64,000 bases of DNA from Capillimicrobium parvum. GTDB taxonomy: Bacteria; Actinomycetota; Thermoleophilia; Solirubrobacterales; Solirubrobacteraceae. Below, one piece after another: positions 1-64,000 of this stretch. The notes beneath the pieces were generated by a model. The model saw only the letters and a list, made by a program, of their open reading frames with translations, made no database searches and had not been told where the DNA came from. The stretch covers positions 372,001 through 436,000 of the forward strand of contig NZ_CP087164.1 of assembly GCF_021172045.1 (NCBI RefSeq), written 5' to 3'. The position numbers and the translations under genes are program-made. Within the stretch, counting starts at the first letter, position 1. Every line of letters begins with the position of its first letter.

Positions 1-1
1 G

Positions 2-1972
2 GACACGCGGCGCGCGCTCTGCGTCGTGGCGGCGTCGTCGGGCATCGGCGCCGCGCCGATCACGCAGGCGCTCGACGAGCTGGGCCTCGGCCCGGATACG
101 CTGGCTGCCGCGCGCGAGGCCGGTCTGCTCGACGGGTTCGCGCTCCGGCATCCGCTGCTGACCGCGGCCGCCTACCACGACCGGCCGAGCGGCGAGCGCC
201 GCGCCGCCCACCGCGCGCTGGCCGCCCACACGGAGGGGGCGCGCCGGGCGCACCACCTGGCCGAGGCGGCGGCGGGGCCCGACGAGGCGGTCGCGGGCGC
301 GCTCGACGCCGCCGCGCAGGACGCCCGCGCCCGCGGCGCCCACAACGAGGCGGCGCGCACCTCGGTCCGCGCCGCGGACCTGTCCGCCGATCCGGTCGCG
401 CGAGCCCGGCGCCGGCTCGAGGCGGCGGGCGACCTGGCGGTCTCGGGCCACGGCGGCCGCGCGCTCGAGCTCGTCGCCGAGGCGAGCGCGGCGGCCGCCG
501 ACCCGGACGCGCGCGCCGACGTCGACCTCATCCGCGCCCACGTGCTCATGCGCGCCGGCCAGCCGGTCCCCGCCCTGGAGATCCTGGAGGGGCTCGCGCA
601 GCGCGCGAGCCGGGCGGGCGACGGCGCGACCGCGGCCCGCCTGCTCGTGGAGGCGTCCCTGGCGCACATGTTCACCGGCGACATGGTCAGCCTGCTCGAC
701 ACGGCCGGGCGCGCCCGCGGCGAGGCGGCGGGCGTCTCCGGCGAGCTGGAGCTGCTCGCGACGCTGATCTCCGGCGAGGCGCTCGTCGCGCTCGGTCGCG
801 CGGGGGAGGGCGACGCGCTGATCACCGCCGCCGAGCCGCTGCTCATGGCCGCGGACCCGGTGTCCGAGATCGCCGAGGTCATCGGCATGGCGGCCATGTG
901 CTCGCTGTGGGTCGAGCGCTTCGCGCGTGCGGAGCGCGTCGTCGACCGCCTGATCGCCGGCGGGCGCGAGGCCGGTGCCGCGGGCCGCCTCGGGTATCCG
1001 CTGTGCGTGCGCGCGCAGATCCACTGGCGCCGCGGGCGCTGGAGCGCGGCGTACGCCGACGCCGAGGAGTCCGTCCGGCTGTGCCGCGAGACGCAGCAGC
1101 TCGGCACCCTGGCCGTCGCGCTGCCGACCCTGGCGCGCTGCGAGGCGGCGCTCGGGCACCTCGACGCCGCGCGGGCGCTCGGCACGGAGGGCCTCGCGCT
1201 GGCCGACGCCGCCCAGGCCGACGCCACGGCGGCGCACTCGCTGGCCACGCTCGGCTTCCTCGAGCTGACGGCGGGGCGCGCGGAGGAGGCGCTCGTCTGG
1301 TTCGACCGCTCGGCGCGGATCGCACGTCGCCAGGACCACGGCGAGCCCGCGCTGACGATGCATGCCGCGGACCGGATCGAGGCGCTCGCCCGCGCCGGCC
1401 GGCGCGACGACGCGCAGGACGCGCTGGAGCTTCTCGCGGAACAGGCGCAGGCCACCGGCGGCGCCTGGGCGACCGCGGCGGTGGCGCGCTGCCGCGCGCT
1501 CCTGGGCGCCGACGAGGACATCGGGCGCCACGCGCGCGCCGCGCTGGAGTGGCACGCGCGCGTCGACCTGCCGTTCGAGCGCGCGCGTACCGAGCTCGTC
1601 GTCGGCGAGCGCCTGCGCCGCGCCCGCCGGCGCGCCGACGCGCGCGAGCCGCTCGAGCGCGCGCTGGCGACGTTCGTCCGGCTCGGCGCCGAGCCGTGGG
1701 CCGAGCGCGCGCGCACCGAGCTGCGGGCCACCGGGGGCCGCGCGGCCGAGCCGTCCGAGCACGCGCCGGTGGAGGAGCTGACCCCGCACGAGCTGCAGGT
1801 GGCGCTGCTCGTCGCCCAGGGGCTGACGAACCGCGAGGCCGGCACGGCGCTGTTCCTCAGCCCGAAGACCATCGAGCACCACCTCAGCGCGATCTACCGC
1901 AAGCTCGGCCTGCGCTCCCGGACGCAGCTCGCGACGCTGCTGTCCGAGGAGCTCGAGCCGGCCGCCGCGTGA
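2..1972 (+). CDS. Large ATPase-type LuxR-family transcriptional regulator, C-terminal part (5' end outside window)
   Basis: The frame is open from the first bases of the window, so this is the C-terminal ~656 residues of a longer protein. No Walker motifs are visible; the ATPase part must lie upstream. The middle is Ala/Arg/Glu-rich helical repeat typical of the TPR-like region of MalT/LAL regulators. The last ~60 residues form a LuxR (GerE) helix-turn-helix with the motifs LTPHE, GLTNREAG, LSPKTIEHH and KLGLRSR. Such proteins are single-component activators that sense a ligand or partner through the ATPase/TPR part. purC starts 26 bp downstream on the same strand, which may be only proximity. 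A GTG at 26 could pass for a start, but it falls inside the conserved domain order. Confidence 0.85.
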   Translation, partial: DTRRALCVVAASSGIGAAPITQALDELGLGPDTLAAAREAGLLDGFALRHPLLTAAAYHDRPSGERRAAHRALAAHTEGARRAHHLAEAAAGPDEAVAGALDAAAQDARARGAHNEAARTSVRAADLSADPVARARRRLEAAGDLAVSGHGGRALELVAEASAAAADPDARADVDLIRAHVLMRAGQPVPALEILEGLAQRASRAGDGATAARLLVEASLAHMFTGDMVSLLDTAGRARGEAAGVSGELELLATLISGEALVALGRAGEGDALITAAEPLLMAADPVSEIAEVIGMAAMCSLWVERFARAERVVDRLIAGGREAGAAGRLGYPLCVRAQIHWRRGRWSAAYADAEESVRLCRETQQLGTLAVALPTLARCEAALGHLDAARALGTEGLALADAAQADATAAHSLATLGFLELTAGRAEEALVWFDRSARIARRQDHGEPALTMHAADRIEALARAGRRDDAQDALELLAEQAQATGGAWATAAVARCRALLGADEDIGRHARAALEWHARVDLPFERARTELVVGERLRRARRRADAREPLERALATFVRLGAEPWAERARTELRATGGRAAEPSEHAPVEELTPHELQVALLVAQGLTNREAGTALFLSPKTIEHHLSAIYRKLGLRSRTQLATLLSEELEPAAA

Positions 1973-1998
1973 CCGGCGGGTGCCGTACCGTTCGCAGC

Positions 1999-2877
1999 GT
2001 GACCACGCTGGCTGACCTTCCGCTCCTGAGCACCGGCAAGGTGCGCGAGATGTACGACCTGGGCGACCGCCTGCTCATGGTCGCCTCCGACCGCATCTCG
2101 ACCTACGACGTCGTGCATCCGACCCCGATCCCGGACAAGGGCAAGGTCCTCACCGGGCTGTCGGCGTTCTGGTTCGCCAAGACCGGGCACATCGTGGCCA
2201 ACCACATGCTCTCGGCGACCGACGACGTCCCGGACGAGGTCCGCGGCCGGGCGCTCGTCGTCCGCAAGCTCGAGATGCTGCCGGTCGAGTGCGTCGTGCG
2301 CGGCTACATCACCGGGTCGGGATGGAAGGACTATCAGTCCACGGGCAGCGTCTCGGGCATCCAGCTGCCGGCCGGCCTGCAGGAGTCCGAGCAGCTGCCG
2401 TCGCCGATCTTCACGCCGTCGACGAAGGCCGACGTGGGCCACGACGAGGCGATCGACTTCGACCGCGCCGCCGAGCTGGTGGGCGACCGCGACCTCATGG
2501 AGCGCGTGCGCAGCGTGTCGATCGAGCTGTACCGCTTCGCCGCCGGCCATGCGGCCGAGCGCGGGGTGCTGCTCGCCGACACGAAGTGCGAGTTCGGGCT
2601 CGACCCGGCCGGCGAGCTCGTCGTCGGTGACGAGGTGCTCACGCCGGACTCCTCGCGCTTCTGGCCGTCCGACGGCTACGCGCCGGGGCGTGGGCAGCCG
2701 AGCTTCGACAAGCAGTACGTGCGCGACTGGGCCAGCAGGTCGGGGTGGGACAAGGCCCCGCCCGCGCCCGCGATCCCCGACGACGTGGTCGCCGGGACGC
2801 GCGAGCGCTACATCGAGGCCTACGAGCGCATCTCGGGCGAGCCGTTCTCGGCCTGGCTGGAGCGCACGGCGGCATAG
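1999..2877 (+). CDS. purC: Phosphoribosylaminoimidazole-succinocarboxamide synthase (SAICAR synthetase)
   Basis: Joins CAIR and aspartate using ATP, the eighth step of IMP synthesis, in the cytosol. The 292-residue protein has the family hallmarks: STGKVREMY near the N-terminus (substrate/ATP loop), SDRISTYD, the signature VVRGYITGSGWKDY around residue 100, and LADTKCEFG near residue 195. Length is right for the single-domain ~290-residue type. The start is GTG at 1999; the upstream extension has no homology to the family. It begins 26 bp after the regulator gene and converges on the amidase gene. Its last codons are part of a 58-bp tandem duplication (2855-2969). purS, purQ and purL follow 1.6 kb downstream, separated by the antisense amidase. 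Confidence 0.96.
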   Translation: MTTLADLPLLSTGKVREMYDLGDRLLMVASDRISTYDVVHPTPIPDKGKVLTGLSAFWFAKTGHIVANHMLSATDDVPDEVRGRALVVRKLEMLPVECVVRGYITGSGWKDYQSTGSVSGIQLPAGLQESEQLPSPIFTPSTKADVGHDEAIDFDRAAELVGDRDLMERVRSVSIELYRFAAGHAAERGVLLADTKCEFGLDPAGELVVGDEVLTPDSSRFWPSDGYAPGRGQPSFDKQYVRDWASRSGWDKAPPAPAIPDDVVAGTRERYIEAYERISGEPFSAWLERTAA

Positions 2878-2969
2878 GGCCGCCTCAGCCTCAGCTCAGC
2901 GGCGCGGGCGCGGGCTGGAGCGCACGGCGGCGTAGGGCCGCCTCAGCCTCAGCTCAGCGGCGCGGGCGC
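2855..2969. repeat. 58-bp tandem duplication covering both convergent gene ends (purC and amidase)
   Basis: Bases 2855-2911 recur at 2913-2969 with one mismatch (A2874 versus G2932) and one extra base. The unit holds the last codons and stop of purC on the + strand and, read on the - strand, the last codons of the amidase. In the second copy the purC stop TAG is retained but out of use. The unit also contains an imperfect GC-rich inverted repeat (gccgc...gcggc), so each copy could act as a weak two-way terminator. A recent slippage or unequal-exchange duplication is the simplest reading. Confidence 0.9.
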
Positions 2970-4421
2970 CACCGGCGGCAGCTCGCCCGCCTGCAGGTCC
3001 ATGCCGACCTGCGCGACGAGCGCCTCCCGGCCGCGCGGTGCGACGAGCGATACGCCGACGGGCAGCCCGCTGCGCGCCCCGAGCCCGGCCGGCAGCGCCG
3101 CCACGGGGAAGCCGGTCGCGTCCCACGTCGCGGTGAACGCGATCCACGGGTCGCCGTCACCGCCGAGGTGGCCGGCGTCGTAGCCCTCGCCGCGCGGCTC
3201 GGCCGGCATCGGGACCGTCGGGTCCAGCAGCACGTCCACCCGGTGCTCGGCGAACCACGCCTCCCAGGCTGCGGTCATCTGCGCCCGCTGCCACTGGGCG
3301 CCGAGGTAGGCGCCGGTCTCGGAGAAGTGCGAGCCGAGGTCGACCAGCTCGATGATGCTCGCCCGGTACCGGTCGCGCGCGTCGGCGTGGCGCGCGTGGT
3401 AGGCCGCCATCTCGGCGACGAAGATGCAGTTCAGGTCGTGGCCGGCCAGATCGGGAGCGGCGGCCAGCTCGACGACCTGGGCCCCGAGCGCGTCGCACGC
3501 CCGGCGGGCGCGGTCGAGCCCATCGAGGACGTCCGGATCGACGGCGACCTTGCCGACCCGGTCGGTGACCGCGACCCGCAGGCCGGCGAGCGGCCGGCTG
3601 CCGGCGCGCGCCGTCAGCGGCAGCTCGCCCATCCCGGCCGGCGGCGGCATGAGCGGGCTGCTCGCGGCGCCGCCTTCGGCCATCGCCTGCAGGAGCGCGG
3701 CGCAGTCGGCGATCGTGCGCGCCATCGGGCCCGGATGGTCGAGGCTCGAGGCCAGCGGGATGATCCCGTCGAGGGGCAGGCGGCCGTGGGTCGGCTTGAT
3801 CGCCGAGGTGCCGCACACGGCGCTCGGGATCCGCAGCGAGCCGCAGGTGTCCGAGCCCAGCGCGGCCGGGACCATCCCCGCGGCGAGCGCCGCCGCCGAG
3901 CCGCCGCTCGACCCGCCCGCCGTGCGGTCCAGCGCCCACGGGTTGCCGACCTGATCCGTCGTGCCGCCGGCCGCGAACTCGTGCGTGTGCGTGTGGCCGA
4001 CGAGCACCATCCCATGGGCGCGCAGGCGGGCCCAGGTGGTCGCGTCGGCGTCGGCGACGTTGCCCTCGAGCACGCGGCTCGACGCGGTCAGCGGCAGCCC
4101 GGCGACCCCGTAGAGGTCCTTCACGCCGATCGGCACGCCGCAGAGCAGCGGGGCGCCGGCGCCCTCGCGCGCCAGCCGGTCGTCGGCCTCGCGCGCGTGC
4201 TCGGCCGCGATGTCCGGGTACAGGCGCACCCAGGCGTTCACCGCACCGGGAGCGCCCTCGAAGGTCGGCTCGCCGCCGTTGCGCTCCTCGATGCGCTCGA
4301 GGCAGGCGTCGAGCAGCTCGGCCGCCGAGAGCTCGCGGGCGCGGAGGAGCTCGGCGGCCCGCAGCACGTCGAGGTCGGCGGGCGAGGACGTGCTCGCCGC
4401 GGGGGTGATGGCGTCGCTCAT
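2949..4421 (-). CDS. Amidase (amidase-signature family)
   Basis: A 490-residue amidase-signature enzyme that hydrolyses a carboxamide bond; the substrate cannot be told from sequence. The Ser-cisSer-Lys triad is visible: Lys in GVKDLYG (residue ~105), the cis-Ser in the Gly/Ser-rich [14 protein letters not shown], and the nucleophilic Ser in [11 protein letters not shown] (~ residue 195). Length matches the family (450-500). ATG 4421 was chosen because upstream codons are low-complexity and the first helix ([22 protein letters not shown]) follows at once. It is not GatA in an obvious GatCAB operon: no gatB or gatC is adjacent. It is divergent from purS, with 61 bp between the starts, so the two share a promoter region. 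Confidence 0.9.
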
Positions 4422-4482
4422 CCCCCGATGATGCCGCGCCGGACCGGGGTCTGCCAGACCGTCGGCTACATTGCGACGGGCG

Positions 4483-4704
4483 ATGCGCGTCCGCGTCCTC
4501 ATCCGCCCCAAGGCGGGCATCCTCGACCCGCAGGGCAAGGCCGTCGAACGCGCCCTGCCCGCGCTCGGCTTCGGCGGCGTGGCGAACGTCCACGTCGGCC
4601 GGCTCGTGGAGCTCGACGTCGCGAGCCTCGACGAGGCCGAGCAGATGTGCGAGCGGCTGCTCGCCAACACGCTGATCGAGGACTACGAAGTCCAGCAGGC
4701 GTGA
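4483..4704 (+). CDS. purS: Phosphoribosylformylglycinamidine synthase subunit PurS
   Basis: A 73-residue protein, the small structural subunit of the three-part FGAM synthase (PurS-PurQ-PurL) that carries glutamine-derived ammonia from PurQ to PurL. It begins [22 protein letters not shown], the standard PurS opening, followed by a central [16 protein letters not shown] strand. The ATG at 4483 gives the usual length; a TTG at 4471 in frame adds four residues and is less likely. The stop overlaps the purQ start by four bases (GTGA), showing translational coupling. Confidence 0.96.
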
Positions 4705-5384
4705 AGTTCGGCGTCCTCCAGTTCCCCGGCTCCTGCGACGACCGCGACGCCCAGCTCGCCTGCGCCCGCGTCGGCGAGGCGGTGATGCTCTGGCACGGCG
4801 ACCGCGACCTGCAGGGCGTCGACGCCGTCGTCGTGCCCGGCGGCTTCTCCTACGGCGACTACCTGCGCGCCGGCGCGATCGCCCGCTTCTCGCCGATCAT
4901 GGAGTCCGTCATCGCGTTCGCGAACGACGGCGGCCTCGTGCTCGGCATCTGCAACGGCTTCCAGGTGCTGTGCGAGGCGCACCTGCTGCCGGGCGCGCTG
5001 CTGCCGAACACCGAGCTGCGCTTCGTCTGCCGCCAGGTCGAGCTCGAGGTGGTCGACGCCGACACGCCGTTCACGAACCTCTGCGCGCCGGGCGAACGGC
5101 TGTCGATCCCGGCCAAGCACATGACCGGCCGCTTCCACGCGCCGGACCTGGACCCCGATCTCGTCGTGGTGCGCTACGCGACCGGCCACTGCTTCAACGG
5201 CTCGCAGGACGAGATCGCCGGCGTGCGTAACGCCGCGGGCAACGTCTTCGGCCTGATGCCGCACCCGGAGCACGCGGTCGACCCGCTCACCGGCTCGGTC
5301 GACGGGCTGCGGGTCTTCGAGTCGATGGCCCGGGCGGCGGGTGTGACCGGGCCGAACACCGCAGCGGTCTCCCACACTCGATGA
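4701..5384 (+). CDS. purQ: Phosphoribosylformylglycinamidine synthase subunit PurQ (glutaminase)
   Basis: A class-I glutamine amidotransferase of 227 residues that releases ammonia for the FGAM synthase reaction. The sequence opens [15 protein letters not shown], has the oxyanion region [15 protein letters not shown], the nucleophile Cys in GICNGFQVL (residue ~83) and the His/Glu pair in LMPHPEHA near residue 196. The GTG start at 4701 overlaps purS by four bases, and the stop overlaps the purL ATG by four (ATGA), so purS-purQ-purL form one tightly coupled operon. Confidence 0.97.
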
Positions 5385-7591
5385 GCGGAGGTGTGAGGCC
5401 CGAGAGCGGAGCGGCCAAGGCGGTCGCCCTCGGGCTGACCGAGGCCGAGTACGACGGGATCGTCGACCGGCTCGAGCGCGAGCCCAACCAGGTCGAGCTC
5501 GCGATGTTCTCGCTCATGTGGAGCGAGCACTGCGCCTACAAGCACTCCAAGAAGCTGCTGCGCACGCTGCCGACCGAGGGGCCGCGGCTCGTGCTCGGGC
5601 CGGGCGAGAACGCCGGTGCCGTGGACGTCGGCGACGGCTGGTCGGTCGCGTTCAAGGTCGAGTCGCACAACCACCCGAGCGCCGTCGAGCCGTTCCAGGG
5701 CGCCGCGACCGGCGTCGGCGGCATCCTGCGCGACGTGTTCGCGATCGGCGCGCGGCCGATCGCGGTGCTCGACTCCCTGCGCTTCGGCGAGCCGACCTCC
5801 GAGCGCTCGCGCTATCTGCTCGACCACGCCGTCGCCGGGATCGGCCACTACGGCAACTCGATCGGCGTGGCGACGGTCGGCGGCGAGGTGTACTTCGAGG
5901 CGCCCTACGAGCAGAACTGCCTCGTCAACGCGATGTGCGTCGGGCTCGTACGCACCGAGGCGCTGATCCGCAGCGCGGCGGCGGGCGTCGGCAACCAGCT
6001 GGTGCTGTTCGGCGCCTCGACCGGGCGCGACGGGATCGGCGGCGCGTCCGTGCTCGCCTCGGCGGAACTGGGGGAGGCCGACGACGACAAGCGTCCCACG
6101 GTGCAGATCGGCGACCCGTTCGAGGAGAAGAAGCTGCTGGAGTGCTCGCTGGAGCTCCTGGACCGCGGGCTGCTCGTCGCCCTGCAGGACCTCGGCGCGG
6201 CGGGGCTGACGTCCAGCTCGTCGGAGATGGCGTCCAAGGGCGGCGTCGGCCTGGAGATCGACGTGCGCAAGGTGCCGCTGCGCGAGCCGGGGATGGCGCC
6301 GTTCGAGATCATGGTCTCCGAGTCGCAGGAGCGGATGCTGTGCGTCTGCGAGCCGGCGAACGTCGAGGCCGTGCTCGAGGTCTGCGCGCGCTGGGAGGTC
6401 GGCGGCACGGTGATCGGCGAGATCACCGACACGCGCCGGATGGTCATCCGCGACGGCGGCGAGGTCGTGGGCGACATGCCGGTCGAGGCGCTCGTCGACG
6501 ACTGCCCGCTCTACGACCTCGAGCCCGCGCGGCCCGCCGCCCCGCTGTACGCGGCGCCCGCGGTGACGCTCGCGGCGGCGGACGCGGACGACCCGTCGGC
6601 GGCGCTGCTGGCGTTGTTGGGCTCCCCGAACATCGCGTCGCGGCGGGCGCTGTTCGAGCAGTACGACGCGCTCGTGGGCTCGCGGACCGTGCGCCGGCCC
6701 GAGACGGCTGACGCCGCGGTGCTCCTCATGCCGCACGGCTCGGCGATCGCGGTGTCGATCGACGGCAGCGGGCGCCGGGTGGCCGCCGACCCGTACCGCG
6801 GGGCGGTCGAGGCGGTGCTCGAGTGCGCCGCGAACCTCGCCTGTGTCGGCGCCGAGCCGCTCGGCCTGACGAACTGCCTGAACTTCGGCAACCCGGAGAA
6901 GCCGCACATCGCCTGGCAGCTGACCGAGGCGGTCCGGGGGCTCGGGGATGCCTGCCGCGCGCTCGACGTCCCGGTCGTGGGGGGCAACGTCTCGCTCTAC
7001 AACGAGGGCGGCGGCGGGCCGATCTACCCGACCCCGGTGGTGGGCATGGTCGGCGAGCTGCCCGACCCGCTGCACGCGGGACGCACCGGGTTCGCGCGCG
7101 AGGGCGACGCGATCGCGGTCGCCGGGCCGCTGCGACCGTCGCTCGCCGCGTCGGAGCTGGCCAAGCTGCGCGGCGACGCGCTGCCCGACGCGCTCGCGGA
7201 GATCGACGTCGCCGCCGTTCGCGCGGCCCACGGCGCGATCCGCGACGCGGTCCGCGCGGGGCGCCTGTCCAGCGCGCACGACGTCGCCGAGGGCGGCGTG
7301 CTCGTCGCCGTCGCCGAGTGCTGTCTGGCCGGCGACCTCGGAGCGCTGCTCGAGCTCGGTGACGACGCCGGCGACCTCGTCACCCGCCTCTTCGGCGAAG
7401 GCGCCGGGGGGTTCGTCGTCTCCGGCCCTGCGGACGCGCTGCGCGCCCTCGCCGACCGCGTCCCGGTCGAGGTGATCGGCCGCGTGGAGGGCGGGTCGCT
7501 GCGGGTCACGCTCGACGGCGAGGACCGCGTCGCCCTCGAGCTCGCTCGGCTGCGCGCCGCGCACGGCGCGCTCGCCGAGCTGTTCGCCTGA
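5381..7591 (+). CDS. purL: Phosphoribosylformylglycinamidine synthase subunit PurL
   Basis: The 736-residue synthetase subunit (small-type PurL) turns FGAR, ATP and ammonia into FGAM together with PurS and PurQ. Visible family motifs are [13 protein letters not shown] (~ residue 45), [23 protein letters not shown] (ATP/Mg site, residues ~90-110), [17 protein letters not shown], and [14 protein letters not shown]. The C-terminal AIRS-like half contains [11 protein letters not shown] and GGNVSLYNE. The ATG at 5381 overlaps purQ. The gene ends 10 bp from the convergent F420 oxidoreductase gene, with no room for a separate terminator. Confidence 0.97.
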
Positions 7592-7601
7592 GCGGCTGCT
7601 C

Positions 7602-8591
7602 CTACGCCCGCACGCCGCGCAACGCGGGCAGAACGTGCTCGCCGTACATGCGGATCGTCCCCATCGGGTCGGCCTGGCCGATGAGCTGCAGGGAGATCAC
7701 GGTCGCTCCGAGCTGCTCCATCTCGCGGATGCGCTCGACGTGCTCCTCCGGGTCCGAGCCGACGATGAAGCCCTCCTTGGCGAACTGCTCGTCGGTCATC
7801 TGCTCGTCGGCGCGCCGCTGCATGTCCTCCTGACCGGAGATGTCGTCGGTGTAGAGCTCGGGCAGCTGGGTCGGCTTCCACCGTGCCGCGCCCGAGATCG
7901 CGGCCGCCTCGTCGGACGCCCACGCGATGCCGGTCTGCAGGATGATCTCGCCCGGGTCGCGGCCCTCGCGGCCGCACGCCTCGCGGTAGGCGTCGATGAT
8001 CTCGGGCGCCTGCCCGGGGTCGCCCAACGTCCAGAGCCCGTCGCCGTAGCGCGCCGCGATCTGCGCCGCCTGCGGGCCGAACGCGGAGACGTAGAGCTGC
8101 GGCCGCGATGGCGCGCGGGTCCACAGCTTCGCCTGCTTGAGCGCGAACCAACCGGCGTCCATCGTCACGGTCTGCCCGTCCCACAGCCGCGTGATGGCCT
8201 CCAGGCCGGCCGCGAAGCGGTCCTGCTGGTCGGCGACCGGCGGCCAGTCGAGGCCGAGCGGCGACTCGTTGACCGACTCGCCGGATCCCGCGCCGAGGAA
8301 CACGCGGCCCGGGTACAGGCACTCGAGCGACATGAACGCCTGGGCCACGAGCCCCGGGTGGTGGTGGTGCACGATCGGCGTGACGCCGGTGCCGATCGGC
8401 TTCGTGGTGACCTGCCCGATGGCGCCGAGCGTCACCCACGCCTGCGACGCCTGGCCGTCGGGGAACCAGGGCGCGAAGTGATCGGACGCGCCCAGCCCGT
8501 CGAAGCCGGCGGCCTCGGCCGCCTGGGCCTGCTCGACCATCTGGGGCGGGGTGAACTCCTCGGTGGACGCGGCGAACCAGTACTGGGGCAT
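7602..8591 (-). CDS. F420-dependent luciferase-like (LLM-class) oxidoreductase
   Basis: A 329-residue TIM-barrel flavin/F420 oxidoreductase. The opening YWFAASTEEFTPPQMVEQAQ, then GLGASDHFAPW (residue ~40) and the GIGTGVTPIVHHHHPGLVAQAF and GRVFLGAGSGESVNE stretches are those of the F420-dependent glucose-6-phosphate dehydrogenase-like branch (TIGR03557-type). Whether the substrate is glucose 6-phosphate or another alcohol cannot be decided here. Presence of this class implies the organism makes coenzyme F420. ATG at 8591 gives the family start; the gene stands alone, convergent with purL, and the MFS exporter gene ends 57 bp upstream of it. Confidence 0.88.
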   Translation of the reverse strand: MPQYWFAASTEEFTPPQMVEQAQAAEAAGFDGLGASDHFAPWFPDGQASQAWVTLGAIGQVTTKPIGTGVTPIVHHHHPGLVAQAFMSLECLYPGRVFLGAGSGESVNESPLGLDWPPVADQQDRFAAGLEAITRLWDGQTVTMDAGWFALKQAKLWTRAPSRPQLYVSAFGPQAAQIAARYGDGLWTLGDPGQAPEIIDAYREACGREGRDPGEIILQTGIAWASDEAAAISGAARWKPTQLPELYTDDISGQEDMQRRADEQMTDEQFAKEGFIVGSDPEEHVERIREMEQLGATVISLQLIGQADPMGTIRMYGEHVLPALRGVRA

Positions 8592-8647
8592 GCCCACCCT
8601 GCTTCCCCGCCCCGGCGGTGCCGACACCGAGGCGGGCCGCCCCGCGC

Positions 8648-10024
8648 TCAGGCCTGAGCCGGCTCGAGCTCGGTCCGCGCCGGGCGCCTGCTGGCCCCCA
8701 GACCGAGGCCGAGGACCGCCGTGGCCGTCAGCGCGGCCGCCGCGATCGCCAGCCCCGCATGCATGCCGGACACGAACTGGGGTCCGGCGTGCGCCATGCC
8801 GCCGAGCACCGCGACGCCGAGGACGCCGCCGGTCTGGCGGCTCGCGTTCAACGCGGCGGCCGCGACGCCGACCTGCTCGGGCGGCGCGGCGGACACCGCG
8901 GCCGCGGTGAGGGCCGGGATCGCGGCGCCGCCGCCGGCGCCGAACAGCATCAGTGAGATGACGAGCTGGGAGTACGGCGTGTCGGGCCCGGCGCCGAGCA
9001 GGAGGAACGTGCCGACCGCCGCGAGCGCGCCGCCGATCGCCAGCGGCCAGCGCGGGCCGATCCGCGCGACGAGCCGGCCGGCCGGGATGCCCGCCAGCGC
9101 GAAGACGAGCGGCTGGGGCAGGAAGGCGAGGCCGGTCTCGAGCGCCGACAGGCCGCGGACGTCCTGGAAGTACAGCGAGAGCAGGAAGAACTCGCCGTAG
9201 AGCGCGAAGTTGATCAGCGAGCCGGCCGCCGTCGAGGCGGAGAAGGCGCGCGACGAGAAGAGCCGGAGCGGCAGCATGGGCGCACGGCCGCGGCGCTCGA
9301 CCGCGACGAACGTGACGCCGGCGACGACGGCGAGCACGAGCCCGCCGGCGACGAGGGGCGATCCCCAGCCGAGCGACCGGCTCGCGATGAGCGCGAAGGT
9401 CAGCGACGCGAGCGCGACGATCGCGGTGGCCTGGCCCGCCAGGTCGAGCCCGCGGCGGGCGACGCGGGAGGTCTCGCCCACGCCGCGCCACAGCAGCAGC
9501 GCGATCGCCGCGGCGAAGGGGAGGTTGACGGCGAACACGAGGCGCCAGCCGACGGCGTCGACGAGCAGGCCGCCGAGCACGGGGCCCGCCGCGAACGCCG
9601 ACGCCGAGATCGCCGCCCAGATCCCGACCGCTCGCGCCTGCCGGATCGGGTCGGGGTACGCGTGGGTCAGCAGGGTCAGCGACGCGGGGACGAGCGCGGC
9701 GGCGCCGGCGCCGAGCAGGACCTGGGCGGCGACGAGCGTCGCGGTGCTCGGAGCGAGCGCTGCCGCGGAGGACGCCACGGCGAAGATCGCGACCCCGACG
9801 CGCATCATCCGGCGCGCCCCGAGGCGGTCGGCGAGCGCGCCCGCGCTCAGCAGCAGTGCCGCGAGCACGAGCGTGTAGCCGTTGACCACCCACTGCAGGC
9901 CGCTGACCGAGGCGCCCAGGTCGTCGCGGATCGCCGGCAGCGCGACGTTGACCACCGTCGTGTCGAGCAGGACGAGCGCGAAGGCGAGCGAGCTTGCGGT
10001 GAGGGCGATGCCGGGGCGGCGCAT
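8648..10024 (-). CDS. MFS drug-export-like transporter, 14-helix DHA2 (EmrB/QacA) type
   Basis: A 458-residue integral membrane protein with about 14 hydrophobic segments. Helix 1 carries ALVLLDTTVVNVALP, the D1 motif of the DHA2 drug:H+ antiporters, followed by GLQWVVNGYTLVLAALLL and the loop-2/3 motif GALADRLGARR. It probably exports a small toxic or hydrophobic compound. It is divergent from the ArsR-type regulator at 10227, and the 200-bp gap contains a candidate operator, so the regulator likely controls it. ATG at 10024 places the start just before helix 1; an in-frame extension to 10096 is Arg/Pro-rich and unlikely. Confidence 0.9.
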   Translation of the reverse strand: MRRPGIALTASSLAFALVLLDTTVVNVALPAIRDDLGASVSGLQWVVNGYTLVLAALLLSAGALADRLGARRMMRVGVAIFAVASSAAALAPSTATLVAAQVLLGAGAAALVPASLTLLTHAYPDPIRQARAVGIWAAISASAFAAGPVLGGLLVDAVGWRLVFAVNLPFAAAIALLLWRGVGETSRVARRGLDLAGQATAIVALASLTFALIASRSLGWGSPLVAGGLVLAVVAGVTFVAVERRGRAPMLPLRLFSSRAFSASTAAGSLINFALYGEFFLLSLYFQDVRGLSALETGLAFLPQPLVFALAGIPAGRLVARIGPRWPLAIGGALAAVGTFLLLGAGPDTPYSQLVISLMLFGAGGGAAIPALTAAAVSAAPPEQVGVAAAALNASRQTGGVLGVAVLGGMAHAGPQFVSGMHAGLAIAAAALTATAVLGLGLGASRRPARTELEPAQA

Positions 10025-10171
10025 GGGCGGCCGGCTACCGGACGGGGCCCGTGAACACCACGAGCCGCCGGATCTTGCCGGGCGCCGGGACGGCACCGGA
10101 GGAGTCGGCGGTGGCGGTGACGGGGCTGGGATGGGGCGGAGGTGCGGACAAGCTGTGCCCTTCGTTCGCTG

Positions 10172-10220
10172 GTACGACGAGCATCGTACAAGATTTGTTC
10201 GACGGGCGTCGTACTACACT
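10172..10220. promoter_or_regulatory. Candidate operator and leaderless promoter between MFS exporter and ArsR-type gene
   Basis: Bases 10184-10202 form an imperfect palindrome TCGTACAA-gat-TTGTTCGA (one mismatch), the size expected for an ArsR/winged-helix dimer. The outer element gtacgacg (10172-10179) is the exact inverse complement of cgtcgtac (10207-10214). TACACT at 10215-10220 is a fair -10 box and would start transcription at about 10227, the A of the regulator's ATG, i.e. a leaderless mRNA. No good -35 is seen at 17-bp spacing. Assignment is by pattern only. Confidence 0.5.
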
Positions 10221-10226
10221 CGGGGC

Positions 10227-10577
10227 ATGGCGTCCGCCGCCCTCCACCACCCCCGGATCGAGGATCTGCAGCTCGAGGGCGTCCTGCACGCGCTCAGCGA
10301 TCCGATCCGCCTGCAGATGGTGCGGGAGCTCGCCCGCCGCGACGAGCCGTGCGCCTGCGGCTCGATCGACGTGCCCGTCTCGAAGTCCACCCGTACCCAC
10401 CACTGGCGCGTGCTGCGCGAGAACGGCGTGATCCGCCAGGTCGAATGCGGGACCGCGAAGCTCACGGAGCTGCGCCGCGAGGATCTCGACACGCGCTTCC
10501 CGGGTCTCCTCGGCGTCGTCCTGCGCGAGCAGGCCGACCGGGAGACGGCCACCCCCGCTGCTAGCCTGCGGGCGTGA
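10227..10577 (+). CDS. ArsR-type winged-helix transcriptional regulator
   Basis: A 116-residue winged-helix protein. LSDPIRLQMVRELARR is the classic first helix pair of ArsR regulators, and VSKSTRTHHWRVLRENGVIRQVECG is the recognition helix plus wing. A CxC pair (EPCACGS) sits just before the recognition helix, roughly where ArsR proteins bind metal. The same motif occurs in many actinobacterial ArsR-like proteins next to drug exporters, so metal sensing is not implied. It is divergent from the MFS exporter, its likely target. Its stop overlaps the purF start by four bases (GTGA), so purF lies on the same transcript, which is odd for a housekeeping gene. Confidence 0.88.
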   Translation: MASAALHHPRIEDLQLEGVLHALSDPIRLQMVRELARRDEPCACGSIDVPVSKSTRTHHWRVLRENGVIRQVECGTAKLTELRREDLDTRFPGLLGVVLREQADRETATPAASLRA

Positions 10578-11998
10578 CCTCCGACGAGCGGGATGGGCCG
10601 CGCGACGAGTGCGGGGTCTTCGGCATCTACGCGCCTGAGCGCGATGTCTCCCGCCTCGCGTACTTCGCCCTCTACGCGCTGCAGCACCGCGGTCAGGAGT
10701 CCGCCGGCATCGCCGCCGTCGAGCGCGGCGGCCACATCATGACCCAGCGCGACCTCGGGCTCGTGTCGCAGGTCTTCGACGAGCAGTCGCTGCGGGCGCT
10801 GGGCGGCGACCTCGCCGTCGGCCACGTCCGCTACTCGACGACGGGGTCCAACGCCTGGGAGAACTCCCAGCCCGTCTGGCGCTCGGACCGCCACGAGATC
10901 GCCCTCGCCCACAACGGCAACCTCACGAACGCCGTCGAGCTGCACGCCGAGCTGCGCGAGCGCGGCGTCGCGTTCTCCTCGACGTCGGACTCCGAGATCA
11001 TCGCGGCGCTGATCGCCACGCACACGGCCGACCGCGTCGAGGACGCCATCGCGGACATCCTGCCGCGGCTGCGCGGCGCCTTCTCGACCGTGGTGCTCAC
11101 GCGCGACAAGGTGATCGGCTTCCGCGATCCGGCGGGGCTGAGGCCCCTCGCCCTCGGCCAGCTCGGCGACCGCTACTGCCTGGCCAGCGAGTCCTGCGCC
11201 TTCGACATCATCAACGCGACGCTCATGCGCGACGTCCAGCCGGGCGAGATGGTCTGCCTCGGCGAGCGCGGCATCCAGACCCGCCAGGTCGTCGAGGGCG
11301 CGCGCGAGGCGTTCTGCGTCTTCGAGTACATCTACTTCGCCCGTCCGGACTCGCGCATGGGCGGCAACGTCCTGCAGGTCGCGCGCGGGCGCATGGGTGA
11401 GATCCTGTGGAGCGAGGCACCCGTCGAGGCCGACCTCGTCATCGCGGTCCCGGACTCCGGCAACGCCGCCGCCCGCGGCGTCGCCCGCGCCTCCGGGCTG
11501 CCGCAGGACGACGGCTTCGTCAAGAACCGCTATGTCGCGCGGACGTTCATCCAACCGGGCCAGGAGCTGCGCAAGCACGGCCTGCGGCTGAAGTTCAACC
11601 CGCTGCCCGAGGTGGTCGAGGGCAAGCGGCTCGTCGTCGTCGACGACTCGATCGTGCGCGGCAACACCACGCGCCAGATCGTGCAGATGCTGCGCGACGC
11701 GGGCGCCTCCGAGGTCCACATGCGCATCTCGGCGCCGCCGATCCGCCACCCCTGCCATTACGGCATCGACATGTCGACGCGCGAGGAGATGATCGCGCAC
11801 GACCGCACGCCCGAGGAGGTCGCGGCCGAGCTGGGGTGCGACTCGCTGCACTACCTCTCGCTCGACGGCGTCTACGAGGCGGTCGGCGGCTCGCGCGACA
11901 CCCACTGCGACGCCTGCTTCTCGGGCGACTACCCGCTCGAGGACGGCGAGTCGGCCAACGGCAAGTTCGCGCTCGAGCTCCCGCTCGTCCGCGCCTGA
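10574..11998 (+). CDS. purF: Amidophosphoribosyltransferase
   Basis: First committed enzyme of purine synthesis: glutamine plus PRPP to phosphoribosylamine. The 474-residue precursor has a short leader ending before the catalytic Cys in DECGVFGI (residue 12), which becomes the N-terminal nucleophile after cleavage. The PRTase loop RLVVVDDSIVRGNTTRQIV is clear. The Cys residues of the Bacillus-type 4Fe-4S enzyme are present: EAFCVFEYIYFARPDS, IRHPCHYGID and the C-terminal CDACFSGDYP, so this is the oxygen-labile Fe-S class. The GTG start overlaps the regulator upstream; the GNAT gene follows after 5 bp. Confidence 0.97.
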   Translation: MTSDERDGPRDECGVFGIYAPERDVSRLAYFALYALQHRGQESAGIAAVERGGHIMTQRDLGLVSQVFDEQSLRALGGDLAVGHVRYSTTGSNAWENSQPVWRSDRHEIALAHNGNLTNAVELHAELRERGVAFSSTSDSEIIAALIATHTADRVEDAIADILPRLRGAFSTVVLTRDKVIGFRDPAGLRPLALGQLGDRYCLASESCAFDIINATLMRDVQPGEMVCLGERGIQTRQVVEGAREAFCVFEYIYFARPDSRMGGNVLQVARGRMGEILWSEAPVEADLVIAVPDSGNAAARGVARASGLPQDDGFVKNRYVARTFIQPGQELRKHGLRLKFNPLPEVVEGKRLVVVDDSIVRGNTTRQIVQMLRDAGASEVHMRISAPPIRHPCHYGIDMSTREEMIAHDRTPEEVAAELGCDSLHYLSLDGVYEAVGGSRDTHCDACFSGDYPLEDGESANGKFALELPLVRA

Positions 11999-12003
11999 GC
12001 GCC

Positions 12004-12774
12004 ATGGCGCTGGACGACGCGACGCTCGCGGCGCGCCAGCTCGACAGCCAGTTCGCGATCATGGAGGCGGTTGTCGCGGGCGGCCGCGGCAGCAGCGCGG
12101 TGCGCCCGGCGGACGGCGTGCTGGCGATCCTGTGCCCGTGCATCCCGGGGCGCTCGATGCCGAACTCGGTGCTCTACCGCGATCCGGGCGCGCTGACCGA
12201 CGCGGTGCTCGACGAGCTGCAGGACGTCTACGCGGCGGCGGGCGTGCGGGCGTGGACGGTGTGGGTGCGGCCGGGCGACGGGTTGCTCGCGGCGCGCCTG
12301 GGCGCGCGCGGGCACGTGCACGATGCGCAGCCCCTGCTGATGTGCGGTGAGCTCGCCAGGATGGATCTCGAGCCGAAGGTGCGGCTCGACCTCGAGCCGT
12401 CGCCCGGCTGGGCGATGCTGGGCCGGCTCAACGACCGCGCGTTCGGGCTGGACGGCATGTTCGAGCAGGTGCTCGACGGCGTGCAGGACCCCGCGTCGCG
12501 GCTGTGGGTCGCGCGGGTGGGCGGCGAGCCGGCGGCGGCGCTGCTCGTGCGCGTCCACCAGGGCGACGCCGAGGTGTACTGCGTCGCGGTCGTGCCCGAG
12601 GCGCGCGGCCGCGGGCTGTCGCGCGAGCTGCTGCGGGCCGCGCTCGCGGCGGCGCGCGACGCGGGCGCGACGACGACGTCGCTCGAGTCGACCGCGCTCG
12701 GCGAGCCGGTGTACCGGTCGCTCGGGTACCGCGCGCTCGGGCGGTTCGGCATGTGGGAGCGGCGGCAGGCCTGA
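12004..12774 (+). CDS. GNAT-family N-acetyltransferase
   Basis: A 256-residue protein. The C-terminal ~110 residues (from about 145) form a GNAT fold: VYCVAVVPEARGRGLSRELLRAAL is the acetyl-CoA pyrophosphate loop (R/Q-x-x-G-R/L-G type), and the end ALGEPVYRSLGYRALGRFGMWER is the typical final strand with the F-x-x-x-G-F/Y-like element. The N-terminal ~140 residues resemble the first half of tandem-GNAT proteins but lack a clear binding loop. The acceptor is unknown. It begins 5 bp after the purF stop, so it is probably cotranscribed with purF. Confidence 0.82.
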   Translation: MALDDATLAARQLDSQFAIMEAVVAGGRGSSAVRPADGVLAILCPCIPGRSMPNSVLYRDPGALTDAVLDELQDVYAAAGVRAWTVWVRPGDGLLAARLGARGHVHDAQPLLMCGELARMDLEPKVRLDLEPSPGWAMLGRLNDRAFGLDGMFEQVLDGVQDPASRLWVARVGGEPAAALLVRVHQGDAEVYCVAVVPEARGRGLSRELLRAALAAARDAGATTTSLESTALGEPVYRSLGYRALGRFGMWERRQA

Positions 12775-12851
12775 GCACGGCTGCGCGAGGTGTTGCGCAA
12801 CCGTCACAGCGCCCTGGCGGACGCCGGACCCGGCGATACGGTTCGGGGCCG

Positions 12852-14636
12852 ATGGATCCCCGCGTCGCCCTGGAGCAGCACTTCGGCTTTCCCGCGTTCC
12901 GGCCCGGTCAGGAGGAGGCCGTCCAGGCTGCGCTCGACGACCGCGACGTCCTCGTGGTCATGCCCACCGGTGCGGGCAAGTCGCTCTGCTACCAGCTGCC
13001 CGGGCTCATGCGGCGCGACCTGTCGATCGTCGTCTCGCCGCTCGTCTCGCTCATGCAGGACCAGGTCGACGCGCTGTCGCGCATCTCGCCCGACGTCGCG
13101 CTGATCAACGCGCAGGCCGGCGCGGAGGCCAACCGCGAGGTGCTCGAGCGTGCGCGGCTGGGCCAGTTGCGGCTCCTGTACGTGGCGCCCGAGCGGTTCT
13201 CGGCGCCGGCGTTCCTCAACGGCATCGCGGGCGTGGACGTCGGGCTGTTCGTCGTCGACGAGGCGCATTGCGTGTCGCAGTGGGGCCACGACTTCCGGCC
13301 CGACTACTTCCGGCTGGCGGATGCCGCCCGCTGGCTGGGGGCGAAGGCGATCCTCGCCTCGACCGCCACGGCCACGCCGCAGGTGGCGCGCGACATCGTG
13401 GAACGGCTGCGGCTCGACGACCCCGTGCGGGTCACGACCGGGTTCGACCGGCCGAACCTGACGTTCGCGGTGGTGCCGTGCAGGACGGCGGCCGACAAGC
13501 ACGCGCGCGTCGCCGCGACCCTCGCCGATCCGGCCGCGCGGCCGGCGATCGTCTACGCCGGCACGCGGGCGGGAACCGAGACCCTCGCCGGCAAGCTCGC
13601 GCGGGACCTCGACTGCGAGGTCGTCGCCTACCACGCCGGCCTGCCGCGCGACACGCGCGCGGACGCCCAGCGGCGGTTCATGGGCGGCGACGTCGACGTC
13701 GTCGTCGCGACCAACGCGTTCGGCATGGGCGTCGACAAGGCGAACGTGCGGACGGTCTGCCACGAGTCGGTCCCCGGCTCGCTCGAGGCGTACTACCAGG
13801 AGGCGGGCCGCGCCGGGCGCGACGGGGCGCCCGCGCGGGCGGTGCTCTTCGCCGAGAGCCGCGACAAGGGGCTGCACGTCTTCTTCATCCAGCGCTCGCA
13901 GGTCGACGACGCGCTGCTCATGCGCGTCGCCGAGCGGCTGCGCGCGCGGGCGAAGGACGGCCGCTACGACCTCGGCATCGACGAGCTGATCGCCCAGGGC
14001 TGCGAGGAGGAGCAGGTGCGGTCGATCGTCGGCCACCTCGCGCGCGCGGGCGTCATCCAGCCGGCGCCGTCGTCGCCGGACCGGCTGCGCGGACGCGTGC
14101 TGGAGCGTTTCGACGGGCGGGCGCGGGCGGCCTGCCGCGCGAGCGCGGGGGAGGCCGAGCGGGCGCGCTGGCGCCAGTACCGGTCGATCTGGGAGTTCGT
14201 CGAGGGCAAGCGCTGCCGCCGGGCGGCGATCCTGCGCCACTTCGGCGACCCGACCGCCGCGCACGTGCTCGACGGGGTGCCGTGCTGCGACGTCTGCGAC
14301 CCGGAAGGCGCGGTGCCGGTGGGTGCACGGGCGCCGGCGCGCACGTCGTCACGGGGACGGGGGTCGGCGGCGGCGTCCGCCGACCTCGAGACGGCGATCG
14401 TCGAGGTCGTCGTCAGCGCCGAGCCCGCGGTCGGCCGGACGCGGGCGGTGGAGATCCTGCGCGGGGGGCGCTCGAAGGTCATCCAGAAGTACTCCTACGA
14501 CGGACTGCCGGGCTACGGCGCGTTCGCGCACCTGCGCGCCGACGAGGTGCTCGAGCAGGTCGACGCGCTGATCGAAGGGGGCCGGCTGCGTTCGACCGGC
14601 GGCGCGTACCCGAAGCTCGTCGCGGTGGCCGCGTGA
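12852..14636 (+). CDS. recQ: RecQ-family ATP-dependent DNA helicase
   Basis: A 594-residue 3'-5' superfamily-2 helicase for DNA repair and replication-fork processing. Motifs run in order: motif 0 FGFPAFRPGQEEAV, Walker A MPTGAGKS (~ residue 40), motif Ib SPLVSLMQDQV, Walker B/DEAH VVDEAHCVSQWGHDFRPDY with the RecQ aromatic loop, STATATP, YHAGLPRDTR and motif VI QEAGRAGRDG. A zinc-binding segment with four Cys (KRCRR...CCDVCD) lies near residues 455-485, then an RQC-like winged helix; no HRDC domain is apparent. ATG at 12852 directly precedes motif 0. The stop overlaps purN by four bases. Confidence 0.94.
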   Translation: MDPRVALEQHFGFPAFRPGQEEAVQAALDDRDVLVVMPTGAGKSLCYQLPGLMRRDLSIVVSPLVSLMQDQVDALSRISPDVALINAQAGAEANREVLERARLGQLRLLYVAPERFSAPAFLNGIAGVDVGLFVVDEAHCVSQWGHDFRPDYFRLADAARWLGAKAILASTATATPQVARDIVERLRLDDPVRVTTGFDRPNLTFAVVPCRTAADKHARVAATLADPAARPAIVYAGTRAGTETLAGKLARDLDCEVVAYHAGLPRDTRADAQRRFMGGDVDVVVATNAFGMGVDKANVRTVCHESVPGSLEAYYQEAGRAGRDGAPARAVLFAESRDKGLHVFFIQRSQVDDALLMRVAERLRARAKDGRYDLGIDELIAQGCEEEQVRSIVGHLARAGVIQPAPSSPDRLRGRVLERFDGRARAACRASAGEAERARWRQYRSIWEFVEGKRCRRAAILRHFGDPTAAHVLDGVPCCDVCDPEGAVPVGARAPARTSSRGRGSAAASADLETAIVEVVVSAEPAVGRTRAVEILRGGRSKVIQKYSYDGLPGYGAFAHLRADEVLEQVDALIEGGRLRSTGGAYPKLVAVAA

Positions 14637-15259
14637 CCGCGCCGCTGCGGGTCGGCGTGCTCGCGTCCGGCTCGGGCACGAACCTCCAGGCGTTGCTCGA
14701 CACGGTCCACGGCCGGGAGGCCGAGATCGTCGCGGTCGCCTCCGACAAGCCGGACGCGCCGGCGCTCGAGCGAGCCCGTGCCGCGGGCGTTCCGGCGCGC
14801 GTGTTCGCGGCCGCCGACCACGGCTCGCGGGAGGCCCGGGACGCCGCGATCGCCGACTGGCTCGCGGACGCAGGGGTCGAGCTCGTCGTGCTGGCGGGCT
14901 ACATGCAGCTCGTCGCTCCCGGGTTCCTGCGCCGTTTCCCCGACCGCGTCGTCAACGTCCATCCCGCGCTGCTGCCCGCCTTCCCCGGCCTCGCCGGGAT
15001 CGCGCAGGCGGTCGAGTACGGGGTGAAGGTGTTCGGCGTGACCGTCCACCTCGTCGACGAGGGCGTCGACACCGGGCCGATCCTCCTGCAGGCGGCGATC
15101 GAGATCCCCGACGCGACCGACCCCGAGGCCGTCCACGACGCTCTGCGCCCGCTCGAGCACCGCCTGCTGCCCGAGGCGGTGCGGCTCATCGCGCGCGGGG
15201 CGATCCGGCGCGACCCTGCCCATCCGCGACGGATCCTCGTCGGCGCGCTGCCGGACTGA
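14633..15259 (+). CDS. purN: Phosphoribosylglycinamide formyltransferase (GART)
   Basis: Transfers a formyl group from 10-formyltetrahydrofolate to GAR. The 208-residue length is standard. It opens with LRVGVLASGSGTNLQALLD (phosphate-binding loop). The catalytic Asn and His are in VVNVHPALLPAFPG (~ residue 105), and the catalytic Asp is in LVDEGVDTGPILLQ (~ residue 145). The GTG start at 14633 overlaps the recQ stop (GTGA), so the two genes are translationally coupled, an unusual pairing. A GC hairpin follows the stop at 15269-15287. Confidence 0.95.
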   Translation: MTAPLRVGVLASGSGTNLQALLDTVHGREAEIVAVASDKPDAPALERARAAGVPARVFAAADHGSREARDAAIADWLADAGVELVVLAGYMQLVAPGFLRRFPDRVVNVHPALLPAFPGLAGIAQAVEYGVKVFGVTVHLVDEGVDTGPILLQAAIEIPDATDPEAVHDALRPLEHRLLPEAVRLIARGAIRRDPAHPRRILVGALPD

Positions 15260-15268
15260 CGGCGGTCA

Positions 15269-15287
15269 CGGCGCCGGCGCGGCGCCG
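15269..15287 (+). terminator. GC hairpin downstream of purN
   Basis: CGGCGCC (15269-15275) and GGCGCCG (15281-15287) form a 7-bp perfect stem with a 5-base loop ten bases after the purN stop. There is no T-run, as is common in high-GC actinobacteria. It sits between purN and the convergent SRPBCC gene and could serve both strands. Confidence 0.4.
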
Positions 15288-15323
15288 GTGCTCGCCGCGA
15301 TCCTCCTCCGCCGGTGTCGCGCG

Positions 15324-15779
15324 TCAGTGGTCGACGGCGGGCAGCTGCTCGGCCAGTCGCCGCATCGCCTTCTCGTTCGTCCGGCGGATGAACGCCCGGG
15401 CCAGGGGAGCGGTCAGGCGGTCGGCGAGCGGGGCGGTGATCCACCGGTACTCGAAGGAGATGCGGGTGCCGCCGCCCGGGAGCGCCTGCAGCGTGTAGGT
15501 GCCCTCGGCGGTGCGGCCGGCCTTCTCGGCGACGTTGCGTTCGACGATGCGCTCGGGCGCCTGGGCGGAGACGACCTCGATGTCGACGGTGTCGGTGACG
15601 CCCATCGCGCGGACCGACACGCGGGCCTTGGACCCGACGCCGCGCTCGGGGCCGGACAGCTCCCAGTCGCGGAGAAGGTGGTTCGTGAACGGCTCGTGGT
15701 TCGCCATGACGTCGAGGAAGTCATAGACGCGCTCGCGAGCCTGCGGAACGTCGATGGAGACGGTGACGGGCTTAACCAT
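15324..15779 (-). CDS. SRPBCC-family (START/polyketide-cyclase-like) protein
   Basis: A 151-residue helix-grip protein with a large hydrophobic pocket. The opening strand VKPVTVSIDVPQARERVYDFLDVMANHEPFTNHLL and the closing helix LARAFIRRTNEKAMRRLAEQL are typical of the polyketide cyclase/dehydrase-lipid transport group; the middle strands include TRISFEYRWITAP. No ligand can be named. ATG at 15779 starts right at the first strand. It is divergent from the TetR gene at 15827 with only 47 bp between starts, and the operator lies in that gap, so the TetR protein very probably controls it. Confidence 0.82.
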   Translation of the reverse strand: MVKPVTVSIDVPQARERVYDFLDVMANHEPFTNHLLRDWELSGPERGVGSKARVSVRAMGVTDTVDIEVVSAQAPERIVERNVAEKAGRTAEGTYTLQALPGGGTRISFEYRWITAPLADRLTAPLARAFIRRTNEKAMRRLAEQLPAVDH

Positions 15780-15787
15780 GAACCACA

Positions 15788-15816
15788 TGGTACACAAATG
15801 GCGTACCAGGTGGTAC
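15788..15816. promoter_or_regulatory. Candidate TetR operator in the SRPBCC/TetR divergent promoter
   Basis: Three copies of one hexamer lie in 29 bp: TGGTAC (15788-15793), GTACCA (15803-15808) and TGGTAC (15811-15816). The last two form a perfect palindrome GTACCA-gg-TGGTAC, and the first two an inverted pair with a 9-bp spacer. The whole 47-bp divergent promoter is AT-richer than its surroundings. The arrangement fits two overlapping TetR-dimer sites that would repress both genes. Confidence 0.6.
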
Positions 15817-15826
15817 ATTTCTTGTC

Positions 15827-16423
15827 GTGGAGGGACGTCAGCAGGAGCTGCTCGACGCCGCGATCGACTACGTCGCCGCGCACGGGCTCACCGACCTGTC
15901 GCTGCGCCGCCTGGCGGCCGAGCTCGGGACGAGCCACCGCATGCTCATCCACCACTTCGGTTCCAAGCAGGGCCTGTGGGTGGCGATCGTGCGCGAGGTC
16001 GAGCGCCGGCAGCTCGCGCTGATCGGCGACATCATGCCCGACCCCTCGGCCTCGTTGGGTGACGCGATGCGCGCGTGGTGGCGCCACATCTCCGACCGCT
16101 CGCTGTGGCCGAACGAGCGCCTCTTCTTCGAGGTCTACGGCCAGGCGCTGCAGGACCGCCCGTACACCGCCGAGCTCCTCGACGGGATCGTCGACAGCTG
16201 GCTGGAGCCCGCAGCCGCGATCGGCGAGTCGATGGGCCTGCCGCGCGCGACGGCGGTCGCCTCCGCGCGCCTGGGCATCGCGGTGACGCGCGGACTGCTG
16301 CTCGACCTGCTGGCCACCGGCGACCGCGCGGGCGTCGACGCGGCCATGGAGCACTGGATCGAGCTCAACCTCGGCCACCTCGAGCGGCTCGGCCTCGCAG
16401 GGGCCGCGCCGCCCGCCGGGTAG
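15827..16423 (+). CDS. TetR/AcrR-family transcriptional regulator
   Basis: A 198-residue TetR repressor. The N-terminal helix-turn-helix spans residues ~5-50: LLDAAIDYVAAHGLTDLSLRRLAAELGTS then HRMLIHHFGSKQGLW, where the usual TLYYHF is replaced by MLIHHF. The C-terminal ~150 residues are the helical ligand-binding domain. GTG at 15827 is the only start close to the HTH. It is divergently paired with the SRPBCC gene, and its own promoter carries the TGGTAC/GTACCA repeats, implying autoregulation. The inducer is unknown; a hydrophobic ligand shared with the SRPBCC protein is a guess. Confidence 0.88.
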   Translation: MEGRQQELLDAAIDYVAAHGLTDLSLRRLAAELGTSHRMLIHHFGSKQGLWVAIVREVERRQLALIGDIMPDPSASLGDAMRAWWRHISDRSLWPNERLFFEVYGQALQDRPYTAELLDGIVDSWLEPAAAIGESMGLPRATAVASARLGIAVTRGLLLDLLATGDRAGVDAAMEHWIELNLGHLERLGLAGAAPPAG

Positions 16424-16426
16424 CCG

Positions 16427-16636
16427 TCAGCCGCGCTTCTCGTCTTCCTCGTTGTGGCCGCTCTCGTCGGCCCGGCGCCAGTCGCCGGCCGCGCGCCGCA
16501 GCGGGGGGTTGCCTTCGGTCGCGCGGAGGTCGTCGCGCGAGTGCTTGATGTCGGCCTCGAGCCGCGCCCGGTCCTGTTCCATGCGGCGCAGGGTCTCGTC
16601 CTTCGTGAGGGGTTGGTCGTCGTCGTTGGTGCTCAT
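16427..16636 (-). CDS. Small acidic coiled-coil protein (paralogue A)
   Basis: A 69-residue hydrophilic protein of no named family. Residues ~12-40 (LRRMEQDRARLEADIKHSRDDL) form a charged heptad-like helix, followed by a loop with GDWRRADES and an acidic tail ending EDEKRG. It is clearly related to the next protein (16686-16910): both share RR(M/L)E-x-(D/E)R-x-RLE-x-DI-x-x-SR-x-(D/E)L, then GDWR-x-x-D and an E/D-rich end. No signal or membrane segment. Function unknown. It lies 3 bp from the end of the TetR gene on the opposite strand. Confidence 0.7.
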   Translation of the reverse strand: MSTNDDDQPLTKDETLRRMEQDRARLEADIKHSRDDLRATEGNPPLRRAAGDWRRADESGHNEEDEKRG

Positions 16637-16685
16637 GGCGCAAGCCTCTCACGCCGGGCCGGCCCGCGGCGCCTGGCCGGCGGGT

Positions 16686-16910
16686 CTATTCCCGCTTCGC
16701 CGCGCCCTCGGGATCCTCGCCGCCGGACGCGTCGTCGGTGTCGCGCCAGTCGCCCGCCACCTCGCCGCCGGTCGCCTCCTCCATGTGGTGGAGCTCCTTG
16801 CGCGACTCGTCGATGTCCTGCTCGAGCCGGTCGCGCTCATGCTCGAGGCGGCGGATCGAGTCGTCCATCGCCTCCTGCGCCCGCTCGACGTCTCGTTCCG
16901 GGTTCTCCAT
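16686..16910 (-). CDS. Small acidic coiled-coil protein (paralogue B)
   Basis: A 74-residue protein, charged throughout, with a helix rich in Glu, Arg and Asp (residues ~10-45, including IRRLEHERDRLEQDIDESR) and a tail with AGDWRDTDDASGGED. It is the tandem paralogue of the upstream-lying 16427-16636 protein on the same strand. A strong Shine-Dalgarno (AAGGAGGG on the - strand, bases 16914-16921) sits three bases before ATG 16910, so it is well translated. It is divergent from purH (67 bp apart). No function can be assigned; small, abundant, stress-type proteins often look like this. Confidence 0.75.
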   Translation of the reverse strand: MENPERDVERAQEAMDDSIRRLEHERDRLEQDIDESRKELHHMEEATGGEVAGDWRDTDDASGGEDPEGAAKRE

Positions 16911-16977
16911 GGTCCCTCCTTGCCCGCTGGGAGCGGTGGGCAACCGATCTCCGTTGGCGGTCCGTAAGCTCCGGCCG

Positions 16978-18555
16978 ATGTCCGACCCCACTCCGGTCAT
17001 CGCTCCCGGCGACGTGCGCGTGCGCCGCGCGCTGCTGTCCGTCTCCGACAAGCGCGGCGTCGTCGACTTCGCCAAGGGCCTGGCGGCGCTCGGCGCCGAG
17101 ATCGTCTCGACCGGAGGCACCGCGCGGGCCCTGCGCGAGGCCGGCCTCGACGTGCGCTCCGTCGACGACCTCACCGGCTTTCCCGAGATGATGGACGGAC
17201 GCGTGAAGACGCTGCACCCGAAGCTCCACGCGGGGCTGCTCGGCGTGCGCGACAACCCCGACCACGTCGCGGCGGCGCAGGAGCACGACGTGGAGTGGAT
17301 CGACCTCGTCTGCGTGAACCTGTATCCGTTCGAGCGCACCGCGGCCGTGCGCGGCGTCGGCGACGAGGAGGTCATCGAGAACATCGACATCGGCGGTCCG
17401 ACGATGATCCGCGCCGCCGCGAAGAACCACGCGTTCACCGCGGTGGTCGTGCGGCCCGAGTCCTACGACGCCGTCCTCGCCGAGCTCGAGGCGTCGGACG
17501 GGCGGCTGTCGCTCGACACCCGCCGGGCGCTGGCCGGGGAGGCGTTCGCGCTGACCGCGCGCTACGACACCGCGATCGCCCGCTGGTTCGCCGAGCAGGT
17601 CGAGAGCTTCCCGCCGCTGTTCCTGCGCGCCTTCGAGAAGCTCACGGACCTGCCCTACGGCGAGAACCCGCATCAGCGCGCCGCGTTGTACACGCAGGTG
17701 GGCGCGCGCCGCCACGTCCTGTCCATGGTGGGCCAGCTCCACGGCAAGGAGCTGTCGTTCAACAACGTGCTCGACCTCGACGCGGCGCGCCGGGCGGTCC
17801 GCGACTTCGAGGTGCCGGCGTGCGTGATCGTCAAGCACAACAACCCGTGTGGCGCTGCGGTCGCACCGACCGCGGGCGAGGCCTACCGCAGGGCGTTCGC
17901 CTGCGACCCCCTCAGCGCGTTCGGCGGCATCATCGCGCTGAACCGGCGCGTCGACGCGGCGCTCGCCGAGGCGCTCTCCCAGCAGTTCATCGAGGTGCTG
18001 ATCGCGCCCGGCTACGACGAGGACGCGCTCGAGATCCTCACGCGCAAGCCGCACGTCCGGATCCTGGACGACCAGGAGCGCCGCCGGCCCGCGGGCCTGC
18101 AGCTCGACCTGCGCCCCGTCGAGGGCGGACTGCTCGTCCAGGATGCCGACGCCGACCTCCAGGAGCGCACGAGCATGCGCGTCGTCACCGAGCGCGTGCC
18201 CGACGAGCGCCAGTGGGAGGACCTGCTGTTCGCCTGGCGGATCGCCAAGCACGTGAAGTCCAACGCGATCGTGCTCGCGCGGGGGCTGGCGACGATCGGC
18301 ATCGGCGCCGGGCAGATGAGCCGGGTCGACTCCGTGCGCCTGGCGATCGAGAAGGCCCAGTCGCCGGTCGCGGGCACCGTGCTCGCGTCAGACGCGTTCT
18401 TCCCGTTCGCCGACGGACCCGAGGCGGCGGTCGCCGCGGGGGTGCAGGCGATCATCCAGCCGGGCGGCTCGGTCCGTGACGACGAGGTGGTCGCCGCCGC
18501 CGACGAGGCCGGCGTGGCGATGGTCCTCACGGGCCGCCGCCACTTCAAGCACTGA
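16978..18555 (+). CDS. purH: Bifunctional AICAR transformylase / IMP cyclohydrolase
   Basis: Catalyses the last two steps to IMP. The 525-residue protein has the N-terminal IMP cyclohydrolase (methylglyoxal-synthase-like) domain: RALLSVSDKRGVVDFAKGL, STGGTARALREAG, GFPEMMDGRVKTLHPK and NLYPFERT (residues ~15-120). The C-terminal transformylase carries PYGENPHQRA, the GKELSFNNVLDLDAA loop, the catalytic KHNNPCGAA (Lys/His, residues ~285-292) and the final FFPFADGPEAA...QPGGSVRDDEV segments. ATG at 16978 precedes an 18-residue leader. It ends 85 bp before the convergent FAD oxidoreductase gene; no strong terminator is visible between them. Confidence 0.97.
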   Translation: MSDPTPVIAPGDVRVRRALLSVSDKRGVVDFAKGLAALGAEIVSTGGTARALREAGLDVRSVDDLTGFPEMMDGRVKTLHPKLHAGLLGVRDNPDHVAAAQEHDVEWIDLVCVNLYPFERTAAVRGVGDEEVIENIDIGGPTMIRAAAKNHAFTAVVVRPESYDAVLAELEASDGRLSLDTRRALAGEAFALTARYDTAIARWFAEQVESFPPLFLRAFEKLTDLPYGENPHQRAALYTQVGARRHVLSMVGQLHGKELSFNNVLDLDAARRAVRDFEVPACVIVKHNNPCGAAVAPTAGEAYRRAFACDPLSAFGGIIALNRRVDAALAEALSQQFIEVLIAPGYDEDALEILTRKPHVRILDDQERRRPAGLQLDLRPVEGGLLVQDADADLQERTSMRVVTERVPDERQWEDLLFAWRIAKHVKSNAIVLARGLATIGIGAGQMSRVDSVRLAIEKAQSPVAGTVLASDAFFPFADGPEAAVAAGVQAIIQPGGSVRDDEVVAAADEAGVAMVLTGRRHFKH

Positions 18556-18640
18556 GAGATCCCTGGGGGCCCGCCTCCCGCCGGCAGCGGCTGCAAGCCC
18601 ACCTTGCGACGCGCGGGCCGGCGTCGGCACCCCTGGCTGC

Positions 18641-20128
18641 CTAGGCTGATTCGGAGACCGGCTCGCGCAGCGCCGGGACGTCGGCGCCGTCGCGGTACGG
18701 GTACGGGTTCTTGTCGGTCTCCTCGCCCTCCTCGTGGTAGACCGACTCCGCGTTGACCGCCCACAGGTCGTGGTCGGTGCCGAGCAGCAGGTTGTCCACC
18801 GCACGCATCGCGGTGAGCATGCTGTGATCGGAGTTGTTGTAGCGGTGCAGCCCGTTGCGGCCCACCTGCTGGAGGTTCGAGATGCCGGCGAGCCAGCCCT
18901 TGATGGTCTCGACGCGCGGCGCGTAGTCGCGGTCGTACATCGGATAGGCCATCGGCACCCGCACGACGTAGCCGCGCTTCACCTTCGCCGGATCGGCGAG
19001 GCCGAGCTGGTGCAGCTCGCGCTTGGCCAGTTCGACGAGCGCGTCGTCGTCCTGCGTCCACAGGTCGTCGCCCTGAAAGCAGAAGTACTCGAGGCCGACG
19101 CAGGCCGTGGTGGGGTCCGGGACCATCCACGGCGACCACGAGCGGTAGTTCTGGATGCGCCCGACGCGCACGCCCGGGTCGTGGATGTAGATCCAGTTGT
19201 CCGGGAACAGGTCGTCGCCGTCGAGTACGAGGGCGATCGTCAGGAAGTCGCGGTAGCGCAGGTGGCGGGCCGCCTCGTCGAGCTCCTCGTTCTTGTCCGG
19301 GCGCGCGAGCGCCACCGTGTCGCGCAGCGGCAGCGACGAGATGACGGCGCTCGGGGTGTAGGTGATGCCGCCTGCGACGACCTCGGTCACCTCGCCGTCG
19401 ACGACCTCCAGCGACGTGACCTCGGCCTCCGTGAGGACTTCGCCGCCCTGCTCGCGGATGCGCTGCGTCATGAAGTCCCACATCTGGCCCGGGCCGTAGC
19501 GCGGGTAGTTGAACTCGCTGATCAGCGACTTGATCCTGTTGCCCTTGTTGCCGACGAACGCGGCCTTCGCGGCGCTGAAGAACGACAGGCCCTTGATGCG
19601 CTGCGCGGCCCACTCGGCGCGGAGCTCGCTGCAGGGCACGCCCCACACCTTCTCGGTGTAGGTCTTGAAGAAGAGCTGGTACAGGCGCCAGCCGAAGCGG
19701 TTGGAGACCCACTCCTCGAGCGAGTCCTCGTTGCCCTTCGGCTTCACGAGCGCGCGCAGGTAGGAGAGACCGGAGCGGACGAGCTCGACGGGGCCGAGCT
19801 TCTTGATGACGTCCGCGCCCTGCAGCGGATACTCGAGGAACTTGCCGTTCCAGTAGATGCGCGACTGGCGCGGGCGGCGCAGGAACTCCTCGCCCATCAC
19901 CTCGTGCCAGAGGTCGTCGACCTCCTTGACCTTGGTGAAGAAGCGGTGACCGCCGAGGTCGAAGCGGTAGCCCTCCGGGTCCACGACCGTCTTCGCGAGC
20001 CCGCCGACCTGGTCCTCGGCCTCGACCACGATCACCGGACGGCCCGCCTTCGCGAGCAGGTAGGCGGCGGTCAGCCCGGCGGGGCCGCCTCCGAGCACGA
20101 GAACCGGGCGTTCAGGAGTGATCTGCAC
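18641..20128 (-). CDS. FAD-dependent amine-oxidase-type oxidoreductase (protoporphyrinogen oxidase / UDP-galactopyranose mutase-like)
   Basis: A 495-residue soluble flavoprotein. The FAD/NAD-binding fingerprint VLVLGGGPAGLTAAYLLAKAG opens the protein and is followed by VEAEDQVGGLAKTV and RFDLGGHRFF. The C-terminal LRAVDNLLLG segment is the second flavin contact. This branch (COG1232-like) is often found in polysaccharide loci rather than haem synthesis; no haem genes are nearby. GTG at 20128 immediately precedes the fingerprint and is the only plausible start, although the same frame stays open far upstream through the neighbouring gene. The membrane glycosyltransferase gene ends 38 bp upstream, so the pair is likely cotranscribed. 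Confidence 0.82.
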   Translation of the reverse strand: MQITPERPVLVLGGGPAGLTAAYLLAKAGRPVIVVEAEDQVGGLAKTVVDPEGYRFDLGGHRFFTKVKEVDDLWHEVMGEEFLRRPRQSRIYWNGKFLEYPLQGADVIKKLGPVELVRSGLSYLRALVKPKGNEDSLEEWVSNRFGWRLYQLFFKTYTEKVWGVPCSELRAEWAAQRIKGLSFFSAAKAAFVGNKGNRIKSLISEFNYPRYGPGQMWDFMTQRIREQGGEVLTEAEVTSLEVVDGEVTEVVAGGITYTPSAVISSLPLRDTVALARPDKNEELDEAARHLRYRDFLTIALVLDGDDLFPDNWIYIHDPGVRVGRIQNYRSWSPWMVPDPTTACVGLEYFCFQGDDLWTQDDDALVELAKRELHQLGLADPAKVKRGYVVRVPMAYPMYDRDYAPRVETIKGWLAGISNLQQVGRNGLHRYNNSDHSMLTAMRAVDNLLLGTDHDLWAVNAESVYHEEGEETDKNPYPYRDGADVPALREPVSESA

Positions 20129-20166
20129 GATGGCGTCTGGAGGGGGTCGAAAGGTGAAGTCGGGAC

Positions 20167-21765
20167 TTACCCGTTCCGGTACTTGCGGAACAGGAGTCCC
20201 TGCAGGGGGTTCGGTCCGGGCCCGCCGAACCACAGGGGGACTGTAGCGGTCAGTTCGTAGCGCGGATCCCCCCGGAGGATGCCCTGGTACTCGATCGAGC
20301 GCTCCAGCACCCGGCTCGTCCAGGGTGCCGTCCAGCGCTTCGGCTTGAAGACCTTCGGCACGATGAGCGCGACCTGGCCGCCCACCGGCATCTTGTCGAG
20401 CAGCGGCATGAGCTGAGTGTCGATGCCGGTGCGGTCGAAGTGCTCGGTGCCGTCGCGCCAGTCGGTGACGCCGGTGTCCTTCTGGATGCCGAACGGGCTC
20501 GCGTACGTCACGTCGCCGGGCCGGCCGAGCCGCTTGCGCCAGCGGTCGATGTACAGCGAGAGGACCGGGATCTGCTCGGGCTGCGTCGAGATGACGAGGT
20601 CGCCGCGCTTCAGCTGCCCGCCGATCTCGTAGGCGACGTAGTGGGCGTTGCTCTTCGTGCTCGGCGCGGAGGCCGAGAGCCACATGATCGCGAGGATCGC
20701 GAGGCCCGCGATGCCGAGGCGCCCCGCGCGCGTGAGGCCGAGGGCCGCGAGCACGAGCAGCGGTGCGACGGCCACCGCGAGGTAGCGCGTCGCCCACGCG
20801 GGCGAGACCTGGGAGGTCAGCCAGGCGACGACGATCGGCGCGACCGCGATGACGGCGAGGACGGGCACGAGGACGTTGCGCTCGCGCAGGCCGCGCTGGG
20901 CGACGGTGCCGAGGCCGGCCCCGGCGGCGAGCAGCAGGATGACCGTCCCGCCGAAGCCCCCGAGCAGCAGGTCGGGCGCGCGGACCAGCGTGCGAAAGCC
21001 GGGGGCGTTGGCCCACGGTGCGCCGGTGTTCAGCGCCTGCGAGATGAAGCTCGGGACCCACGGCAGGTACAGGAGCGCGGTGGTGCCGAAGCCGACCGCG
21101 GCGTCGCGCAGCAGCTGGCGGCGCTCGGGGGCGCCCTTCGTGAAGGTGAACCAGCGGACGGCGATGCCGACGGCGAAGGCGAAGCCGAGGAACAGCCCCC
21201 AGTTGTGCGTGTAGAGCAGGAGGACGAGCGCGACGCCGAACGGGATGCGGTACCGGCGGCGGTCGTAGACGTAGGCGTGCAGGTAGAAGGCGGTCGCCAG
21301 CATCCCGAGCAGGACGACGAGCGAGTACATCCGCGTCTCCTGCGCGTAGCTCGTCAGGAACGGGTTGATCGCCGTCAGCCCGGCGAGGACCCAGCCGACG
21401 CGGCGGTCGAACAGGCTCGTGCCCGCCCACAGCGCGACGGGGATGCAGGCCAGCGCGAAGAACAGCGACAGCCAGTGGGTCGCGGCCTCGCCCTCGCCGA
21501 CGAGCTGGATCCACAGGTGCAGGACCATGTAGTACAGCGGCGGCGAGCCGTCCTGGAGCAGGACGCCCGGGATGTCGAAGAACGGGTGGCGGGCGATTCC
21601 GATCGACAGGCCCTCGTCGATCCAGAAGTGCGCTCCCATCTCCCGCGTCCGCAGGAAGAGCGAGAGGACGATCAGAGCAAGGAGCCCGGCGCCGTACAGC
21701 AGCCGCGCGCGGGATACGGACCGCACCCTGACCGTGCCCGGACGGCGTAGGGCGACGGTTGCCAC
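20167..21765 (-). CDS. GT39/ArnT-like integral membrane glycosyltransferase
   Basis: A 532-residue membrane protein with about 10-11 hydrophobic segments in its first ~375 residues and a soluble C-terminal ~150 residues. After helix 1 comes HFWIDEGLSIGIA, the Asp-Glu motif in the first outer loop typical of polyprenyl-phosphate-dependent mannosyl/arabinosyl transferases (PMT_2/GT39, GT83). It should transfer a sugar from a lipid-linked donor outside the membrane; donor and acceptor are unknown. GTG start at 21765. It lies upstream of the FAD oxidoreductase in one probable operon. Confidence 0.82.
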   Translation of the reverse strand: MATVALRRPGTVRVRSVSRARLLYGAGLLALIVLSLFLRTREMGAHFWIDEGLSIGIARHPFFDIPGVLLQDGSPPLYYMVLHLWIQLVGEGEAATHWLSLFFALACIPVALWAGTSLFDRRVGWVLAGLTAINPFLTSYAQETRMYSLVVLLGMLATAFYLHAYVYDRRRYRIPFGVALVLLLYTHNWGLFLGFAFAVGIAVRWFTFTKGAPERRQLLRDAAVGFGTTALLYLPWVPSFISQALNTGAPWANAPGFRTLVRAPDLLLGGFGGTVILLLAAGAGLGTVAQRGLRERNVLVPVLAVIAVAPIVVAWLTSQVSPAWATRYLAVAVAPLLVLAALGLTRAGRLGIAGLAILAIMWLSASAPSTKSNAHYVAYEIGGQLKRGDLVISTQPEQIPVLSLYIDRWRKRLGRPGDVTYASPFGIQKDTGVTDWRDGTEHFDRTGIDTQLMPLLDKMPVGGQVALIVPKVFKPKRWTAPWTSRVLERSIEYQGILRGDPRYELTATVPLWFGGPGPNPLQGLLFRKYRNG

Positions 21766-21893
21766 GGGTCAGAGACTAATGGTCCGCTCCGCGGGTTGGT
21801 CCGGTCGGTCGCGCCCGGAAGTGGGCGGTGGTCCGCGACCCATGCGGCGGAGGGCTGACAGCGCCGCTTCGACGCGCTACCTTGCCCGCTGCC

Positions 21894-22274
21894 GTGAACT
21901 TCAGCGTCGACATCGTGTCGATTCCGGTGAGCGAACAGGATCGCGCCCGCGCGTTCTACGTGGACGTCCTCGGCTTCGCCGTCCGCGAGGACGCCGAGAT
22001 GACCGAGGGCCGCCGCTGGATCGAGCTCGTCCCACCCGCCGGCGGCGCCTCCATCTCGCTCGTCACGTGGTTCGACGCAATGGCGCCCGGCTCGCTGCGC
22101 GGCCTCGTGCTCGGCGCCGACGACTGCCACGACGCGTTCGCCGAACTGCGGCGCCGCGGCGTCGAGTTCGTCGAATCGGAGGTGCAGGACGCGCCCTGGG
22201 GCCAGTTCGCCACGTTCTGCGACCCGGACGGCAACGGCTGGGTGCTGGTCGGCCCGGCGGCCGAGAACGCATAG
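21894..22274 (+). CDS. VOC-superfamily (glyoxalase/bleomycin-resistance-like) protein
   Basis: A 126-residue protein with two beta-alpha-beta-beta-beta modules. The first holds the metal-binding region SVDIVSIPVSEQDRARAFYVDVLGF; the second ends in FCDPDGNGWVLVG, with the D-P-D-G-N pattern and final strand typical of the superfamily. Fold and divalent-metal binding are secure, the reaction is not: members include glyoxalases, dioxygenases and resistance proteins. GTG at 21894 starts right at the first strand. It is a lone gene between the glycosyltransferase and the tRNA-Lys unit. Confidence 0.85.
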   Translation: MNFSVDIVSIPVSEQDRARAFYVDVLGFAVREDAEMTEGRRWIELVPPAGGASISLVTWFDAMAPGSLRGLVLGADDCHDAFAELRRRGVEFVESEVQDAPWGQFATFCDPDGNGWVLVGPAAENA

Positions 22275-22313
22275 ACGGGCGGCCGAGGGCCGCGGATCCG
22301 TCCGCGCCGTTTG

Positions 22314-22327
22314 CGAACGTATGTTCG
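22314..22327. promoter_or_regulatory. Perfect LexA-box-like palindrome upstream of the tRNA-Lys / HNH unit
   Basis: CGAAC-gtat-GTTCG is a perfect inverted repeat that matches the Gram-positive LexA consensus CGAAC-N4-GTTCG, including the R-N-R-Y spacer form. It overlaps TATGTT (22320-22325), a plausible -10 box that would start transcription about 39 bases before tRNA-Lys, and ends one base before ATG 22329. LexA binding is inferred from the consensus only. Confidence 0.5.
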
Positions 22328-22328
22328 T

Positions 22329-22844
22329 ATGAATGGCGGAGGGATCGAGGGTACGCTTGAGGACGAGTCTGCCCCCGTAGCTCAACTGGCAGAGCAAGAG
22401 GCTTTTAACCTCGAGGCTGAGAGTTCGAATCTCTCCGGGGGTATCCAGCGGCACTGTCCGAGGCACGGACTGGTCGTGCATCATCGTCTCAAGGAGCCGC
22501 GGAACGTCTCTGGATTCCGCTATCGCTGCGGGCGGTGCAACGGCGAAGCCGTCCTGCGGCGCAAGCGCAAGGTGAAGCAGATCCTCGTGGCCGAGGCCGG
22601 CGGGTGCTGCCTCGTCTGTGGGTACGACCGGTGCATCGGCAACCTCGCCTTCCACCACGTCGACCCGGCGCAGAAGCGGTTCAACCTGTCGAGTTGCAGC
22701 GGCAAGTCCCTCGCGGCGTTTCGCGAGGAGGCGCGCAAGTGCGTCCTCGTCTGCGCGAACTGCCACGGGGAGATCGAGGCCGGGCTGATCCCTTCGCCGC
22801 CCGCACCTACACTGAACGCCAGTACACCCGCCCCCATGGTGTAG
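22329..22844 (+). CDS. HNH-endonuclease-like zinc protein whose frame spans tRNA-Lys and ends in tRNA-Glu
   Basis: The coding part after the tRNA shows an N-terminal zinc ribbon (CPRHG ... CGRC), a basic linker (RRKRKVKQ) and an HNH core: CCLVCGYDRC, LAFHHVDP and CVLVCANCHGEIEAG. The His-His and CxNCH pairs are the expected catalytic and zinc ligands. The first Cys (base 22455) lies 12 bases after tRNA-Lys. The first canonical start after the tRNA, GTG 22476, would delete CPRHG. The only ATG that keeps it is 22329, which puts the whole tRNA-Lys sequence in frame as residues ~15-38. The stop TAG is bases 13-15 of tRNA-Glu. From 22329 the protein has 171 residues, from 22476 it has 122. The HNH identity is firm, the start is not. 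Confidence 0.65.
   Translation: MNGGGIEGTLEDESAPVAQLAEQEAFNLEAESSNLSGGIQRHCPRHGLVVHHRLKEPRNVSGFRYRCGRCNGEAVLRRKRKVKQILVAEAGGCCLVCGYDRCIGNLAFHHVDPAQKRFNLSSCSGKSLAAFREEARKCVLVCANCHGEIEAGLIPSPPAPTLNASTPAPMV
22371..22443 (+). tRNA. tRNA-Lys (anticodon UUU)
   Basis: A complete 73-base cloverleaf: acceptor GCCCCCG/CGGGGGT, D-stem GCTC/GAGC, anticodon stem closing the loop CTTTTAA (anticodon TTT), T-arm GAGAG-TTCGAAT-CTCTC, discriminator A. Base pair 27-43 is an A-G mismatch. CCA is not encoded. The gene is wholly inside the open frame of the HNH protein. Confidence 0.96.
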
Positions 22845-22901
22845 CGGTCAGCACGCGGGCCTTTCACGCCCGTAGCGGGGGTTCGATTCCCCCTGGGGGT
22901 A
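22830..22901 (+). tRNA. tRNA-Glu (anticodon UUC)
   Basis: A 72-base cloverleaf: acceptor GCCCCCA/TGGGGGT, D-stem GTGT/GCAC with one G-T pair, anticodon stem CGGGC/GCCCG with loop CTTTCAC (anticodon TTC), T-arm GGGGG-TTCGATT-CCCCC, discriminator A, no encoded CCA. The HNH stop codon lies in its D-arm, so the protein and tRNA genes overlap by 15 bases. Confidence 0.97.
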
Positions 22902-23027
22902 CTGCCACGCGCGGATCACGCCGGTCGGCACCGGCTCGCCCGTCCGCGCGGCGCGGTCCATTCGGCGCGACTCCAGGGACCGTCCGGGCCCGGAGGTCGC
23001 CACCGTCGCGGACGCCGGGAGACGCGA

Positions 23028-23051
23028 AGAGCCCCGCCGAAGCGGGGCTCT
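23028..23051. terminator. Strong bidirectional hairpin between tRNA-Glu and the secreted-protein gene
   Basis: AGAGCCCCGC-CGAA-GCGGGGCTCT: a perfect 10-bp stem with a CGAA tetraloop, 127 bases after tRNA-Glu and 30 bases beyond the stop of the convergent secreted-protein gene. No T-run on either strand, as usual in this GC range. Nothing else is seen in 22902-23027. Confidence 0.7.
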
Positions 23052-23080
23052 CCACGGCATTCAGTCGTCCAGCGCGAGGC

Positions 23081-24055
23081 TCACGGAGCCAGCGGGCGGC
23101 TGGTCCGGTCGTTGAAGCACACGAGGAAGAACTGGCCGTTCGCCCCCACCCCATAGGTCTTGTACGCGCGGGCCTTGATCCGCGGGTCCATGCCGAGGAA
23201 GTGCCACGGGAAGTTGTCCCAGTGGTGGCCGGCGTTGAAGAGGCTCCAGCCCCCGACGAGGCCCTTCTGGTGCTCGTCGCAGGAGATCTGGTGCTCCCAC
23301 ACGCCGTTGCCCTTGTTGAAGTGCTCGACCGGGCCGGTGCGGTGGTATGCGTACAGCTTGTGCGCGTGGCCGTTCGTGGGGCCGGTCTTGTACTTCAGGC
23401 AGCGCCCGTAGACCGTCAGCGACGTGTTCGGCGACGTGACGTAGAAGCCGTAGCTCCACTGCGACAGGTTCGGCTCGGGATACGACGAGAACGGCGTCGC
23501 GTCGCCGGCGGTCACGTTCCAGCCCGGCGCGATGTAGACCTCGTCCGCCGCGCACGGGATGTCGCTGTTGGACGGCACGAAGTCCTGCTGGGCGAGTGGG
23601 CCGTAGCCCTTGGTCTTGATGTTGCCCACCACGAACGAGTGGCTGTGCGTGTCCGGCGCCGTGGTCTTGCCGAGGCAGGTCACCCAGATCTTCAGCTGGG
23701 CGTCCTCGGACGTCGTGTTGCGGAAGCGGAAGGTGTACTGGCTGTTGCCCGAGGGATACGAGCCGAGGACGTCGACGCCGGACGCGATCGTCCACGGCGA
23801 CTCGTCGGGATCGGCGAGCTGCGGGTTGTAGGGTCCGACCTCGTCGATGCGCCACATCCCGTCGGCGGCGATGTCGCCGTTGGGGCAGGAGAGCGTGTAG
23901 GTCCCCGACTGCGACTCGCCGAGCGTGATGTGCTGCTCGGCCTTGTACATGTCGAGGTGGTGCTTCGTGGCGGTCTTCGCTCCGGCGGCAGCCGGGATCA
24001 GCAGCAGTGCCGCCAAGCCGAGCGTCAGAAGCGCCGCGCGTCCGTGCATTCTCAT
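23081..24055 (-). CDS. Secreted protein of unknown function
   Basis: A 324-residue exported protein. MRMHGRAALLTLGLAALLLIPAAAGA is a textbook signal peptide with cleavage after AGA. The mature part is rich in aromatic residues, His and Asn, has paired Cys (SCPNGD, VTCLG, PCAAD, GRCLK, SCDEH, LVCF) suggesting disulfides, and looks beta-rich. I recognise no catalytic motif. ATG at 24055 (or the second Met, 24049) starts it. The gene stands alone, convergent with the tRNA-Glu unit and separated from it by the hairpin at 23028-23051. The 148 bp upstream hold no clear operator. Confidence 0.75.
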   Translation of the reverse strand: MRMHGRAALLTLGLAALLLIPAAAGAKTATKHHLDMYKAEQHITLGESQSGTYTLSCPNGDIAADGMWRIDEVGPYNPQLADPDESPWTIASGVDVLGSYPSGNSQYTFRFRNTTSEDAQLKIWVTCLGKTTAPDTHSHSFVVGNIKTKGYGPLAQQDFVPSNSDIPCAADEVYIAPGWNVTAGDATPFSSYPEPNLSQWSYGFYVTSPNTSLTVYGRCLKYKTGPTNGHAHKLYAYHRTGPVEHFNKGNGVWEHQISCDEHQKGLVGGWSLFNAGHHWDNFPWHFLGMDPRIKARAYKTYGVGANGQFFLVCFNDRTSRPLAP

Positions 24056-24203
24056 GTGAACCGGTGTCGTCCTTGCAGCTTCGTCGAACACTCGGCGCCC
24101 AGCCCGCAGCGCGGCACTGTAGGGCGCGACGCGCGCCAGGTGAAGCCCCGTCCACGAAACTGGACGAAGGTTCGACGGCGAACGTGGTGTATTGGCGCGC
24201 CGT

Positions 24204-24956
24204 CTATACGGCGCGGGTCATCGCGCCGTCCACGCGGATCGCCTCGCCCGTGACGAAGCTCGCGCGCTGTGAGCACAGGAACGTCGCGACCGCCGACATC
24301 TCCTCGACCGTCCCGAGGCGCCCGGCCGGCACGTCGCCCCGCGCCGCCTCCTCGGCCTGATCGAGCGAGCCGTAGAGCTCGGCGAGCCGCTCGGTCGCGA
24401 TGCGCCCGGTCAGCAGCGTGTTGAACGTGATGCCGTCGCCGGCGAGGTCGCGCGCCAGCGTCTTGAAGGCCGACAGCGCGGCGCTGCGGTGGACGTTGGA
24501 CAGCATGAGGTTGCCGATCGGCTCGCGAACCGAGTTCGACGAGACGTTCACGATCCGTCCCCAGCCGCGCTCGCGCATGGCGGGCACGACGCGCTCGATG
24601 AGATCGATCGGCCCGAGCACGAGCTCGCGGTAGGCGCGCTCCCACTGCTCGCGCGCGAAGCCCAGCGGGTCCGCCCCGCTCGGCGGGCCGCCCGTGTTCG
24701 TCACGAGGATCTCGACCGGCGCGCCGAACGCCGCCGCCGCCGCATCGGCGAGGCGGGCGCCCGCGCCGTCCTCGCCGCTGTCGTAGGCGAATCCGCGGCC
24801 GCCGAGCTCCTCCGCGACCGCGCGGGCGCGGTCCTCGGACCGCGACGTCACCGCGACGCGCGCGCCCTCGGCCGCGAGCTCGGCGGCGATCGCGCGGCCG
24901 ATTCCCTGCGATCCCCCGGTGACCAGAGCGATGCGACCGCCGATTCCGAGTTCCAT
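24204..24956 (-). CDS. Short-chain dehydrogenase-like (SDR) protein lacking the YxxxK catalytic pair
   Basis: A 250-residue SDR fold with the nucleotide loop TGGSQGIGRAIA at residues ~13-24 and the NVSSNSV strand holding a Ser. Where SDRs have YxxxK, this protein reads LSNVHRSAAL: Asn for Tyr and Ser for Lys; a Lys occurs only seven residues later (FKTLA). An SDR-like subgroup close to beta-ketoacyl-ACP reductases with an imperfect catalytic tetrad is known (cd05344-type), so this is probably a functional divergent branch rather than decay. It is divergent from the solute-binding protein gene with 27 bp between starts, so the two share a very compact promoter. Confidence 0.82.
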   Translation of the reverse strand: MELGIGGRIALVTGGSQGIGRAIAAELAAEGARVAVTSRSEDRARAVAEELGGRGFAYDSGEDGAGARLADAAAAAFGAPVEILVTNTGGPPSGADPLGFAREQWERAYRELVLGPIDLIERVVPAMRERGWGRIVNVSSNSVREPIGNLMLSNVHRSAALSAFKTLARDLAGDGITFNTLLTGRIATERLAELYGSLDQAEEAARGDVPAGRLGTVEEMSAVATFLCSQRASFVTGEAIRVDGAMTRAV

Positions 24957-24983
24957 GTCCGTGGACGCTAACGTGCCCGCGCC

Positions 24984-26114
24984 ATGCGCCGACTGCTCCC
25001 GCTGCTCACCGTCCTCCTGTCCCTCCTGGTCCCGGCGGCGGCGTTCGCGGCGCTGCCCGCCGGAGAGATCCGGCTCGGCGCCGTATGGTCGGTGACCGGG
25101 GCGGGCGCGAGCTACGCCGCGCTGCAGCCCGCCGGCGCCCAGCTCGCGGTCGACGAGGTCAACGCGTCCGGCGCGCTCGGCGGCGCGCGCCTCGCGCTCG
25201 ACGAGCGCGACGACCGGTCCAGCGCGTCCCGCGCGGCCGAGCTCTTCACCCAGCTCATCGACACCGGGGCGGTCGCTCTGCTCGGGCCGACGCTGTCGAA
25301 CTCGGCGCTCCAGGCCGATCGCGTGGCCCAGGGCCGCGGCGTTCCCGTGCTCGGCGTGTCGAACACCGGCGACGGGGTCCTCGACATCGGCGACGTCGTC
25401 TTCCGCGACTCGCTCTCCGAGCGCGCCGTCCAGCCTCGCACCGTCGCCGTGACCCACCGCCGGCTGCACTACCGCCGCGCCGCCATCGTGTGGGCGACGC
25501 CGGACGCGTACTCGAAGACCGGCCACGACGTGTTCCGCGAGGCGTTGCGCGGCACGCCCGGCGTGCGGATCGTCGCGGACCGCTCGTTCGCCTCGGACAG
25601 CGCGAACGGCTACCGGCGCGCCCTGCGCCGCATCGCCCGCAAGCGGCCCGACGCGCTGTTCGTCTCCGCGCTGGCGCCGGACGCCGTGAAGGTCATGAAG
25701 GCGGCTCGGCGCATCCGCGCGCTGCGCGCCGTCCCGTTCATCGGCGGCAACGCGTTCAACGCGCCCGGACTGATCGCGCAGGGCGGCCGCGCCGCGCAGG
25801 GCGCCATCTCGGGCGCGGCGTGGATCGCCACCGAGGACACGCCGGGCAACGCGGCCTTCGTGGCGGCCTTCCGGGCGCGCTTCGGCACGGCGCCCGACCA
25901 GTTCGCGGCGCAGTCCTACACCGGCGTCAAGCTGCTGGCCGAGGCGATCCGGCGCGCGGACTCCAGCGACCCGCGCGCGATCCGGGACGCGCTCGCCGGG
26001 CTGCGCGACGTCGACACGGTGCTCGGTCGCTTCTCGTTCGGCCCCGACCGTGAGCCGCAGTACACGCCGGTCGTGCAGCAGATCCGCGGCGGCCGGTACG
26101 TGCGGATCGGCTGA
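24984..26114 (+). CDS. Branched-chain-amino-acid-type ABC transporter solute-binding protein
   Basis: A 376-residue exported protein. The signal peptide (RRLLPLLTVLLSLLVPAAAFA) precedes a type-I periplasmic-binding fold of LivJ type: IRLGAVWSVTGAGASYAALQPAGAQLAVDEVNASG opens the first lobe, then ALLGPTLSNSALQAD and a C-terminal DQFAAQSYTGVKLLAEAI hinge segment. No lipobox Cys follows the signal peptide. No permease or ATPase genes are adjacent, so it is an orphan receptor; an amino-acid-like or aromatic ligand is a guess. The start is 27 bp from the divergent SDR gene. Confidence 0.85.
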   Translation: MRRLLPLLTVLLSLLVPAAAFAALPAGEIRLGAVWSVTGAGASYAALQPAGAQLAVDEVNASGALGGARLALDERDDRSSASRAAELFTQLIDTGAVALLGPTLSNSALQADRVAQGRGVPVLGVSNTGDGVLDIGDVVFRDSLSERAVQPRTVAVTHRRLHYRRAAIVWATPDAYSKTGHDVFREALRGTPGVRIVADRSFASDSANGYRRALRRIARKRPDALFVSALAPDAVKVMKAARRIRALRAVPFIGGNAFNAPGLIAQGGRAAQGAISGAAWIATEDTPGNAAFVAAFRARFGTAPDQFAAQSYTGVKLLAEAIRRADSSDPRAIRDALAGLRDVDTVLGRFSFGPDREPQYTPVVQQIRGGRYVRIG

Positions 26115-26129
26115 GCGGCGCGGCGCGCC

Positions 26130-26468
26130 TCAGACGATCTCGGCGTCGAGCTCGCGGTCGACCGCGAGCCGCCCGCACCACAACCCGAAGGCGAGCGCGG
26201 CGATCAGCGCGCCGAGCCAGTGGACGCCGGCGACGACCGCGATGATGCTCGGGATGCCGGCGAGCATGGCGCCGGTGAGCGCGCCGACGATCGGCAGGCC
26301 GAGAACACGGGCCGTCACCGCCGCGCACCCGATCCAGGCCACCGGCCCCGACAGCCAGCCCCAGTCCTCGAAGAAGCTCTTGGGCAGCAGGACGGCCAGC
26401 ACGATCGCCACCACGGCGACGGCGGCGATCTGGATGACGACGGCCTTGACGGCGATCGAGCGGTCCAC
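26130..26468 (-). CDS. Small integral membrane protein, about four helices
   Basis: A 112-residue hydrophobic protein. Four likely transmembrane segments: residues ~5-25 (AVVIQIAAVAVVAIVLAVLL), ~35-55, ~58-78 (LPIVGALTGAMLAGIPSIIAV) and ~80-100. An acidic tail (DRELDAEIV) ends it. I do not recognise a family. GTG at 26468 is preferred over further-upstream codons, which are Arg/Ala-rich. It is convergent with the solute-binding protein gene (15 bp apart) and starts 60 bp from tRNA-Val on the other strand. Confidence 0.7.
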   Translation of the reverse strand: MDRSIAVKAVVIQIAAVAVVAIVLAVLLPKSFFEDWGWLSGPVAWIGCAAVTARVLGLPIVGALTGAMLAGIPSIIAVVAGVHWLGALIAALAFGLWCGRLAVDRELDAEIV

Positions 26469-26528
26469 CCCGCCAGCATAGGAGCGGCCGGGCGCGGCGC
26501 GAGCCCGCCGCACTAGCCTGTCGCCGAC

Positions 26529-26602
26529 GGGCGGTTAGCTCAGCTGGTCAGAGCGCCTGCCTTACAAGCAGGAGGTCGCGCGTTCGAACCGCGCACCGCC
26601 CA
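26529..26602 (+). tRNA. tRNA-Val (anticodon UAC)
   Basis: A complete 74-base cloverleaf: acceptor GGGCGGT/ACCGCCC, D-stem GCTC/GAGC, anticodon stem CCTGC/GCAGG with loop CTTACAA (anticodon TAC), T-arm GCGCG-TTCGAAC-CGCGC, discriminator A, CCA not encoded. Confidence 0.97.
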
Positions 26603-26642
26603 CTCCGCGAACGAAGGGCCCTGGAGGCAGACGGTGCGTTCC

Positions 26643-29600
26643 TCATCTGGGGCTCCGATCGGGGCTGATGGGGCCGCCGGGACGGGGCGCCGAGATGGGG
26701 CGGAGGTTCTCCGCGCGCCGTGCCCAGCGGTCCATGCCGAGCTCCCGGTAGGTGGAGATGGCCTCGTCGAGCAGCCCCGCGGCGCGCTTCCCGCCCGCTT
26801 CGCCGCCTCCCGCCAGAAGCATGGCGGCGTAGTCATGCTGGGCATGAGCGAGCCATGGGCGCGCCCGCATTCGCCGCTCGATCTCCAGGGCTGCCTCGAA
26901 GTGCCGGCCGGCCTCGTCGGGGCGGCCCGCGACCTGGGCGAGCCGCCCGAGGGCGCGGGCCACCGAACCGAAAGCCGCTTCCACCGGGGCATAGGCGTAG
27001 TTCTGCTCGCACGGGGCCAGCAGCGCGTGAAGCCGGTCGCCTGCCGCGACGTCGCCGAGGAACGCGCAGGGGTCGGCCAGCATCACCAGGCTGAACATCC
27101 ACTCCGCATCGAGATACTCGTGCTCCAGATCGAGCGCGAGCAACTGGTCCATCTCGCGGCGTGCCGGTTCCGTGTGGCCGAGTTCGCCATGGAGGTGGGC
27201 GAGCGCGCAGCGGAAGCGCAGCAGCGTGGGGTACTCGTACAGGGACCTCGTCATCGACTCCTCGACCTCGGCGAGGCGCCCCTGCGCGCGGCGCAGGACG
27301 AACAACTGCAGCTTCTGCGACACGGCTGCGTTCCAGCTCACCGCCAGCCGTCCGCGGGCCAGGGTCTCTTCGATCAGTCGCTCGGCGTCCTCGAAGCGGC
27401 CCTCCAGCAGCGCGAGCGACGCATGCTCGGTCGATACGTGCCAGCGCTGCGCGGGCTGGCGCATCTCGTCGGCAAGGGCGCTCAGGGCTTCGAACTCGAC
27501 GTCCGCGGCGGCCCGGTCGCCCAACTGCATGAACAGGTGAAAGCGGTGGTCGTGGCCGGCGAAGACGACCTCGGTGTCCCCGATGTCGCGGCCGAGCGAG
27601 ACCAGTCGCCGGCACCTCTCCAGACCCTGACGCTCGAGGCCCGGCATCTCGACCGCCGCCCAGTAGCCGTCCAAGGCGTAGGCGAGAGTGGCAGGGTCGC
27701 CGCTGCGCTCCGCGATCGCCAGCGCCTCCTCGGCGACGGGGACCCGTGCATCGCGTGAGGGATCGTCGCGCATCGCCGCCGCCAGGCGACCGAGCAACCG
27801 GACCCGGCTGCGGCCGTCGTCGTCACCGACCGCAGCGAGCGCACGCATGAGGAGCGGCACCAACGCCGGATCGGTGCTCGCGCGCTCCCAGCCGAATCTC
27901 CCGCCGTAGTTGATCGCCGCGAGCGTGAGCTTGTCGGCCCAGCCCTCCTGCTCGGCGATGGCCGCGGCGCGGCGCAGCGCATCCTTCGCATCGGGGACGC
28001 TTCCGGCGCGGCTGAGGGCCTCGCCCAGCGCGAGGAGGAGATCGCAGGCGAGCCGGCGGTCCTGGGGTCCGTGCGTGTCGAGGACCTCCAGCGCGTTGCG
28101 GTAATGCCGCGCCGCCTCCTCGTACGCCAGCTGCGACGCCGCGCGACGCCCCGCGGCGCCCGCGTGGTGCAGCGCCTTCCCCGACCCTGCGGAGCCCGCC
28201 AGCAGGTAGTGGTGGGCCAGTTCGGCATGGTGGGGCTCGAGGTTCGCGTCGTAGCGCCGCTCGAGCGCCTCAGCCACCCGCGCGTGCAGGCCGGGACGCC
28301 GCGTCGGCGGAAGCTCGTCGTAGACGACGTCGCGCACGAGCACGTGCGAGAAGCGCAGCATCGTGCCGCCCTCGGGCAGCTCGCCGACGAGCCGTGCCGC
28401 CACCGCTTCGTCGAGAGCGGCGAACAGCTCGTCCTGGGCGACCCCCGAGACGAGCTCGAGCGTCGCGGGCTCGAACTCGCGGCCGATCACCGAGGCGAGG
28501 CTCAGCGTGCGCCGGCAGTCATCCGACAGCCTGGCCAGACGCCGGCCGATCGCCTCGCGGACCCCGTCGGGCATCGGGAGCCTTCCGGCCTGCGAGACCA
28601 CTCCTTCCGCGGCCAGCAGTCGCCCCACCTCCCCGGCGAACAGCGGGTTGCCCTCGGTCTCCGAGTGCACCTTCGCCGCCAGGGCATCGGGCAGCGTCTC
28701 GCCCGAGGACAGCTCGAGCAGCCGGGCGGTGTCCTGCCGGCTGAGCCCGCGCAGCCGAACCCGCTGGACGGTGGCCGTGCGGTCGAGCTCAGGGAGCACC
28801 TCGGCCAGGTGCGGGCCCACCTCGGTGTCGCGATAGCAGCCGACCACCAGCACGCGCGCGTCGGCGATCTGCTCGGCCACGAACCGACACAGCAGGACTG
28901 AAGGGGCGTCGGCCGCGTGCAGGTCGTCGAGGAAGACGGCCAGCGGCCGTTCGGAGGCGGTCGCGCGGATCGACGATGCGATCGACACGAACAGCTCGAA
29001 GCGCGCGCCGCCCGAGTCGCTCTCGCGTGACGCGACACCGCCGAGCAGCTCGCGGAGGTCCGGCAGCGCCTGCACCCAAGGCCAGTAGGCCGGCGCGCCG
29101 CCGGCCTCCCAGCAACGGCCGACGGCGACCCGGGCACCCCGCGCGCGCGCCCGGTGCATCGTCTCGTCGGCGAGCATGCTCTTGCCTATCCCCGGCTCGC
29201 CTGCGAGCAGGACCAGTCGCCCTCGGCCGGCCAGCGCCTGGTCAAGCGCGGCGCCGAGCTCGGCCAGCTCCCGATCGCGGCCGACCACCACACTCCGGGC
29301 GGCGGTCTCCGCCGGTCCCGGCGACTCGACCAGCGCCAGGCCGGCATCCTGGGCGAGGATCGCCGCCTCGAGCTCCCGCAGCCGTTCACCCGGCTCGATG
29401 CCGAGCTCCTCGACCATCTGGCGGCGCGCGTCCTGGTAGGCCTGCAGCGCCTCGGCCTGCCGGTCGCAGCGGTAGAGCGCGAGCATGAGCTGCGCGCGGA
29501 AGCGCTCGCGGTAGGGATGCTCGACGACAAGCGCCTCGAGCTGCTCGACCACCTCGTCGTGGCGCGCCAGCGCGAGCTTGGCGTCGATCAGCTGCCCGAT

Positions 29601-30089
29601 CGCCGCCACCCGCAGGTCCTCGAGGCGGGCGATCTCGGCTTGGGCGAACGCCTCGTAGGAGACGTCGGCCAACGGCCGGCCGCGCCAGAGCGCCAGGGCC
29701 TCCTCCAGCGCCGCCGATGCCCGCTCGGCGCTGCCCTCGGCCAGCGCCCGGCGCCCGTCGGCGACCAGTCGCTCGAAGCGGTTGGCGTCGAGGCGCTCGG
29801 GGTCCAGGCGCAGCTCGTAGCCGCGCTCGCGGGTCAGCACCACGTCGGCCGCCGCGCCGGCGCCCGCGGCCAGCGCCTTGCGCAACCGCGAGACGTGCAT
29901 CTGCACCGTCTTGGCCGCCGTGGCCGGCGGCTGCTCGCCCCACAGCTCGTCGATCACCCGTTCGGTGCTGAGCGTCTCGTTGGCGTGCAGCAGCAGGAGG
30001 GCCAGGAGCGCCTTCTGCTTGCTGCCTCCAAGCGTGAGGAGCCGGCCCTCGTCGAGAGCCTGCAGCGGACCGAGGATGCCGAAGTCCAT
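26643..30089 (-). CDS. SARP/AfsR-type giant regulator: OmpR-like HTH, BTAD, AAA ATPase, TPR-like C-terminus
   Basis: A 1148-residue one-component regulator. Residues 1-~95 are a winged helix of the SARP type (FGILGPLQ..., LLLHANETLSTERVIDELWG, VQMHVSRLRKAL). Residues ~95-245 are the bacterial transcriptional activation domain (RFERLVADGRRAL ... LVVEHPYRERFRAQLMLALYR ... YQDARRQMVEELGIEPG). An ATPase follows with Walker A LLAGEPGIGKSML (~ residue 295) and Walker B LAVFLDDLHAAD. The last ~550 residues are helical repeats. SARPs activate promoters by binding direct repeats at 11- or 22-bp spacing; exactly such repeats lie between this gene and the divergent gene at 30267. ATG at 30089 fits the family start. 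Confidence 0.92.
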   Translation of the reverse strand: MDFGILGPLQALDEGRLLTLGGSKQKALLALLLLHANETLSTERVIDELWGEQPPATAAKTVQMHVSRLRKALAAGAGAAADVVLTRERGYELRLDPERLDANRFERLVADGRRALAEGSAERASAALEEALALWRGRPLADVSYEAFAQAEIARLEDLRVAAIGQLIDAKLALARHDEVVEQLEALVVEHPYRERFRAQLMLALYRCDRQAEALQAYQDARRQMVEELGIEPGERLRELEAAILAQDAGLALVESPGPAETAARSVVVGRDRELAELGAALDQALAGRGRLVLLAGEPGIGKSMLADETMHRARARGARVAVGRCWEAGGAPAYWPWVQALPDLRELLGGVASRESDSGGARFELFVSIASSIRATASERPLAVFLDDLHAADAPSVLLCRFVAEQIADARVLVVGCYRDTEVGPHLAEVLPELDRTATVQRVRLRGLSRQDTARLLELSSGETLPDALAAKVHSETEGNPLFAGEVGRLLAAEGVVSQAGRLPMPDGVREAIGRRLARLSDDCRRTLSLASVIGREFEPATLELVSGVAQDELFAALDEAVAARLVGELPEGGTMLRFSHVLVRDVVYDELPPTRRPGLHARVAEALERRYDANLEPHHAELAHHYLLAGSAGSGKALHHAGAAGRRAASQLAYEEAARHYRNALEVLDTHGPQDRRLACDLLLALGEALSRAGSVPDAKDALRRAAAIAEQEGWADKLTLAAINYGGRFGWERASTDPALVPLLMRALAAVGDDDGRSRVRLLGRLAAAMRDDPSRDARVPVAEEALAIAERSGDPATLAYALDGYWAAVEMPGLERQGLERCRRLVSLGRDIGDTEVVFAGHDHRFHLFMQLGDRAAADVEFEALSALADEMRQPAQRWHVSTEHASLALLEGRFEDAERLIEETLARGRLAVSWNAAVSQKLQLFVLRRAQGRLAEVEESMTRSLYEYPTLLRFRCALAHLHGELGHTEPARREMDQLLALDLEHEYLDAEWMFSLVMLADPCAFLGDVAAGDRLHALLAPCEQNYAYAPVEAAFGSVARALGRLAQVAGRPDEAGRHFEAALEIERRMRARPWLAHAQHDYAAMLLAGGGEAGGKRAAGLLDEAISTYRELGMDRWARRAENLRPISAPRPGGPISPDRSPR

Positions 30090-30157
30090 GACGGTGGTGG
30101 GAGGCCGGGCGCGACCGAACGTACATCAGCCCCCGGCCCTCCACAACCGGCCGCCGT

Positions 30158-30193
30158 CCGCGCTGTTACCGCGCCTTCGCCGCGCTGTTACCG
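30158..30193. promoter_or_regulatory. 14-bp direct repeats at 22-bp spacing, candidate SARP binding site
   Basis: CCGCGCTGTTACCG occurs at 30158-30171 and, without mismatch, at 30180-30193, a 22-bp period that puts both copies on one helix face. Exactly 8 bp after the second copy is CACGAT (30202-30207), a possible -10; SARP sites are typically placed 8 bp before the -10. Transcription would run toward the small protein at 30267, which has the Shine-Dalgarno AAGGAGG (30255-30261). The SARP gene is divergent and adjacent. Confidence 0.6.
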
Positions 30194-30266
30194 GCGCCCC
30201 GCACGATGCCGCCACCACAACGCACGGGCGCCGGCGCAAACCGCCCGCTCCGGCAAGGAGGCAGTG

Positions 30267-30647
30267 ATGAGTACCCCGATCGCCTCGCAGCACCCCGCCG
30301 TCGTCCTGCGCTCGCACTACGTGCACATGCGCGCTCTGCTCGCCGCCGCGCTGGTCGCGGTCGTGGGCCTGGCGGCTGCCGTCGTGATCCTGGCGACCAC
30401 CAACAGCACGACCATCACCACCAAGGTCACTCCCGCGGCCCCGGTGACCGCCCGATTGGGCTCCGGCGGCCAGGAGCTGGCGCCGTTCGGCCTGTCGCCG
30501 CAGCAGACCAGGCGTGAGTCGCGGCCCGACACGCGCCTGGACGGCGGCCCGGAGGAGGGCACGCGCGGCGCGCAGTCGAACTCGATCGCTTCCCACTTCG
30601 GCACCCGCCTCGACGGCGGCCCGGAGGAAGGGACGGCCGGCCACTAG
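30267..30647 (+). CDS. Small single-pass membrane protein with repeated C-terminal TRLDGGPEEGT motif
   Basis: A 126-residue protein. Residues ~1-20 are hydrophilic, residues ~22-45 (ALLAAALVAVVGLAAAVVILATT) form one transmembrane helix or uncleaved signal, and the rest is a Ser/Thr/Pro/Gly-rich outer tail. The tail carries the 11-mer TRLDGGPEEGT twice, separated by 13 residues, at the very end. The DNA of the two copies differs at several third positions, so the repeat is under protein-level constraint or old. Function unknown. Strong ribosome site AAGGAGG before ATG 30267. Divergent from the SARP gene and likely its target. Confidence 0.7.
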   Translation: MSTPIASQHPAVVLRSHYVHMRALLAAALVAVVGLAAAVVILATTNSTTITTKVTPAAPVTARLGSGGQELAPFGLSPQQTRRESRPDTRLDGGPEEGTRGAQSNSIASHFGTRLDGGPEEGTAGH

Positions 30648-30674
30648 TGCTCTTCAACCTCTCGCTGACGGCAT

Positions 30675-30700
30675 CGAGCGGGCCTGCACGGGCCCGCTCG
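30675..30700. terminator. GC hairpin after the small repeat protein
   Basis: CGAGCGGGCC (30675-30684) pairs perfectly with GGCCCGCTCG (30691-30700) around a 6-base loop, 28 bases after the stop at 30647. It lies in the 215-bp gap before the convergent M36 peptidase gene; nothing else is seen in that gap. Confidence 0.6.
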
Positions 30701-30862
30701 TGCGTCAGGGCGTCGGCGGCGCGACCGCCGGCAGCCGACGTGCATGCCGGTGCAGCTGCCCGCCACGGCCGGGCCGTCCCCGCCTCACGGTGGTCGCCAC
30801 TCATCTCCGACGGCCGCATGGGCGGGCCGCGCGACCCCGGTGGTCGCGCGGCGTCGCCTCGG

Positions 30863-33800
30863 TCAGCGCGACAGGCGGATGGTCTGCGTCAGCCTCCGCG
30901 CCGGACCGCCCTCGCGCCCGGTGAGCTGCACGGTGACGCGGGCCCGTGCGGAGCGCCGTCCCGCGAGCCGCTTCGCCGCGCCCCGGCGCAGCTTCACGCG
31001 CACCGTCGCCGCCCGGCCGGCGGCGAGGTCGCGCTGCGCCACGCCGGCGACCAGGCCGTTGGCGAACGGCAGCCGGACGACCACCCGCGCGCGGCACGCG
31101 GTCGCGCAGGTCACCCGCAGGGGCAGGCCGCGGCGGACCAGCGCGCCGAGCTTCGGCAGCTCGGCGACGCGCAGCGTCGCCTGCGGAGCCGGCGGCCTGA
31201 CGGGGGCGACGGGGGCCGGCGTCAGGGCCGGGGGCTCGGGCGAGGGTCCCGGCTCGGGCACGGGCTGCGGCGCCTGGGTCGACCCGCCGCCTCCGCTGGG
31301 CGACGGCGCCGGTGCGACCCACGGCGTGCCGTAGGCCGAGATCTCGGCGACGGCCATCGCGCCGCTGTTGTCGGAGAACGGCCCCTGCGTGGACAGGACG
31401 ACCAGGCGCAGGTACCGGACCGCCGGCACCGTGCCGGCATCGAGCGCGACGCGGTGCGGTGAGCCGAGGTCGGCGGGCGTGAACGCGCCGCCGGCGGCGG
31501 GCGTGAACGCGACGCCGTCGGTCGACGTCTCGATGCGGAACTCCCGGATCGCCCACGAGGGGCCGACGCGCGGGTCGGTGCCGGGATCGATCGTCACCGC
31601 GGAGACGTTGATCGCTCGCGCGAGCTGGATCGTCAGCTGCCGCGGGCCCTCGTCGTCCGCCGTCTCGGGTCCGGGACCGGCCCACGCGGTGCCGGGATTC
31701 TGGTCGATCGCCTGCAGCGGGCCGGCCCCGTTGCCGCTGAAGGCGCCGGGCGAGACCGACGCGATCGTCGCGCCGCTGCCGGTCGACAGCCAGTCCGTGC
31801 GGGTGGTCGCGTCAAGCGTGCGCGTCCCGCCCGCCGGCACGGCGACCGAACGCACCGTGAGGCCGTCGACGCCGTTCGTCGGGCCGAACGTGACGCGCGG
31901 GTACGTCCCCGCCGGCAGCTCGAGCGAGTAGCGGCCGTCTGCGCCGGTGACGGTGCTCGCGCCCGCGTCGACGGTCACCGTGACGCCCGCCGCGGCCTCG
32001 CCGGCCGCGGTCACGCGGCCGCTGAGCGTGCCGGTCGACGCCGGCGGCAGCGAGAAGTCCTCGATCGGCGTGGTGTCGATGGCGTTGGCCGCCGACGCGA
32101 AGAAGCCCATGCCGCGCGCCGCGAACACCTCCCAGATCGCGTCGGTGTCCGCGCCGCCGAAGAACGACGCGTCGGCGCGCAGGATCGCGTTGCGCATGTC
32201 GAGGAACGACGGGTACGGCGACGAGAGCTGCATCGCGCGGGTGACGAGCGACCGGGCCCGCTGCGCGCCGTTGGCGGCGCCGAGGTCGGCCTCGAGCCGC
32301 GTGCGCAGGTCCCACAGCGTCTCGGTCCAGATCTCGCCGTCGTCGTGGACCTCCGGGCCGCGCGGCGCGAGCTTGCCGAAGTCGCCGTACGTGTAGCCGC
32401 CCGGGCCCGCGGTCGCCGTTCCGGGGCAGCGCGGATCGGAGACGCCGACCGGGCAGTCCGCCGGCTGGCTGCGCAGCATCGTCAGGACCGGCGCACCGGC
32501 CAGGGATCCCGGCTGCGCCGGGTCGTCGGTCTCGTAGCCGTGCGCGACGATGTAGTCGAGCGCGTACCAGTCGCTCCAGCCCTCGCCCATGGCGCCCGGC
32601 TGCGCGCCCACGAGCGTGCTGATGCCGTCGGCGTCGATCACGAGCCGGTTCGACAGGCCGTGCGTGTACTCGTGCAGGACGATGGCCGGGTCGACGCCGC
32701 CGTGCACGTCGGCGTACGGCGGGTCGGTCCACATGTACATCCGCATCGTCGGCGCGCTGCCGTCCGGCGGCGTGCCCATGTTCGCGTTGTTCTGATAGCG
32801 CCCCGCGGGCAGGCCGTCGTCGGTGTCGGCGCCGTAGCTGGCCTTGCCGAGCACGGCGTCGCCGCCCTTGCCCTGTCCGGTGAAGTTGACCGTCTGGAAG
32901 TTGCCGGCCGCCTCGGTGAAGCCGATCGACGGCTGCATCAGCCAGTCGTGCATGCGGTTGACGAACGAGAAGACCTGCGTCGCGTCCTGGGCCAGGTTGG
33001 TGCGCCACGAGTCGGGCACCCGGCTGTCCCACGTGCAGCCGACGCCCGTCAGGCAGGCGTGCCCGGGCGAGGCCACGGGCGTCAGTGGATAGTGGTAGTC
33101 CGAGCCCGACGACGGCGGGACCTCCTCGAGCGGCCCGGGCGACTCGTCGGCGTCGATGTCCGGCCACACATGCGTGTTGTTGCCGAGCAGCCGCGTGGAA
33201 TCGGTGAGCCACGGCGTGAAGTCCTCGTCGGCCTGCGTGCCGCCGACCGCGTTGCCGGGCCAGGCGGGGAACGTGAAGCCGGTCGCCGCCGAGTCGACGA
33301 GCGAGTGGCGGTACAGGACCGTCGCCCAGCGGCCGTCGAGGACGTAGTCGGAGAGCGCGCCGGCGTCGTCGTCGCGCAGAAGCACGCGCCAGGCGACGAT
33401 CGACGCGTCGCCCCACGGGAAGCGCACGAGCTTCGCGGTCGTCCCCCCGCCGAAGCGCGTCTCGCTTCTCGCGCCGCCCACCTCGCTCGCGGCGCCGGCC
33501 GGACCGCTCAGCCCGGCGTCGGACCGCGCCGCGGCGACGGCGTCCGCGGCGGACACGTGCGGGGTGAGCGTCGGCGCGGCGGCGTCGTGGGCGGGCGCGC
33601 CGGTCACGCTCAGCACGCGGCCGTCGTCGGCCACGGCGACGCGCAGGTCCGAGCCGAAGAGCGGCACGCCGTCCTGCTCGTCGGCGAAGTGCAGGTTGAC
33701 CGCGTCGGGTCCGAGCGCGACGGTCCGGGCGAGGGCGAGCGAGCTCACGTCGGCCGCGTCGAGACCGAGGCTCGCTCGCTCGCGCCGCAGGTAGGAGCGG

Positions 33801-33985
33801 GCGACGTCGGCGGCGGAGCCGGGCGACGGGCCGGTCAGCGCGCCGCTCGCAGCGGCGAGCGTGCGGGCGGACGCCCCGGCGGCTGAACCATGGGCGTCGA
33901 AGTCGGGGCGGGCGGCGGCAGAGGCGGGAGCGGCGACGAGCAGCGCCGCGGCGACGGTGGTCGCCAGGACACGGGGAGTGGGCAC
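30863..33985 (-). CDS. Secreted M36 (fungalysin-type) zinc metallopeptidase with carboxypeptidase-regulatory-like and discoidin-like domains
   Basis: A 1040-residue exported protease. Signal peptide VLATTVAAALLVAAPASA, then an FTP-type propeptide (VNLHFADEQDGVPLFGSDLRVAVADDGRV). The catalytic zinc site is VLHEYTHGLSNRLV (HEYTH = HExxH) with the third ligand in EGWSDWYALDY, the arrangement of fungalysins. After the catalytic domain come a CnaB/carboxypeptidase-regulatory-like fold (GTLSGRVTAAGEAAAGVTVTV...), a discoidin/F5-8-type domain and a Pro-rich linker leading to a ~90-residue C-terminal beta domain with one Cys pair (TCATACRARV). The start is GTG 33985, preceded by a purine-rich GGTGAGG. 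Likely degrades proteins outside the cell. Confidence 0.88.
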   Translation of the reverse strand: MPTPRVLATTVAAALLVAAPASAAARPDFDAHGSAAGASARTLAAASGALTGPSPGSAADVARSYLRRERASLGLDAADVSSLALARTVALGPDAVNLHFADEQDGVPLFGSDLRVAVADDGRVLSVTGAPAHDAAAPTLTPHVSAADAVAAARSDAGLSGPAGAASEVGGARSETRFGGGTTAKLVRFPWGDASIVAWRVLLRDDDAGALSDYVLDGRWATVLYRHSLVDSAATGFTFPAWPGNAVGGTQADEDFTPWLTDSTRLLGNNTHVWPDIDADESPGPLEEVPPSSGSDYHYPLTPVASPGHACLTGVGCTWDSRVPDSWRTNLAQDATQVFSFVNRMHDWLMQPSIGFTEAAGNFQTVNFTGQGKGGDAVLGKASYGADTDDGLPAGRYQNNANMGTPPDGSAPTMRMYMWTDPPYADVHGGVDPAIVLHEYTHGLSNRLVIDADGISTLVGAQPGAMGEGWSDWYALDYIVAHGYETDDPAQPGSLAGAPVLTMLRSQPADCPVGVSDPRCPGTATAGPGGYTYGDFGKLAPRGPEVHDDGEIWTETLWDLRTRLEADLGAANGAQRARSLVTRAMQLSSPYPSFLDMRNAILRADASFFGGADTDAIWEVFAARGMGFFASAANAIDTTPIEDFSLPPASTGTLSGRVTAAGEAAAGVTVTVDAGASTVTGADGRYSLELPAGTYPRVTFGPTNGVDGLTVRSVAVPAGGTRTLDATTRTDWLSTGSGATIASVSPGAFSGNGAGPLQAIDQNPGTAWAGPGPETADDEGPRQLTIQLARAINVSAVTIDPGTDPRVGPSWAIREFRIETSTDGVAFTPAAGGAFTPADLGSPHRVALDAGTVPAVRYLRLVVLSTQGPFSDNSGAMAVAEISAYGTPWVAPAPSPSGGGGSTQAPQPVPEPGPSPEPPALTPAPVAPVRPPAPQATLRVAELPKLGALVRRGLPLRVTCATACRARVVVRLPFANGLVAGVAQRDLAAGRAATVRVKLRRGAAKRLAGRRSARARVTVQLTGREGGPARRLTQTIRLSR

Positions 33986-34062
33986 CTCACCCCATCGGCA
34001 TGAGACGACGGTGCCTTGAATCCGGCGCGACGAGGCCCGGATTCCGGCGTCCGGGCTCCGGT

Positions 34063-34635
34063 TCAGAGCTGCTTGTGGGCGGAGCGCAAGGCGAACGCCT
34101 TGACGAAGTCGTTCAGGCCGTGCAGCAGCGCCCAGACGCCCGCGAACACGAGCAGCAGGAACGCCTTGTCGATGAGGAACTGCCCGCTCGTCCAGAAGGC
34201 CAGGATGATCATGAGGATCCCGGAGACCAGGCCGATCCACCACAGGTCGTTGTCCGCCCGGTCGATGAACGCCTGCACGGTCCAGAAGACGCCGACGAGC
34301 AGGAAGAGGAAGCCGAGGATGTCGGCGATCCCGGCGAACGTGCTCTTCGGCTGGATGAGCGAGATCACGCCCGCCACCACGAGCAGCACGCCGAACAGCG
34401 CCCAGACCCACCTCATGCTGTCGGCGACCGTCGCCATGAACAGCTGCTCGATGCCCGAGAAGAGGAACATCAGGCCGATGATGACGCCGACCGTCGTCGC
34501 GGACGCCGAGTCGAACTGCAGGACGACGAGCGCGACGATCACCCAGGCGATCCCGCTGATCAGCCACAGCCACCACAACCCCGTCACCTTGCGCGCCGTG
34601 TCGCGCACCACCGCCTGGTCGACCTGTTCGGACAT
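34063..34635 (-). CDS. HdeD-like membrane protein (DUF308 family)
   Basis: A 190-residue protein with six predicted helices in three pairs, e.g. WWLWLISGIAWVIVALVVL, VGVIIGLMFLFSGIEQLFM, WVWALFGVLLVVAGVISLIQP, ADILGFLFLLVGVFWTVQAFI and ILMIILAFWTSGQFLI, the internal-repeat pattern of HdeD/DUF308. In enterobacteria HdeD is linked to acid resistance; in actinobacteria the role is unproven. ATG at 34635. It lies between the M36 gene and the hydrolase-HD-GYP gene, all on the same strand, with gaps near 80-110 bp that leave cotranscription open. Confidence 0.85.
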   Translation of the reverse strand: MSEQVDQAVVRDTARKVTGLWWLWLISGIAWVIVALVVLQFDSASATTVGVIIGLMFLFSGIEQLFMATVADSMRWVWALFGVLLVVAGVISLIQPKSTFAGIADILGFLFLLVGVFWTVQAFIDRADNDLWWIGLVSGILMIILAFWTSGQFLIDKAFLLLVFAGVWALLHGLNDFVKAFALRSAHKQL

Positions 34636-34745
34636 GTCGGCTCCTCGAGCTCCGTTGGGGACGCCGGCCGGCGCCCACCGCGGTCAGTGGACTTCGCGCC
34701 GGGGGCTCCACATCCTGCCCGCGACGACGCCGAGGAGGCGGCCGG

Positions 34746-37181
34746 TCAGTCGCTGTCGACGCGCGGCATGGGGCGCGGCATCGTCGGGCTGACGTTGCCG
34801 ATGACCTCCACGACCGCAGGATCGAACTGCGTGCCCGCGGCGCGGCGCAGCTCCTCGACCGCGTGCTCGGGCGAGCGTGCGGGCGCGTGCGGTCGCCCGA
34901 TGACCATCGCCGCCCACGCCTCGCACGCGGCGACGATGCGGCTGGCGAGGGGGATGCGCTCGCCGGCGAGCCCGTGGGGATAGCCGGAGCCGTCCCAGTG
35001 CTCCTGGTGGAAGCGCACGATCGCCGCGACCGCCTGCAGGCCCGGGATCGCGGCCAGCAGGTCCGCGCCCCAGCCCGGATGGGCGGCCACGAGCCGCTCG
35101 ACGCCGCCCGCCAGGGGGCCGGGCCGCTGCAGCGGGGTCACCGGCACGCGGAGCATGCCGACGTCGTGCAGCCGGGCCGCGAACGTGAGCTCGGCGCGCT
35201 CCCGCGAGTCGTCGGGCAGCAGACGGGCGCCGACGCGGTCGGCCATCGCGACGAGCATGGTCGTGCGCCGGCGCTCGTCGCGGTCGCGGGCGTCCATCGC
35301 GGAGACGAGGCCCTCGACCTGGCTGCGCGCGCCCTCGTCGGGCCAGAGGGTCTCCGGCGGATGGTCGATGCCCGCGGCCACGAGCTCGGTCAGCGTGCTC
35401 AGCAGCTCGAGGTCGCTGATCTCCATGCGCCGGTTCGCGTTGCGCGAACCGATCGACACGCCGCCGCGCAGGCCCGTCCGGGTGACGAGCGGTGCCGATG
35501 CGGCCGTGCGGATGTCCTGCGTCTGCTGGGCGCCGATGCGCGCGGCCAGCTCGGCGTAGTCGTTGACGGCGACGCGCTCCCCCCGCGCCAGGACCAGCGC
35601 CGCGAGCCCGGCGTCCGCCGGCCAGCGCCGCCCGCGGAGGTTCACGCCGAACTCCCCGGCGCTGACGAGCGTGTCCGGATCGTCGGGAGCCCGCACGAGG
35701 ATCGCGACCATGTCGACGGCCATGACCTGCGCGGTGATCTCCGCGAGGTGGTCGAGGTCGACGCCGCCGAGGTCGCGCAGCGCGTCGCCGCGCTCGCGGC
35801 GCGGCGCCGGCGGCTCCTCCCGGCGCGTCGGCCGCGGCGCCCGCGCGGCGACCCGGGCGACGGGCGGGGCCGGGGCGGGCGACGCCGCCACGGGGTTCGC
35901 GGTGGCGGTCACGGCCTCCGTACGCCCGCCGTTCCCGGGCTCGAGCGCCTCCTCCGGCCCGTCCGGGCCGGCCATCGCGAGCGGCGCGAGCGGCGCGGGC
36001 GGCGGCGAGACGAGGAACGGCTCGATCGGCTCGGGCCCCGGGTTCGGCGCCCCCGGTCCGGGCGCGCCCGCTTCGGAGTCGTCGGCGCGGCCGGCGGCGC
36101 GGATGACGGCGAGGAACCCGACGGCCACCGACACCCAGATGCCGATGACGACGAGCAGCGGCCACGGGACCTTGCCGAGGATGCCCATCGCGCCGCTGGA
36201 GGCCTGGCTTTCGCCGGTCGCGGCCCGCCGGATGAGCGCCTCCGCGGGCCGGTCGCGCGGCGAGTACGCCTGCCCCATCTCGTCGCGCGGGTCGATCGGC
36301 CAGTCCCACCAGTAGATGCCGCGCAGCCACCGCTCGTCGCCGAGCGCGCGCAGCGTGGCCTCATACGCACGCGCCTGCGCGTCCACGTCGACGGGGCCGC
36401 CGGACTGGAAGGCGCCGGACGGATCGACCGCCGCGGTGGGCCTCGCCGCGTAGCCGAGCTCCGTGAAGATCACCGGCCGGCCGACCCTCCGGCTGAGCTG
36501 CTCCAGGCCGTCGGCGACGGTCTCCCAGGCGGCGGCGAGGCTCGCGACGCTCGCCCCGGTATCCGCGCTGAGCGGGTAGTACGCGTCGACGCCGATGGCA
36601 TCGAGCGCCGGCCAGAAGCCGACCCGCTCCACCTCGTCCCAGTTGGCGGCGTAGAGCAGCGTGCCGTCGAACCGTTGGCGCACCCGGTCGATGAGGGTCT
36701 CGAAGGCGAGCGTGTCCGTGGACATCGAGCGCAGCTCGACGCCCACGACGAGCCCGTCCGCCCGCACGTCACGTGCGAGGTCGGCGTAGTGCTCGATCAT
36801 CGCGTCGTAGCTGCGCCACCAGGCGACGCGGTCGGCCGGATCGATGTCGCCGCGAAACGTCCCGTCGGCGACGTCGATCTGTGGCTTGATGACCAAGGAG
36901 ACGCCGCGGTCGCGCGCCTGCTGCGCCAGATCCCTGATCGCGGTGTCGGTCGGCGTGCGCAGGGCGTCGCGCGCGACGAGCGAGGACGACGGGTCGGGCA
37001 TGTACCAGGTGACGACGACCGCCGCCCGGCGCATGCCGGTGTCGCGCAGCTCATCGAGCGCCTGCGCGGCGGCAGGCTGGCGGTACGCGTTCGGCGTGTA
37101 CGCGGTGAGGTTGGCTCCCTGACCGTGGGGCGCACCGACGGACAGCGCAAGCGCCGCGAGCACCCCTGCTCCTACTACCAT
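34746..37181 (-). CDS. Membrane fusion: extracytoplasmic GH113-like TIM barrel, one helix, GAF domain, degenerate HD-GYP domain
   Basis: An 811-residue protein. After a short N-terminal hydrophobic segment, residues ~25-310 resemble the GH113/GTA TIM barrel: TWYMPDPSSS, the possible acid/base Glu in GLVVGVELRS (~165) and the nucleophile-like Glu in VIFTELGYAA (~255). Residues ~335-365 (WPLLVVIGIWVSVAVGFLAVI) span the membrane. A Pro/Ala linker leads to a GAF-like domain (~490-615) and an HD-GYP domain (~640-800) with RLHDVGMLRVP, AHPGWGADLL and HQEHWDGSGYPHGLAGERIPLASRI. The HHE motif reads HQE and the later D-x-x-DA reads E-A-W-AA, so cyclic-di-GMP phosphodiesterase activity is doubtful. It looks like a one-piece sensor coupling glycan recognition to an inner signalling domain. 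Confidence 0.78.
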   Translation of the reverse strand: MVVGAGVLAALALSVGAPHGQGANLTAYTPNAYRQPAAAQALDELRDTGMRRAAVVVTWYMPDPSSSLVARDALRTPTDTAIRDLAQQARDRGVSLVIKPQIDVADGTFRGDIDPADRVAWWRSYDAMIEHYADLARDVRADGLVVGVELRSMSTDTLAFETLIDRVRQRFDGTLLYAANWDEVERVGFWPALDAIGVDAYYPLSADTGASVASLAAAWETVADGLEQLSRRVGRPVIFTELGYAARPTAAVDPSGAFQSGGPVDVDAQARAYEATLRALGDERWLRGIYWWDWPIDPRDEMGQAYSPRDRPAEALIRRAATGESQASSGAMGILGKVPWPLLVVIGIWVSVAVGFLAVIRAAGRADDSEAGAPGPGAPNPGPEPIEPFLVSPPPAPLAPLAMAGPDGPEEALEPGNGGRTEAVTATANPVAASPAPAPPVARVAARAPRPTRREEPPAPRRERGDALRDLGGVDLDHLAEITAQVMAVDMVAILVRAPDDPDTLVSAGEFGVNLRGRRWPADAGLAALVLARGERVAVNDYAELAARIGAQQTQDIRTAASAPLVTRTGLRGGVSIGSRNANRRMEISDLELLSTLTELVAAGIDHPPETLWPDEGARSQVEGLVSAMDARDRDERRRTTMLVAMADRVGARLLPDDSRERAELTFAARLHDVGMLRVPVTPLQRPGPLAGGVERLVAAHPGWGADLLAAIPGLQAVAAIVRFHQEHWDGSGYPHGLAGERIPLASRIVAACEAWAAMVIGRPHAPARSPEHAVEELRRAAGTQFDPAVVEVIGNVSPTMPRPMPRVDSD

Positions 37182-37365
37182 GGTCGCTCAAGTTCTACCC
37201 CGACGTTGAGCAACTTCCTACCAACGGATGCGATATTGCCTCGTCTTGCTTGCGAGAAAACGCGAGCGGTACGGAGAACACAGCAATCTGACTGGACGGA
37301 TGTTCTAGCGCCGCGCCGCTTTTTCAGGGCAGATGGGAAGGTTCGCGCAAAGCGCCTCTGCCGGC

Positions 37366-38031
37366 TCAGCCCCGCAGGGCCTCGTCGATGCCGAGGAAGG
37401 GGACGAGCGCGACGTACATCAGGTCGTCGAGGAGGTCCGGCAGTTGCGCGGTCTCGCCGCGGCGGATCCGCGTGTAGACGATCTCGTAGATCGCGCCGAC
37501 GACCGACTCGCCCGCCAGCGGCGGCGGCGCCACGTACGCCGGCGCCTCACGCCGCCCGGCGTCGAAGAAGACGGTGAACATCCGCATGGCGTCGTCGCGG
37601 CGCTCGAGGGCGCGCGGCCCGGCGGCGAGGACCTCGACGATGCACATCCGGGCGAACGCCGGCTCCGCCGCGAGGAGGCGCAGGAACTCGGCGAGCCCCG
37701 CGCGCACCCGCCGCCGCCAGGGCCCGGGCTGTTCGTAGGCGTGCGACACCCCGTGCAGCAGCCCCTCCGTGACGACGTCGTAGGCGGCGAGGAAGCACTC
37801 CTCCTTGTCGGCGAAGTGCTCGTAGAACGTCTTGCGCGACACGCCGGCGCGCTGCAGGATCGCGGCCACCGTGAGGGCTCGGTAGCCGAGCTCGCTGACC
37901 GCCCGCGACGTGGCGTCCAGCAGGCGCTCGCGCTGCGAGCTGACGACGAACTCGCGCGGGAGTCCATGGCGCCCGCGCGGCAGGCGCTGGACGGCGGGTT
38001 CCCGCGTCTCCCCGGCCACGGAGCTAACCAT
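37366..38031 (-). CDS. TetR/AcrR-family transcriptional regulator
   Basis: A 221-residue repressor. The helix-turn-helix is at residues ~33-80: LLDATSRAVSELGYRALTVAAILQRAGVSRKTFYEHFADKEECF in parts, i.e. the classical AGVSRKTFYEHFADKEE recognition region. The C-terminal ligand domain is distinct from the other TetR proteins in this window. ATG at 38031 gives a 30-residue extension before the HTH; a later start is possible. Two 10-bp direct repeats (38052-38082) lie directly upstream. Its target is not obvious: on its 3' side is the hydrolase-HD-GYP gene (184 bp away, same strand), on its 5' side a small gene and an ATPase-LuxR gene. Confidence 0.88.
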   Translation of the reverse strand: MVSSVAGETREPAVQRLPRGRHGLPREFVVSSQRERLLDATSRAVSELGYRALTVAAILQRAGVSRKTFYEHFADKEECFLAAYDVVTEGLLHGVSHAYEQPGPWRRRVRAGLAEFLRLLAAEPAFARMCIVEVLAAGPRALERRDDAMRMFTVFFDAGRREAPAYVAPPPLAGESVVGAIYEIVYTRIRRGETAQLPDLLDDLMYVALVPFLGIDEALRG

Positions 38032-38051
38032 ACGGCGCGGTTCGGCCGGGC

Positions 38052-38082
38052 CGTAAGGGGTTCTGCGCGCGGCGTAAGGGGT
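38052..38082. promoter_or_regulatory. Direct repeats CGTAAGGGGT upstream of the TetR gene
   Basis: CGTAAGGGGT occurs at 38052-38061 and 38073-38082, 21 bp apart (two helical turns), 20-50 bp before the TetR start at 38031. It could be an autoregulatory site or a paired activator site for either flanking gene. Pattern only. Confidence 0.35.
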
Positions 38083-38147
38083 CGGCGCCGCGAGGTCGCT
38101 GCATCCTGCCGATGTGGCAGGCGCGTCTTAGGTCGAGCATGCTCCCC

Positions 38148-38303
38148 ATGCAAAGCAACCTCACCATCGCTCTCGTGACGGCCCGGCAGGCCGAGGCCGC
38201 GCTCGCCCAGGCGCGCCACGAGCTTCCGCGCCGTCCCCGCCGTCGCCTGCGCCTCGTCCTCCCGCTGCGCGGCCACCGCCGCGGGCGTCTCGCTCCCGCT
38301 TGA
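38148..38303 (+). CDS. Small basic protein, hypothetical
   Basis: A 51-residue frame starting ATG 38148: MQSNLTIALVTARQAEAALAQ then an Arg-rich tail (RRPRRRLRLVLPLRGHRRGR). The N-terminal ALxTARQAE pattern resembles short proteins I have seen in actinobacteria, but I cannot name a family. In-frame upstream codons (from 38112) are also open. It ends 26 bp before GTG 38330 of the ATPase-LuxR gene and could act as a leader. Evidence is weak. Confidence 0.35.
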   Translation: MQSNLTIALVTARQAEAALAQARHELPRRPRRRLRLVLPLRGHRRGRLAPA

Positions 38304-38329
38304 CCGTCGCCGCGTGGCAAGCTGCGGGA

Positions 38330-41296
38330 GTGGCATCCCGCGTCTCCAGCCGCCGGTTCGTCGGGCGTGAGCCGCAGCTCGCGGAGCTGCGCCGCGTCCT
38401 GGACCAGGCGGCGGACGGGCGCGCGTGGCTGGCGCTCGTCGCCGGCGAGTCCGGCGTGGGCAAGACCCGGCTTGTCGACGAGCTCGCGCTGCGCGCGCGC
38501 GACGCGGGCGCGCGGGTCCTGTTCGGCGACTGCGTGGAGCTCGCCGAGGGCGAGCTGCCCTACGCGCCGCTCATCGGCGCTCTGCGCCCCCTCATCCGCT
38601 CCGGCGACCCGGCGCTCGACGACGTCCGCGCGGAGCTCGACCGCCCGAACCCCCGCGCGGAGAGCCCGGCGCCCCAGGGCCACTTCTTCGAGCTGCTGCT
38701 CGGCGCGCTGGACCGCCTGTGCCGCGACCGGCCACTCGTCCTCGTGCTCGAGGACATCCACTGGGCCGACCGCTCGACCCGCGACTTCCTCGCCTTCCTG
38801 GCCCGCAACATGTGCGCCGAGCGGCTGCTCGTCGTCGCGACCTTCCGCACCGACGAGCTGCACCGCCGCCATCCGCTGCGGCCGCTGCTGCCCGAGATCG
38901 AGCGGCTGGACCGCACGACCCGCGTCACGGTCGAGCGCCTGACGCCCGCCGAGCTCGCCGCCCAGCTCGCCGACATCCTCGGTAGCGATCCGGAGCCGGC
39001 GCTCGTCGAGCGCCTGTACGCCCGCTGCGAGGGCAACCCGCTGTTCGCCGAGGAGCTGCTGGCGGCCGGCGGCGACGGCCGCGGCGAGCTGCCGCCCACC
39101 CTGCGCGACGCGCTCATGGTGCGCGTCGAGACGCTCGCCGAGCCGACCCAGGAGCTCCTGCGCGCCGTGTCCGCCGCCGCTCGCGCCGACGAGGCGCTGC
39201 TGGGCGACGTCAGCGGCCTCGACCGCCCGCAGCTGCGCGGCGCCCTGCGCGAGGCGCTCGCCCACCACGTGCTCGTCAGCGACGACGACGGCCTGTACGC
39301 CTTCCGCCACGCGCTCCTGCGCGAGGCGCTGCACGAGGACCTGCTGCCCGGCGAGCGCGTCGAGCTGCACCTCGCGCTCGCGCGCGCGATCGAGGGCCGC
39401 CTCGAGGACGGCGCCGCCGCGCCCGACCTCGACACGGTCACCCAGATCGCGCATCACTACGTCGTCGCGGGCGAGCAGCCGGAGGCGCTCGGCGCCGCCG
39501 TGCGCGCCGCGGCCGCCGCAGAGCGCGTCCACGCGCCCGCCGAGGCGGCGGCTCAGCTCGAGCGCGCCCTGGCGCTGTGGCCGCGCGTCGCCGACGCCGA
39601 GCAGCGCACGGGGCATGACCACGTGCGCCTGCTCGAGCGCCTCGGCATCGCCGCCTACTACCTCGGCGACTACGAGCGGGCGCGGCACGCCTTCCAGAAG
39701 GCGGTCGACGAGCTCGGCGAGGCCGGCGACCGCCACCGGCGCGCGAGCATGATGGAGCGCCTCGGCCGCGCCCAGTGGCACCTCGGTCCCGGCGAGGAGG
39801 CCTACGCGACCTACGAGCGCGGGCTCGCGCTGCTGCCCGAGGACGAGCCGCCGAGCATCGAGCGGGCGCGGCTGCTCGCCGGGCTCGCGCGCACGATGAT
39901 GCTGTGGGGGCGCTACAGCGACGCCGTCGACCTCTGCGAGCGCACGCTCGAGGCGTCGCGCGCCGCGGGCTCGCGCACCGCCGAGTCCAACGCCCTCAAC
40001 ACCCTGGGCGTCGCGCGCGCCGGACTCGGCGACGTGGAGGGCGGCATCGCGCGCCTCGAGGAGTCGATCGCCATGTGCTGGGCCGACGACCGCCTCGATG
40101 GCGTGGACCGCGGCTACGTCAACCTCGGTGACGTGCTGCTGCTCGCCGGCCGCGTGCAGGAGGCGCTCCTGCTCGCCACCGACGGCATCTCGCAGCTGGA
40201 GCGCCGCGGCCGGCGCCCCCAGTGGCTGAACCTGCAGGCCGCGGAGATCGCGCTGGCGGCGGGCGACTGGGAGCAGGTCGTGGCGCGGGTCTCGCCGGAG
40301 CGGGCGCCGCGCCACCTCGGTATCACCGCGCTGTACTTCGACGTCGTCTCCGGCGAGCTGCACCTCTCCCGGGGCGACGCCGAGCGGGCGATGGTGCATC
40401 TCGAGCGCGCGCGGCGGCTCACCGACCTCGCGATCGACCCGCAGTGGCGAGCGCCGATCGCGGCTCTGCTGGCCGAAGCGCTGCGGCGCGGCGACCGCTT
40501 CGATCAGGCCCGCGCGGTGCTGCGCGAGGCGCACGACGGGCTGTCGTCGATCGTGCGCATGCAGGACCACGCGCGGATGGCCCGGCTCGCCGCGGCGGCG
40601 CTGGCGGTCGAGGCCGACGCCGCCCAGCGCGCCCGCGACCTCGCCGATGCCGACGCCGAGGCCCACGCCCTCGCGCGCACGCACGTCTGGCTCGAGCGCG
40701 GCCGCGCGGTGGGCGACGCGCCCGGCACCGCCGCGTGGGTGGCCGTCGCCGAGGCCGAGGCGCTGCGGGCCGGCGGCGCGCCGTCGGCGCAGGCGTGGGC
40801 GGCGGCGGCCGAGGCGTGGGACGCGGTCGAGCGCCCGTACTACGCGGCGCAGGCCCGCTGGCGCGAGGCCGAGGCGCACGCCCAGGCCGGCGATCGCGTC
40901 GCGGGGGAGGCCCCGGCGCGCTCCGCGCTCGAGGTCGCGCGCTGGCTCGGCGCGGCCTGGCTGGTGGAGGAGCTCGACTCGCTCGCGCGGCGGGCCCGCC
41001 TGCGCCTGGACGGCGGTGACGACGAGCGACGCGTGGCACGCGGGTCGGCGCCCGGCGCGGCCGGGTCAGCGCCGCCGGGCGGACGGGCCCCGGTCGACGA
41101 GCTCGGCCTCACCCCACGCGAGCGCGAGGTCCTCGAGCTCGTCGCTCTTGGCGCGACGAACCGCGAGATCGGCGAGCGGCTGTTCATGGCCGAGAAGACC
41201 GCCAGCGTGCACGTGTCACGCATCCTCGCCAAGCTCGACGTCCGCACGCGCACCGAGGCCGCGGCGGTCGCCCACCGGCTCGGCATCGGCGCCTGA
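38330..41296 (+). CDS. ATPase-type LuxR-family (LAL) transcriptional regulator
   Basis: A 988-residue STAND-type regulator. RRFVGREPQLAELRRVLDQA opens the AAA domain, with Walker A VAGESGVGKTRLVDE (~ residue 45) and Walker B LVLVLEDIHWADRSTRDFLAF (~ residue 140). Residues ~350-900 are TPR-like repeats. The last ~60 residues are a LuxR HTH: LTPREREVLELVALGATNREIGE, then MAEKTASVHVSRILAKLDVRTRTEA. It is a single-component activator like the truncated gene at the start of the window but not its duplicate. Start: GTG 38330 (TTG 38300 also in frame, adding ten residues). Target genes unknown. Confidence 0.92.
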   Translation: MASRVSSRRFVGREPQLAELRRVLDQAADGRAWLALVAGESGVGKTRLVDELALRARDAGARVLFGDCVELAEGELPYAPLIGALRPLIRSGDPALDDVRAELDRPNPRAESPAPQGHFFELLLGALDRLCRDRPLVLVLEDIHWADRSTRDFLAFLARNMCAERLLVVATFRTDELHRRHPLRPLLPEIERLDRTTRVTVERLTPAELAAQLADILGSDPEPALVERLYARCEGNPLFAEELLAAGGDGRGELPPTLRDALMVRVETLAEPTQELLRAVSAAARADEALLGDVSGLDRPQLRGALREALAHHVLVSDDDGLYAFRHALLREALHEDLLPGERVELHLALARAIEGRLEDGAAAPDLDTVTQIAHHYVVAGEQPEALGAAVRAAAAAERVHAPAEAAAQLERALALWPRVADAEQRTGHDHVRLLERLGIAAYYLGDYERARHAFQKAVDELGEAGDRHRRASMMERLGRAQWHLGPGEEAYATYERGLALLPEDEPPSIERARLLAGLARTMMLWGRYSDAVDLCERTLEASRAAGSRTAESNALNTLGVARAGLGDVEGGIARLEESIAMCWADDRLDGVDRGYVNLGDVLLLAGRVQEALLLATDGISQLERRGRRPQWLNLQAAEIALAAGDWEQVVARVSPERAPRHLGITALYFDVVSGELHLSRGDAERAMVHLERARRLTDLAIDPQWRAPIAALLAEALRRGDRFDQARAVLREAHDGLSSIVRMQDHARMARLAAAALAVEADAAQRARDLADADAEAHALARTHVWLERGRAVGDAPGTAAWVAVAEAEALRAGGAPSAQAWAAAAEAWDAVERPYYAAQARWREAEAHAQAGDRVAGEAPARSALEVARWLGAAWLVEELDSLARRARLRLDGGDDERRVARGSAPGAAGSAPPGGRAPVDELGLTPREREVLELVALGATNREIGERLFMAEKTASVHVSRILAKLDVRTRTEAAAVAHRLGIGA

Positions 41297-41407
41297 TCCG
41301 CCGGCGCGCTCCTCCTCGTCGAGCGCCTCCGTGTCCAACCGGGGCGGCGCCTGCCGGGTGCGCTGCAGCTCCTGCTCGAGCCGGCGGACGTCGTCGGAGA
41401 AGCCCAT
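41216..41407 (-). CDS. Possible small protein antisense to the end of the LuxR gene
   Basis: A 63-residue frame from ATG 41407. Its first ~40 residues (GFSDDVRRLEQELQRTRQ then acidic LDTEALDEEER) look like a genuine short coiled coil. The last 27 residues lie antisense to the LuxR gene and could be read-through. The region 41297-41455 otherwise holds only an inverted repeat GTGACAC/GTGTCAC (41424-41430 / 41442-41448, 11-base loop), a possible terminator or operator between this frame and the P450 gene. Confidence 0.3.
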   Translation of the reverse strand: MGFSDDVRRLEQELQRTRQAPPRLDTEALDEEERAGGSGADAEPVGDRRGLGARADVELGEDA

Positions 41408-41455
41408 GGCCGCACGCTACGGAGTGACACCGCGCGCGTCAGTGTCACGTTCGTC

Positions 41456-42889
41456 TCAGCGTGGGCCCGTGCGCGCGCGCACGCGCATCGGCAGCCCGTC
41501 GCGCGGGCTGATCGTCGGCATCTGGCGGACGCGCAGGGCGAACCCGGACTCGAGGTCGAGCGTGAAGTCGCGCAGGATCCGGCTCACGATCGTCTTGATC
41601 TCGAGCTGTCCGAAGCGCATGCCGAGGCAGGTGCGCGACCCGCCGCCGAACGGCACGTAGGCGCCCTTGGGGATCTGCGCCCGGTGCGGGGCGGCGAAGC
41701 GGTCCGGGCGAAACGCCTCCGGGTCGCCCCACACGTCCGGCAGGCGGTGGCTGGCCCAGGACGAGTAGTTGACGGGCACGCCGGCGGGGACGGCATGGCC
41801 GGCGAAGCGGAACGGGCGAGCCGAGCGGCGCGGGCCGATCCAGGCGGCGGGGAAGAGGCGCAGCGTCTCGTCGAGGACGCGGTCCAGCCGCGGCAGGACG
41901 CCGCCCATGAGCTCGGCGAACGTGGGGTCGCGGCGGCCGAGGACGGCGTCGCGCTCGGCCAGGAGGCGGTCGCGCTCGGCGGGGTGGCGGGCCAGCTCGT
42001 GGAAGAGGAAGGCGATCGTCGACGTGGTCGTGTCGTGGCCCGCGAACAGCAGCGTCATGACCTGGTCGCGGACGTGATCGTCATCGAGGCGGCGGCCCTC
42101 GTCGTCGGCGGCATCGAGCAGCATCGAGAGGATGTCCTCGCCCCGCTCGCCGGTCCGCCGCCGGCGCGCGATCTCGTCGTGGACGATCGCGTCGAGGCGG
42201 CGGCGGGCCTGGAGCATCCGGGTCCACGGGGTGCGCGGCCCGCGCAGGACCTGGAGGAAGTAGTCGTTGGCCCAGAAGCCGAGGGCGTCCTCGAACTGCG
42301 CGGCGGCTTTCGCGTCGCGCGCTCGCGGGCCGTCGGGGTCCAGGCCGAACAGCGCGCGCATCGCGATGCGCAGCGCGAGGTTGCGCGTCCAGGCGTAGAG
42401 GTCGAGCGCGGCGCCGTCGTGCCAGCCGTGCAGCGCGCGGTCGATCTCCGGGAGCATCGTGTCGAGCGTCGCCGCGACCCGCTCGCGCCCGAACGCCGGC
42501 AGCATGATCCGCCGGGCGCCGTCGTGGAACGGGCCGTCGGTCGTCAGCAGCCCGTCGCCGAGCAGCGGGATGAGGTCGCCGAGATGCCCCTCGCGCCACG
42601 TGAAGTGATCGGCGTGCGAGACCAGCATGAAGTGGTTGGCCTCCGGGCCCAGCATGAAGACGATCTGGGCATGGAAGACCCGCAGCGTGAAGATCGGCCC
42701 GTAGCGCTCGTAGGCCTCCAGCAGCACGGGCAGCGGCTCGTAGTTGAAGCGCCGGGTGCGGCGCAGGCTGGGAAGCGTCTCGCCGGGCGGGAACGGGATC
42801 CGGCGCTGCGCCGCGCGCTCGGCGCGGAGGTCCGCGAGGAGCCTCGTGGCGACGCCCGTCGGGACCGGAGGAGGAGGCGCCAGCGACAT
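41456..42889 (-). CDS. Cytochrome P450
   Basis: A 477-residue soluble P450 monooxygenase. The I-helix oxygen-binding motif is FAGHDTTTS (~ residue 280), the K-helix ExxR is ETLRLFP (E-T-L-R), and the haem loop is PFGGGSRTCLGMRFG with the axial Cys near residue 420. The sequence style (PERFxPDRF-like EAFRPDRFAAPH, YVPFGGG) is that of CYP families related to CYP102/CYP4-type fatty-acid or terpene hydroxylases rather than the small steroid-type actinobacterial ones. No redox partner is adjacent. ATG at 42889. It is a single gene between the LuxR regulator and tRNA-Asp; substrate unknown. Confidence 0.93.
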   Translation of the reverse strand: MSLAPPPPVPTGVATRLLADLRAERAAQRRIPFPPGETLPSLRRTRRFNYEPLPVLLEAYERYGPIFTLRVFHAQIVFMLGPEANHFMLVSHADHFTWREGHLGDLIPLLGDGLLTTDGPFHDGARRIMLPAFGRERVAATLDTMLPEIDRALHGWHDGAALDLYAWTRNLALRIAMRALFGLDPDGPRARDAKAAAQFEDALGFWANDYFLQVLRGPRTPWTRMLQARRRLDAIVHDEIARRRRTGERGEDILSMLLDAADDEGRRLDDDHVRDQVMTLLFAGHDTTTSTIAFLFHELARHPAERDRLLAERDAVLGRRDPTFAELMGGVLPRLDRVLDETLRLFPAAWIGPRRSARPFRFAGHAVPAGVPVNYSSWASHRLPDVWGDPEAFRPDRFAAPHRAQIPKGAYVPFGGGSRTCLGMRFGQLEIKTIVSRILRDFTLDLESGFALRVRQMPTISPRDGLPMRVRARTGPR

Positions 42890-42972
42890 CCTCCCGCGAC
42901 CCTACCGAGCGCCTGGCCAGGCGGCCAGTCCCGGAATACGCTGCGGAGTGGCTATCCTTCGCAGCCCGTCAA

Positions 42973-43046
<74 letters not shown>

Positions 43047-43080
43047 CTCCATCCCTGAGCCGAATGCGCTTGCCTGGCGC

Positions 43081-43299
43081 TCAGGGCTCTGGCCCGAGCT
43101 CGGTTTTGGCGATGATGTCCGCGACCTCGATGCCGTGGACCGCCTGCCGGACCGTCATGCGGTCGAAGCGCTTCACGAGGATGTCGAGGACGTACTCCCG
43201 GATCTCCTTCGACGTCGCGCCGAGCGGGCGACCTGGGAGTTTCGTGCAGCTCACCGACGTCGGGATCTCGTCAACGTGTCGTCGACGTCGGCGGAGCAT
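43081..43299 (-). CDS. Hypothetical protein, possibly a gene remnant
   Basis: A 72-residue frame. Its C-terminal half (GATSKEIREYVLDILVKRFDRMTVRQAVHGIEVADIIAK) has a natural amino-acid mix and a predicted helix-helix pattern, unlike the Arg/Pro-rich noise of most shadow frames here. The first ten residues are Arg-rich and may not be coding. It lies 34 bp after tRNA-Asp on the opposite strand. It may be a whole small protein or the tail of a decayed larger gene. No family recognised. Confidence 0.4.
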   Translation of the reverse strand: MLRRRRRHVDEIPTSVSCTKLPGRPLGATSKEIREYVLDILVKRFDRMTVRQAVHGIEVADIIAKTELGPEP

Positions 43300-43814
43300 C
43301 CTCACCCCAGGCACAGAGGTACGCCCCGGCGAACCAGCCGCCCGCCGGGGGCGTTGTTGTACCGGGCAGCCGCAAACGCTCAATCTGGCGCTGCCCGGAC
43401 CGCCACGGCCACCTGCCTGGAGTAGACCAGGCGAAGCGACCACGACGACCGCGCGCTACCCCCGATGCCCCGGCCAGCCAAACCAGGACGCATCCCGGCT
43501 GTGTAGAGCCCGATGATCTCCCCTAGCCACTCGAACCACCCGATCCGACGGCTTCGGACCGCCTTCGGCAGAGGTTCGGCGCCGGTTGTTTCGCCGGAAG
43601 TCCCGGCGTGCGCGTCCCCACCGCCGAGACAGGTTGCCCACCCCGGACCCGCGCCGGCGCCCGCCGCGGCGGCGATGACGGCGCGGGAGGTGACGACAGC
43701 GCGGGCACACGCGCGGGCCCGCCGGACGTCGTGGAGTTTGAGGTCGTCGCATTGACGGCCTGCCACACCAGGTCTACCGTCGGCTGACGGCGTCGAACCC
43801 GGGAGGGGATCAGC
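43300..43814. other. 515-bp stretch without a supported gene
   Basis: No frame here has convincing coding character; GC at third positions is lower than in neighbours and several short frames carry stops. On the - strand a segment at about 43490-43560 reads WFEWLGEIIGLYTAG, which looks protein-like but has no start or clear continuation. I found no copy of the tRNA-Asp 3' end that would mark an integration. The stretch may be the remains of a decayed insertion next to tRNA-Asp. Confidence 0.4.
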
Positions 43815-44093
43815 GTGAGCATCGTGGTGCGGTATCAGCCGACGAACCTGACGCGGCAGCTCTACGACGACGTGAAGCAGCGCATGGAGAACGCCGGCGG
43901 CTGGCCGCCGGACGGGCTCGAGATGCACGTTCTGTTCGGCTCGGACGGCAATCTGCGCGTCAGCGAGATCTGGGACTCGGAAGAGGAGTTCCGGGCGTTC
44001 GGCGAGCGAATCCGGCCCGTGCTGGACGAACTGGGCGTGCAGATGTCCGGCGAGCCGGAGGTGTTCGAGGTTCACGAGCTGGAGAAGCGATAG
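43815..44093 (+). CDS. Small dimeric alpha/beta-barrel-like (ABM/EthD-type) hypothetical protein
   Basis: A 92-residue protein. SIVVRYQPTNLTRQLYDDVKQRME is a first strand plus helix; LEMHVLFGSDGNLRVSEIWDSEEEFRAFGERIRPVLDEL is the second half, with the W-x-S/D-x-E-x-F/Y pattern common in antibiotic-biosynthesis-monooxygenase (ABM) ferredoxin-like folds. Such proteins dimerise; many have no known reaction. GTG at 43815 follows a GGGAGGGG purine run 5-12 bases upstream. A lone gene in front of the polysaccharide locus. Confidence 0.65.
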   Translation: MSIVVRYQPTNLTRQLYDDVKQRMENAGGWPPDGLEMHVLFGSDGNLRVSEIWDSEEEFRAFGERIRPVLDELGVQMSGEPEVFEVHELEKR

Positions 44094-44328
44094 AACCAGC
44101 CGCCGGGCGGTAGCCGCGAGCGATCGTGGATGTCGGCGCCGGCCAGGGGTAGTCCTTGGCCGACCGGCAGCCCGGGAGCATCACAGTGGGCGACGTTCCG
44201 AGGATGGCGCCCGCGGGCAATCGGCCGATCGACGCGTCCGGTGGCGTCCCATCGTCGTGGAAGCGGTCACGGCCAAGACGGCCGGGCGCTGCGCGAATCG
44301 GCATCTCGTATCGTTCCGCGAGCGTCGC

Positions 44329-46449
44329 ATGCTGGCTGCCGACATCCCACCCGCGCCACGTCGCCGGATGCGCGTGCTCATGGCGGTACACAGCGCGGGT
44401 TACGGCGGCGCGCAGCTGGTTGCGATCAGCCAGGCGCGAGCGCTGCGTCGCGAGTACGACCTCGTCATCGCGATTGGCACGGGCCCGCTGCGCGCCGCGT
44501 TCGCCGAGGTCGCCGCCGCCATCGTTCGCGGACCGCCCAACCTGCCCATCTGGGGCGCGTCGCGCGGCCGGTGGACGCTCCAGATCGGCCGTGCCATCCC
44601 GGACGCGGTCCGGTTCGCGGTGCTCGTCCGCCGGCATGAGATCGACGTGGTCGTCGTCAACAGCACGGTGCTGGTGGCGCCCGTCATCGGCGCGCGAATG
44701 GCAGGGGTTCCGGTCGTCGTCCACGCGCAGGAGGCGCCGAAGTCCGCGGCCGCGAGGCGACTGTTCCGCGTGCACGGCGTGCTGGCGCACACCGTCGTCG
44801 CGATCTCGCCATGGGTCGCACAGGCCTTCGACGGTGCCGTCGCCAGGGTCATGTCGAATCCCGTCGGCATCCCCATTCCCCCCGATCCCGGGCCGCGGGA
44901 GCTGTGCGCCGCCGACCCGCTCCGGCTCGTGATGGTCGGCACCGTCGACCGGCATAAGGGACAGCACGTGGCGATCGCAGCCGTTCGGGCGCTGCGCGAC
45001 CGAGGGCTCGAGGCGGAGCTGACGCTTCATGGGCTCGAGGCCGACCAGGCCTACGCCGCCGAGCTGCGCGAGCAGGCGCGCGACCTGGGCGTCGCGCGGC
45101 AGGTCCACTTCGCGGGGCCGACCTCCGACGTCGCCGCCTGCCTGCTGGCCGCGGACACACTGCTGCTCGCGGCGGGCGAGGTGACTCCGCTCGTCCTCAT
45201 GGAGGCGATGGCGCTCAGGACGCCAGTCGTCGCGGCGCGCATGGGAAGCATCCCCGACGTCGTCAGCGACGGGGTGAGCGGGCTGCTGGTCGCCCCGGAC
45301 GACCCGGTCGCCCTCGCTGCGGCGGTCGCTCGCCTCGGCCATGAAACGGGCCTGGCAGAACGGATCGCCGAAGCGGGACGCCGCCGAGTGGAGGAGGACT
45401 TCGACGAGACGCGGGGGCACCGTCGGCTGAGCGCCGAGATCCGACGGCTCACCGGCCGCCCGGACGCAAGCCATGCGAGCGGGGCCCTCGTGGTCGTGCG
45501 GCGCCGCCTGGGTGCGCCGTGGCGGCGGATGCAGGCGGCGCTCCTTCGCTGGAGGCTCCGGGCGTCGTCGGCCCGCGTCGCGGGTGCGCTCGTCTACCAC
45601 GAGACGTTCCGCACCCCGCCGTCGGCCGAGCAGGTCGTGCCTGGCCTCACCGCCGCGGCCCTCGAGAGGCATCTGCGTCACCTGCGACGCTCGTACCAGC
45701 TCGTGACGCCGTCGCAGCTGCACCGCGCGATGCTCTCGCGCCGGCGCGGCGGACGGATCCCGGTCGCGGTCACCTTCGACGACGACCTCGCGAGCCATGT
45801 GGAGGTTGCGGCACCGCTGCTGCGGAGCCTCGGCTGCCCGGCCGCGTTCTTCCTGACGGGGGCGGGCCTCGACGGACCGCACGGCTTCTGGTGGCAGCGC
45901 CTGCAGGCGACGGCCGACCGGGGCCTCGACCCCCGCCCGGCGCTTCGCACGGCGGGCCTGCGGGCCGGTGCCGAGCAGTCCCTCGCCGACCTTGCCGCGG
46001 ACGTCGAACGATCGCCGTCGGTGCACGCCGCCGTCGCCGAGGCGCTCTCGCAGCTCGTCGGCGAGGACCCGGCCGAGTACCACCTGACGCGGTCGCAGGT
46101 CGGCCAGTTGGCGCGGGAGGGCTTCGAGATCGGCTTCCACACCCGCGATCACCGGCCGTTGCCCGAGCTTGCCGACGACGACCTCGAGGGCGCGCTGCGC
46201 GACGGACGGGCCGCGCTCGAGGAGGCCGCGGGGTGCCCGCTGACCACCATCGCCTATCCGCACGGGCGCGCTGACGAGCGCGTCGCCGCCGCCGCCCGCG
46301 CCGCCGGCTACACCGACGGCTTCGGCGGAGCGGGCCGGTCGATCACGGCGCGATCCGATCGGCTTCTGCTGCCTCGCATCGAGTTGCTGCTCGAGGATCC
46401 CGGCTCGTTCGAGCTGGCGATGGCATGCGAGCTATGGGCGGATCGATAG
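44329..46449 (+). CDS. GT4 glycosyltransferase fused to NodB-type polysaccharide deacetylase
   Basis: A 706-residue two-enzyme protein. Residues ~15-370 are a GT-B retaining glycosyltransferase: RVLMAVHSAGYGGAQLVAISQA, the donor-domain VGTVDRHKGQHVAIAAV, and the E-x7-E-like TPLVLMEAMALRTPVVAARMG. Residues ~410-690 are a polysaccharide deacetylase (CE4): VAVTFDDDLASHVEVA (metal-binding Asp pair), the FHTRDHRPL motif (H-T-x-x-D-H variant of H-S/T-x-x-H) and TTIAYPHGRADERV. It could both add and deacetylate a sugar in the same surface glycan. ATG 44329 is favoured; ATG 44368 is an alternative closer to the fold. Its 3' end overlaps the convergent GT2 gene by 18 bp. Confidence 0.85.
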   Translation: MLAADIPPAPRRRMRVLMAVHSAGYGGAQLVAISQARALRREYDLVIAIGTGPLRAAFAEVAAAIVRGPPNLPIWGASRGRWTLQIGRAIPDAVRFAVLVRRHEIDVVVVNSTVLVAPVIGARMAGVPVVVHAQEAPKSAAARRLFRVHGVLAHTVVAISPWVAQAFDGAVARVMSNPVGIPIPPDPGPRELCAADPLRLVMVGTVDRHKGQHVAIAAVRALRDRGLEAELTLHGLEADQAYAAELREQARDLGVARQVHFAGPTSDVAACLLAADTLLLAAGEVTPLVLMEAMALRTPVVAARMGSIPDVVSDGVSGLLVAPDDPVALAAAVARLGHETGLAERIAEAGRRRVEEDFDETRGHRRLSAEIRRLTGRPDASHASGALVVVRRRLGAPWRRMQAALLRWRLRASSARVAGALVYHETFRTPPSAEQVVPGLTAAALERHLRHLRRSYQLVTPSQLHRAMLSRRRGGRIPVAVTFDDDLASHVEVAAPLLRSLGCPAAFFLTGAGLDGPHGFWWQRLQATADRGLDPRPALRTAGLRAGAEQSLADLAADVERSPSVHAAVAEALSQLVGEDPAEYHLTRSQVGQLAREGFEIGFHTRDHRPLPELADDDLEGALRDGRAALEEAAGCPLTTIAYPHGRADERVAAAARAAGYTDGFGGAGRSITARSDRLLLPRIELLLEDPGSFELAMACELWADR

Positions 46450-47364
46450 CCAGTCCGGCGCGCGGCCGTCGAACTCGACGGCGTTCGGCGCGCGGCGCAG
46501 GCCGGCGGCGCGCAGCGCCGAGCCCACCGCGTGCCGCACATCGGACCGGCTGCGGTGGCGCAGGGCCGTGACGGCGAACGTGAGGGCGGCACGCCCGGGC
46601 CGGCCCGAATGGGCCTGTCCGTCGGCGATCCATCCGCGGAAGACGATGGCATCGAACCGGCCCGGGAGGCTGCTGTGCGCGTGCTTGGCGCGCAGGATCC
46701 GGCCCTCCCGCCCCGCGCTGTCGATCGCGGTCCGGTGCATGTTCGTCTCGTGCACGACGTACGCCACCAGCGGCTCCGGGCACGCCGCCGGTCGCCCCGC
46801 CTCGGTCAGGCGAATCCACATGTCCCAGTCCGCGATGTGGTGCAGCGACTCGTCGAAGCCACCGAGCCGCCGCAGGAGCTCGGTGCGTGCGAGCACGTTC
46901 GACGAGCCCGCGAAGACGAGGTTGCGGCTGCGGATGCTGCGTCGCATCTCCTCGGGCGTGAATGCCGGGGACGCGTAGAGCACCCGGCCGTCGCCCGCTG
47001 CGACCGCCAGCCCGGCGGTGTAGACGAAGTCGGCATCCTCCGCCCGAGCGCGCTCGAGCTGCACGCGGAGCTTGTCCGGGCTCCAGCGGTCGTCGTCGTC
47101 GAGGAATGCGATCCAGGGATGCGCTGCTCGCTCGATCCCGCGGTTGCGGGCACGTGCCACGCCGCGGCTGGACGCGTTGCGCAGCACGGTGACGCGTGGG
47201 TCGCCGAGCGCCTCGAGCGCCTCCGCCGTGGCATCGCGCGAACCATCGTCGACGACGATGACCTCCACTTCGACGTGCCGCTGATCGAGCGTGAGGCGCA
47301 CTGTGTCCACCACGATGTGCATCCGGTCGCGCGTCGGGATCACGACCGATACGGCCTCAGTCAT
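46432..47364 (-). CDS. GT2-family glycosyltransferase
   Basis: A 310-residue GT-A inverting glycosyltransferase. SVVIPTRDRMHIVVDTV opens the fold, VEVIVVDDGSRDATAEAL holds the first Asp pair, and PWIAFLDDDDRWSPDKL carries the DxD metal-nucleotide site (~ residue 88). FDESLHHIADWDMWIRL is the acceptor-side ED/WD region. No transmembrane helices, so it works at the inner membrane face. It is the last gene of the five-gene export operon: its ATG overlaps the methyltransferase stop by 8 bases. Confidence 0.9.
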   Translation of the reverse strand: MTEAVSVVIPTRDRMHIVVDTVRLTLDQRHVEVEVIVVDDGSRDATAEALEALGDPRVTVLRNASSRGVARARNRGIERAAHPWIAFLDDDDRWSPDKLRVQLERARAEDADFVYTAGLAVAAGDGRVLYASPAFTPEEMRRSIRSRNLVFAGSSNVLARTELLRRLGGFDESLHHIADWDMWIRLTEAGRPAACPEPLVAYVVHETNMHRTAIDSAGREGRILRAKHAHSSLPGRFDAIVFRGWIADGQAHSGRPGRAALTFAVTALRHRSRSDVRHAVGSALRAAGLRRAPNAVEFDGRAPDWLSIRP

Positions 47365-48088
47365 CGGCCGGCCGCCTGGCGGTGAGCATGATGTTGGGCG
47401 CGAGCACGTGGTGCGGATTCCGGCGGCGTTGCTCGATGGCGTCGAGCGCCGCGCCCACGACGTTCAGGCCGGCGTAGGCGAGCGCGAACGTGGCCCGCAC
47501 CGCCGAGCGGGGGAGACGACGGCCGAGCTCTTCTTCGCACGCGTGCAGAAGCGTGCCGGTGAGCAGCGTCCAGGCGACGGCACGACCGCCGTTCTCGACG
47601 ACGACGACGTCGTCCCAGCCGTCGAACAGCTGCCGCAGCGAGCCCGACGTGTACCGGTGCTCGACGATGGCGCGGTCGTACTCCCAGACCACCGGCACCG
47701 CGACGACCACCCGCCCGCCGGGCTTGACGACGCGCTTGAGCTCTCGGACACCATGCGCCGGATCGGTGACGTAGTGGAAGGCCTCGATGCACGCGACGCC
47801 GTCGTAGCCGCCGTCGGGGCAGGGCAGGAACTCGGCCGTGACGATGTCGGCCACGCCGAAGCGGTCGTCGACGTCCAGTCCGACGATACGCACGCCGGGC
47901 GCGACGAGGTCGTCGTACGGACGGCTGCCGCAGAACACGTCGAGGACGACGCCGCCCGGCTCCGCGATCCGCGCCAGCGCGGGCCGCAGGTCGTCGAGCA
48001 GCCGCCGCAGATGCAGGTAGTCGAACTGCCACGGCCGCGGATGCCGACGCGTTCGGCGGGCGGCTCGCAGGGGCCCGCCGCGGCTCAT
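47357..48088 (-). CDS. Class I SAM-dependent methyltransferase
   Basis: A 243-residue Rossmann-type methyltransferase. Motif I is VVLDVFCGSRPYDDLV (~ residue 52), motif II VRIVGLDVDDRF, then the motif-IV region DGVACIEAFHYVTDPAHGVRELKRVVKPGGRVVVAVPV. Its place inside a polysaccharide operon suggests a sugar or lipid-carrier substrate, for example a chain-terminating methyl group as in Wzm/Wzt-exported O-antigens; that is inference. ATG 48088 overlaps the upstream GT2 stop by four bases. Confidence 0.85.
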   Translation of the reverse strand: MSRGGPLRAARRTRRHPRPWQFDYLHLRRLLDDLRPALARIAEPGGVVLDVFCGSRPYDDLVAPGVRIVGLDVDDRFGVADIVTAEFLPCPDGGYDGVACIEAFHYVTDPAHGVRELKRVVKPGGRVVVAVPVVWEYDRAIVEHRYTSGSLRQLFDGWDDVVVVENGGRAVAWTLLTGTLLHACEEELGRRLPRSAVRATFALAYAGLNVVGAALDAIEQRRRNPHHVLAPNIMLTARRPADD

Positions 48089-48981
48089 GGGCACGTCACC
48101 CGCCGCATCGAGCGCTGCGCCTGCTGCGCCAAGCCGACGACGACGCCCGCGGGCAGGCCGCGGGCGAGCCCGCGGCGCCAGTCGCTCATGGCGACCGGTC
48201 GCCGCAGCAGCTGGGCGCGCATCAGCCGTACCGCCTCCCGGGCGTCTCGGGCGACGAACGGGGCGATCGCCCAATCGCGCCGCCAGAGGTGCTTGCCGTA
48301 CATCCGCCCCTGGTCGAACGCGTATCGGACGTTGAGCGCGAGGAGCTCGTCACGCGATCGCCAGTCGCGGTGCCACACCGTCATCCCCGGCTCGTAGCGC
48401 AGCGTCCGCCCCGATCCCAGCCAGCGAAAGCACAGGTCCCCGTCCTCGGCCGCCCGCGCGAACGCCTCGTCGAACCCGCCGATCGCCAACAGCTCGGAGC
48501 GATGGGCGACGAAGTTGGCCGGGAACAGGAGCGACACCTCGAGCTCGCCGCAGTACTCCCGCGGCTCCTCGCTCGTCTTGCAGGACGGGACGAGGTCGGC
48601 GTCGCCCTCGGGCAGCACACGGCCGGTGGCGAGCAGGTCGGTGCGCGATGCGACGGTCCGCAGGGCGACCTCCAGCCAGTCCGCCGCGACCGTGCAATCG
48701 TCGTGGGTGACGGCGACGATCGCCTCCCGCGCGGCTTGGATGCCGACGTTGTACGCGACGGCGATGTTGCGCGCACCGCTCGCGACCCGCCGGATGGGCA
48801 GCGACGGCAGGTCGGCGATCAGCGGTGCCAGGGCGTCGCCGCGGCTCTGGTCGACCAGCACGACCTCGGCAGGGAGCGCGGTGCCGCCGGCGACCGAGCT
48901 CAGGCAGTCCCGCAGCAGCTCGGTCCGTCCGACCGTCGGGATGACCAGGCTGATGGGCAGGTGGTGGCCCACGGCGTTCAC
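48085..48981 (-). CDS. GT2-family (rhamnosyltransferase-like) glycosyltransferase
   Basis: A 298-residue GT-A enzyme. ISLVIPTVGRTELLRDCLSSV opens it, VVLVDQSRGDAL follows, and the metal site is AIVAVTHDDCTVAADWLEVAL (H-D-D, ~ residue 95). FDEAFARAAEDGDLCFRWL is the acceptor-side ED motif, with a Trp-rich WHRDWRSRDELLALN after it. No membrane segments except a weakly hydrophobic C-terminus. The GTG start at 48981 overlaps the Wzt stop by four bases (GTGA) and its stop overlaps the methyltransferase ATG. Confidence 0.88.
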   Translation of the reverse strand: MNAVGHHLPISLVIPTVGRTELLRDCLSSVAGGTALPAEVVLVDQSRGDALAPLIADLPSLPIRRVASGARNIAVAYNVGIQAAREAIVAVTHDDCTVAADWLEVALRTVASRTDLLATGRVLPEGDADLVPSCKTSEEPREYCGELEVSLLFPANFVAHRSELLAIGGFDEAFARAAEDGDLCFRWLGSGRTLRYEPGMTVWHRDWRSRDELLALNVRYAFDQGRMYGKHLWRRDWAIAPFVARDAREAVRLMRAQLLRRPVAMSDWRRGLARGLPAGVVVGLAQQAQRSMRRVTCP

Positions 48982-50192
48982 GCTTCGACCGCGGCGACGG
49001 ACCAGCTCAGCTGCGGGCGAACCGCCGGACGCAGCCCGTCGTCGGACTCGCCCTGAGCCGCGGAGACGCGGAAGCGCAGGGGTTCCTCGATCACGTACCA
49101 GTCGTCGCCCGCGTAGACGTAGACACCGACGAGATAGTCGTCCGCCCGCAGCACGCCGGGGAGCGTGACCTCGACCTCAGCTTCGCCCGGCGAGCTGCCG
49201 AGTCCGGACGACGGCTCCGCGACGCGAAGCGTGTCCTCGAGCACGCGGAGGCCCATCGAGTCCGCGATGTAGAAGCCGACGTCGAGACCCGTGATGCGTT
49301 CGCGGACCTGCACGCGCAGCCGGAGGACGACCGTGTCGTGGCGCGTCGGCTCGGTGATCGGCGCGCCGTCCTCGGCCGCGATCGACACGCTCGTCAACGC
49401 CACGGGCAGGTGCGGATCGGTCTCCAGCTCCACGCGGCCGGCATCGATCCGGCCGACGGAATCGAAGTACCGCCGCAGCGTCTCGTGCGTGGGTCCGTCG
49501 AAGGCGATGCGGCCCTGATCGAGCCACAGAGTTCGCTCGCAGAGGCGCCCGATCGCGCCGAGGTCGTGCGACACGAAGACCACCGTGCGGCCCGAGCGCT
49601 GCAGGTCCTCCATCCTGCCGATGCAACGGCGCTGGAACTCCGCGTCGCCGACGGCGAGCGCCTCGTCGATGACGAGGACGTCGGGTTCGAGGTGCGCCGC
49701 AACGGCGAACGCCAAGCGCAGCCGCATTCCTGCGGAGTAGCGCTTCAGCGGCGTGTCGAGGAACCGCTCGACCCCCGAGAAGGCGGCGATCTCGTCGAAG
49801 CGCGCGCGGACGTCGCTTCGAGACATGCCGAGGATCGCCCCGCTGAGGAACACGTTCTCTCGCCCCGTCAACTCGTCGTGGAAGCCCGTGCCGACGTCGA
49901 GCAGGGCGCTGAGCCGGCCGCGGACGCGGGAGACGCCGGCCGTCGGGGTCGTGATGCGCGCGAGGATCCGCAGCAGCGTGGTCTTGCCCGCGCCGTTGCG
50001 GCCGATGATGCCGACCAGTTCACCAGTGGGCACCGTGAACGAGACGTCCTGCAGCGCCCAGAAGTCCATGCCCTTGGCGGCATCGCGGCCGCGCATCCGG
50101 TTCGCGATGACCTCGGTGAGCAGCATCGCCCCTCCGCTCCCACCGACCGTGTAGCGCTTGCCCAGCCCCGAGACCTCGATGGAGTTGCCCAC
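48978..50192 (-). CDS. ABC-2 polysaccharide exporter ATPase (Wzt-type) with C-terminal extension
   Basis: A 404-residue ATP-binding protein of the O-antigen/teichoic-acid exporter family. Walker A is IIGRNGAGKTTLLRIL (~ residue 65), the signature motif LKRYSAGMRLRLAFA, Walker B PDVLVIDEALAVGD, the switch His in VVFVSHDLGAI. The ALLDVGTGFHDELTGRENV loop is characteristic of Wzt/TagH. Residues ~260-404 form an added beta-rich domain (ITGLDVGFYIADSMGLRVLED...) like the Wzt domain that reads the end of the O-chain, which fits export of a finished, perhaps methyl-capped, glycan. The GTG start overlaps the permease stop by one base (TAGTG). Confidence 0.9.
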   Translation of the reverse strand: MGNSIEVSGLGKRYTVGGSGGAMLLTEVIANRMRGRDAAKGMDFWALQDVSFTVPTGELVGIIGRNGAGKTTLLRILARITTPTAGVSRVRGRLSALLDVGTGFHDELTGRENVFLSGAILGMSRSDVRARFDEIAAFSGVERFLDTPLKRYSAGMRLRLAFAVAAHLEPDVLVIDEALAVGDAEFQRRCIGRMEDLQRSGRTVVFVSHDLGAIGRLCERTLWLDQGRIAFDGPTHETLRRYFDSVGRIDAGRVELETDPHLPVALTSVSIAAEDGAPITEPTRHDTVVLRLRVQVRERITGLDVGFYIADSMGLRVLEDTLRVAEPSSGLGSSPGEAEVEVTLPGVLRADDYLVGVYVYAGDDWYVIEEPLRFRVSAAQGESDDGLRPAVRPQLSWSVAAVEA

Positions 50193-51058
50193 TAGATCAC
50201 GTCCGCGAAGCTGTCCTCGACCGAGCGGAAGTAGTACAGCCCGCTCACAACGATCACAACGGCGCTCACGAGCGAGGCGATGTCCGCGAGCGGCGGTGGA
50301 GGACCGTCCACGAGCGACCAGCGGAGGCCGTCGACCAAGCCGACGAGCGGGTTGAGCGCGTACACCCATCGCCAGTCGCCGCTCACGACCGAGGACGGGA
50401 ACACCATCGGGCTCAGGAAGAACCACGTCTGCAGCAGGAACGGCAGGATCTGCCGCACATCGCGGTACTTCACGTTGATCGCGGCAAGCCAGGTGCCGAT
50501 GCCGAACGCGACCATCGCCGCTGCCGCCATCCACAGCGGTACGAGCAGGATCTGCGGCCCGGGCGCGACGTCGTAGACCACGAACAGGACCGCCGTGAGC
50601 GCGAGCGCGACGGTGAAGTCCAGGAGCCCCGGAAGGACCGCCGCCGCGGGCGACAGGATACGGGGGAAGTACACACGGGTGACGAGGTGGGGGTTCTGCG
50701 GCAGCTCGGCAGCCGCCGCCGAGACGGACGTGGAGACGTAGGTCCACAGGCACATCGCGGGATAGACGAACACCGCGTACGGGAGCCCGTCCGACGGCAG
50801 CTTCGCGAGCCGGCCGAAGACAATCGTGAAGATGAGGAGCCCGGCCAGCGGCTGCAACAGCGCCCAAGCGACGCCCAGGAGCGTCTGCCGGTAGCGCACC
50901 TTGAGCGTGCGCTGCGCGAGCACGATGCCGAGATCGCGGTGCCGCCACGCCTCGCCGAGCTCGAGCCGCGGCAGCCCGCGCCGCGAAGGACGGTTCTCGG
51001 TCCACTCGTCATGGGTGGCGGGATCGGGCCTGGGCGGAGCTGCCTGGAGCGCCGTCAC
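50192..51058 (-). CDS. ABC-2 polysaccharide exporter permease (Wzm-type)
   Basis: A 288-residue membrane subunit with six hydrophobic segments. After a cytoplasmic N-terminus with the ELGEAWRHRDLGIVLAQRTLKVRYRQTLLGVAWALLQPL gate-helix region (typical of Wzm/TagG: R-x-L-K-V-R-Y-x-x-x-x-L-G), come LLIFTIVFGRLA, the VFVYPAMCLWTYVSTSVSAA helix and the C-terminal LVSAVVIVVSGLYYFR. Together with the adjacent ATPase it forms the pump that moves a lipid-linked glycan across the membrane. GTG at 51058 is chosen; the frame is open further upstream but is Arg-rich there. First gene of the operon. Confidence 0.88.
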   Translation of the reverse strand: MTALQAAPPRPDPATHDEWTENRPSRRGLPRLELGEAWRHRDLGIVLAQRTLKVRYRQTLLGVAWALLQPLAGLLIFTIVFGRLAKLPSDGLPYAVFVYPAMCLWTYVSTSVSAAAAELPQNPHLVTRVYFPRILSPAAAVLPGLLDFTVALALTAVLFVVYDVAPGPQILLVPLWMAAAAMVAFGIGTWLAAINVKYRDVRQILPFLLQTWFFLSPMVFPSSVVSGDWRWVYALNPLVGLVDGLRWSLVDGPPPPLADIASLVSAVVIVVSGLYYFRSVEDSFADVI

Positions 51059-51429
51059 GCCACGTGACCTACCTCGCGGCCATCGCGTTCCGGCCCCTGG
51101 CGGAGGGGCCAGGCGTGGCGCGGGATCGATGCGGCTCGGTCGCCGGCGGGGGTACATGGATGAGACCGGATGAGACAAGTAACGCGCCGCAGCGCTCACG
51201 TCTTGCTCTGAACTCGCCGGGCGATGCCGCCTGACCCAGCTGCGCGACTGGGACTCGCGCGTCCGGGTCGACGTTCGAGCGCTGCGACACAGGACCCGGT
51301 TGACGCTCGCCTTTCGCCCGGTTGCAGCCGAATGACCGATCGCGCGCCCGTTCACCGGTTGGTTACCATCGCCCGCGTCTGCGCGTCCGGGGTCGACTCG
51401 ACGCGCCTGTCGAGTCTCGGAGGCCGTTG
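51059..51429. other. 371-bp divergent intergenic region between exporter operon and sulfotransferase-like gene
   Basis: This must hold the promoters of both the Wzm/Wzt operon and the gene at 51430. A ribosome site GGAGG (51419-51423) precedes ATG 51430. No strong palindrome, terminator or RNA motif was found. The region is slightly less GC-rich than the genes. Short frames in it have no coding character. Confidence 0.5.
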
Positions 51430-52209
51430 ATGTACGAGGATGTCGAGAGCGTCTGCCTGTTCATCGGGTACACGCGCAGCGGCCACAGCCTGGTCGGGAC
51501 GATCCTCGACGCCCACCCGGAGGCGGTGATCGCCCACGAGCGCCAGATGTTCAAGGTCGGCCGGGGCGAGAACCTCGGAGCGAGCGTGGCGTACACGGAC
51601 CGCGACAAGATGTTCCAGGCGCTCGTCGCCACGTCTGAGAAGCACGGCGCCCGCGGACGCCGGGGCTACCGGCGCAGCGAGCCGAACAAGCTCATCGAGG
51701 GCGCCGCGAACGGGACGTTCACGACGCTGCGGGTCATCGGCAGCAAGCGCGGCCAGGAGACCCCGATGGCGTGGAACGCCAACCCGCAGGTCTTCGACCA
51801 GCTCTCGGAGCTCGCGCAGGCGCAGGTCCGGCTCCTGCACGTGTACCGCAACCCGTGGGACAACATCTCGTCGATGACGCGCGCGGTCACGCCGGAGCGG
51901 GCCGTCCGCAAGTACTTCAAGCGCGCCGAGGTCATCAAGCGCTTCAAGGAGGAGAGCGCGACGCCGCTGCACGACGTGGCGCTCGAGGACCTCACCGCGA
52001 ACCCGCGCGACGAGATCCGCAGGCTCGCGGCGTTCTACGAGCTCGAGGCCGCCGACGAGTGGGTCGAGGCCTGTGCCGCCGTCGTCGACCCGGAGGCGCA
52101 GGCCAGCCGCCACGAGCGGGAGTGGACCGACGAGGAGATCGCCGAGGTCGTCGAGGCCAAGGCCGAGATCCCGTGGCTCGCGCGGTTCCCGGACTCGCCG
52201 ACGGAGTGA
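51430..52209 (+). CDS. Sulfotransferase-like protein
   Basis: A 259-residue P-loop protein. CLFIGYTRSGHSLVGTILDAHP near the N-terminus is the 5'-phosphosulfate loop of PAPS-dependent sulfotransferases (variant of the usual R-x-G-T/S-x-x-L), and VRLLHVYRNPWDNISSMTRAV is the 3'-phosphate motif (R-N-P-x-D-x-x-x-S). The conserved opening His of the acceptor site is not certain. The position next to the exporter operon suggests sulfation of the same surface glycan; no PAPS synthesis genes are in the window. ATG at 51430 starts just before the first strand. Confidence 0.75.
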   Translation: MYEDVESVCLFIGYTRSGHSLVGTILDAHPEAVIAHERQMFKVGRGENLGASVAYTDRDKMFQALVATSEKHGARGRRGYRRSEPNKLIEGAANGTFTTLRVIGSKRGQETPMAWNANPQVFDQLSELAQAQVRLLHVYRNPWDNISSMTRAVTPERAVRKYFKRAEVIKRFKEESATPLHDVALEDLTANPRDEIRRLAAFYELEAADEWVEACAAVVDPEAQASRHEREWTDEEIAEVVEAKAEIPWLARFPDSPTE

Positions 52210-52228
52210 TCGGCCGCCGCGTCGCGGC

Positions 52229-52453
52229 TCAGCGGCGGCGGCGTGCGCCGCGCATGCGGACGCGGTAGACGAGCATCGCCGCGGCCTCGCTGAGCAGAGC
52301 GAGGCCGATGAGCGCCCACGCGACGTAGAACGCCGCGCCGTGGACCTTCGCGACGAGCAGGAGCGTGAGCCCGGTGACGACCATGACCGCCCGGATCAGG
52401 AACTGCCAGGGGATGGCGTGCGGGGGGCGCTGGTCCGGTGAGGGCGGCGACAT
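52229..52453 (-). CDS. Small membrane protein, two helices
   Basis: A 74-residue protein with two hydrophobic segments, ~17-37 (FLIRAVMVVTGLTLLLVAKV) and ~40-60 (AAFYVAWALIGLALLSEAAAML), and a positively charged tail (RVRMRGARRRR) that would stay inside. No family recognised. ATG at 52453. It is convergent with the sulfotransferase-like gene (19 bp apart). The following 229 bp (52454-52682) hold the promoter region of the next gene and nothing else visible. Confidence 0.65.
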   Translation of the reverse strand: MSPPSPDQRPPHAIPWQFLIRAVMVVTGLTLLLVAKVHGAAFYVAWALIGLALLSEAAAMLVYRVRMRGARRRR

Positions 52454-52682
52454 CTCTGGGCAATGCGTTCGGGGCGGCGCGGCGGTCCTACCCCCGCGAC
52501 ATGATCCACGACCCTACGGAGCGCACCATGGCCGGGCAATCGCGTCTGCCCGGGCGGGGTTAACCGCACCCCCGGTCCACGGGCTGGCTCCCGGACCGAC
52601 GCGGGCCTTCCCACCTGGGCGTCCGGGGCGCCGGAGGCGATGCTCCTCGTGTCGCCTACCCTCCACGATCCCGGCCAAGGCC

Positions 52683-52856
52683 ATGACCTCCAACTCACGC
52701 CTCAGCGCACCGCACATCTACATCGAATGCGACCTCGCCGAGGGGCAGACCATCGCCGAGTACAACCGCGAGCGCCGTCCGGTGCGACCGGGGCGGCGCG
52801 GGCTGCGGCGGCTGCTGAGCGCGACGCGCGCCCGCGGGCCGCGGGTCGCCGCGTAG
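52683..52856 (+). CDS. Small conserved-looking basic protein
   Basis: A 57-residue protein: [26 protein letters not shown], then an Arg-rich tail ([20 protein letters not shown]). The [17 protein letters not shown] core resembles short proteins I associate with Solirubrobacterales genomes; no function is known to me. It overlaps, in another frame, the only canonical start of the following hydrolase, so either that start is wrong or the genes truly overlap by 130 bases. Confidence 0.55.
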   Translation: MTSNSRLSAPHIYIECDLAEGQTIAEYNRERRPVRPGRRGLRRLLSATRARGPRVAA

Positions 52857-53782
52857 GCCTCCTCACCCTCATCCTCGCGGTCGCGGCCGGGGCGCTCCTC
52901 CTTCCGCCCCGGCCCGCCGCGGCGGCACCGTTTCGCGCGCACGTCCAGACCGTCCGCGCCGGTGCCGACCGCATCGCCTACTACGAGCGCGGCAGCGGCC
53001 CGCCGCTCGTCATGGCGATCGGGACGGGCTCCACGATGGCCGAGTGGGACCCCGCGCTCCTGCGTCTGCTCGCCGCCCGCCACCGGCTCATCCTGTTCGA
53101 CTACGCGGGCGTCGGGCGCTCGTCGCCCCTGCGCGGCCGCCGGACCTCGTTCGCGGCGATGGCCGACCAGACCGCGCGCTTCATGCGTGCCGCCGGCGCG
53201 CCCCGCGCCGACGTGCTCGGCTGGTCGATGGGCGGCTTCGTCGCCCAGCAGCTCGCGATCCGCCATCCGAGCAGCGTGCGCCGGCTCGTCCTGGCCGGGA
53301 CGAACCCCGGCGGGCGGTGCTCCGTGCTCGGCCCGCGGTGGGCGCAGGAGATCGACAGCGGCGCCGACTCCGATGCCGACGCCCTGAAGGTCCTCTATCC
53401 CCGGACCCGCTCGGGGCGCGCGGAGGGCGGCGCGTTCCTGCGCCGGCTGGTGCGCGCGAGCGCGAGCGGTGAGATCCCCGACGACTTCCGCGTCCCCGCC
53501 GCCACCGTGCGCGCCCAGGTCGCCGCCGAGGACCCGTGGCTGCGCAGCGACGCGAACTTCTCCGCGCTGGGCCGCGTGCGCGCGCCCGCCCTCGTCGCCG
53601 GCGGGATGCGCGACGTCGTGGTGCCGCCGGCCAACGTCCGCCGCATCGCGCGGCGCATCCCGGGCGCCCGCCTCGAGCTCTACCGCGGCGCCGGCCACGC
53701 GTTCCTGTTCGGCGACCGGCGCCGCTTCGCCCGCTCCGTCGACGCGTTCCTCGGCCCGGGGGGCCCGGCGGGCCACCGCTGA
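52727..53782 (+). CDS. Exported alpha/beta-hydrolase
   Basis: The core is a clear alpha/beta-hydrolase: [25 protein letters not shown] (oxyanion region), [13 protein letters not shown], the nucleophile elbow [15 protein letters not shown] (G-W-S-M-G), the acid in [14 protein letters not shown] and the His in [13 protein letters not shown] hydrophobic signal-like stretch ([23 protein letters not shown]) precedes it, so it is likely exported. The stretch begins right after the stop of the small gene at 52683-52856, but no ATG, GTG or TTG in this frame exists there. The nearest is ATG 52727, giving 351 residues with an odd Arg-rich lead. A non-standard start near 52857 is possible. Confidence 0.72.
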
Positions 53783-53810
53783 CGCCGGCGCGCGGCGCCC
53801 TGCGCCGGCG
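53783..53810 (+). terminator. GC hairpin directly after the hydrolase stop
   Basis: CGCCGGCGC (53783-53791) pairs perfectly with GCGCCGGCG (53802-53810) around a 10-base loop, immediately after the stop at 53782. It separates the hydrolase from the acyl-CoA ligase gene. Confidence 0.55.
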
Positions 53811-53904
53811 AGCGCAGCTTCGCTCAGCAGAGTCGGGGTCGATCGCCCACACCCACGCGGGCGGCCTGCCGGACCACTGTAAGGTCAGCCGTGAGGAGGG
53901 AGCA

Positions 53905-55542
53905 ATGAGCGATCCGGCCTACGCGCACGGCGTGTACGACGTCCCGCTGATCGGGCAGACGATCGGTGCCAACCTCGAGTCGACCGCGGCCCGATTCGCC
54001 GACCGCGAGGCGTTCGTGTCCTGCGCGCAGGGCGTGCGCCTGACCTATGCCGAGCTCGACGCGGCGGTCGACCGGCTCGCCACGGGCCTGCTGGACCGGG
54101 GCATCGGCCACGGAGACCGGGTCGGGATCTGGGCGCCGAACTGCGTGGAGTGGGCGCTCGTGCAGTACGCGACCGCCAAGGCCGGGGCGATCCTCGTCAA
54201 CGTCAACCCGGCCTACCGCACGCACGAGCTGGCCTACGCGCTGCGCCAGTCGGGCGTGCGCATGCTGGTGAGCGCCCAGGCGTTCAAGTCGAGCGACTAC
54301 GTCGCGATGGTGGACGAGGTCGCGGGCGATCTGCCGGCGCTGGAGGAGACGGTGTTCCTCGACGGCGACGCGTGGCGCGAGCTCGCCGCGACGGCGGCGG
54401 ACCGTGGGCGGATCGCCGAGCGCATGGCGCAGCTGACGTTCGACGACCCGATCAACATCCAGTACACCAGCGGCACGACGGGCTTTCCGAAGGGCGCGAC
54501 GCTCAGCCACCACAACATCCTCAACAACGGCTTCTTCGTCGGCGAGCTGCTCGGCTGCACCGAGGCCGACCGCATCTGCATCCCCGTGCCGTTCTACCAC
54601 TGCTTCGGCATGGTCATGGGCAATCTCGCGGCGACGACGCACGGCGCGTGCATGGTCGTGCCGGCGCCGTCGTTCGAGCCGGGCGCCACCCTGCGCGCCG
54701 TGGCGCAGGAGCGCTGCACGGCGCTGTACGGGGTGCCGACGATGTTCATCGCCGAGCTGGCCGACCCGAGCTTCGCCGAGCACGACCTGTCGTCGCTGCG
54801 CACGGGGATCATGGCCGGCTCGCCGTGCCCGGTCGAGGTCATGCGCCGCGTCGTCGACGAGATGCACATGGACGAGGTCGCCATCTGCTACGGCATGACG
54901 GAGACGTCGCCGGTGTCGACGCAGACCCGGGCCGGCGATCCGCTCGACCTGCGCGTCTCGACGGTCGGCCGGCCCGGCCCGCACGTCGAGATCAAGGTCG
55001 TCGACCCGGACACGCGCCTGACCGTCGGACGCGGCGAGACCGGCGAGCTGTGCACGCGCGCCTACAGCGTGATGCTCGGCTACTGGGAGGAGCCCGAGAA
55101 GACGGCCGAGGCGATCGACGCGGCCGGCTGGATGCACACCGGCGATCTGGCGACGATGGACGAGGCGGGCTACTGCAACATCGTGGGGCGCATCAAGGAC
55201 ATGGTCATCCGCGGCGGGGAGAACGTCTACCCGCGCGAGATCGAGGAGTTCCTCTACGCGCATCCCGACATCGCCGACGTGCAGGTCGTCGGCGTCCCCG
55301 ATGAGCGCTTCGGCGAGGAGCTGTGCGCGTGCGTGCGGCTGCGCGAGGGCGCGGCGCTCGGCGACGACGAGGTCCGCGGCTTCTGCCGCGGGCGCGTGGC
55401 GCACTTCAAGGTGCCGCGCTACATCATGTTCGTCGACGAGTTCCCGATGACCGTCACCGGCAAGGTGCAGAAGTTCAGGCTGCGCGACGAGGCGGTCGCG
55501 CGCCTCGGCCTCGAGGGCGCGGCCGCCGTGCGCAGCGCCTGA
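53905..55542 (+). CDS. Medium/long-chain acyl-CoA ligase (AMP-binding, FadD-type)
   Basis: A 545-residue adenylate-forming enzyme that activates a carboxylic acid with ATP and CoA. The P-loop-like A3 motif is [18 protein letters not shown] (~ residue 190), A5 is [11 protein letters not shown]7 [11 protein letters not shown]8 the hinge [21 protein letters not shown] and A10 the catalytic Lys in [13 protein letters not shown]. The style is that of the FadD35/acyl-CoA synthetase group found beside leucine-catabolic acc genes in mycobacteria. Strong ribosome site GAGGAGG before ATG 53905. It likely supplies acyl-CoA to the dehydrogenase and carboxylase encoded at 56544-61154. Confidence 0.92.
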
Positions 55543-55622
55543 CGCGGCGCTCATCCGCGGCTGTACGCGCCGGCACTCGAGCGCGTAGCGCAGCGGCGGC
55601 TGGGGCGAGACGGCGTCGGCCG

Positions 55623-55857
55623 ATGTGCGCGCCCCGTCTCATCCTCGCGGCGATCCTCACCGAGGACGTGCGCCGCGGGCTGCGCTTCGCCGACGGCGTG
55701 CGCACGGGCCTCGTGAACATCAACGAGACGACGAACCACTGGGAGAACCACCTTGCCGTTCGGCGGGCGCGCGGAGAGCGCCAGCGGGGTCGGGAGGATC
55801 GGCGGGCGCCACGCGATGGACACGCTGACCGAGCTGCAGACGGTCGTGATCGCCCCC
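55623..55857 (+). pseudogene. Decayed C-terminal fragment of an aldehyde dehydrogenase
   Basis: Reading one frame from 55623 gives LAAILTEDVRRGLRFADGVRTGLVNINETTNHWENH. A one-base insertion at about 55750-55754 then shifts to the frame LPFGGRAESASGVGRIGGRHAMDTLTELQTVVI. Joined, this is the end of an NAD(P)-dependent aldehyde dehydrogenase: the A-I-x-T-x-D-x-x-R-G-L region, R-T-G-x-V-x-I-N and P-F-G-G-x-x-x-S-G. The catalytic Cys and Glu regions are missing, and there is no in-frame stop at the usual place. It fills most of the 343-bp gap between the ligase and the TetR gene, suggesting the cluster once held an aldehyde dehydrogenase gene. Confidence 0.75.
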
Positions 55858-55885
55858 TGCGGCGACGCCGGGCCGGGCCGGCCGC

Positions 55886-56482
55886 TCAGGCGCGGATCGC
55901 GTCGAGCACCAGGTCGCTGTAGCCGTCGGCGATCGCCTCGGGCGTCAGCCGGCCGCCCGGGCGGTACCACGTCGGCATGTGGTTCACCATGCCGAGCAGG
56001 GCGAGCGCGAGCAGGCGCCGGTCGCCGGACCGGCCGTCGAGGTCGCCGATGATCGCGCCCAGGCGGGCCTCGAACGCGCGGCGGCTGCGGCGCACGTCCT
56101 GCCAGCGCGGATCGCTCTCGACCGCATGGCGCTCCTGCGCGAAGACGAGCATGTGGAAGCGATGGTCGGCGACGTGCCGCACCCAGGCGCGCACCAGCTC
56201 GCGCAGCTTCTCCTCGGGCGCGTCGCCGGCGGCGGCGATCGCGTCCGCGCGCTCCAGCAGCGGGTCCATGAGCTGTCCGAAGATCGCGAACAGCAGCTGC
56301 TCCTTGCCGTCGATGTAGTGGTAGATGCCGCCGACGGCGAGCCCGGCCGCCTCGCTGAGGTCGGCGATGCTCGTCGCCTGGTAGCCCCGCCGGGCGAACA
56401 GCTCGGCCGCGGTCGCGATGACCCGCTCCCGGCGCTCGTCGTAGCGCGCGCGGAGGCGGGGCTGGCTCGGCTTCGTGGGCAT
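55886..56482 (-). CDS. TetR-family repressor, likely of the acyl-CoA/leucine catabolic genes
   Basis: A 198-residue TetR protein. The helix-turn-helix lies at residues ~15-60 with VIATAAELFARRGYQATSIADLSEAAGLAVGGIYHYIDGKEQLLFAI, read in segments; GGIYHYIDGKEQL is the recognition region. The C-terminal domain (GMVNHMPTWYRPGGRLTPEAIAD) resembles acyl-CoA-responsive repressors that control fatty- or branched-acid catabolism. ATG 56482 or GTG 56488 could start it. It is divergent from the acyl-CoA dehydrogenase gene, and the gap contains two matching palindromes (56495-56531), so it very likely represses both directions. Confidence 0.88.
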   Translation of the reverse strand: MPTKPSQPRLRARYDERRERVIATAAELFARRGYQATSIADLSEAAGLAVGGIYHYIDGKEQLLFAIFGQLMDPLLERADAIAAAGDAPEEKLRELVRAWVRHVADHRFHMLVFAQERHAVESDPRWQDVRRSRRAFEARLGAIIGDLDGRSGDRRLLALALLGMVNHMPTWYRPGGRLTPEAIADGYSDLVLDAIRA

Positions 56483-56494
56483 CTCCACAACGGT

Positions 56495-56531
56495 ACCGAA
56501 GGATCATTCGGAAACCGAGTCGTCATTCGGT
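56495..56531. promoter_or_regulatory. Two tandem operator palindromes overlapping the acyl-CoA dehydrogenase promoter
   Basis: Site 1 is ACCGAA-ggatca-TTCGGA (56495-56512), site 2 is ACCGAG-tcgtca-TTCGGT (56514-56531). Both follow ACCGAR-N6-TTCGGW and their centres are 19 bp apart, about two helical turns, as expected for two TetR dimers side by side. TATAAA (56531-56536) directly abuts site 2 and is a good -10; transcription would start at about 56543, the ATG of the dehydrogenase, i.e. a leaderless mRNA. Occupied sites would block it. Confidence 0.65.
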
Positions 56532-56543
56532 ATAAAGGGGGCC

Positions 56544-57677
56544 ATGGACTTCGACCTCTCCGACGACCACGAGCTGCTGCGCCGCACCGTCCGCGAGTTC
56601 GCTGAGGGCGAGGTGGCCCCCGTCGCGGAGGAGCTCGACCGCACGAAGGCCTTCCCCTACGAGATCGTCCGCAAGATGGGCGAGCTGGGGTGGATGGGCA
56701 TCCCGTTCCCGGAGGAGGTCGGCGGCGCCGGGGGCGACACGCTGGCCTACGCGCTCGCCGTCGAGGAGCTCACGCGCGTGGACTCCTCCGTCGCCATCAC
56801 GCTCTGCGCGCACACGAGCCTCGGCACCCAGCCGATCTACCTGTTCGGCTCCGAGGAGCAGAAGGCCGACTGGCTGCCGGAGCTGACGGCGGGGCGCAAG
56901 CTCGGCGCGTTCGGACTGACCGAGCCGGAGGCGGGCAGCGACGCCGGCAACACCCGCACGCGCGCCCGGCTCGACGGCGGCGAATGGGTCATCGACGGCG
57001 CCAAGCAGTTCATCACGAACGCGGGCACCGACATCTCGGGCGTCGTCTGCATCACCGCGAGGACCGGGGAGGACGAGATCTCGAACATCGTCGTCCCCAA
57101 CGGCACGCCGGGCTACGAGCAGGGCGAGCCCTACCGGAAGATGGGCTGGAACGCGTCCGACACGCGGCCGCTGACCTTCACCGACTGCCGCGTCCCCGAG
57201 GCGAACCTCCTCGGCCCGCGCGGCGCCGGCTTCAAGCAGTTCCTCCACATCCTCGACATCGGGCGCATCGGCGTCGCGGCGATGGGGGTCGGGCTGGCCC
57301 AGGGCGCGCTGGACCAGGCGATCGCGTACGCGAAGGAGCGCCGCGCCTTCGGCAAGCCGATCTCGAAGTTCCAGGCGATCCAGAGCAAGCTCGCCGACAT
57401 GTCCACGGAGATCGAGGCGGCGCGGCTGCTCGTCTACAAGACCGCGCTGCTCAAGGACGCGGGCCGGTCGTTCACGCTCACCGCCGCCCAGGCCAAGCTG
57501 AAGACCGGCCGCCTCGCCGTGCGCTGCAGCGAGGAGGCGGTCCAGATCCACGGCGGCTACGGCTACATCGAGGAGTACCCGGTGTGCCGGTTCTACCGCG
57601 ACGCGAAGATCCTGACCATCGGCGAGGGCACCGACGAGGTGCAGCAGATGGTCATCGCGCGGGCGCTGGGCGCGTAG
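56544..57677 (+). CDS. Acyl-CoA dehydrogenase (short/branched-chain type)
   Basis: A 377-residue flavoenzyme that introduces the alpha-beta double bond in an acyl-CoA and passes electrons to ETF. FGLTEPEAGSDAGNTRTRA is the FAD/substrate motif (~ residue 130), KQFITNAGTDISGV follows, and RRAFGKPISKFQAIQSKLADM, QIHGGYGYIEEYPVCRFYRDAKILTIGEGTDEVQ form the C-terminal FAD site with the catalytic Glu in GEGTDE. Length matches the tetrameric family. It is the first gene of a probable operon with the biotin carboxylase and carboxyltransferase genes; in that context an isovaleryl- or other branched-acyl-CoA substrate is likely but not proven. Confidence 0.92.
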   Translation: MDFDLSDDHELLRRTVREFAEGEVAPVAEELDRTKAFPYEIVRKMGELGWMGIPFPEEVGGAGGDTLAYALAVEELTRVDSSVAITLCAHTSLGTQPIYLFGSEEQKADWLPELTAGRKLGAFGLTEPEAGSDAGNTRTRARLDGGEWVIDGAKQFITNAGTDISGVVCITARTGEDEISNIVVPNGTPGYEQGEPYRKMGWNASDTRPLTFTDCRVPEANLLGPRGAGFKQFLHILDIGRIGVAAMGVGLAQGALDQAIAYAKERRAFGKPISKFQAIQSKLADMSTEIEAARLLVYKTALLKDAGRSFTLTAAQAKLKTGRLAVRCSEEAVQIHGGYGYIEEYPVCRFYRDAKILTIGEGTDEVQQMVIARALGA

Positions 57678-57684
57678 CGGTCGG

Positions 57685-59592
57685 ATGTTCGCCCGCGTGC
57701 TGGTCGCCAACCGGGGCGAGATCGCCGTCCGCGTGATGCGCACGCTGCGGCGGCTCGGCATCGAGTCGGTCGCGGTCTACAGCGACGCAGACGCCGGCGC
57801 GCCCCACGTGCGTGCGGCCGACGCCGCGGTGCGGCTCGGGCCGGCGCCGGCGGCGCAGTCGTACCTCTCCGTCGAGAAGGTGATCGAGGCGGCGCAGCGC
57901 ACCGGCGCCGAGGCGATCCATCCCGGCTACGGCTTCCTCTCCGAGCGGCCTGCGCTGCCCGAGGCATGCGCGGCGGCCGGCATCGCGTTCGTCGGTCCGG
58001 GCGCGGAGGCGATGGCGCTGCTCGGCGACAAGGTCGCGGCCAAGGAGGTCGCCGAGCGGGCGGGCGTGCCGATCGTGCCCGGCCTGCACCGGGCGGCGCT
58101 GACCGACGACGAGATCGGCGACTGGGCCGCCGGCCAGGAGCTGCCGCTGATGCTCAAGGCCGCGGCGGGAGGCGGCGGGCGCGGGATGCGGGTCGTGCGC
58201 GCGCTCGGCGATCTGCCCGAGGCGGTGGGTGCGGCGCGGCGCGAGGCGATGGGCGCGTTCGGCGACGACCGGCTGCTCGTCGAGCGCTACCTCGAGCGCC
58301 CCCGCCACATCGAGGTGCAGGTCATCGCTGACGCCCACGGCACGGTGCTGCATCTCGGGGAGCGCGAGTGCAGCCTGCAGCGCCGCCACCAGAAGGTCGT
58401 CGAGGAGGCGCCGTCGCCGGTGGTCGACGGCGAGCTGCGCATGCGGATGGGCGAGGCCGCGGTGGCGCTCGCGCGGTCGGCCGGATACGTGAACGCCGGC
58501 ACGGTCGAGCTGATCGCCGCCCGCGACGACCCGTCGAGCTTCTACTTCCTCGAGATGAACGCCCGCCTCCAGGTCGAGCACCCGGTCACGGAAGCGGTCT
58601 GCGGCCTGGACGTCGTCGAGCTGCAGCTGCGCGTGGCGGCGGGCGAGCCGCTGCCGCTGGGCCAGGACGACGTCCGCCTCGACGGCCACGCGATCGAGGC
58701 GCGCGTCTACGCCGAGGACCCGGCCACCGGCTTCCTGCCGTCGACCGGGCGGATCGCCGGCTATCGCGAGCCGAGCGGGGTGCGGGTCGACTCCGGCGTC
58801 GCCGCCGGCTCGGTCGTCGGCTCGGACTACGACCCGATGCTGGCGAAGGTGATCGCCCACGGGCCGGACCGCGCCACCGCGCTGGCTCGCCTGGACCACG
58901 CGCTGGGCGAGATGCTCGTCGTGGGCCCGACGACGAACGCCGCCTGGCTGCGCGCGCTCCTGCGCCGGCCCGAGGTGCGCACGGGCGAGCTCGACACCGG
59001 CCTGATCGAGCGCCTCGGCGACGAGGTCGCGCCGCCGCCGCCCGCCGCCGACCTCGCCGGCGTCGCGGTGGCCGCGCTGACCGGCCCGCCGCCGACCGAC
59101 GATCCGTGGGACGCCCGCGACGGCTGGCGCCCCGGCGGCGCGCGTGCGGTTGCGCACGCGCTGCTCAGCGGGCCGGACGGGCCGGCGATGGCGGCGCTCG
59201 AACCGGGTGCCGCGGACCGCATCGCGCGCCGCGGCGACGGCGCGCTGCTCGTGTGCGGCGACGACGGCGTGGCGCGGACCATCGACGTGATCGGCGACGG
59301 CGACGCCGTCTGGCTCGTCGACGCCGGCGTCCCGACCCGCTGGGCGCCCGCCACCGACTCGGCCGCTCAGCACCACGGGTCCGGGTCGCTCGAGGCGCCG
59401 ATGCCCGGCGTCGTGCTCGACGTCCGCGCCGCGCTCGGCGCGACGGTCACCGAAGGGGACGTGCTGGTCGTGCTCGAGTCGATGAAGATGGAGCTGACGG
59501 TGGTCGCGCCCGCGGAGGGGACGGTCGCCGAGCTGCACGTCCAGCCGGGCGACACCGTCACGCGCGGCCAGGTCATGGTGGTGGTCGAGTGA
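57685..59592 (+). CDS. Acyl-CoA carboxylase alpha subunit: biotin carboxylase plus biotin carrier (methylcrotonyl-CoA type)
   Basis: A 635-residue two-part protein. Residues 1-~445 are biotin carboxylase: [26 protein letters not shown], the ATP-grasp Gly-rich loop [46 protein letters not shown], and [14 protein letters not shown]. The last ~70 residues are the biotin carrier with the biotinylated Lys in [10 protein letters not shown] region between them corresponds to the BT domain linking alpha and beta subunits. It carboxylates biotin with bicarbonate and ATP. It starts 7 bp after the dehydrogenase and overlaps the beta-subunit gene by four bases. Confidence 0.94.
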
Positions 59593-61154
59593 GCACGCTG
59601 CTGACCACCCACGCCCACCCCGGCACGCCCGAGTTCGAGGCGAACGAGGCTGAGCACCGCCGCCTTCTCGGCGAGCTGCACGAGCGGCTGGCCCGCGCCG
59701 CGCTCGGCGGCGGCGAGCGCTCGCGCGAGCGCCACGCCGCGCGCGGCAAGCTCCTGCCCCGAGACCGCGTCGAGCGCCTGTGCGATCCGGGGGCGCCGTT
59801 CCTCGAGCTCAGCCCGCTCGCCGCGGAGGACCTCTACGACGGCGACGCGCCGGGTGCGGGGATCATCACCGGCGTCGGCCGGGTGTCGGGCCGCGAGGTC
59901 GTCGTCGTCGCCAACGACGCGACCGTCAAGGGCGGCACGTACTACCCGATGACGGTCAAGAAGCACCTGCGCGCCCAGGCCGTCGCGCTGGCCAACGAGC
60001 TGCCGTGCGTCTACCTCGTCGACTCGGGCGGCGCGTTCCTGCCCCTCCAGGACGACGTCTTCCCCGACCGCGAGCACTTCGGCCGCATCTTCTTCAACCA
60101 GGCGACCATGTCCGCTCGCGGGATCCCGCAGATCGCCGCGGTCCTCGGCTCCTGCACGGCGGGCGGCGCGTACGTCCCGGCGATGAGCGACGAGACGGTG
60201 ATCGTGCGCGAGCAGGGCACGATCTTCCTCGGCGGCCCCCCGCTCGTGAAGGCGGCGACCGGCGAGGTGGTGACGGCGGAGGAGCTCGGCGGCGGCGACC
60301 TGCACGCGCGAACCTCGGGCGTCGTCGACCACCTCGCCGACGACGACGACCACGCGCTGCGCATCGTGCGCTCGATCGTCGCGACGCTCGGGCCCAAGCG
60401 GCCCGCGCCATGGGAGCGACGGCCCGTGACGGAGCCCGCCGTCGACCCCGGCACGCTCTACGGCGCGGTCCCGCCCGACAGCCGGACGCCCTACGACCCG
60501 CGCGAGGTGATCGCCCGCACCGTCGACGGCAGCCTCCTGCACGAGTTCAAGCAGACGTACGGCACGACGGTCGTGTGCGGGTTCGCGCACATCCACGGCC
60601 ACCCGGTCGGCGTCATCGCCAACCACGGCATCCTGTTCTCGGAGAGCGCGCTGAAGGCGGCGCACTTCATCGAGCTGTGCGACCAGCGCGGCGTGCCGCT
60701 GCTGTTCCTGCAGAACATCTCCGGGTTCATGGTCGGCCGCGACTACGAGGCCGGCGGCATCGCCAAGGACGGCGCGAAGATGGTGTCGGCGGTCGCGACG
60801 GCCCGGGTGCCGAAGCTGACGGTGATCGTCGGCGGGTCGTTCGGGGCGGGCAACTACGGGATGTGCGGCCGCGCGTACGACCCGCGCTTCCTGTGGATGT
60901 GGCCGAACGCGCGCATCTCGGTGATGGGCGGCGAGCAGGCGGCGACGGTGATGGAGACGGTGGGCCAGGCCGAGGCCGGCGCGCAGTTGCGCGAGCAGTA
61001 CGAGCACCAGGGCAATCCGTACTACTCGACCGCCCGCCTCTGGGACGACGGCGTGATCGACCCGCTCGACACGCGACGGGTCCTCGGGCTGGCCCTCGGC
61101 GCCTGCGCGAACGCCCCGATCGGGCCGCGCACGGTGCCCGTCTTCAGGATGTGA
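59589..61154 (+). CDS. Acyl-CoA carboxylase beta subunit, methylcrotonyl-CoA-carboxylase-like carboxyltransferase
   Basis: A 521-residue carboxyltransferase of crotonase fold. The N-half has [83 protein letters not shown] and [18 protein letters not shown] with [19 protein letters not shown], which match methylcrotonyl-CoA carboxylase rather than propionyl- or acetyl-CoA carboxylase. The C-half has [27 protein letters not shown]. The pair therefore most likely works in leucine breakdown. GTG 59589 overlaps the alpha gene (GTGA). Its end overlaps the convergent MocA-like gene by 11 bp. Confidence 0.93.
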
Positions 61155-61725
61155 GGCCGCGTAGGTCCTCGGGAGTGTCGACGTCGACCGACGCCTCCGC
61201 CGGCCCGCACTCGACCTCGAGCACCACATGTCGGGCGAGCAGCTCGCGGGCGCCCGCGTCGCCGCGCAGCTCGCCGACCGCGTGCAGCAGCTCGCGGCGA
61301 AGCGCCACGGGGTGACCGGGACGCTCGCCCCACCGGCCGCGCACCGCGGCCACGTCGGCCGGAGCGGACCGCGCGGCCGCCACGACGGCGTCGATCGCCG
61401 CCGCCGTCATCCGCGGCTCGTCGCCCAGCGTGACGACGAGCCACGCGGCGTCGCCCGCGGCGCCGGCGGCGCAGCGCAGCGATGCGGCCAGGCCCTCCTC
61501 CCAGCCGGCGCACGAGACGACCCGGGCGCGGCCCGGCCGGATCGCGCCGCGCACCTCGTCGCCGTGCGCGCCCACGACGACGACGACCTCGTCGAGCGCC
61601 TGCGCCGCGCACGCCGCGTCGACCGCCCACTGCACCAGCGGACGGCCGCCGAGGGGGGCGAGCTGCTTGACCGCGCCGAACCGCCGGCCGGCGCCGGCGG
61701 CCAGCACCGCGCCGCAGACGTCCAT
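61144..61725 (-). CDS. MobA/MocA-like nucleotidyltransferase
   Basis: A 193-residue NTP transferase of the MobA/MocA group. It opens with [33 protein letters not shown], the nucleotide-binding loop (L-A-A-G-x-G-R-R-F/M-G-x-x-K). [21 protein letters not shown] carries the G-D-x-P metal motif, and [29 protein letters not shown] matches the GHPV segment of MocA (CTP:molybdopterin cytidylyltransferase) and related enzymes. It may finish a molybdenum cofactor for a xanthine-dehydrogenase-type enzyme, but no such enzyme is in the window. Its ATG overlaps the stop of the TetR gene upstream by one base, so the two are one operon. Confidence 0.82.
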
Positions 61726-62297
61726 CAGGCGCCGAAGCCGCGCAGCAGCCCACGGCGGGCGAGCTGCTTGGCGTCCTCGAGGCCGATCTCCCCCTCGGTG
61801 TAGCCCTTCAGCGCGCGGCGCGTGATGCCGGCGATCGCGATGAGCACCCAGCGCGCCGGCACGTCGGAGTCGAGCTCGCCTTCGCGCTGGCCGCGCTCGA
61901 TGATCGCCAGCAGCGGCGCCTCGAACCGGCGCTTGCCGTCGAGCCGGTGGGCCTCCTCGCGCTCGGGCCAGTCGAACAGCAGCCGGTAGCGCGCGCGCAC
62001 CTCGACGAGCTCCTCGACGATCTGGCCGAGGGCCTCGCCCGGGCCGACGTCGTCCCGGGCCGACTGCTCGGCGATGATCATCCCGGCCGCGTCGAGCAGC
62101 TCGTCCTCGAGCGCGTCGATGAGCTCCTCGCGCGTGGCGAAGTGCCGGTACAGCGTGGCCCGGCCGACGCCCGCCTCGGTCGCGATCCCCGCCATCCCCG
62201 CGCTCGGCCGCTCCGACAGGACGCGGGCCGCCGCGTCGAGGATGCGCCGCTCGTTGCGTGCGAAGTCCGCGCGGTGGTGGGTGGGGGACGCCGCCAC
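61725..62297 (-). CDS. TetR-family transcriptional regulator
   Basis: A 190-residue TetR protein. HTH region at residues ~10-60: ILDAAARVLSERPSAGMAGIATEAGVGRATLYRHFATREELIDALE in segments, with GVGRATLYRHFATREE as recognition helix. The C-terminal domain has the WVLIAIAGITRRAL helix and an acidic start. GTG 62297 is preferred; upstream codons are not conserved-looking. Its stop overlaps the MocA-like ATG by one base. The 70-bp gap to the next TetR gene (62368) on the same strand holds no clear palindrome. Confidence 0.86.
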   Translation of the reverse strand: MAASPTHHRADFARNERRILDAAARVLSERPSAGMAGIATEAGVGRATLYRHFATREELIDALEDELLDAAGMIIAEQSARDDVGPGEALGQIVEELVEVRARYRLLFDWPEREEAHRLDGKRRFEAPLLAIIERGQREGELDSDVPARWVLIAIAGITRRALKGYTEGEIGLEDAKQLARRGLLRGFGA

Positions 62298-62367
62298 GCC
62301 GCTAGCTTGCCACGTCAACCGGCCGTCTGCGTTCAGCGAAACCGCAATGCGAGAGCGTGTCCACCGT

Positions 62368-63009
62368 TCACGCGCCCACCGTGGCGAGCGCGTCGGCCAC
62401 GCAGGCGGCGCGGACCTGGGCTCCGCTGACGGAGAAGAAGCGCGGCAGGCCGCCATCGACGCGGCTGACGCCGACGCCGAGGCGCGCGAGGTGCAGGCTG
62501 CCGAGGGCGCGGGTCCACATGAGGTTCGCGGTGAGATCCGGGTCGTCGACGGTGAAGGCGCCCCGGGAGGCGCCGTCGCGCAGGACGTCGGCCAGCAGGC
62601 CCATGCAGTCGGCCATGCCGAGGCCCAGGCGCAGCAGCACGCCCTCGGAGACGACCTCGACCAGCTCGGTCGACGGGCGGCGCATGAGCGAGATGCAGCA
62701 GTCCAGGAACGCGGGATGCCCGAGGCAGTAGTCCGTGAAGTGCTCCGCGCAGGCGACGAGGCGCTCGCGCGGCGCGGCCGCCGGGTCGATCGCGTGCAGC
62801 GAGGCCGAGAGCTCCTCGAGGTACCGCGTCGCGGTGAGGACGAACAGCTCCTCCTTGGACGCGAAGTGGCGGTAGATCAGCGCCTTGTTGATGCCGGCCA
62901 GCCGCGCGATGTCCTCGACCGCGACGTCCTGCATGCCCCGCTCGTCGAACAGCGCACGCGTCGCGTCGACGATGTCGCGCTCGCGCCGGCGCCGCAGGGG
63001 GGTGGCCAT
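62368..63009 (-). CDS. TetR-family transcriptional regulator, divergent from an acyl-CoA dehydrogenase
   Basis: A 213-residue TetR protein. HTH at residues ~8-55: RERDIVDATRALFDERGMQDVAVEDIARLAGINKALIYRHFASKEELF, read in segments; GINKALIYRHFASKEE is the recognition part. The ligand domain contains CCISLMRRP and LMWTRALGSLHLARLGVG. It is divergent from the acyl-CoA dehydrogenase gene at 63120 with 110 bp between starts; a TetR-style inverted repeat lies in that gap (63041-63059), so it probably regulates that gene and itself. Confidence 0.88.
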   Translation of the reverse strand: MATPLRRRRERDIVDATRALFDERGMQDVAVEDIARLAGINKALIYRHFASKEELFVLTATRYLEELSASLHAIDPAAAPRERLVACAEHFTDYCLGHPAFLDCCISLMRRPSTELVEVVSEGVLLRLGLGMADCMGLLADVLRDGASRGAFTVDDPDLTANLMWTRALGSLHLARLGVGVSRVDGGLPRFFSVSGAQVRAACVADALATVGA

Positions 63010-63019
63010 CCCGAGGCGA

Positions 63020-63059
63020 GTGTAACCGCTCGCGGGGCAGGTGTAACCATCGTTTACAC
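63020..63059. promoter_or_regulatory. Candidate TetR operator GTGTAA-N7-TTACAC with an extra half-site
   Basis: GTGTAA (63041-63046) and TTACAC (63054-63059) form an inverted repeat with a 7-bp spacer; a third half-site GTGTAACC lies at 63020-63027 and is shared with 63041-63048. TTTACA/TACACT sequences within it could be promoter hexamers. A ribosome site AGGAGGA (63105-63111) precedes ATG 63120. Confidence 0.5.
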
Positions 63060-63119
63060 TCTTGGTTTCGGCAAGCCGCGCTCGCCGTTCGACCGACCCC
63101 AGCAGGAGGACCGACCCCG

Positions 63120-64000
63120 ATGGCCGCCACGACGGACTCCCCGAACGCGACCACCCCGTTCTCGCTCGATCTGAGCGAGGACCAGCGCGACATCCGGTCC
63201 TGGGTGCACGGCTTCGCCGAGTCCGTCGTCCGTCCCGCCGCCGCTGAGTGGGACGAGCGCGAGGAGACCCCCTGGGACATCATCAGGGAGGCCGCGAAGA
63301 TCGGCCTGTACAGCTTCGAGGCGCTCGCGCAGTTTCACGCCGACGAGACCGGCCTGACGATGCCGATCGCCAACGAGGAGCTGTTCTGGGGCGACGCCGG
63401 GATCGGCCTGGCGATCATGGGGACGTCCCTGCCGGTCGCCGCCATCTTCGGCCAGGGCACCGGCGAGCAGATCGGCGAGTGGATCCCGCGCTGCTTCGGG
63501 ACGCCCGACGATCCGAAGGTGGGCTCGTTCTGCGCGTCCGAGCCCGACGCCGGTTCCGACGTCTCGGCCATCCGCACGACGGCTCGCTTCGACGAGGCGG
63601 CGAACGAGTGGGTCCTCAACGGCCAGAAGGCGTGGGCGACGAACGGCGGCATCGCCGACGTGCACGTCGTCGTCGCCTCGGTCGACCGCGAGCTCGGCGC
63701 GCGCGGCCACGCCGCGTTCGTCATCTCCAAGGAGGAGACGAAGGGCATCGAGCAGGGCGCGAAGGTCCGCAAGCACGGCCTGCGCGCCTCGCACACCGCC
63801 GACGTCCACCTCGACGACTGCCGCATCCCGGCCGAGAACGTCCTCGGCGGAAAGGAGCGCCTCGACGAGCGGCTCGCGCGCGTCCGCGAGGGCGGCCGCG
63901 CGAAGTCGCAGGCAGCGATGGCCACGTTCGAGGCGACGCGGCCGATGGTGGGCGCGCAGGCGCTCGGCATCGCACGCGCGGCCTACGAGTACGCGCTCGA
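63120..64000 (+). CDS. Acyl-CoA dehydrogenase, 5' part (runs off the window)
   Basis: The first ~293 residues of an acyl-CoA dehydrogenase. SLDLSEDQRDIRSWVHGFAESVVRPAAAEWDE is the N-terminal helical domain, ANEELFWGDAGIGLAIMGTS follows, and FCASEPDAGSDVSAIRTTA is the FAD/substrate motif (~ residue 145), then GQKAWATNGGIADVHVVVASVD. The catalytic Glu region lies beyond the window. It is a different branch from the enzyme at 56544. ATG 63120 follows a good AGGAGGA ribosome site. The divergent TetR gene and operator suggest dedicated control. Confidence 0.9.
   Translation, partial: MAATTDSPNATTPFSLDLSEDQRDIRSWVHGFAESVVRPAAAEWDEREETPWDIIREAAKIGLYSFEALAQFHADETGLTMPIANEELFWGDAGIGLAIMGTSLPVAAIFGQGTGEQIGEWIPRCFGTPDDPKVGSFCASEPDAGSDVSAIRTTARFDEAANEWVLNGQKAWATNGGIADVHVVVASVDRELGARGHAAFVISKEETKGIEQGAKVRKHGLRASHTADVHLDDCRIPAENVLGGKERLDERLARVREGGRAKSQAAMATFEATRPMVGAQALGIARAAYEYAL

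What the first reader, a model, noticed from the sequence alone, without database searches (positions are those of the whole stretch)
22329..22901. HNH gene fused in frame with tRNA-Lys and ending in tRNA-Glu
The sequence shows one open frame running from ATG 22329 through all of tRNA-Lys (22371-22443), through an HNH protein, to a TAG inside tRNA-Glu (22830-22901). The protein's zinc-ribbon motif CPRHG begins 12 bases after the tRNA, upstream of the first canonical post-tRNA start (GTG 22476). So either the protein starts before the tRNA and carries a tRNA-encoded segment, or it uses a non-standard start at the tRNA 3' end. Small HNH proteins of this look next to tRNA genes seem recurrent in actinobacteria (memory, unverified). 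A nuclease gene that needs the tRNA transcript, and perhaps competes with tRNA processing, would be a new arrangement: a homing-type element using tRNA ends, or translation tied to unprocessed tRNA.
Basis: partly seen in the sequence, partly recalled or inferred. Interest (0 to 1): 0.8.

Follow-up and report, generated by a model that had tools for sequence, protein, structure and literature searches.

The report
SOS nuclease gene containing a tRNA
A small DNA-cutting enzyme gene that looks switched on by DNA damage appears to be read straight through a complete tRNA gene, so the same stretch of DNA may serve both as a tRNA gene and as protein-coding sequence.

Summary
Confirmed: one frame runs from ATG 22329 through a complete tRNA-Lys(UUU), a zinc ribbon and an HNH nuclease to a TAG inside tRNA-Glu. 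The decisive find is a LexA/SOS-type box (22314-22327) ending one base before ATG 22329, the layout seen in DinB, DnaE2-like, ImuB-like and Rv2578c-like genes of this genome. In 7 of 10 tRNA-Lys-linked relatives the HNH start follows such a box directly, so ATG 22329 is most likely the family's own start, and tRNA-Lys lies between start codon and zinc ribbon. A second genome of the genus keeps box, ATG, tRNA and frame despite indels of 6 and 21 nt; the HNH core is under purifying selection (dN/dS 0.33). All 62 well-scoring relatives examined from the class lie beside tRNA-Asn (54) or tRNA-Lys (8); presence is patchy and follows host taxonomy weakly, while the tRNA partner follows the protein tree. 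Best reading: an SOS-controlled, tRNA-targeting homing-type HNH gene whose coding sequence, in this genus, includes a tRNA gene. Translation through the tRNA, LexA binding and DNA cutting are inferred; only two genomes show the embedded tRNA. New variant of a known kind.

The parts
22297..22304 (+). TCCGTCCG element upstream of the box, possible promoter element
   Evidence: TCCGTCC found 14 or 18 nt before the box start in 23 of 46 boxed relatives; function inferred
22314..22327 (+). LexA/SOS-type box CGAACGTATGTTCG
   Evidence: only GAACNNNNGTTC in the window, 0.35 expected by chance; 16 CGAACNNNNGTTCG sites in the genome against 3 for the control; the motif stands at the start of four SOS-type genes and before lexA
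22329..22844 (+). HNH gene: ATG 22329 to TAG 22842-22844, 171 aa, with tRNA-Lys inside the reading frame
   Evidence: PHROG 2255 HNH endonuclease 1.4e-24
22352..22357 (+). TACGCT, possible -10 of the tRNA-Lys gene's own promoter, inside the HNH reading frame
   Evidence: same hexamer before tRNA-Lys in the HNH-free relative L115, seen by eye; inference
22371..22443 (+). tRNA-Lys(UUU), the only copy found in the genome; 24 codons of the HNH frame lie in it
22455..22538 (+). zinc ribbon CPRHG...CGRC, begins 11 nt after the tRNA
   Evidence: its cysteines, H and G invariant in the 8 sequences; block pLDDT 87-96 for residues 41-70
22575..22778 (+). HNH nuclease domain (FHH ... CANCH)
22830..22901 (+). 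tRNA-Glu(UUC); holds the stop codon of the HNH frame
21828..22274 (+). upstream neighbour, glyoxalase-family gene; this flank is shared with the HNH-free relative L115
   Evidence: PF00903 2.4e-15

Best explanation
The gene belongs to a lineage of freestanding, tRNA-targeting HNH nucleases in this actinobacterial class (Thermoleophilia; class name recalled) that is under SOS (LexA) control and behaves like a homing gene: it occupies sites beside tRNA-Asn or tRNA-Lys, is present in some close relatives and absent in others, and spreads across genera while keeping its tRNA partner. In this genus the tRNA-Lys(UUU) gene, with its own promoter, lies inside the coding sequence, between the SOS box/start codon and the zinc ribbon. 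After DNA damage LexA leaves the box, a leaderless or near-leaderless RNA starts at about ATG 22329, and ribosomes read through the tRNA sequence into the nuclease (42 residues ahead of the zinc ribbon, 24 of them tRNA-encoded). In normal growth the tRNA is made from its own promoter, whose transcripts begin after the ATG and so cannot give the nuclease. Shown: box, start, frame, tRNAs, conservation in two genomes, purifying selection, tRNA neighbourhood, patchiness, tree. Inferred: LexA binding, read-through translation, separate tRNA promoter, DNA cleavage at tRNA loci, homing.
For: The 14-mer box ends one base before ATG 22329. In this genome the same 14-mer ends within -1 to +2 nt of the start of an ImuB-like gene (Pfam IMS), a DnaE2-like gene, DinB and an Rv2578c-like gene (the DnaE2-like and Rv2578c-like frames are cut by the locus ends and score below NCBIfam's cut-offs), and GAACACATGTTC stands before lexA. 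Of 10 distinct Lys-linked loci, 7 have an in-frame start 0-2 nt after GAACNNNNGTTC. The second genus member keeps box, ATG, tRNA and frame with indels of 6 and 21 nt. HNH core dN/dS 0.33 at dS 0.45, differences by codon position 17/14/34. CPRHG, upstream of GTG 22476, is the same in protein although 4 bases differ in its 5 codons. 62 of 62 loci scoring 150 or more lie beside tRNA-Asn (54) or tRNA-Lys (8). Box within 420 nt upstream in 49 of 80 loci, against 5 boxes in the other 226 kb of the same loci. tRNA partner changes once on the tree (shuffled 6-8); host family 15 times (shuffled 15-20). Sites with and without the gene with shared flanks. Of 71 distinct IMG/VR relatives 55 lie within 500 nt of a tRNA; tRNA-Asn is 24 of 87 neighbours against 7.6 expected.
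Against: Only two genomes show the tRNA inside the frame. No RNA, protein or binding data. The sister genome has an in-frame GTG after the tRNA (L026 2980) and a TTG inside it, so it could start later. RNase P and tRNA 3' processing would cut such an mRNA. A rare ATC start at 22443 is not excluded. 31 of 80 relatives have no exact box within 420 nt, and only 27 of 46 box cores fit RNRY, the recalled consensus core; 14 are TAGT. Of the 16 genome sites of the 14-mer I tied only five to the HNH or SOS-type genes; the rest are unassigned or may be chance. Hosts of one genus do share some signal on the tree (23 changes, shuffled 27-31), so part of the distribution may be inherited, and carriers and non-carriers share flanks. 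The zinc ribbon is less constrained (dN/dS 0.50). Distant homologues mostly lack tRNA and box.
Confidence: 0.62

Rival explanations
1. Non-standard start at the tRNA 3' end: the nuclease starts at ATC 22443 (window) or GTG 2980 (L026); the open frame through the tRNA is chance.
For: ATC in the window and GTG in L026 are in frame just after the tRNA; phage relative L145 has an ATG one base after tRNA-Asn.
Against: Chance must then explain the box-ATG at the clade's usual place, use of the single stop-free tRNA frame and two frame-keeping indels. ATC starts are very rare (recalled), and the A of this ATC is the last base of the mature tRNA, so processing would split the codon.
Confidence: 0.18
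2. Dying gene: after tRNA-Lys came to lie in its 5' part the HNH gene lost its start and is decaying; the open frame is a leftover.
For: Decayed copies exist in the clade (L034/L245 truncated, L005 and L023 frameshifted by my reading); the zinc ribbon evolves faster than the core.
Against: dN/dS 0.33 in the core since the split of two genus members with dS 0.45; no stop or frameshift in either.
Confidence: 0.12
3. Domesticated SOS nuclease, not a homing gene: the cell keeps it next to tRNAs for a host function, for example cutting at tRNA genes or RNA during damage or phage attack.
For: SOS-type box and purifying selection; some genus signal on the tree; weak likeness of the HNH part to the CBASS effector Cap5 and a weak PADLOC effector match (E 0.0086).
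Against: Patchy presence (50 of 146 family genomes; 60 of 399 class genomes at E 1e-10; many genomes are incomplete), tree that follows hosts weakly, decayed copies.
Confidence: 0.2
4. The box regulates tRNA-Lys itself (SOS-controlled tRNA), with HNH a passenger.
For: The box ends 43 nt (window) and 49 nt (L002) before tRNA-Lys.
Against: In the other Lys-linked loci with a box it lies after the tRNA, before the HNH gene; this is the only tRNA-Lys(UUU) copy found, which repression would silence.
Confidence: 0.05

Closest known systems
T4/T6 SegB, freestanding homing endonuclease of the phage tRNA region (PMC13096335 and PMC6409571, passages seen)
   Same: Freestanding nuclease gene beside tRNAs; SegB cuts inside tRNA genes and promotes spread or amplification of the region
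   Different: SegB is GIY-YIG (recalled) and phage-borne; here HNH, chromosomal, with an SOS-type box, and the tRNA lies inside the reading frame
HNH endonucleases of phage and mycobacterial tRNA arrays (PHROG 2255/3106; PMC5966550 and PMC6582537, passages seen)
   Same: PHROG match and the habit of lying between tRNAs, with frames abutting or overlapping them; the mycobacterial genes were not compared by sequence
   Different: Those lie in arrays of many tRNAs; here single chromosomal tRNA-Asn or tRNA-Lys sites, SOS-type box, and two N-terminal HTH domains in the tRNA-Asn-linked proteins examined
SOS genes of this genome (DinB, DnaE2-like, ImuB-like, Rv2578c-like)
   Same: Same box with the start codon immediately behind it
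   Different: No tRNA known inside the gene; repair rather than mobile functions
CBASS effector Cap5 (HNH-SAVED)
   Same: Weak HNH fold likeness (Z 4.0, rmsd 3.6, 79 residues)
   Different: No SAVED domain; small protein beside a tRNA

Membership tests
HNH endonuclease | HNH profile match and motif | tested here: met
   PHROG 2255 1.4e-24, 3106 2.9e-19; FHH and C..CH invariant in 11 aligned relatives. Pfam and NCBIfam gave no HNH family for the window protein
HNH endonuclease | fold or sequence match to solved HNH nucleases | tested here: inconclusive
   many HNH entries but all weak: best Foldseek E 0.012, best Z 4.0; no HNH entry by sequence
Freestanding homing endonuclease | not inside an intron or intein; neighbouring gene intact | tested here: met
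   tRNAs complete in the window, L026, L115, L006 and L029
Freestanding homing endonuclease | occupied and empty sites with the same flanks in close relatives | tested here: met
   tRNA-Asn, G032 with and G046 without, both flanks shared; at tRNA-Lys, G000 and G002 share the upstream flank only
Freestanding homing endonuclease | gene tree departs from host taxonomy while the target is kept | tested here: met
   61 rows: tRNA partner 1 change (shuffled 6-8), host family 15 (15-20), genus 23 (27-31); genus g14 as one clade p-AU 0.0006, group picked after seeing the tree
Freestanding homing endonuclease | cuts the empty site and is copied into it | not testable with these tools
   needs biochemistry and crosses
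LexA (SOS) regulon | operator at promoter/start, shared with known SOS genes and lexA | tested here: met
LexA (SOS) regulon | LexA binding and induction by damage | not testable with these tools
   no expression or binding data
SegB-type tRNA-region homing endonuclease | GIY-YIG catalytic domain | tested here: not met
   HNH match instead; no GIY-YIG family among Pfam, NCBIfam or PHROG matches
CBASS Cap5 effector | C-terminal SAVED sensor domain | tested here: not met
   protein is 171 aa and ends after HNH; no SAVED match
Anticodon nuclease | cleaves tRNA at the anticodon | not tested
   considered because Lys, Asn and Glu tRNAs are neighbours

The most novel reading that the evidence does not exclude
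One DNA segment is both the genome's tRNA-Lys(UUU) gene and part of the coding sequence of an SOS-induced nuclease. Which product is made is set by where transcription starts: the SOS start, at or before the ATG, gives an mRNA that includes the tRNA; the tRNA's own start, downstream of the ATG, gives RNA that can never be translated into the nuclease. tRNA maturation and nuclease synthesis exclude each other on the same RNA.
Probability: 0.45. Interest if true: 0.85.

Novelty: new variant of a known kind. Interest (0 to 1): 0.68.

Why it matters
It would be a bacterial case of a tRNA gene (the only tRNA-Lys(UUU) copy found) used in sense and in frame as protein-coding sequence, with a built-in safety catch: transcripts from the tRNA's own promoter lack the start codon. 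It also links tRNA-associated homing nucleases, which the papers seen here discuss for phages and tRNA arrays, to the SOS response of chromosomes, and offers a test set (54 tRNA-Asn and 8 tRNA-Lys loci) for what decides which tRNA is targeted. My searches of the held open-access library (mostly seen as listings) showed no paper that describes SOS-controlled HNH genes beside single tRNAs or a tRNA read in frame within a bacterial nuclease gene; subscription papers are mostly not held.

Tried and rejected
Frame slip of mine: searches used window:22448-22787, one base out of the HNH frame, and one search used window:21893-22271, also out of frame; still found relatives, presumably through conservation of the DNA. 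The 'stops_inside' refer to that wrong frame and were not used. 'No match' came from the wrong frame; in the right frame phages gave 299 records and plasmids none. The solved-structure sequence search was repeated in the right frame: five ribosomal protein L34 chains at E above 1, no HNH entry.

RNA folding: the leader can pair with the tRNA and compete with the cloverleaf in both genomes, but shuffled leaders did as well or better in 25 of 300 and 21 of 300 draws, and the stretch as a whole is not unusually stable (z 0.62). Inconclusive, not used.

Phage loci as precedent for an in-frame tRNA: of 80 examined the frame is open through the nearest upstream tRNA in L145 and L171 only, and both have an ATG after the tRNA. 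No precedent.

A precise -35/-10 for the SOS promoter was considered; a -10 inside the box is too close to starts at gap -1, so only 'leaderless or near-leaderless' is claimed.

Weak fold likeness to Cap5 and other HNH nucleases and a weak PADLOC effector match (E 0.0086) did not lead further.

A first count of stops inside the downstream tRNA (19 of 64) mixed in 4 that lie past the tRNA; one search corrects it to 15 inside and 4 past.

Rows dropped or not examined: one search examined 108 loci, of which L021 gave no match; searches dropped duplicates (same last 120 nt of the match) and a false second row of L080, leaving 80. Five weak places (E 9e-8 or weaker) were not fetched. One search kept the best 80 of 399 relatives; one search dropped L144 and L146, which look bacterial, and duplicates, leaving 71. 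The flank comparison took 22 carrier loci that I chose and 17 non-carrier loci. The tree took 61 rows; its bootstrap had not settled and 23 of 58 inner branches are weak.

Full report
What is there. The window holds tRNA-Lys(TTT) at 22371-22443 and tRNA-Glu(TTC) at 22830-22901, both well above Rfam's cut-off. Through the first and into the second runs one frame, open from TTG 22311 or ATG 22329 to a TAG at 22842-22844. Its product has a zinc ribbon (CPRHG...CGRC) and an HNH domain (PHROG 2255, 1.4e-24; no HNH family in Pfam or NCBIfam). There is no ATG, GTG or TTG between the tRNA and CPRHG; the next, GTG 22476, would cut the ribbon. In the predicted structure the ribbon's first strand is residues 39-43, directly after the tRNA-encoded part; residues 41-50 have mean pLDDT 96, 31-40 only 66, and 1-30 about 50.

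The start. The 14-mer CGAACGTATGTTCG (22314-22327) ends one base before ATG 22329. The genome has 16 sites of CGAACNNNNGTTCG against 3 for the control pattern. Besides the HNH site, four end within -1 to +2 nt of starts of an ImuB-like polymerase, a DnaE2-like polymerase, DinB and an Rv2578c-like radical SAM protein; the other eleven I could not tie to SOS genes. lexA has GAACACATGTTC upstream. These are classic SOS genes (established knowledge), so the box before ATG 22329 is probably a LexA site, and the short distance suggests leaderless or near-leaderless messages (inference).

Relatives. With a profile in the right frame, 50 of 146 genomes of the family and 60 of 399 of the class (E 1e-10) carry the gene; many genomes are incomplete. 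107 of 108 loci examined gave a match; without duplicates 80 remain. Of these, 66 have tRNA-Asn(GTT) within 300 nt downstream (61 on the same strand), 10 have tRNA-Lys(TTT) within 300 nt upstream, 1 has a tRNA-Glu only, and 3 have none (two of them at contig ends). Of the 62 with a score of 150 or more, 54 are with Asn and 8 with Lys. A box GAACNNNNGTTC lies within 420 nt upstream in 49 of 80 (8 of 8 well-scoring Lys loci, 35 of 54 well-scoring Asn loci), against 5 boxes in the other 226 kb. Of the 10 Lys loci, L001, L002, L003, L006, L007, L027 and L029 have an in-frame ATG or GTG 0-2 nt after the box; L005 and L023 have the box but look frameshifted, and L034 is a truncated remnant without box. 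The usual order is tRNA-Lys, box, start, N terminus, ribbon, HNH (tRNA on the opposite strand in L003). In the window and in L002 the order is box, ATG, tRNA-Lys, ribbon, HNH, tRNA-Glu. L002 is from G001, same genus by the tool's code; L026 (MAG HOG64, Solirubrobacteraceae) shows the same layout on a contig of the same length and is taken to be the same contig.

Is the frame kept? Between the window and L026 the ATG-tRNA distance is 42 against 48 nt and the tRNA-CPRHG distance 11 against 32 nt: both differences are multiples of three, and the tRNA has one stop-free frame, the one in use. The HNH core has dN/dS 0.33 at dS 0.45, with differences by codon position 17, 14 and 34; the ribbon alone 0.50. 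CPRHG is the same in protein although 4 bases differ in its 5 codons, which points to translation upstream of GTG 22476. Against this, L026 has its own GTG after the tRNA, and two genomes are few.

Empty sites and spread. In genus member G002, a MAG in which no HNH was found, the glyoxalase-family gene and tRNA-Lys are 30 nt apart, with no box and no HNH; TACGCT stands just before that tRNA, as at 22352-22357 in the window, which I take as the tRNA's own -10. Beyond tRNA-Lys G002 differs. At tRNA-Asn, G032 and G046 (without), of one genus, share flanks at 79-88% identity on both sides; other carriers and non-carriers share neighbours too. On a tree of 61 proteins the 8 Lys rows are one clade (100/99). 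The tRNA partner changes once (6-8 when labels are shuffled); host family changes 15 times (15-20 shuffled); genus 23 times among 45 rows (27-31 shuffled), so genus keeps some signal. One clade for the 14 rows of genus g14 is rejected (p-AU 0.0006; group named after seeing the tree). So the gene moves or is lost often, while its tRNA partner goes with the protein. Homing beside tRNAs is the simplest account; cutting is not shown.

Phages and distant homologues. 299 phage records carry relatives; in M5.1 the HNH gene overlaps tRNA-Gly and in Aci05 it lies among tRNAs. Of 71 distinct IMG/VR relatives (from the best 80 of 399) 55 have a tRNA within 500 nt, and tRNA-Asn is 24 of 87 neighbours against 7.6 expected from the tRNAs of the same loci (0 of 10000 draws reach it). 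Of 46 genome loci from outside the class (Patescibacteria, Omnitrophota and others) 1 has a tRNA near by (L042) and 2 have a GAACNNNNGTTC upstream (L044, L079); some are cut by contig ends.

Literature (passages only, not whole papers). SegB cuts within phage tRNA genes (PMC13096335). An endonuclease, often HNH, is the most widespread CDS among mycobacterial tRNA array groups (PMC5966550). An HNH gene lies in tRNA clusters thought to be horizontally acquired (PMC6582537). HNH and SegB in virus tRNA clusters are discussed in PMC6409571. PMC9416677 reports HNH genes of M. smegmatis upregulated with SOS genes in another setting; I did not compare them. No paper on SOS-controlled HNH genes beside single tRNAs appeared in the listings.

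How it probably works. SOS off: LexA sits on the box; tRNA-Lys is made from its own promoter, whose RNA starts after the ATG, so read-through RNA has no start for the nuclease. SOS on: RNA from the box carries ATG, tRNA, ribbon and HNH; ribosomes pass through the tRNA sequence before or instead of its folding and processing. The nuclease then cuts tRNA-Lys loci that lack the gene and is copied in by repair. The first half rests on position and conservation, the second on the behaviour of the family; neither has been observed.

Noticed in passing
96 loci, e.g. L009, L025, L109, L229: In 10 of 64 same-strand pairs the HNH gene stops at positions 8-10 of the downstream tRNA (TAG of U8-A9-G10): the tRNA supplies the stop codon.
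   Followed up: partly
upstream of the boxes: TCCGTCC occurs at two fixed distances before the box (-14 in 13, -18 in 10 of 46 loci), and in some loci a TTTTCCRTCCG-like stretch stands after the box instead; promoter element or nuclease site is open.
   Followed up: partly
L129: Rv2578c-like radical SAM gene with intein matches, SOS-type box at its start.
   Followed up: no
L122, L133: SOS-type boxes next to small open frames without a Pfam match; possible further SOS genes.
   Followed up: no
L034 2880-3240 (= L245): Decayed copy: the upstream element runs directly into the middle of the HNH domain, beside an opposite-strand tRNA-Lys.
   Followed up: partly
L144, L146: IMG/VR contigs with the bacterial layout (HNH, then tRNA-Asn; L146 with box): mobile elements at tRNA-Asn or bacterial contigs filed as viral.
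   Followed up: no
L012, L015, L019: These tRNA-Asn-linked proteins carry two N-terminal helix-turn-helix domains, which the tRNA-Lys-linked L003 lacks; they may read the tRNA-Asn site.
   Followed up: partly
L079 (Chloroflexi MAG): Distant homologue without tRNA neighbour but with two GAACNNNNGTTC matches upstream, so SOS control may be older than the tRNA habit.
   Followed up: no
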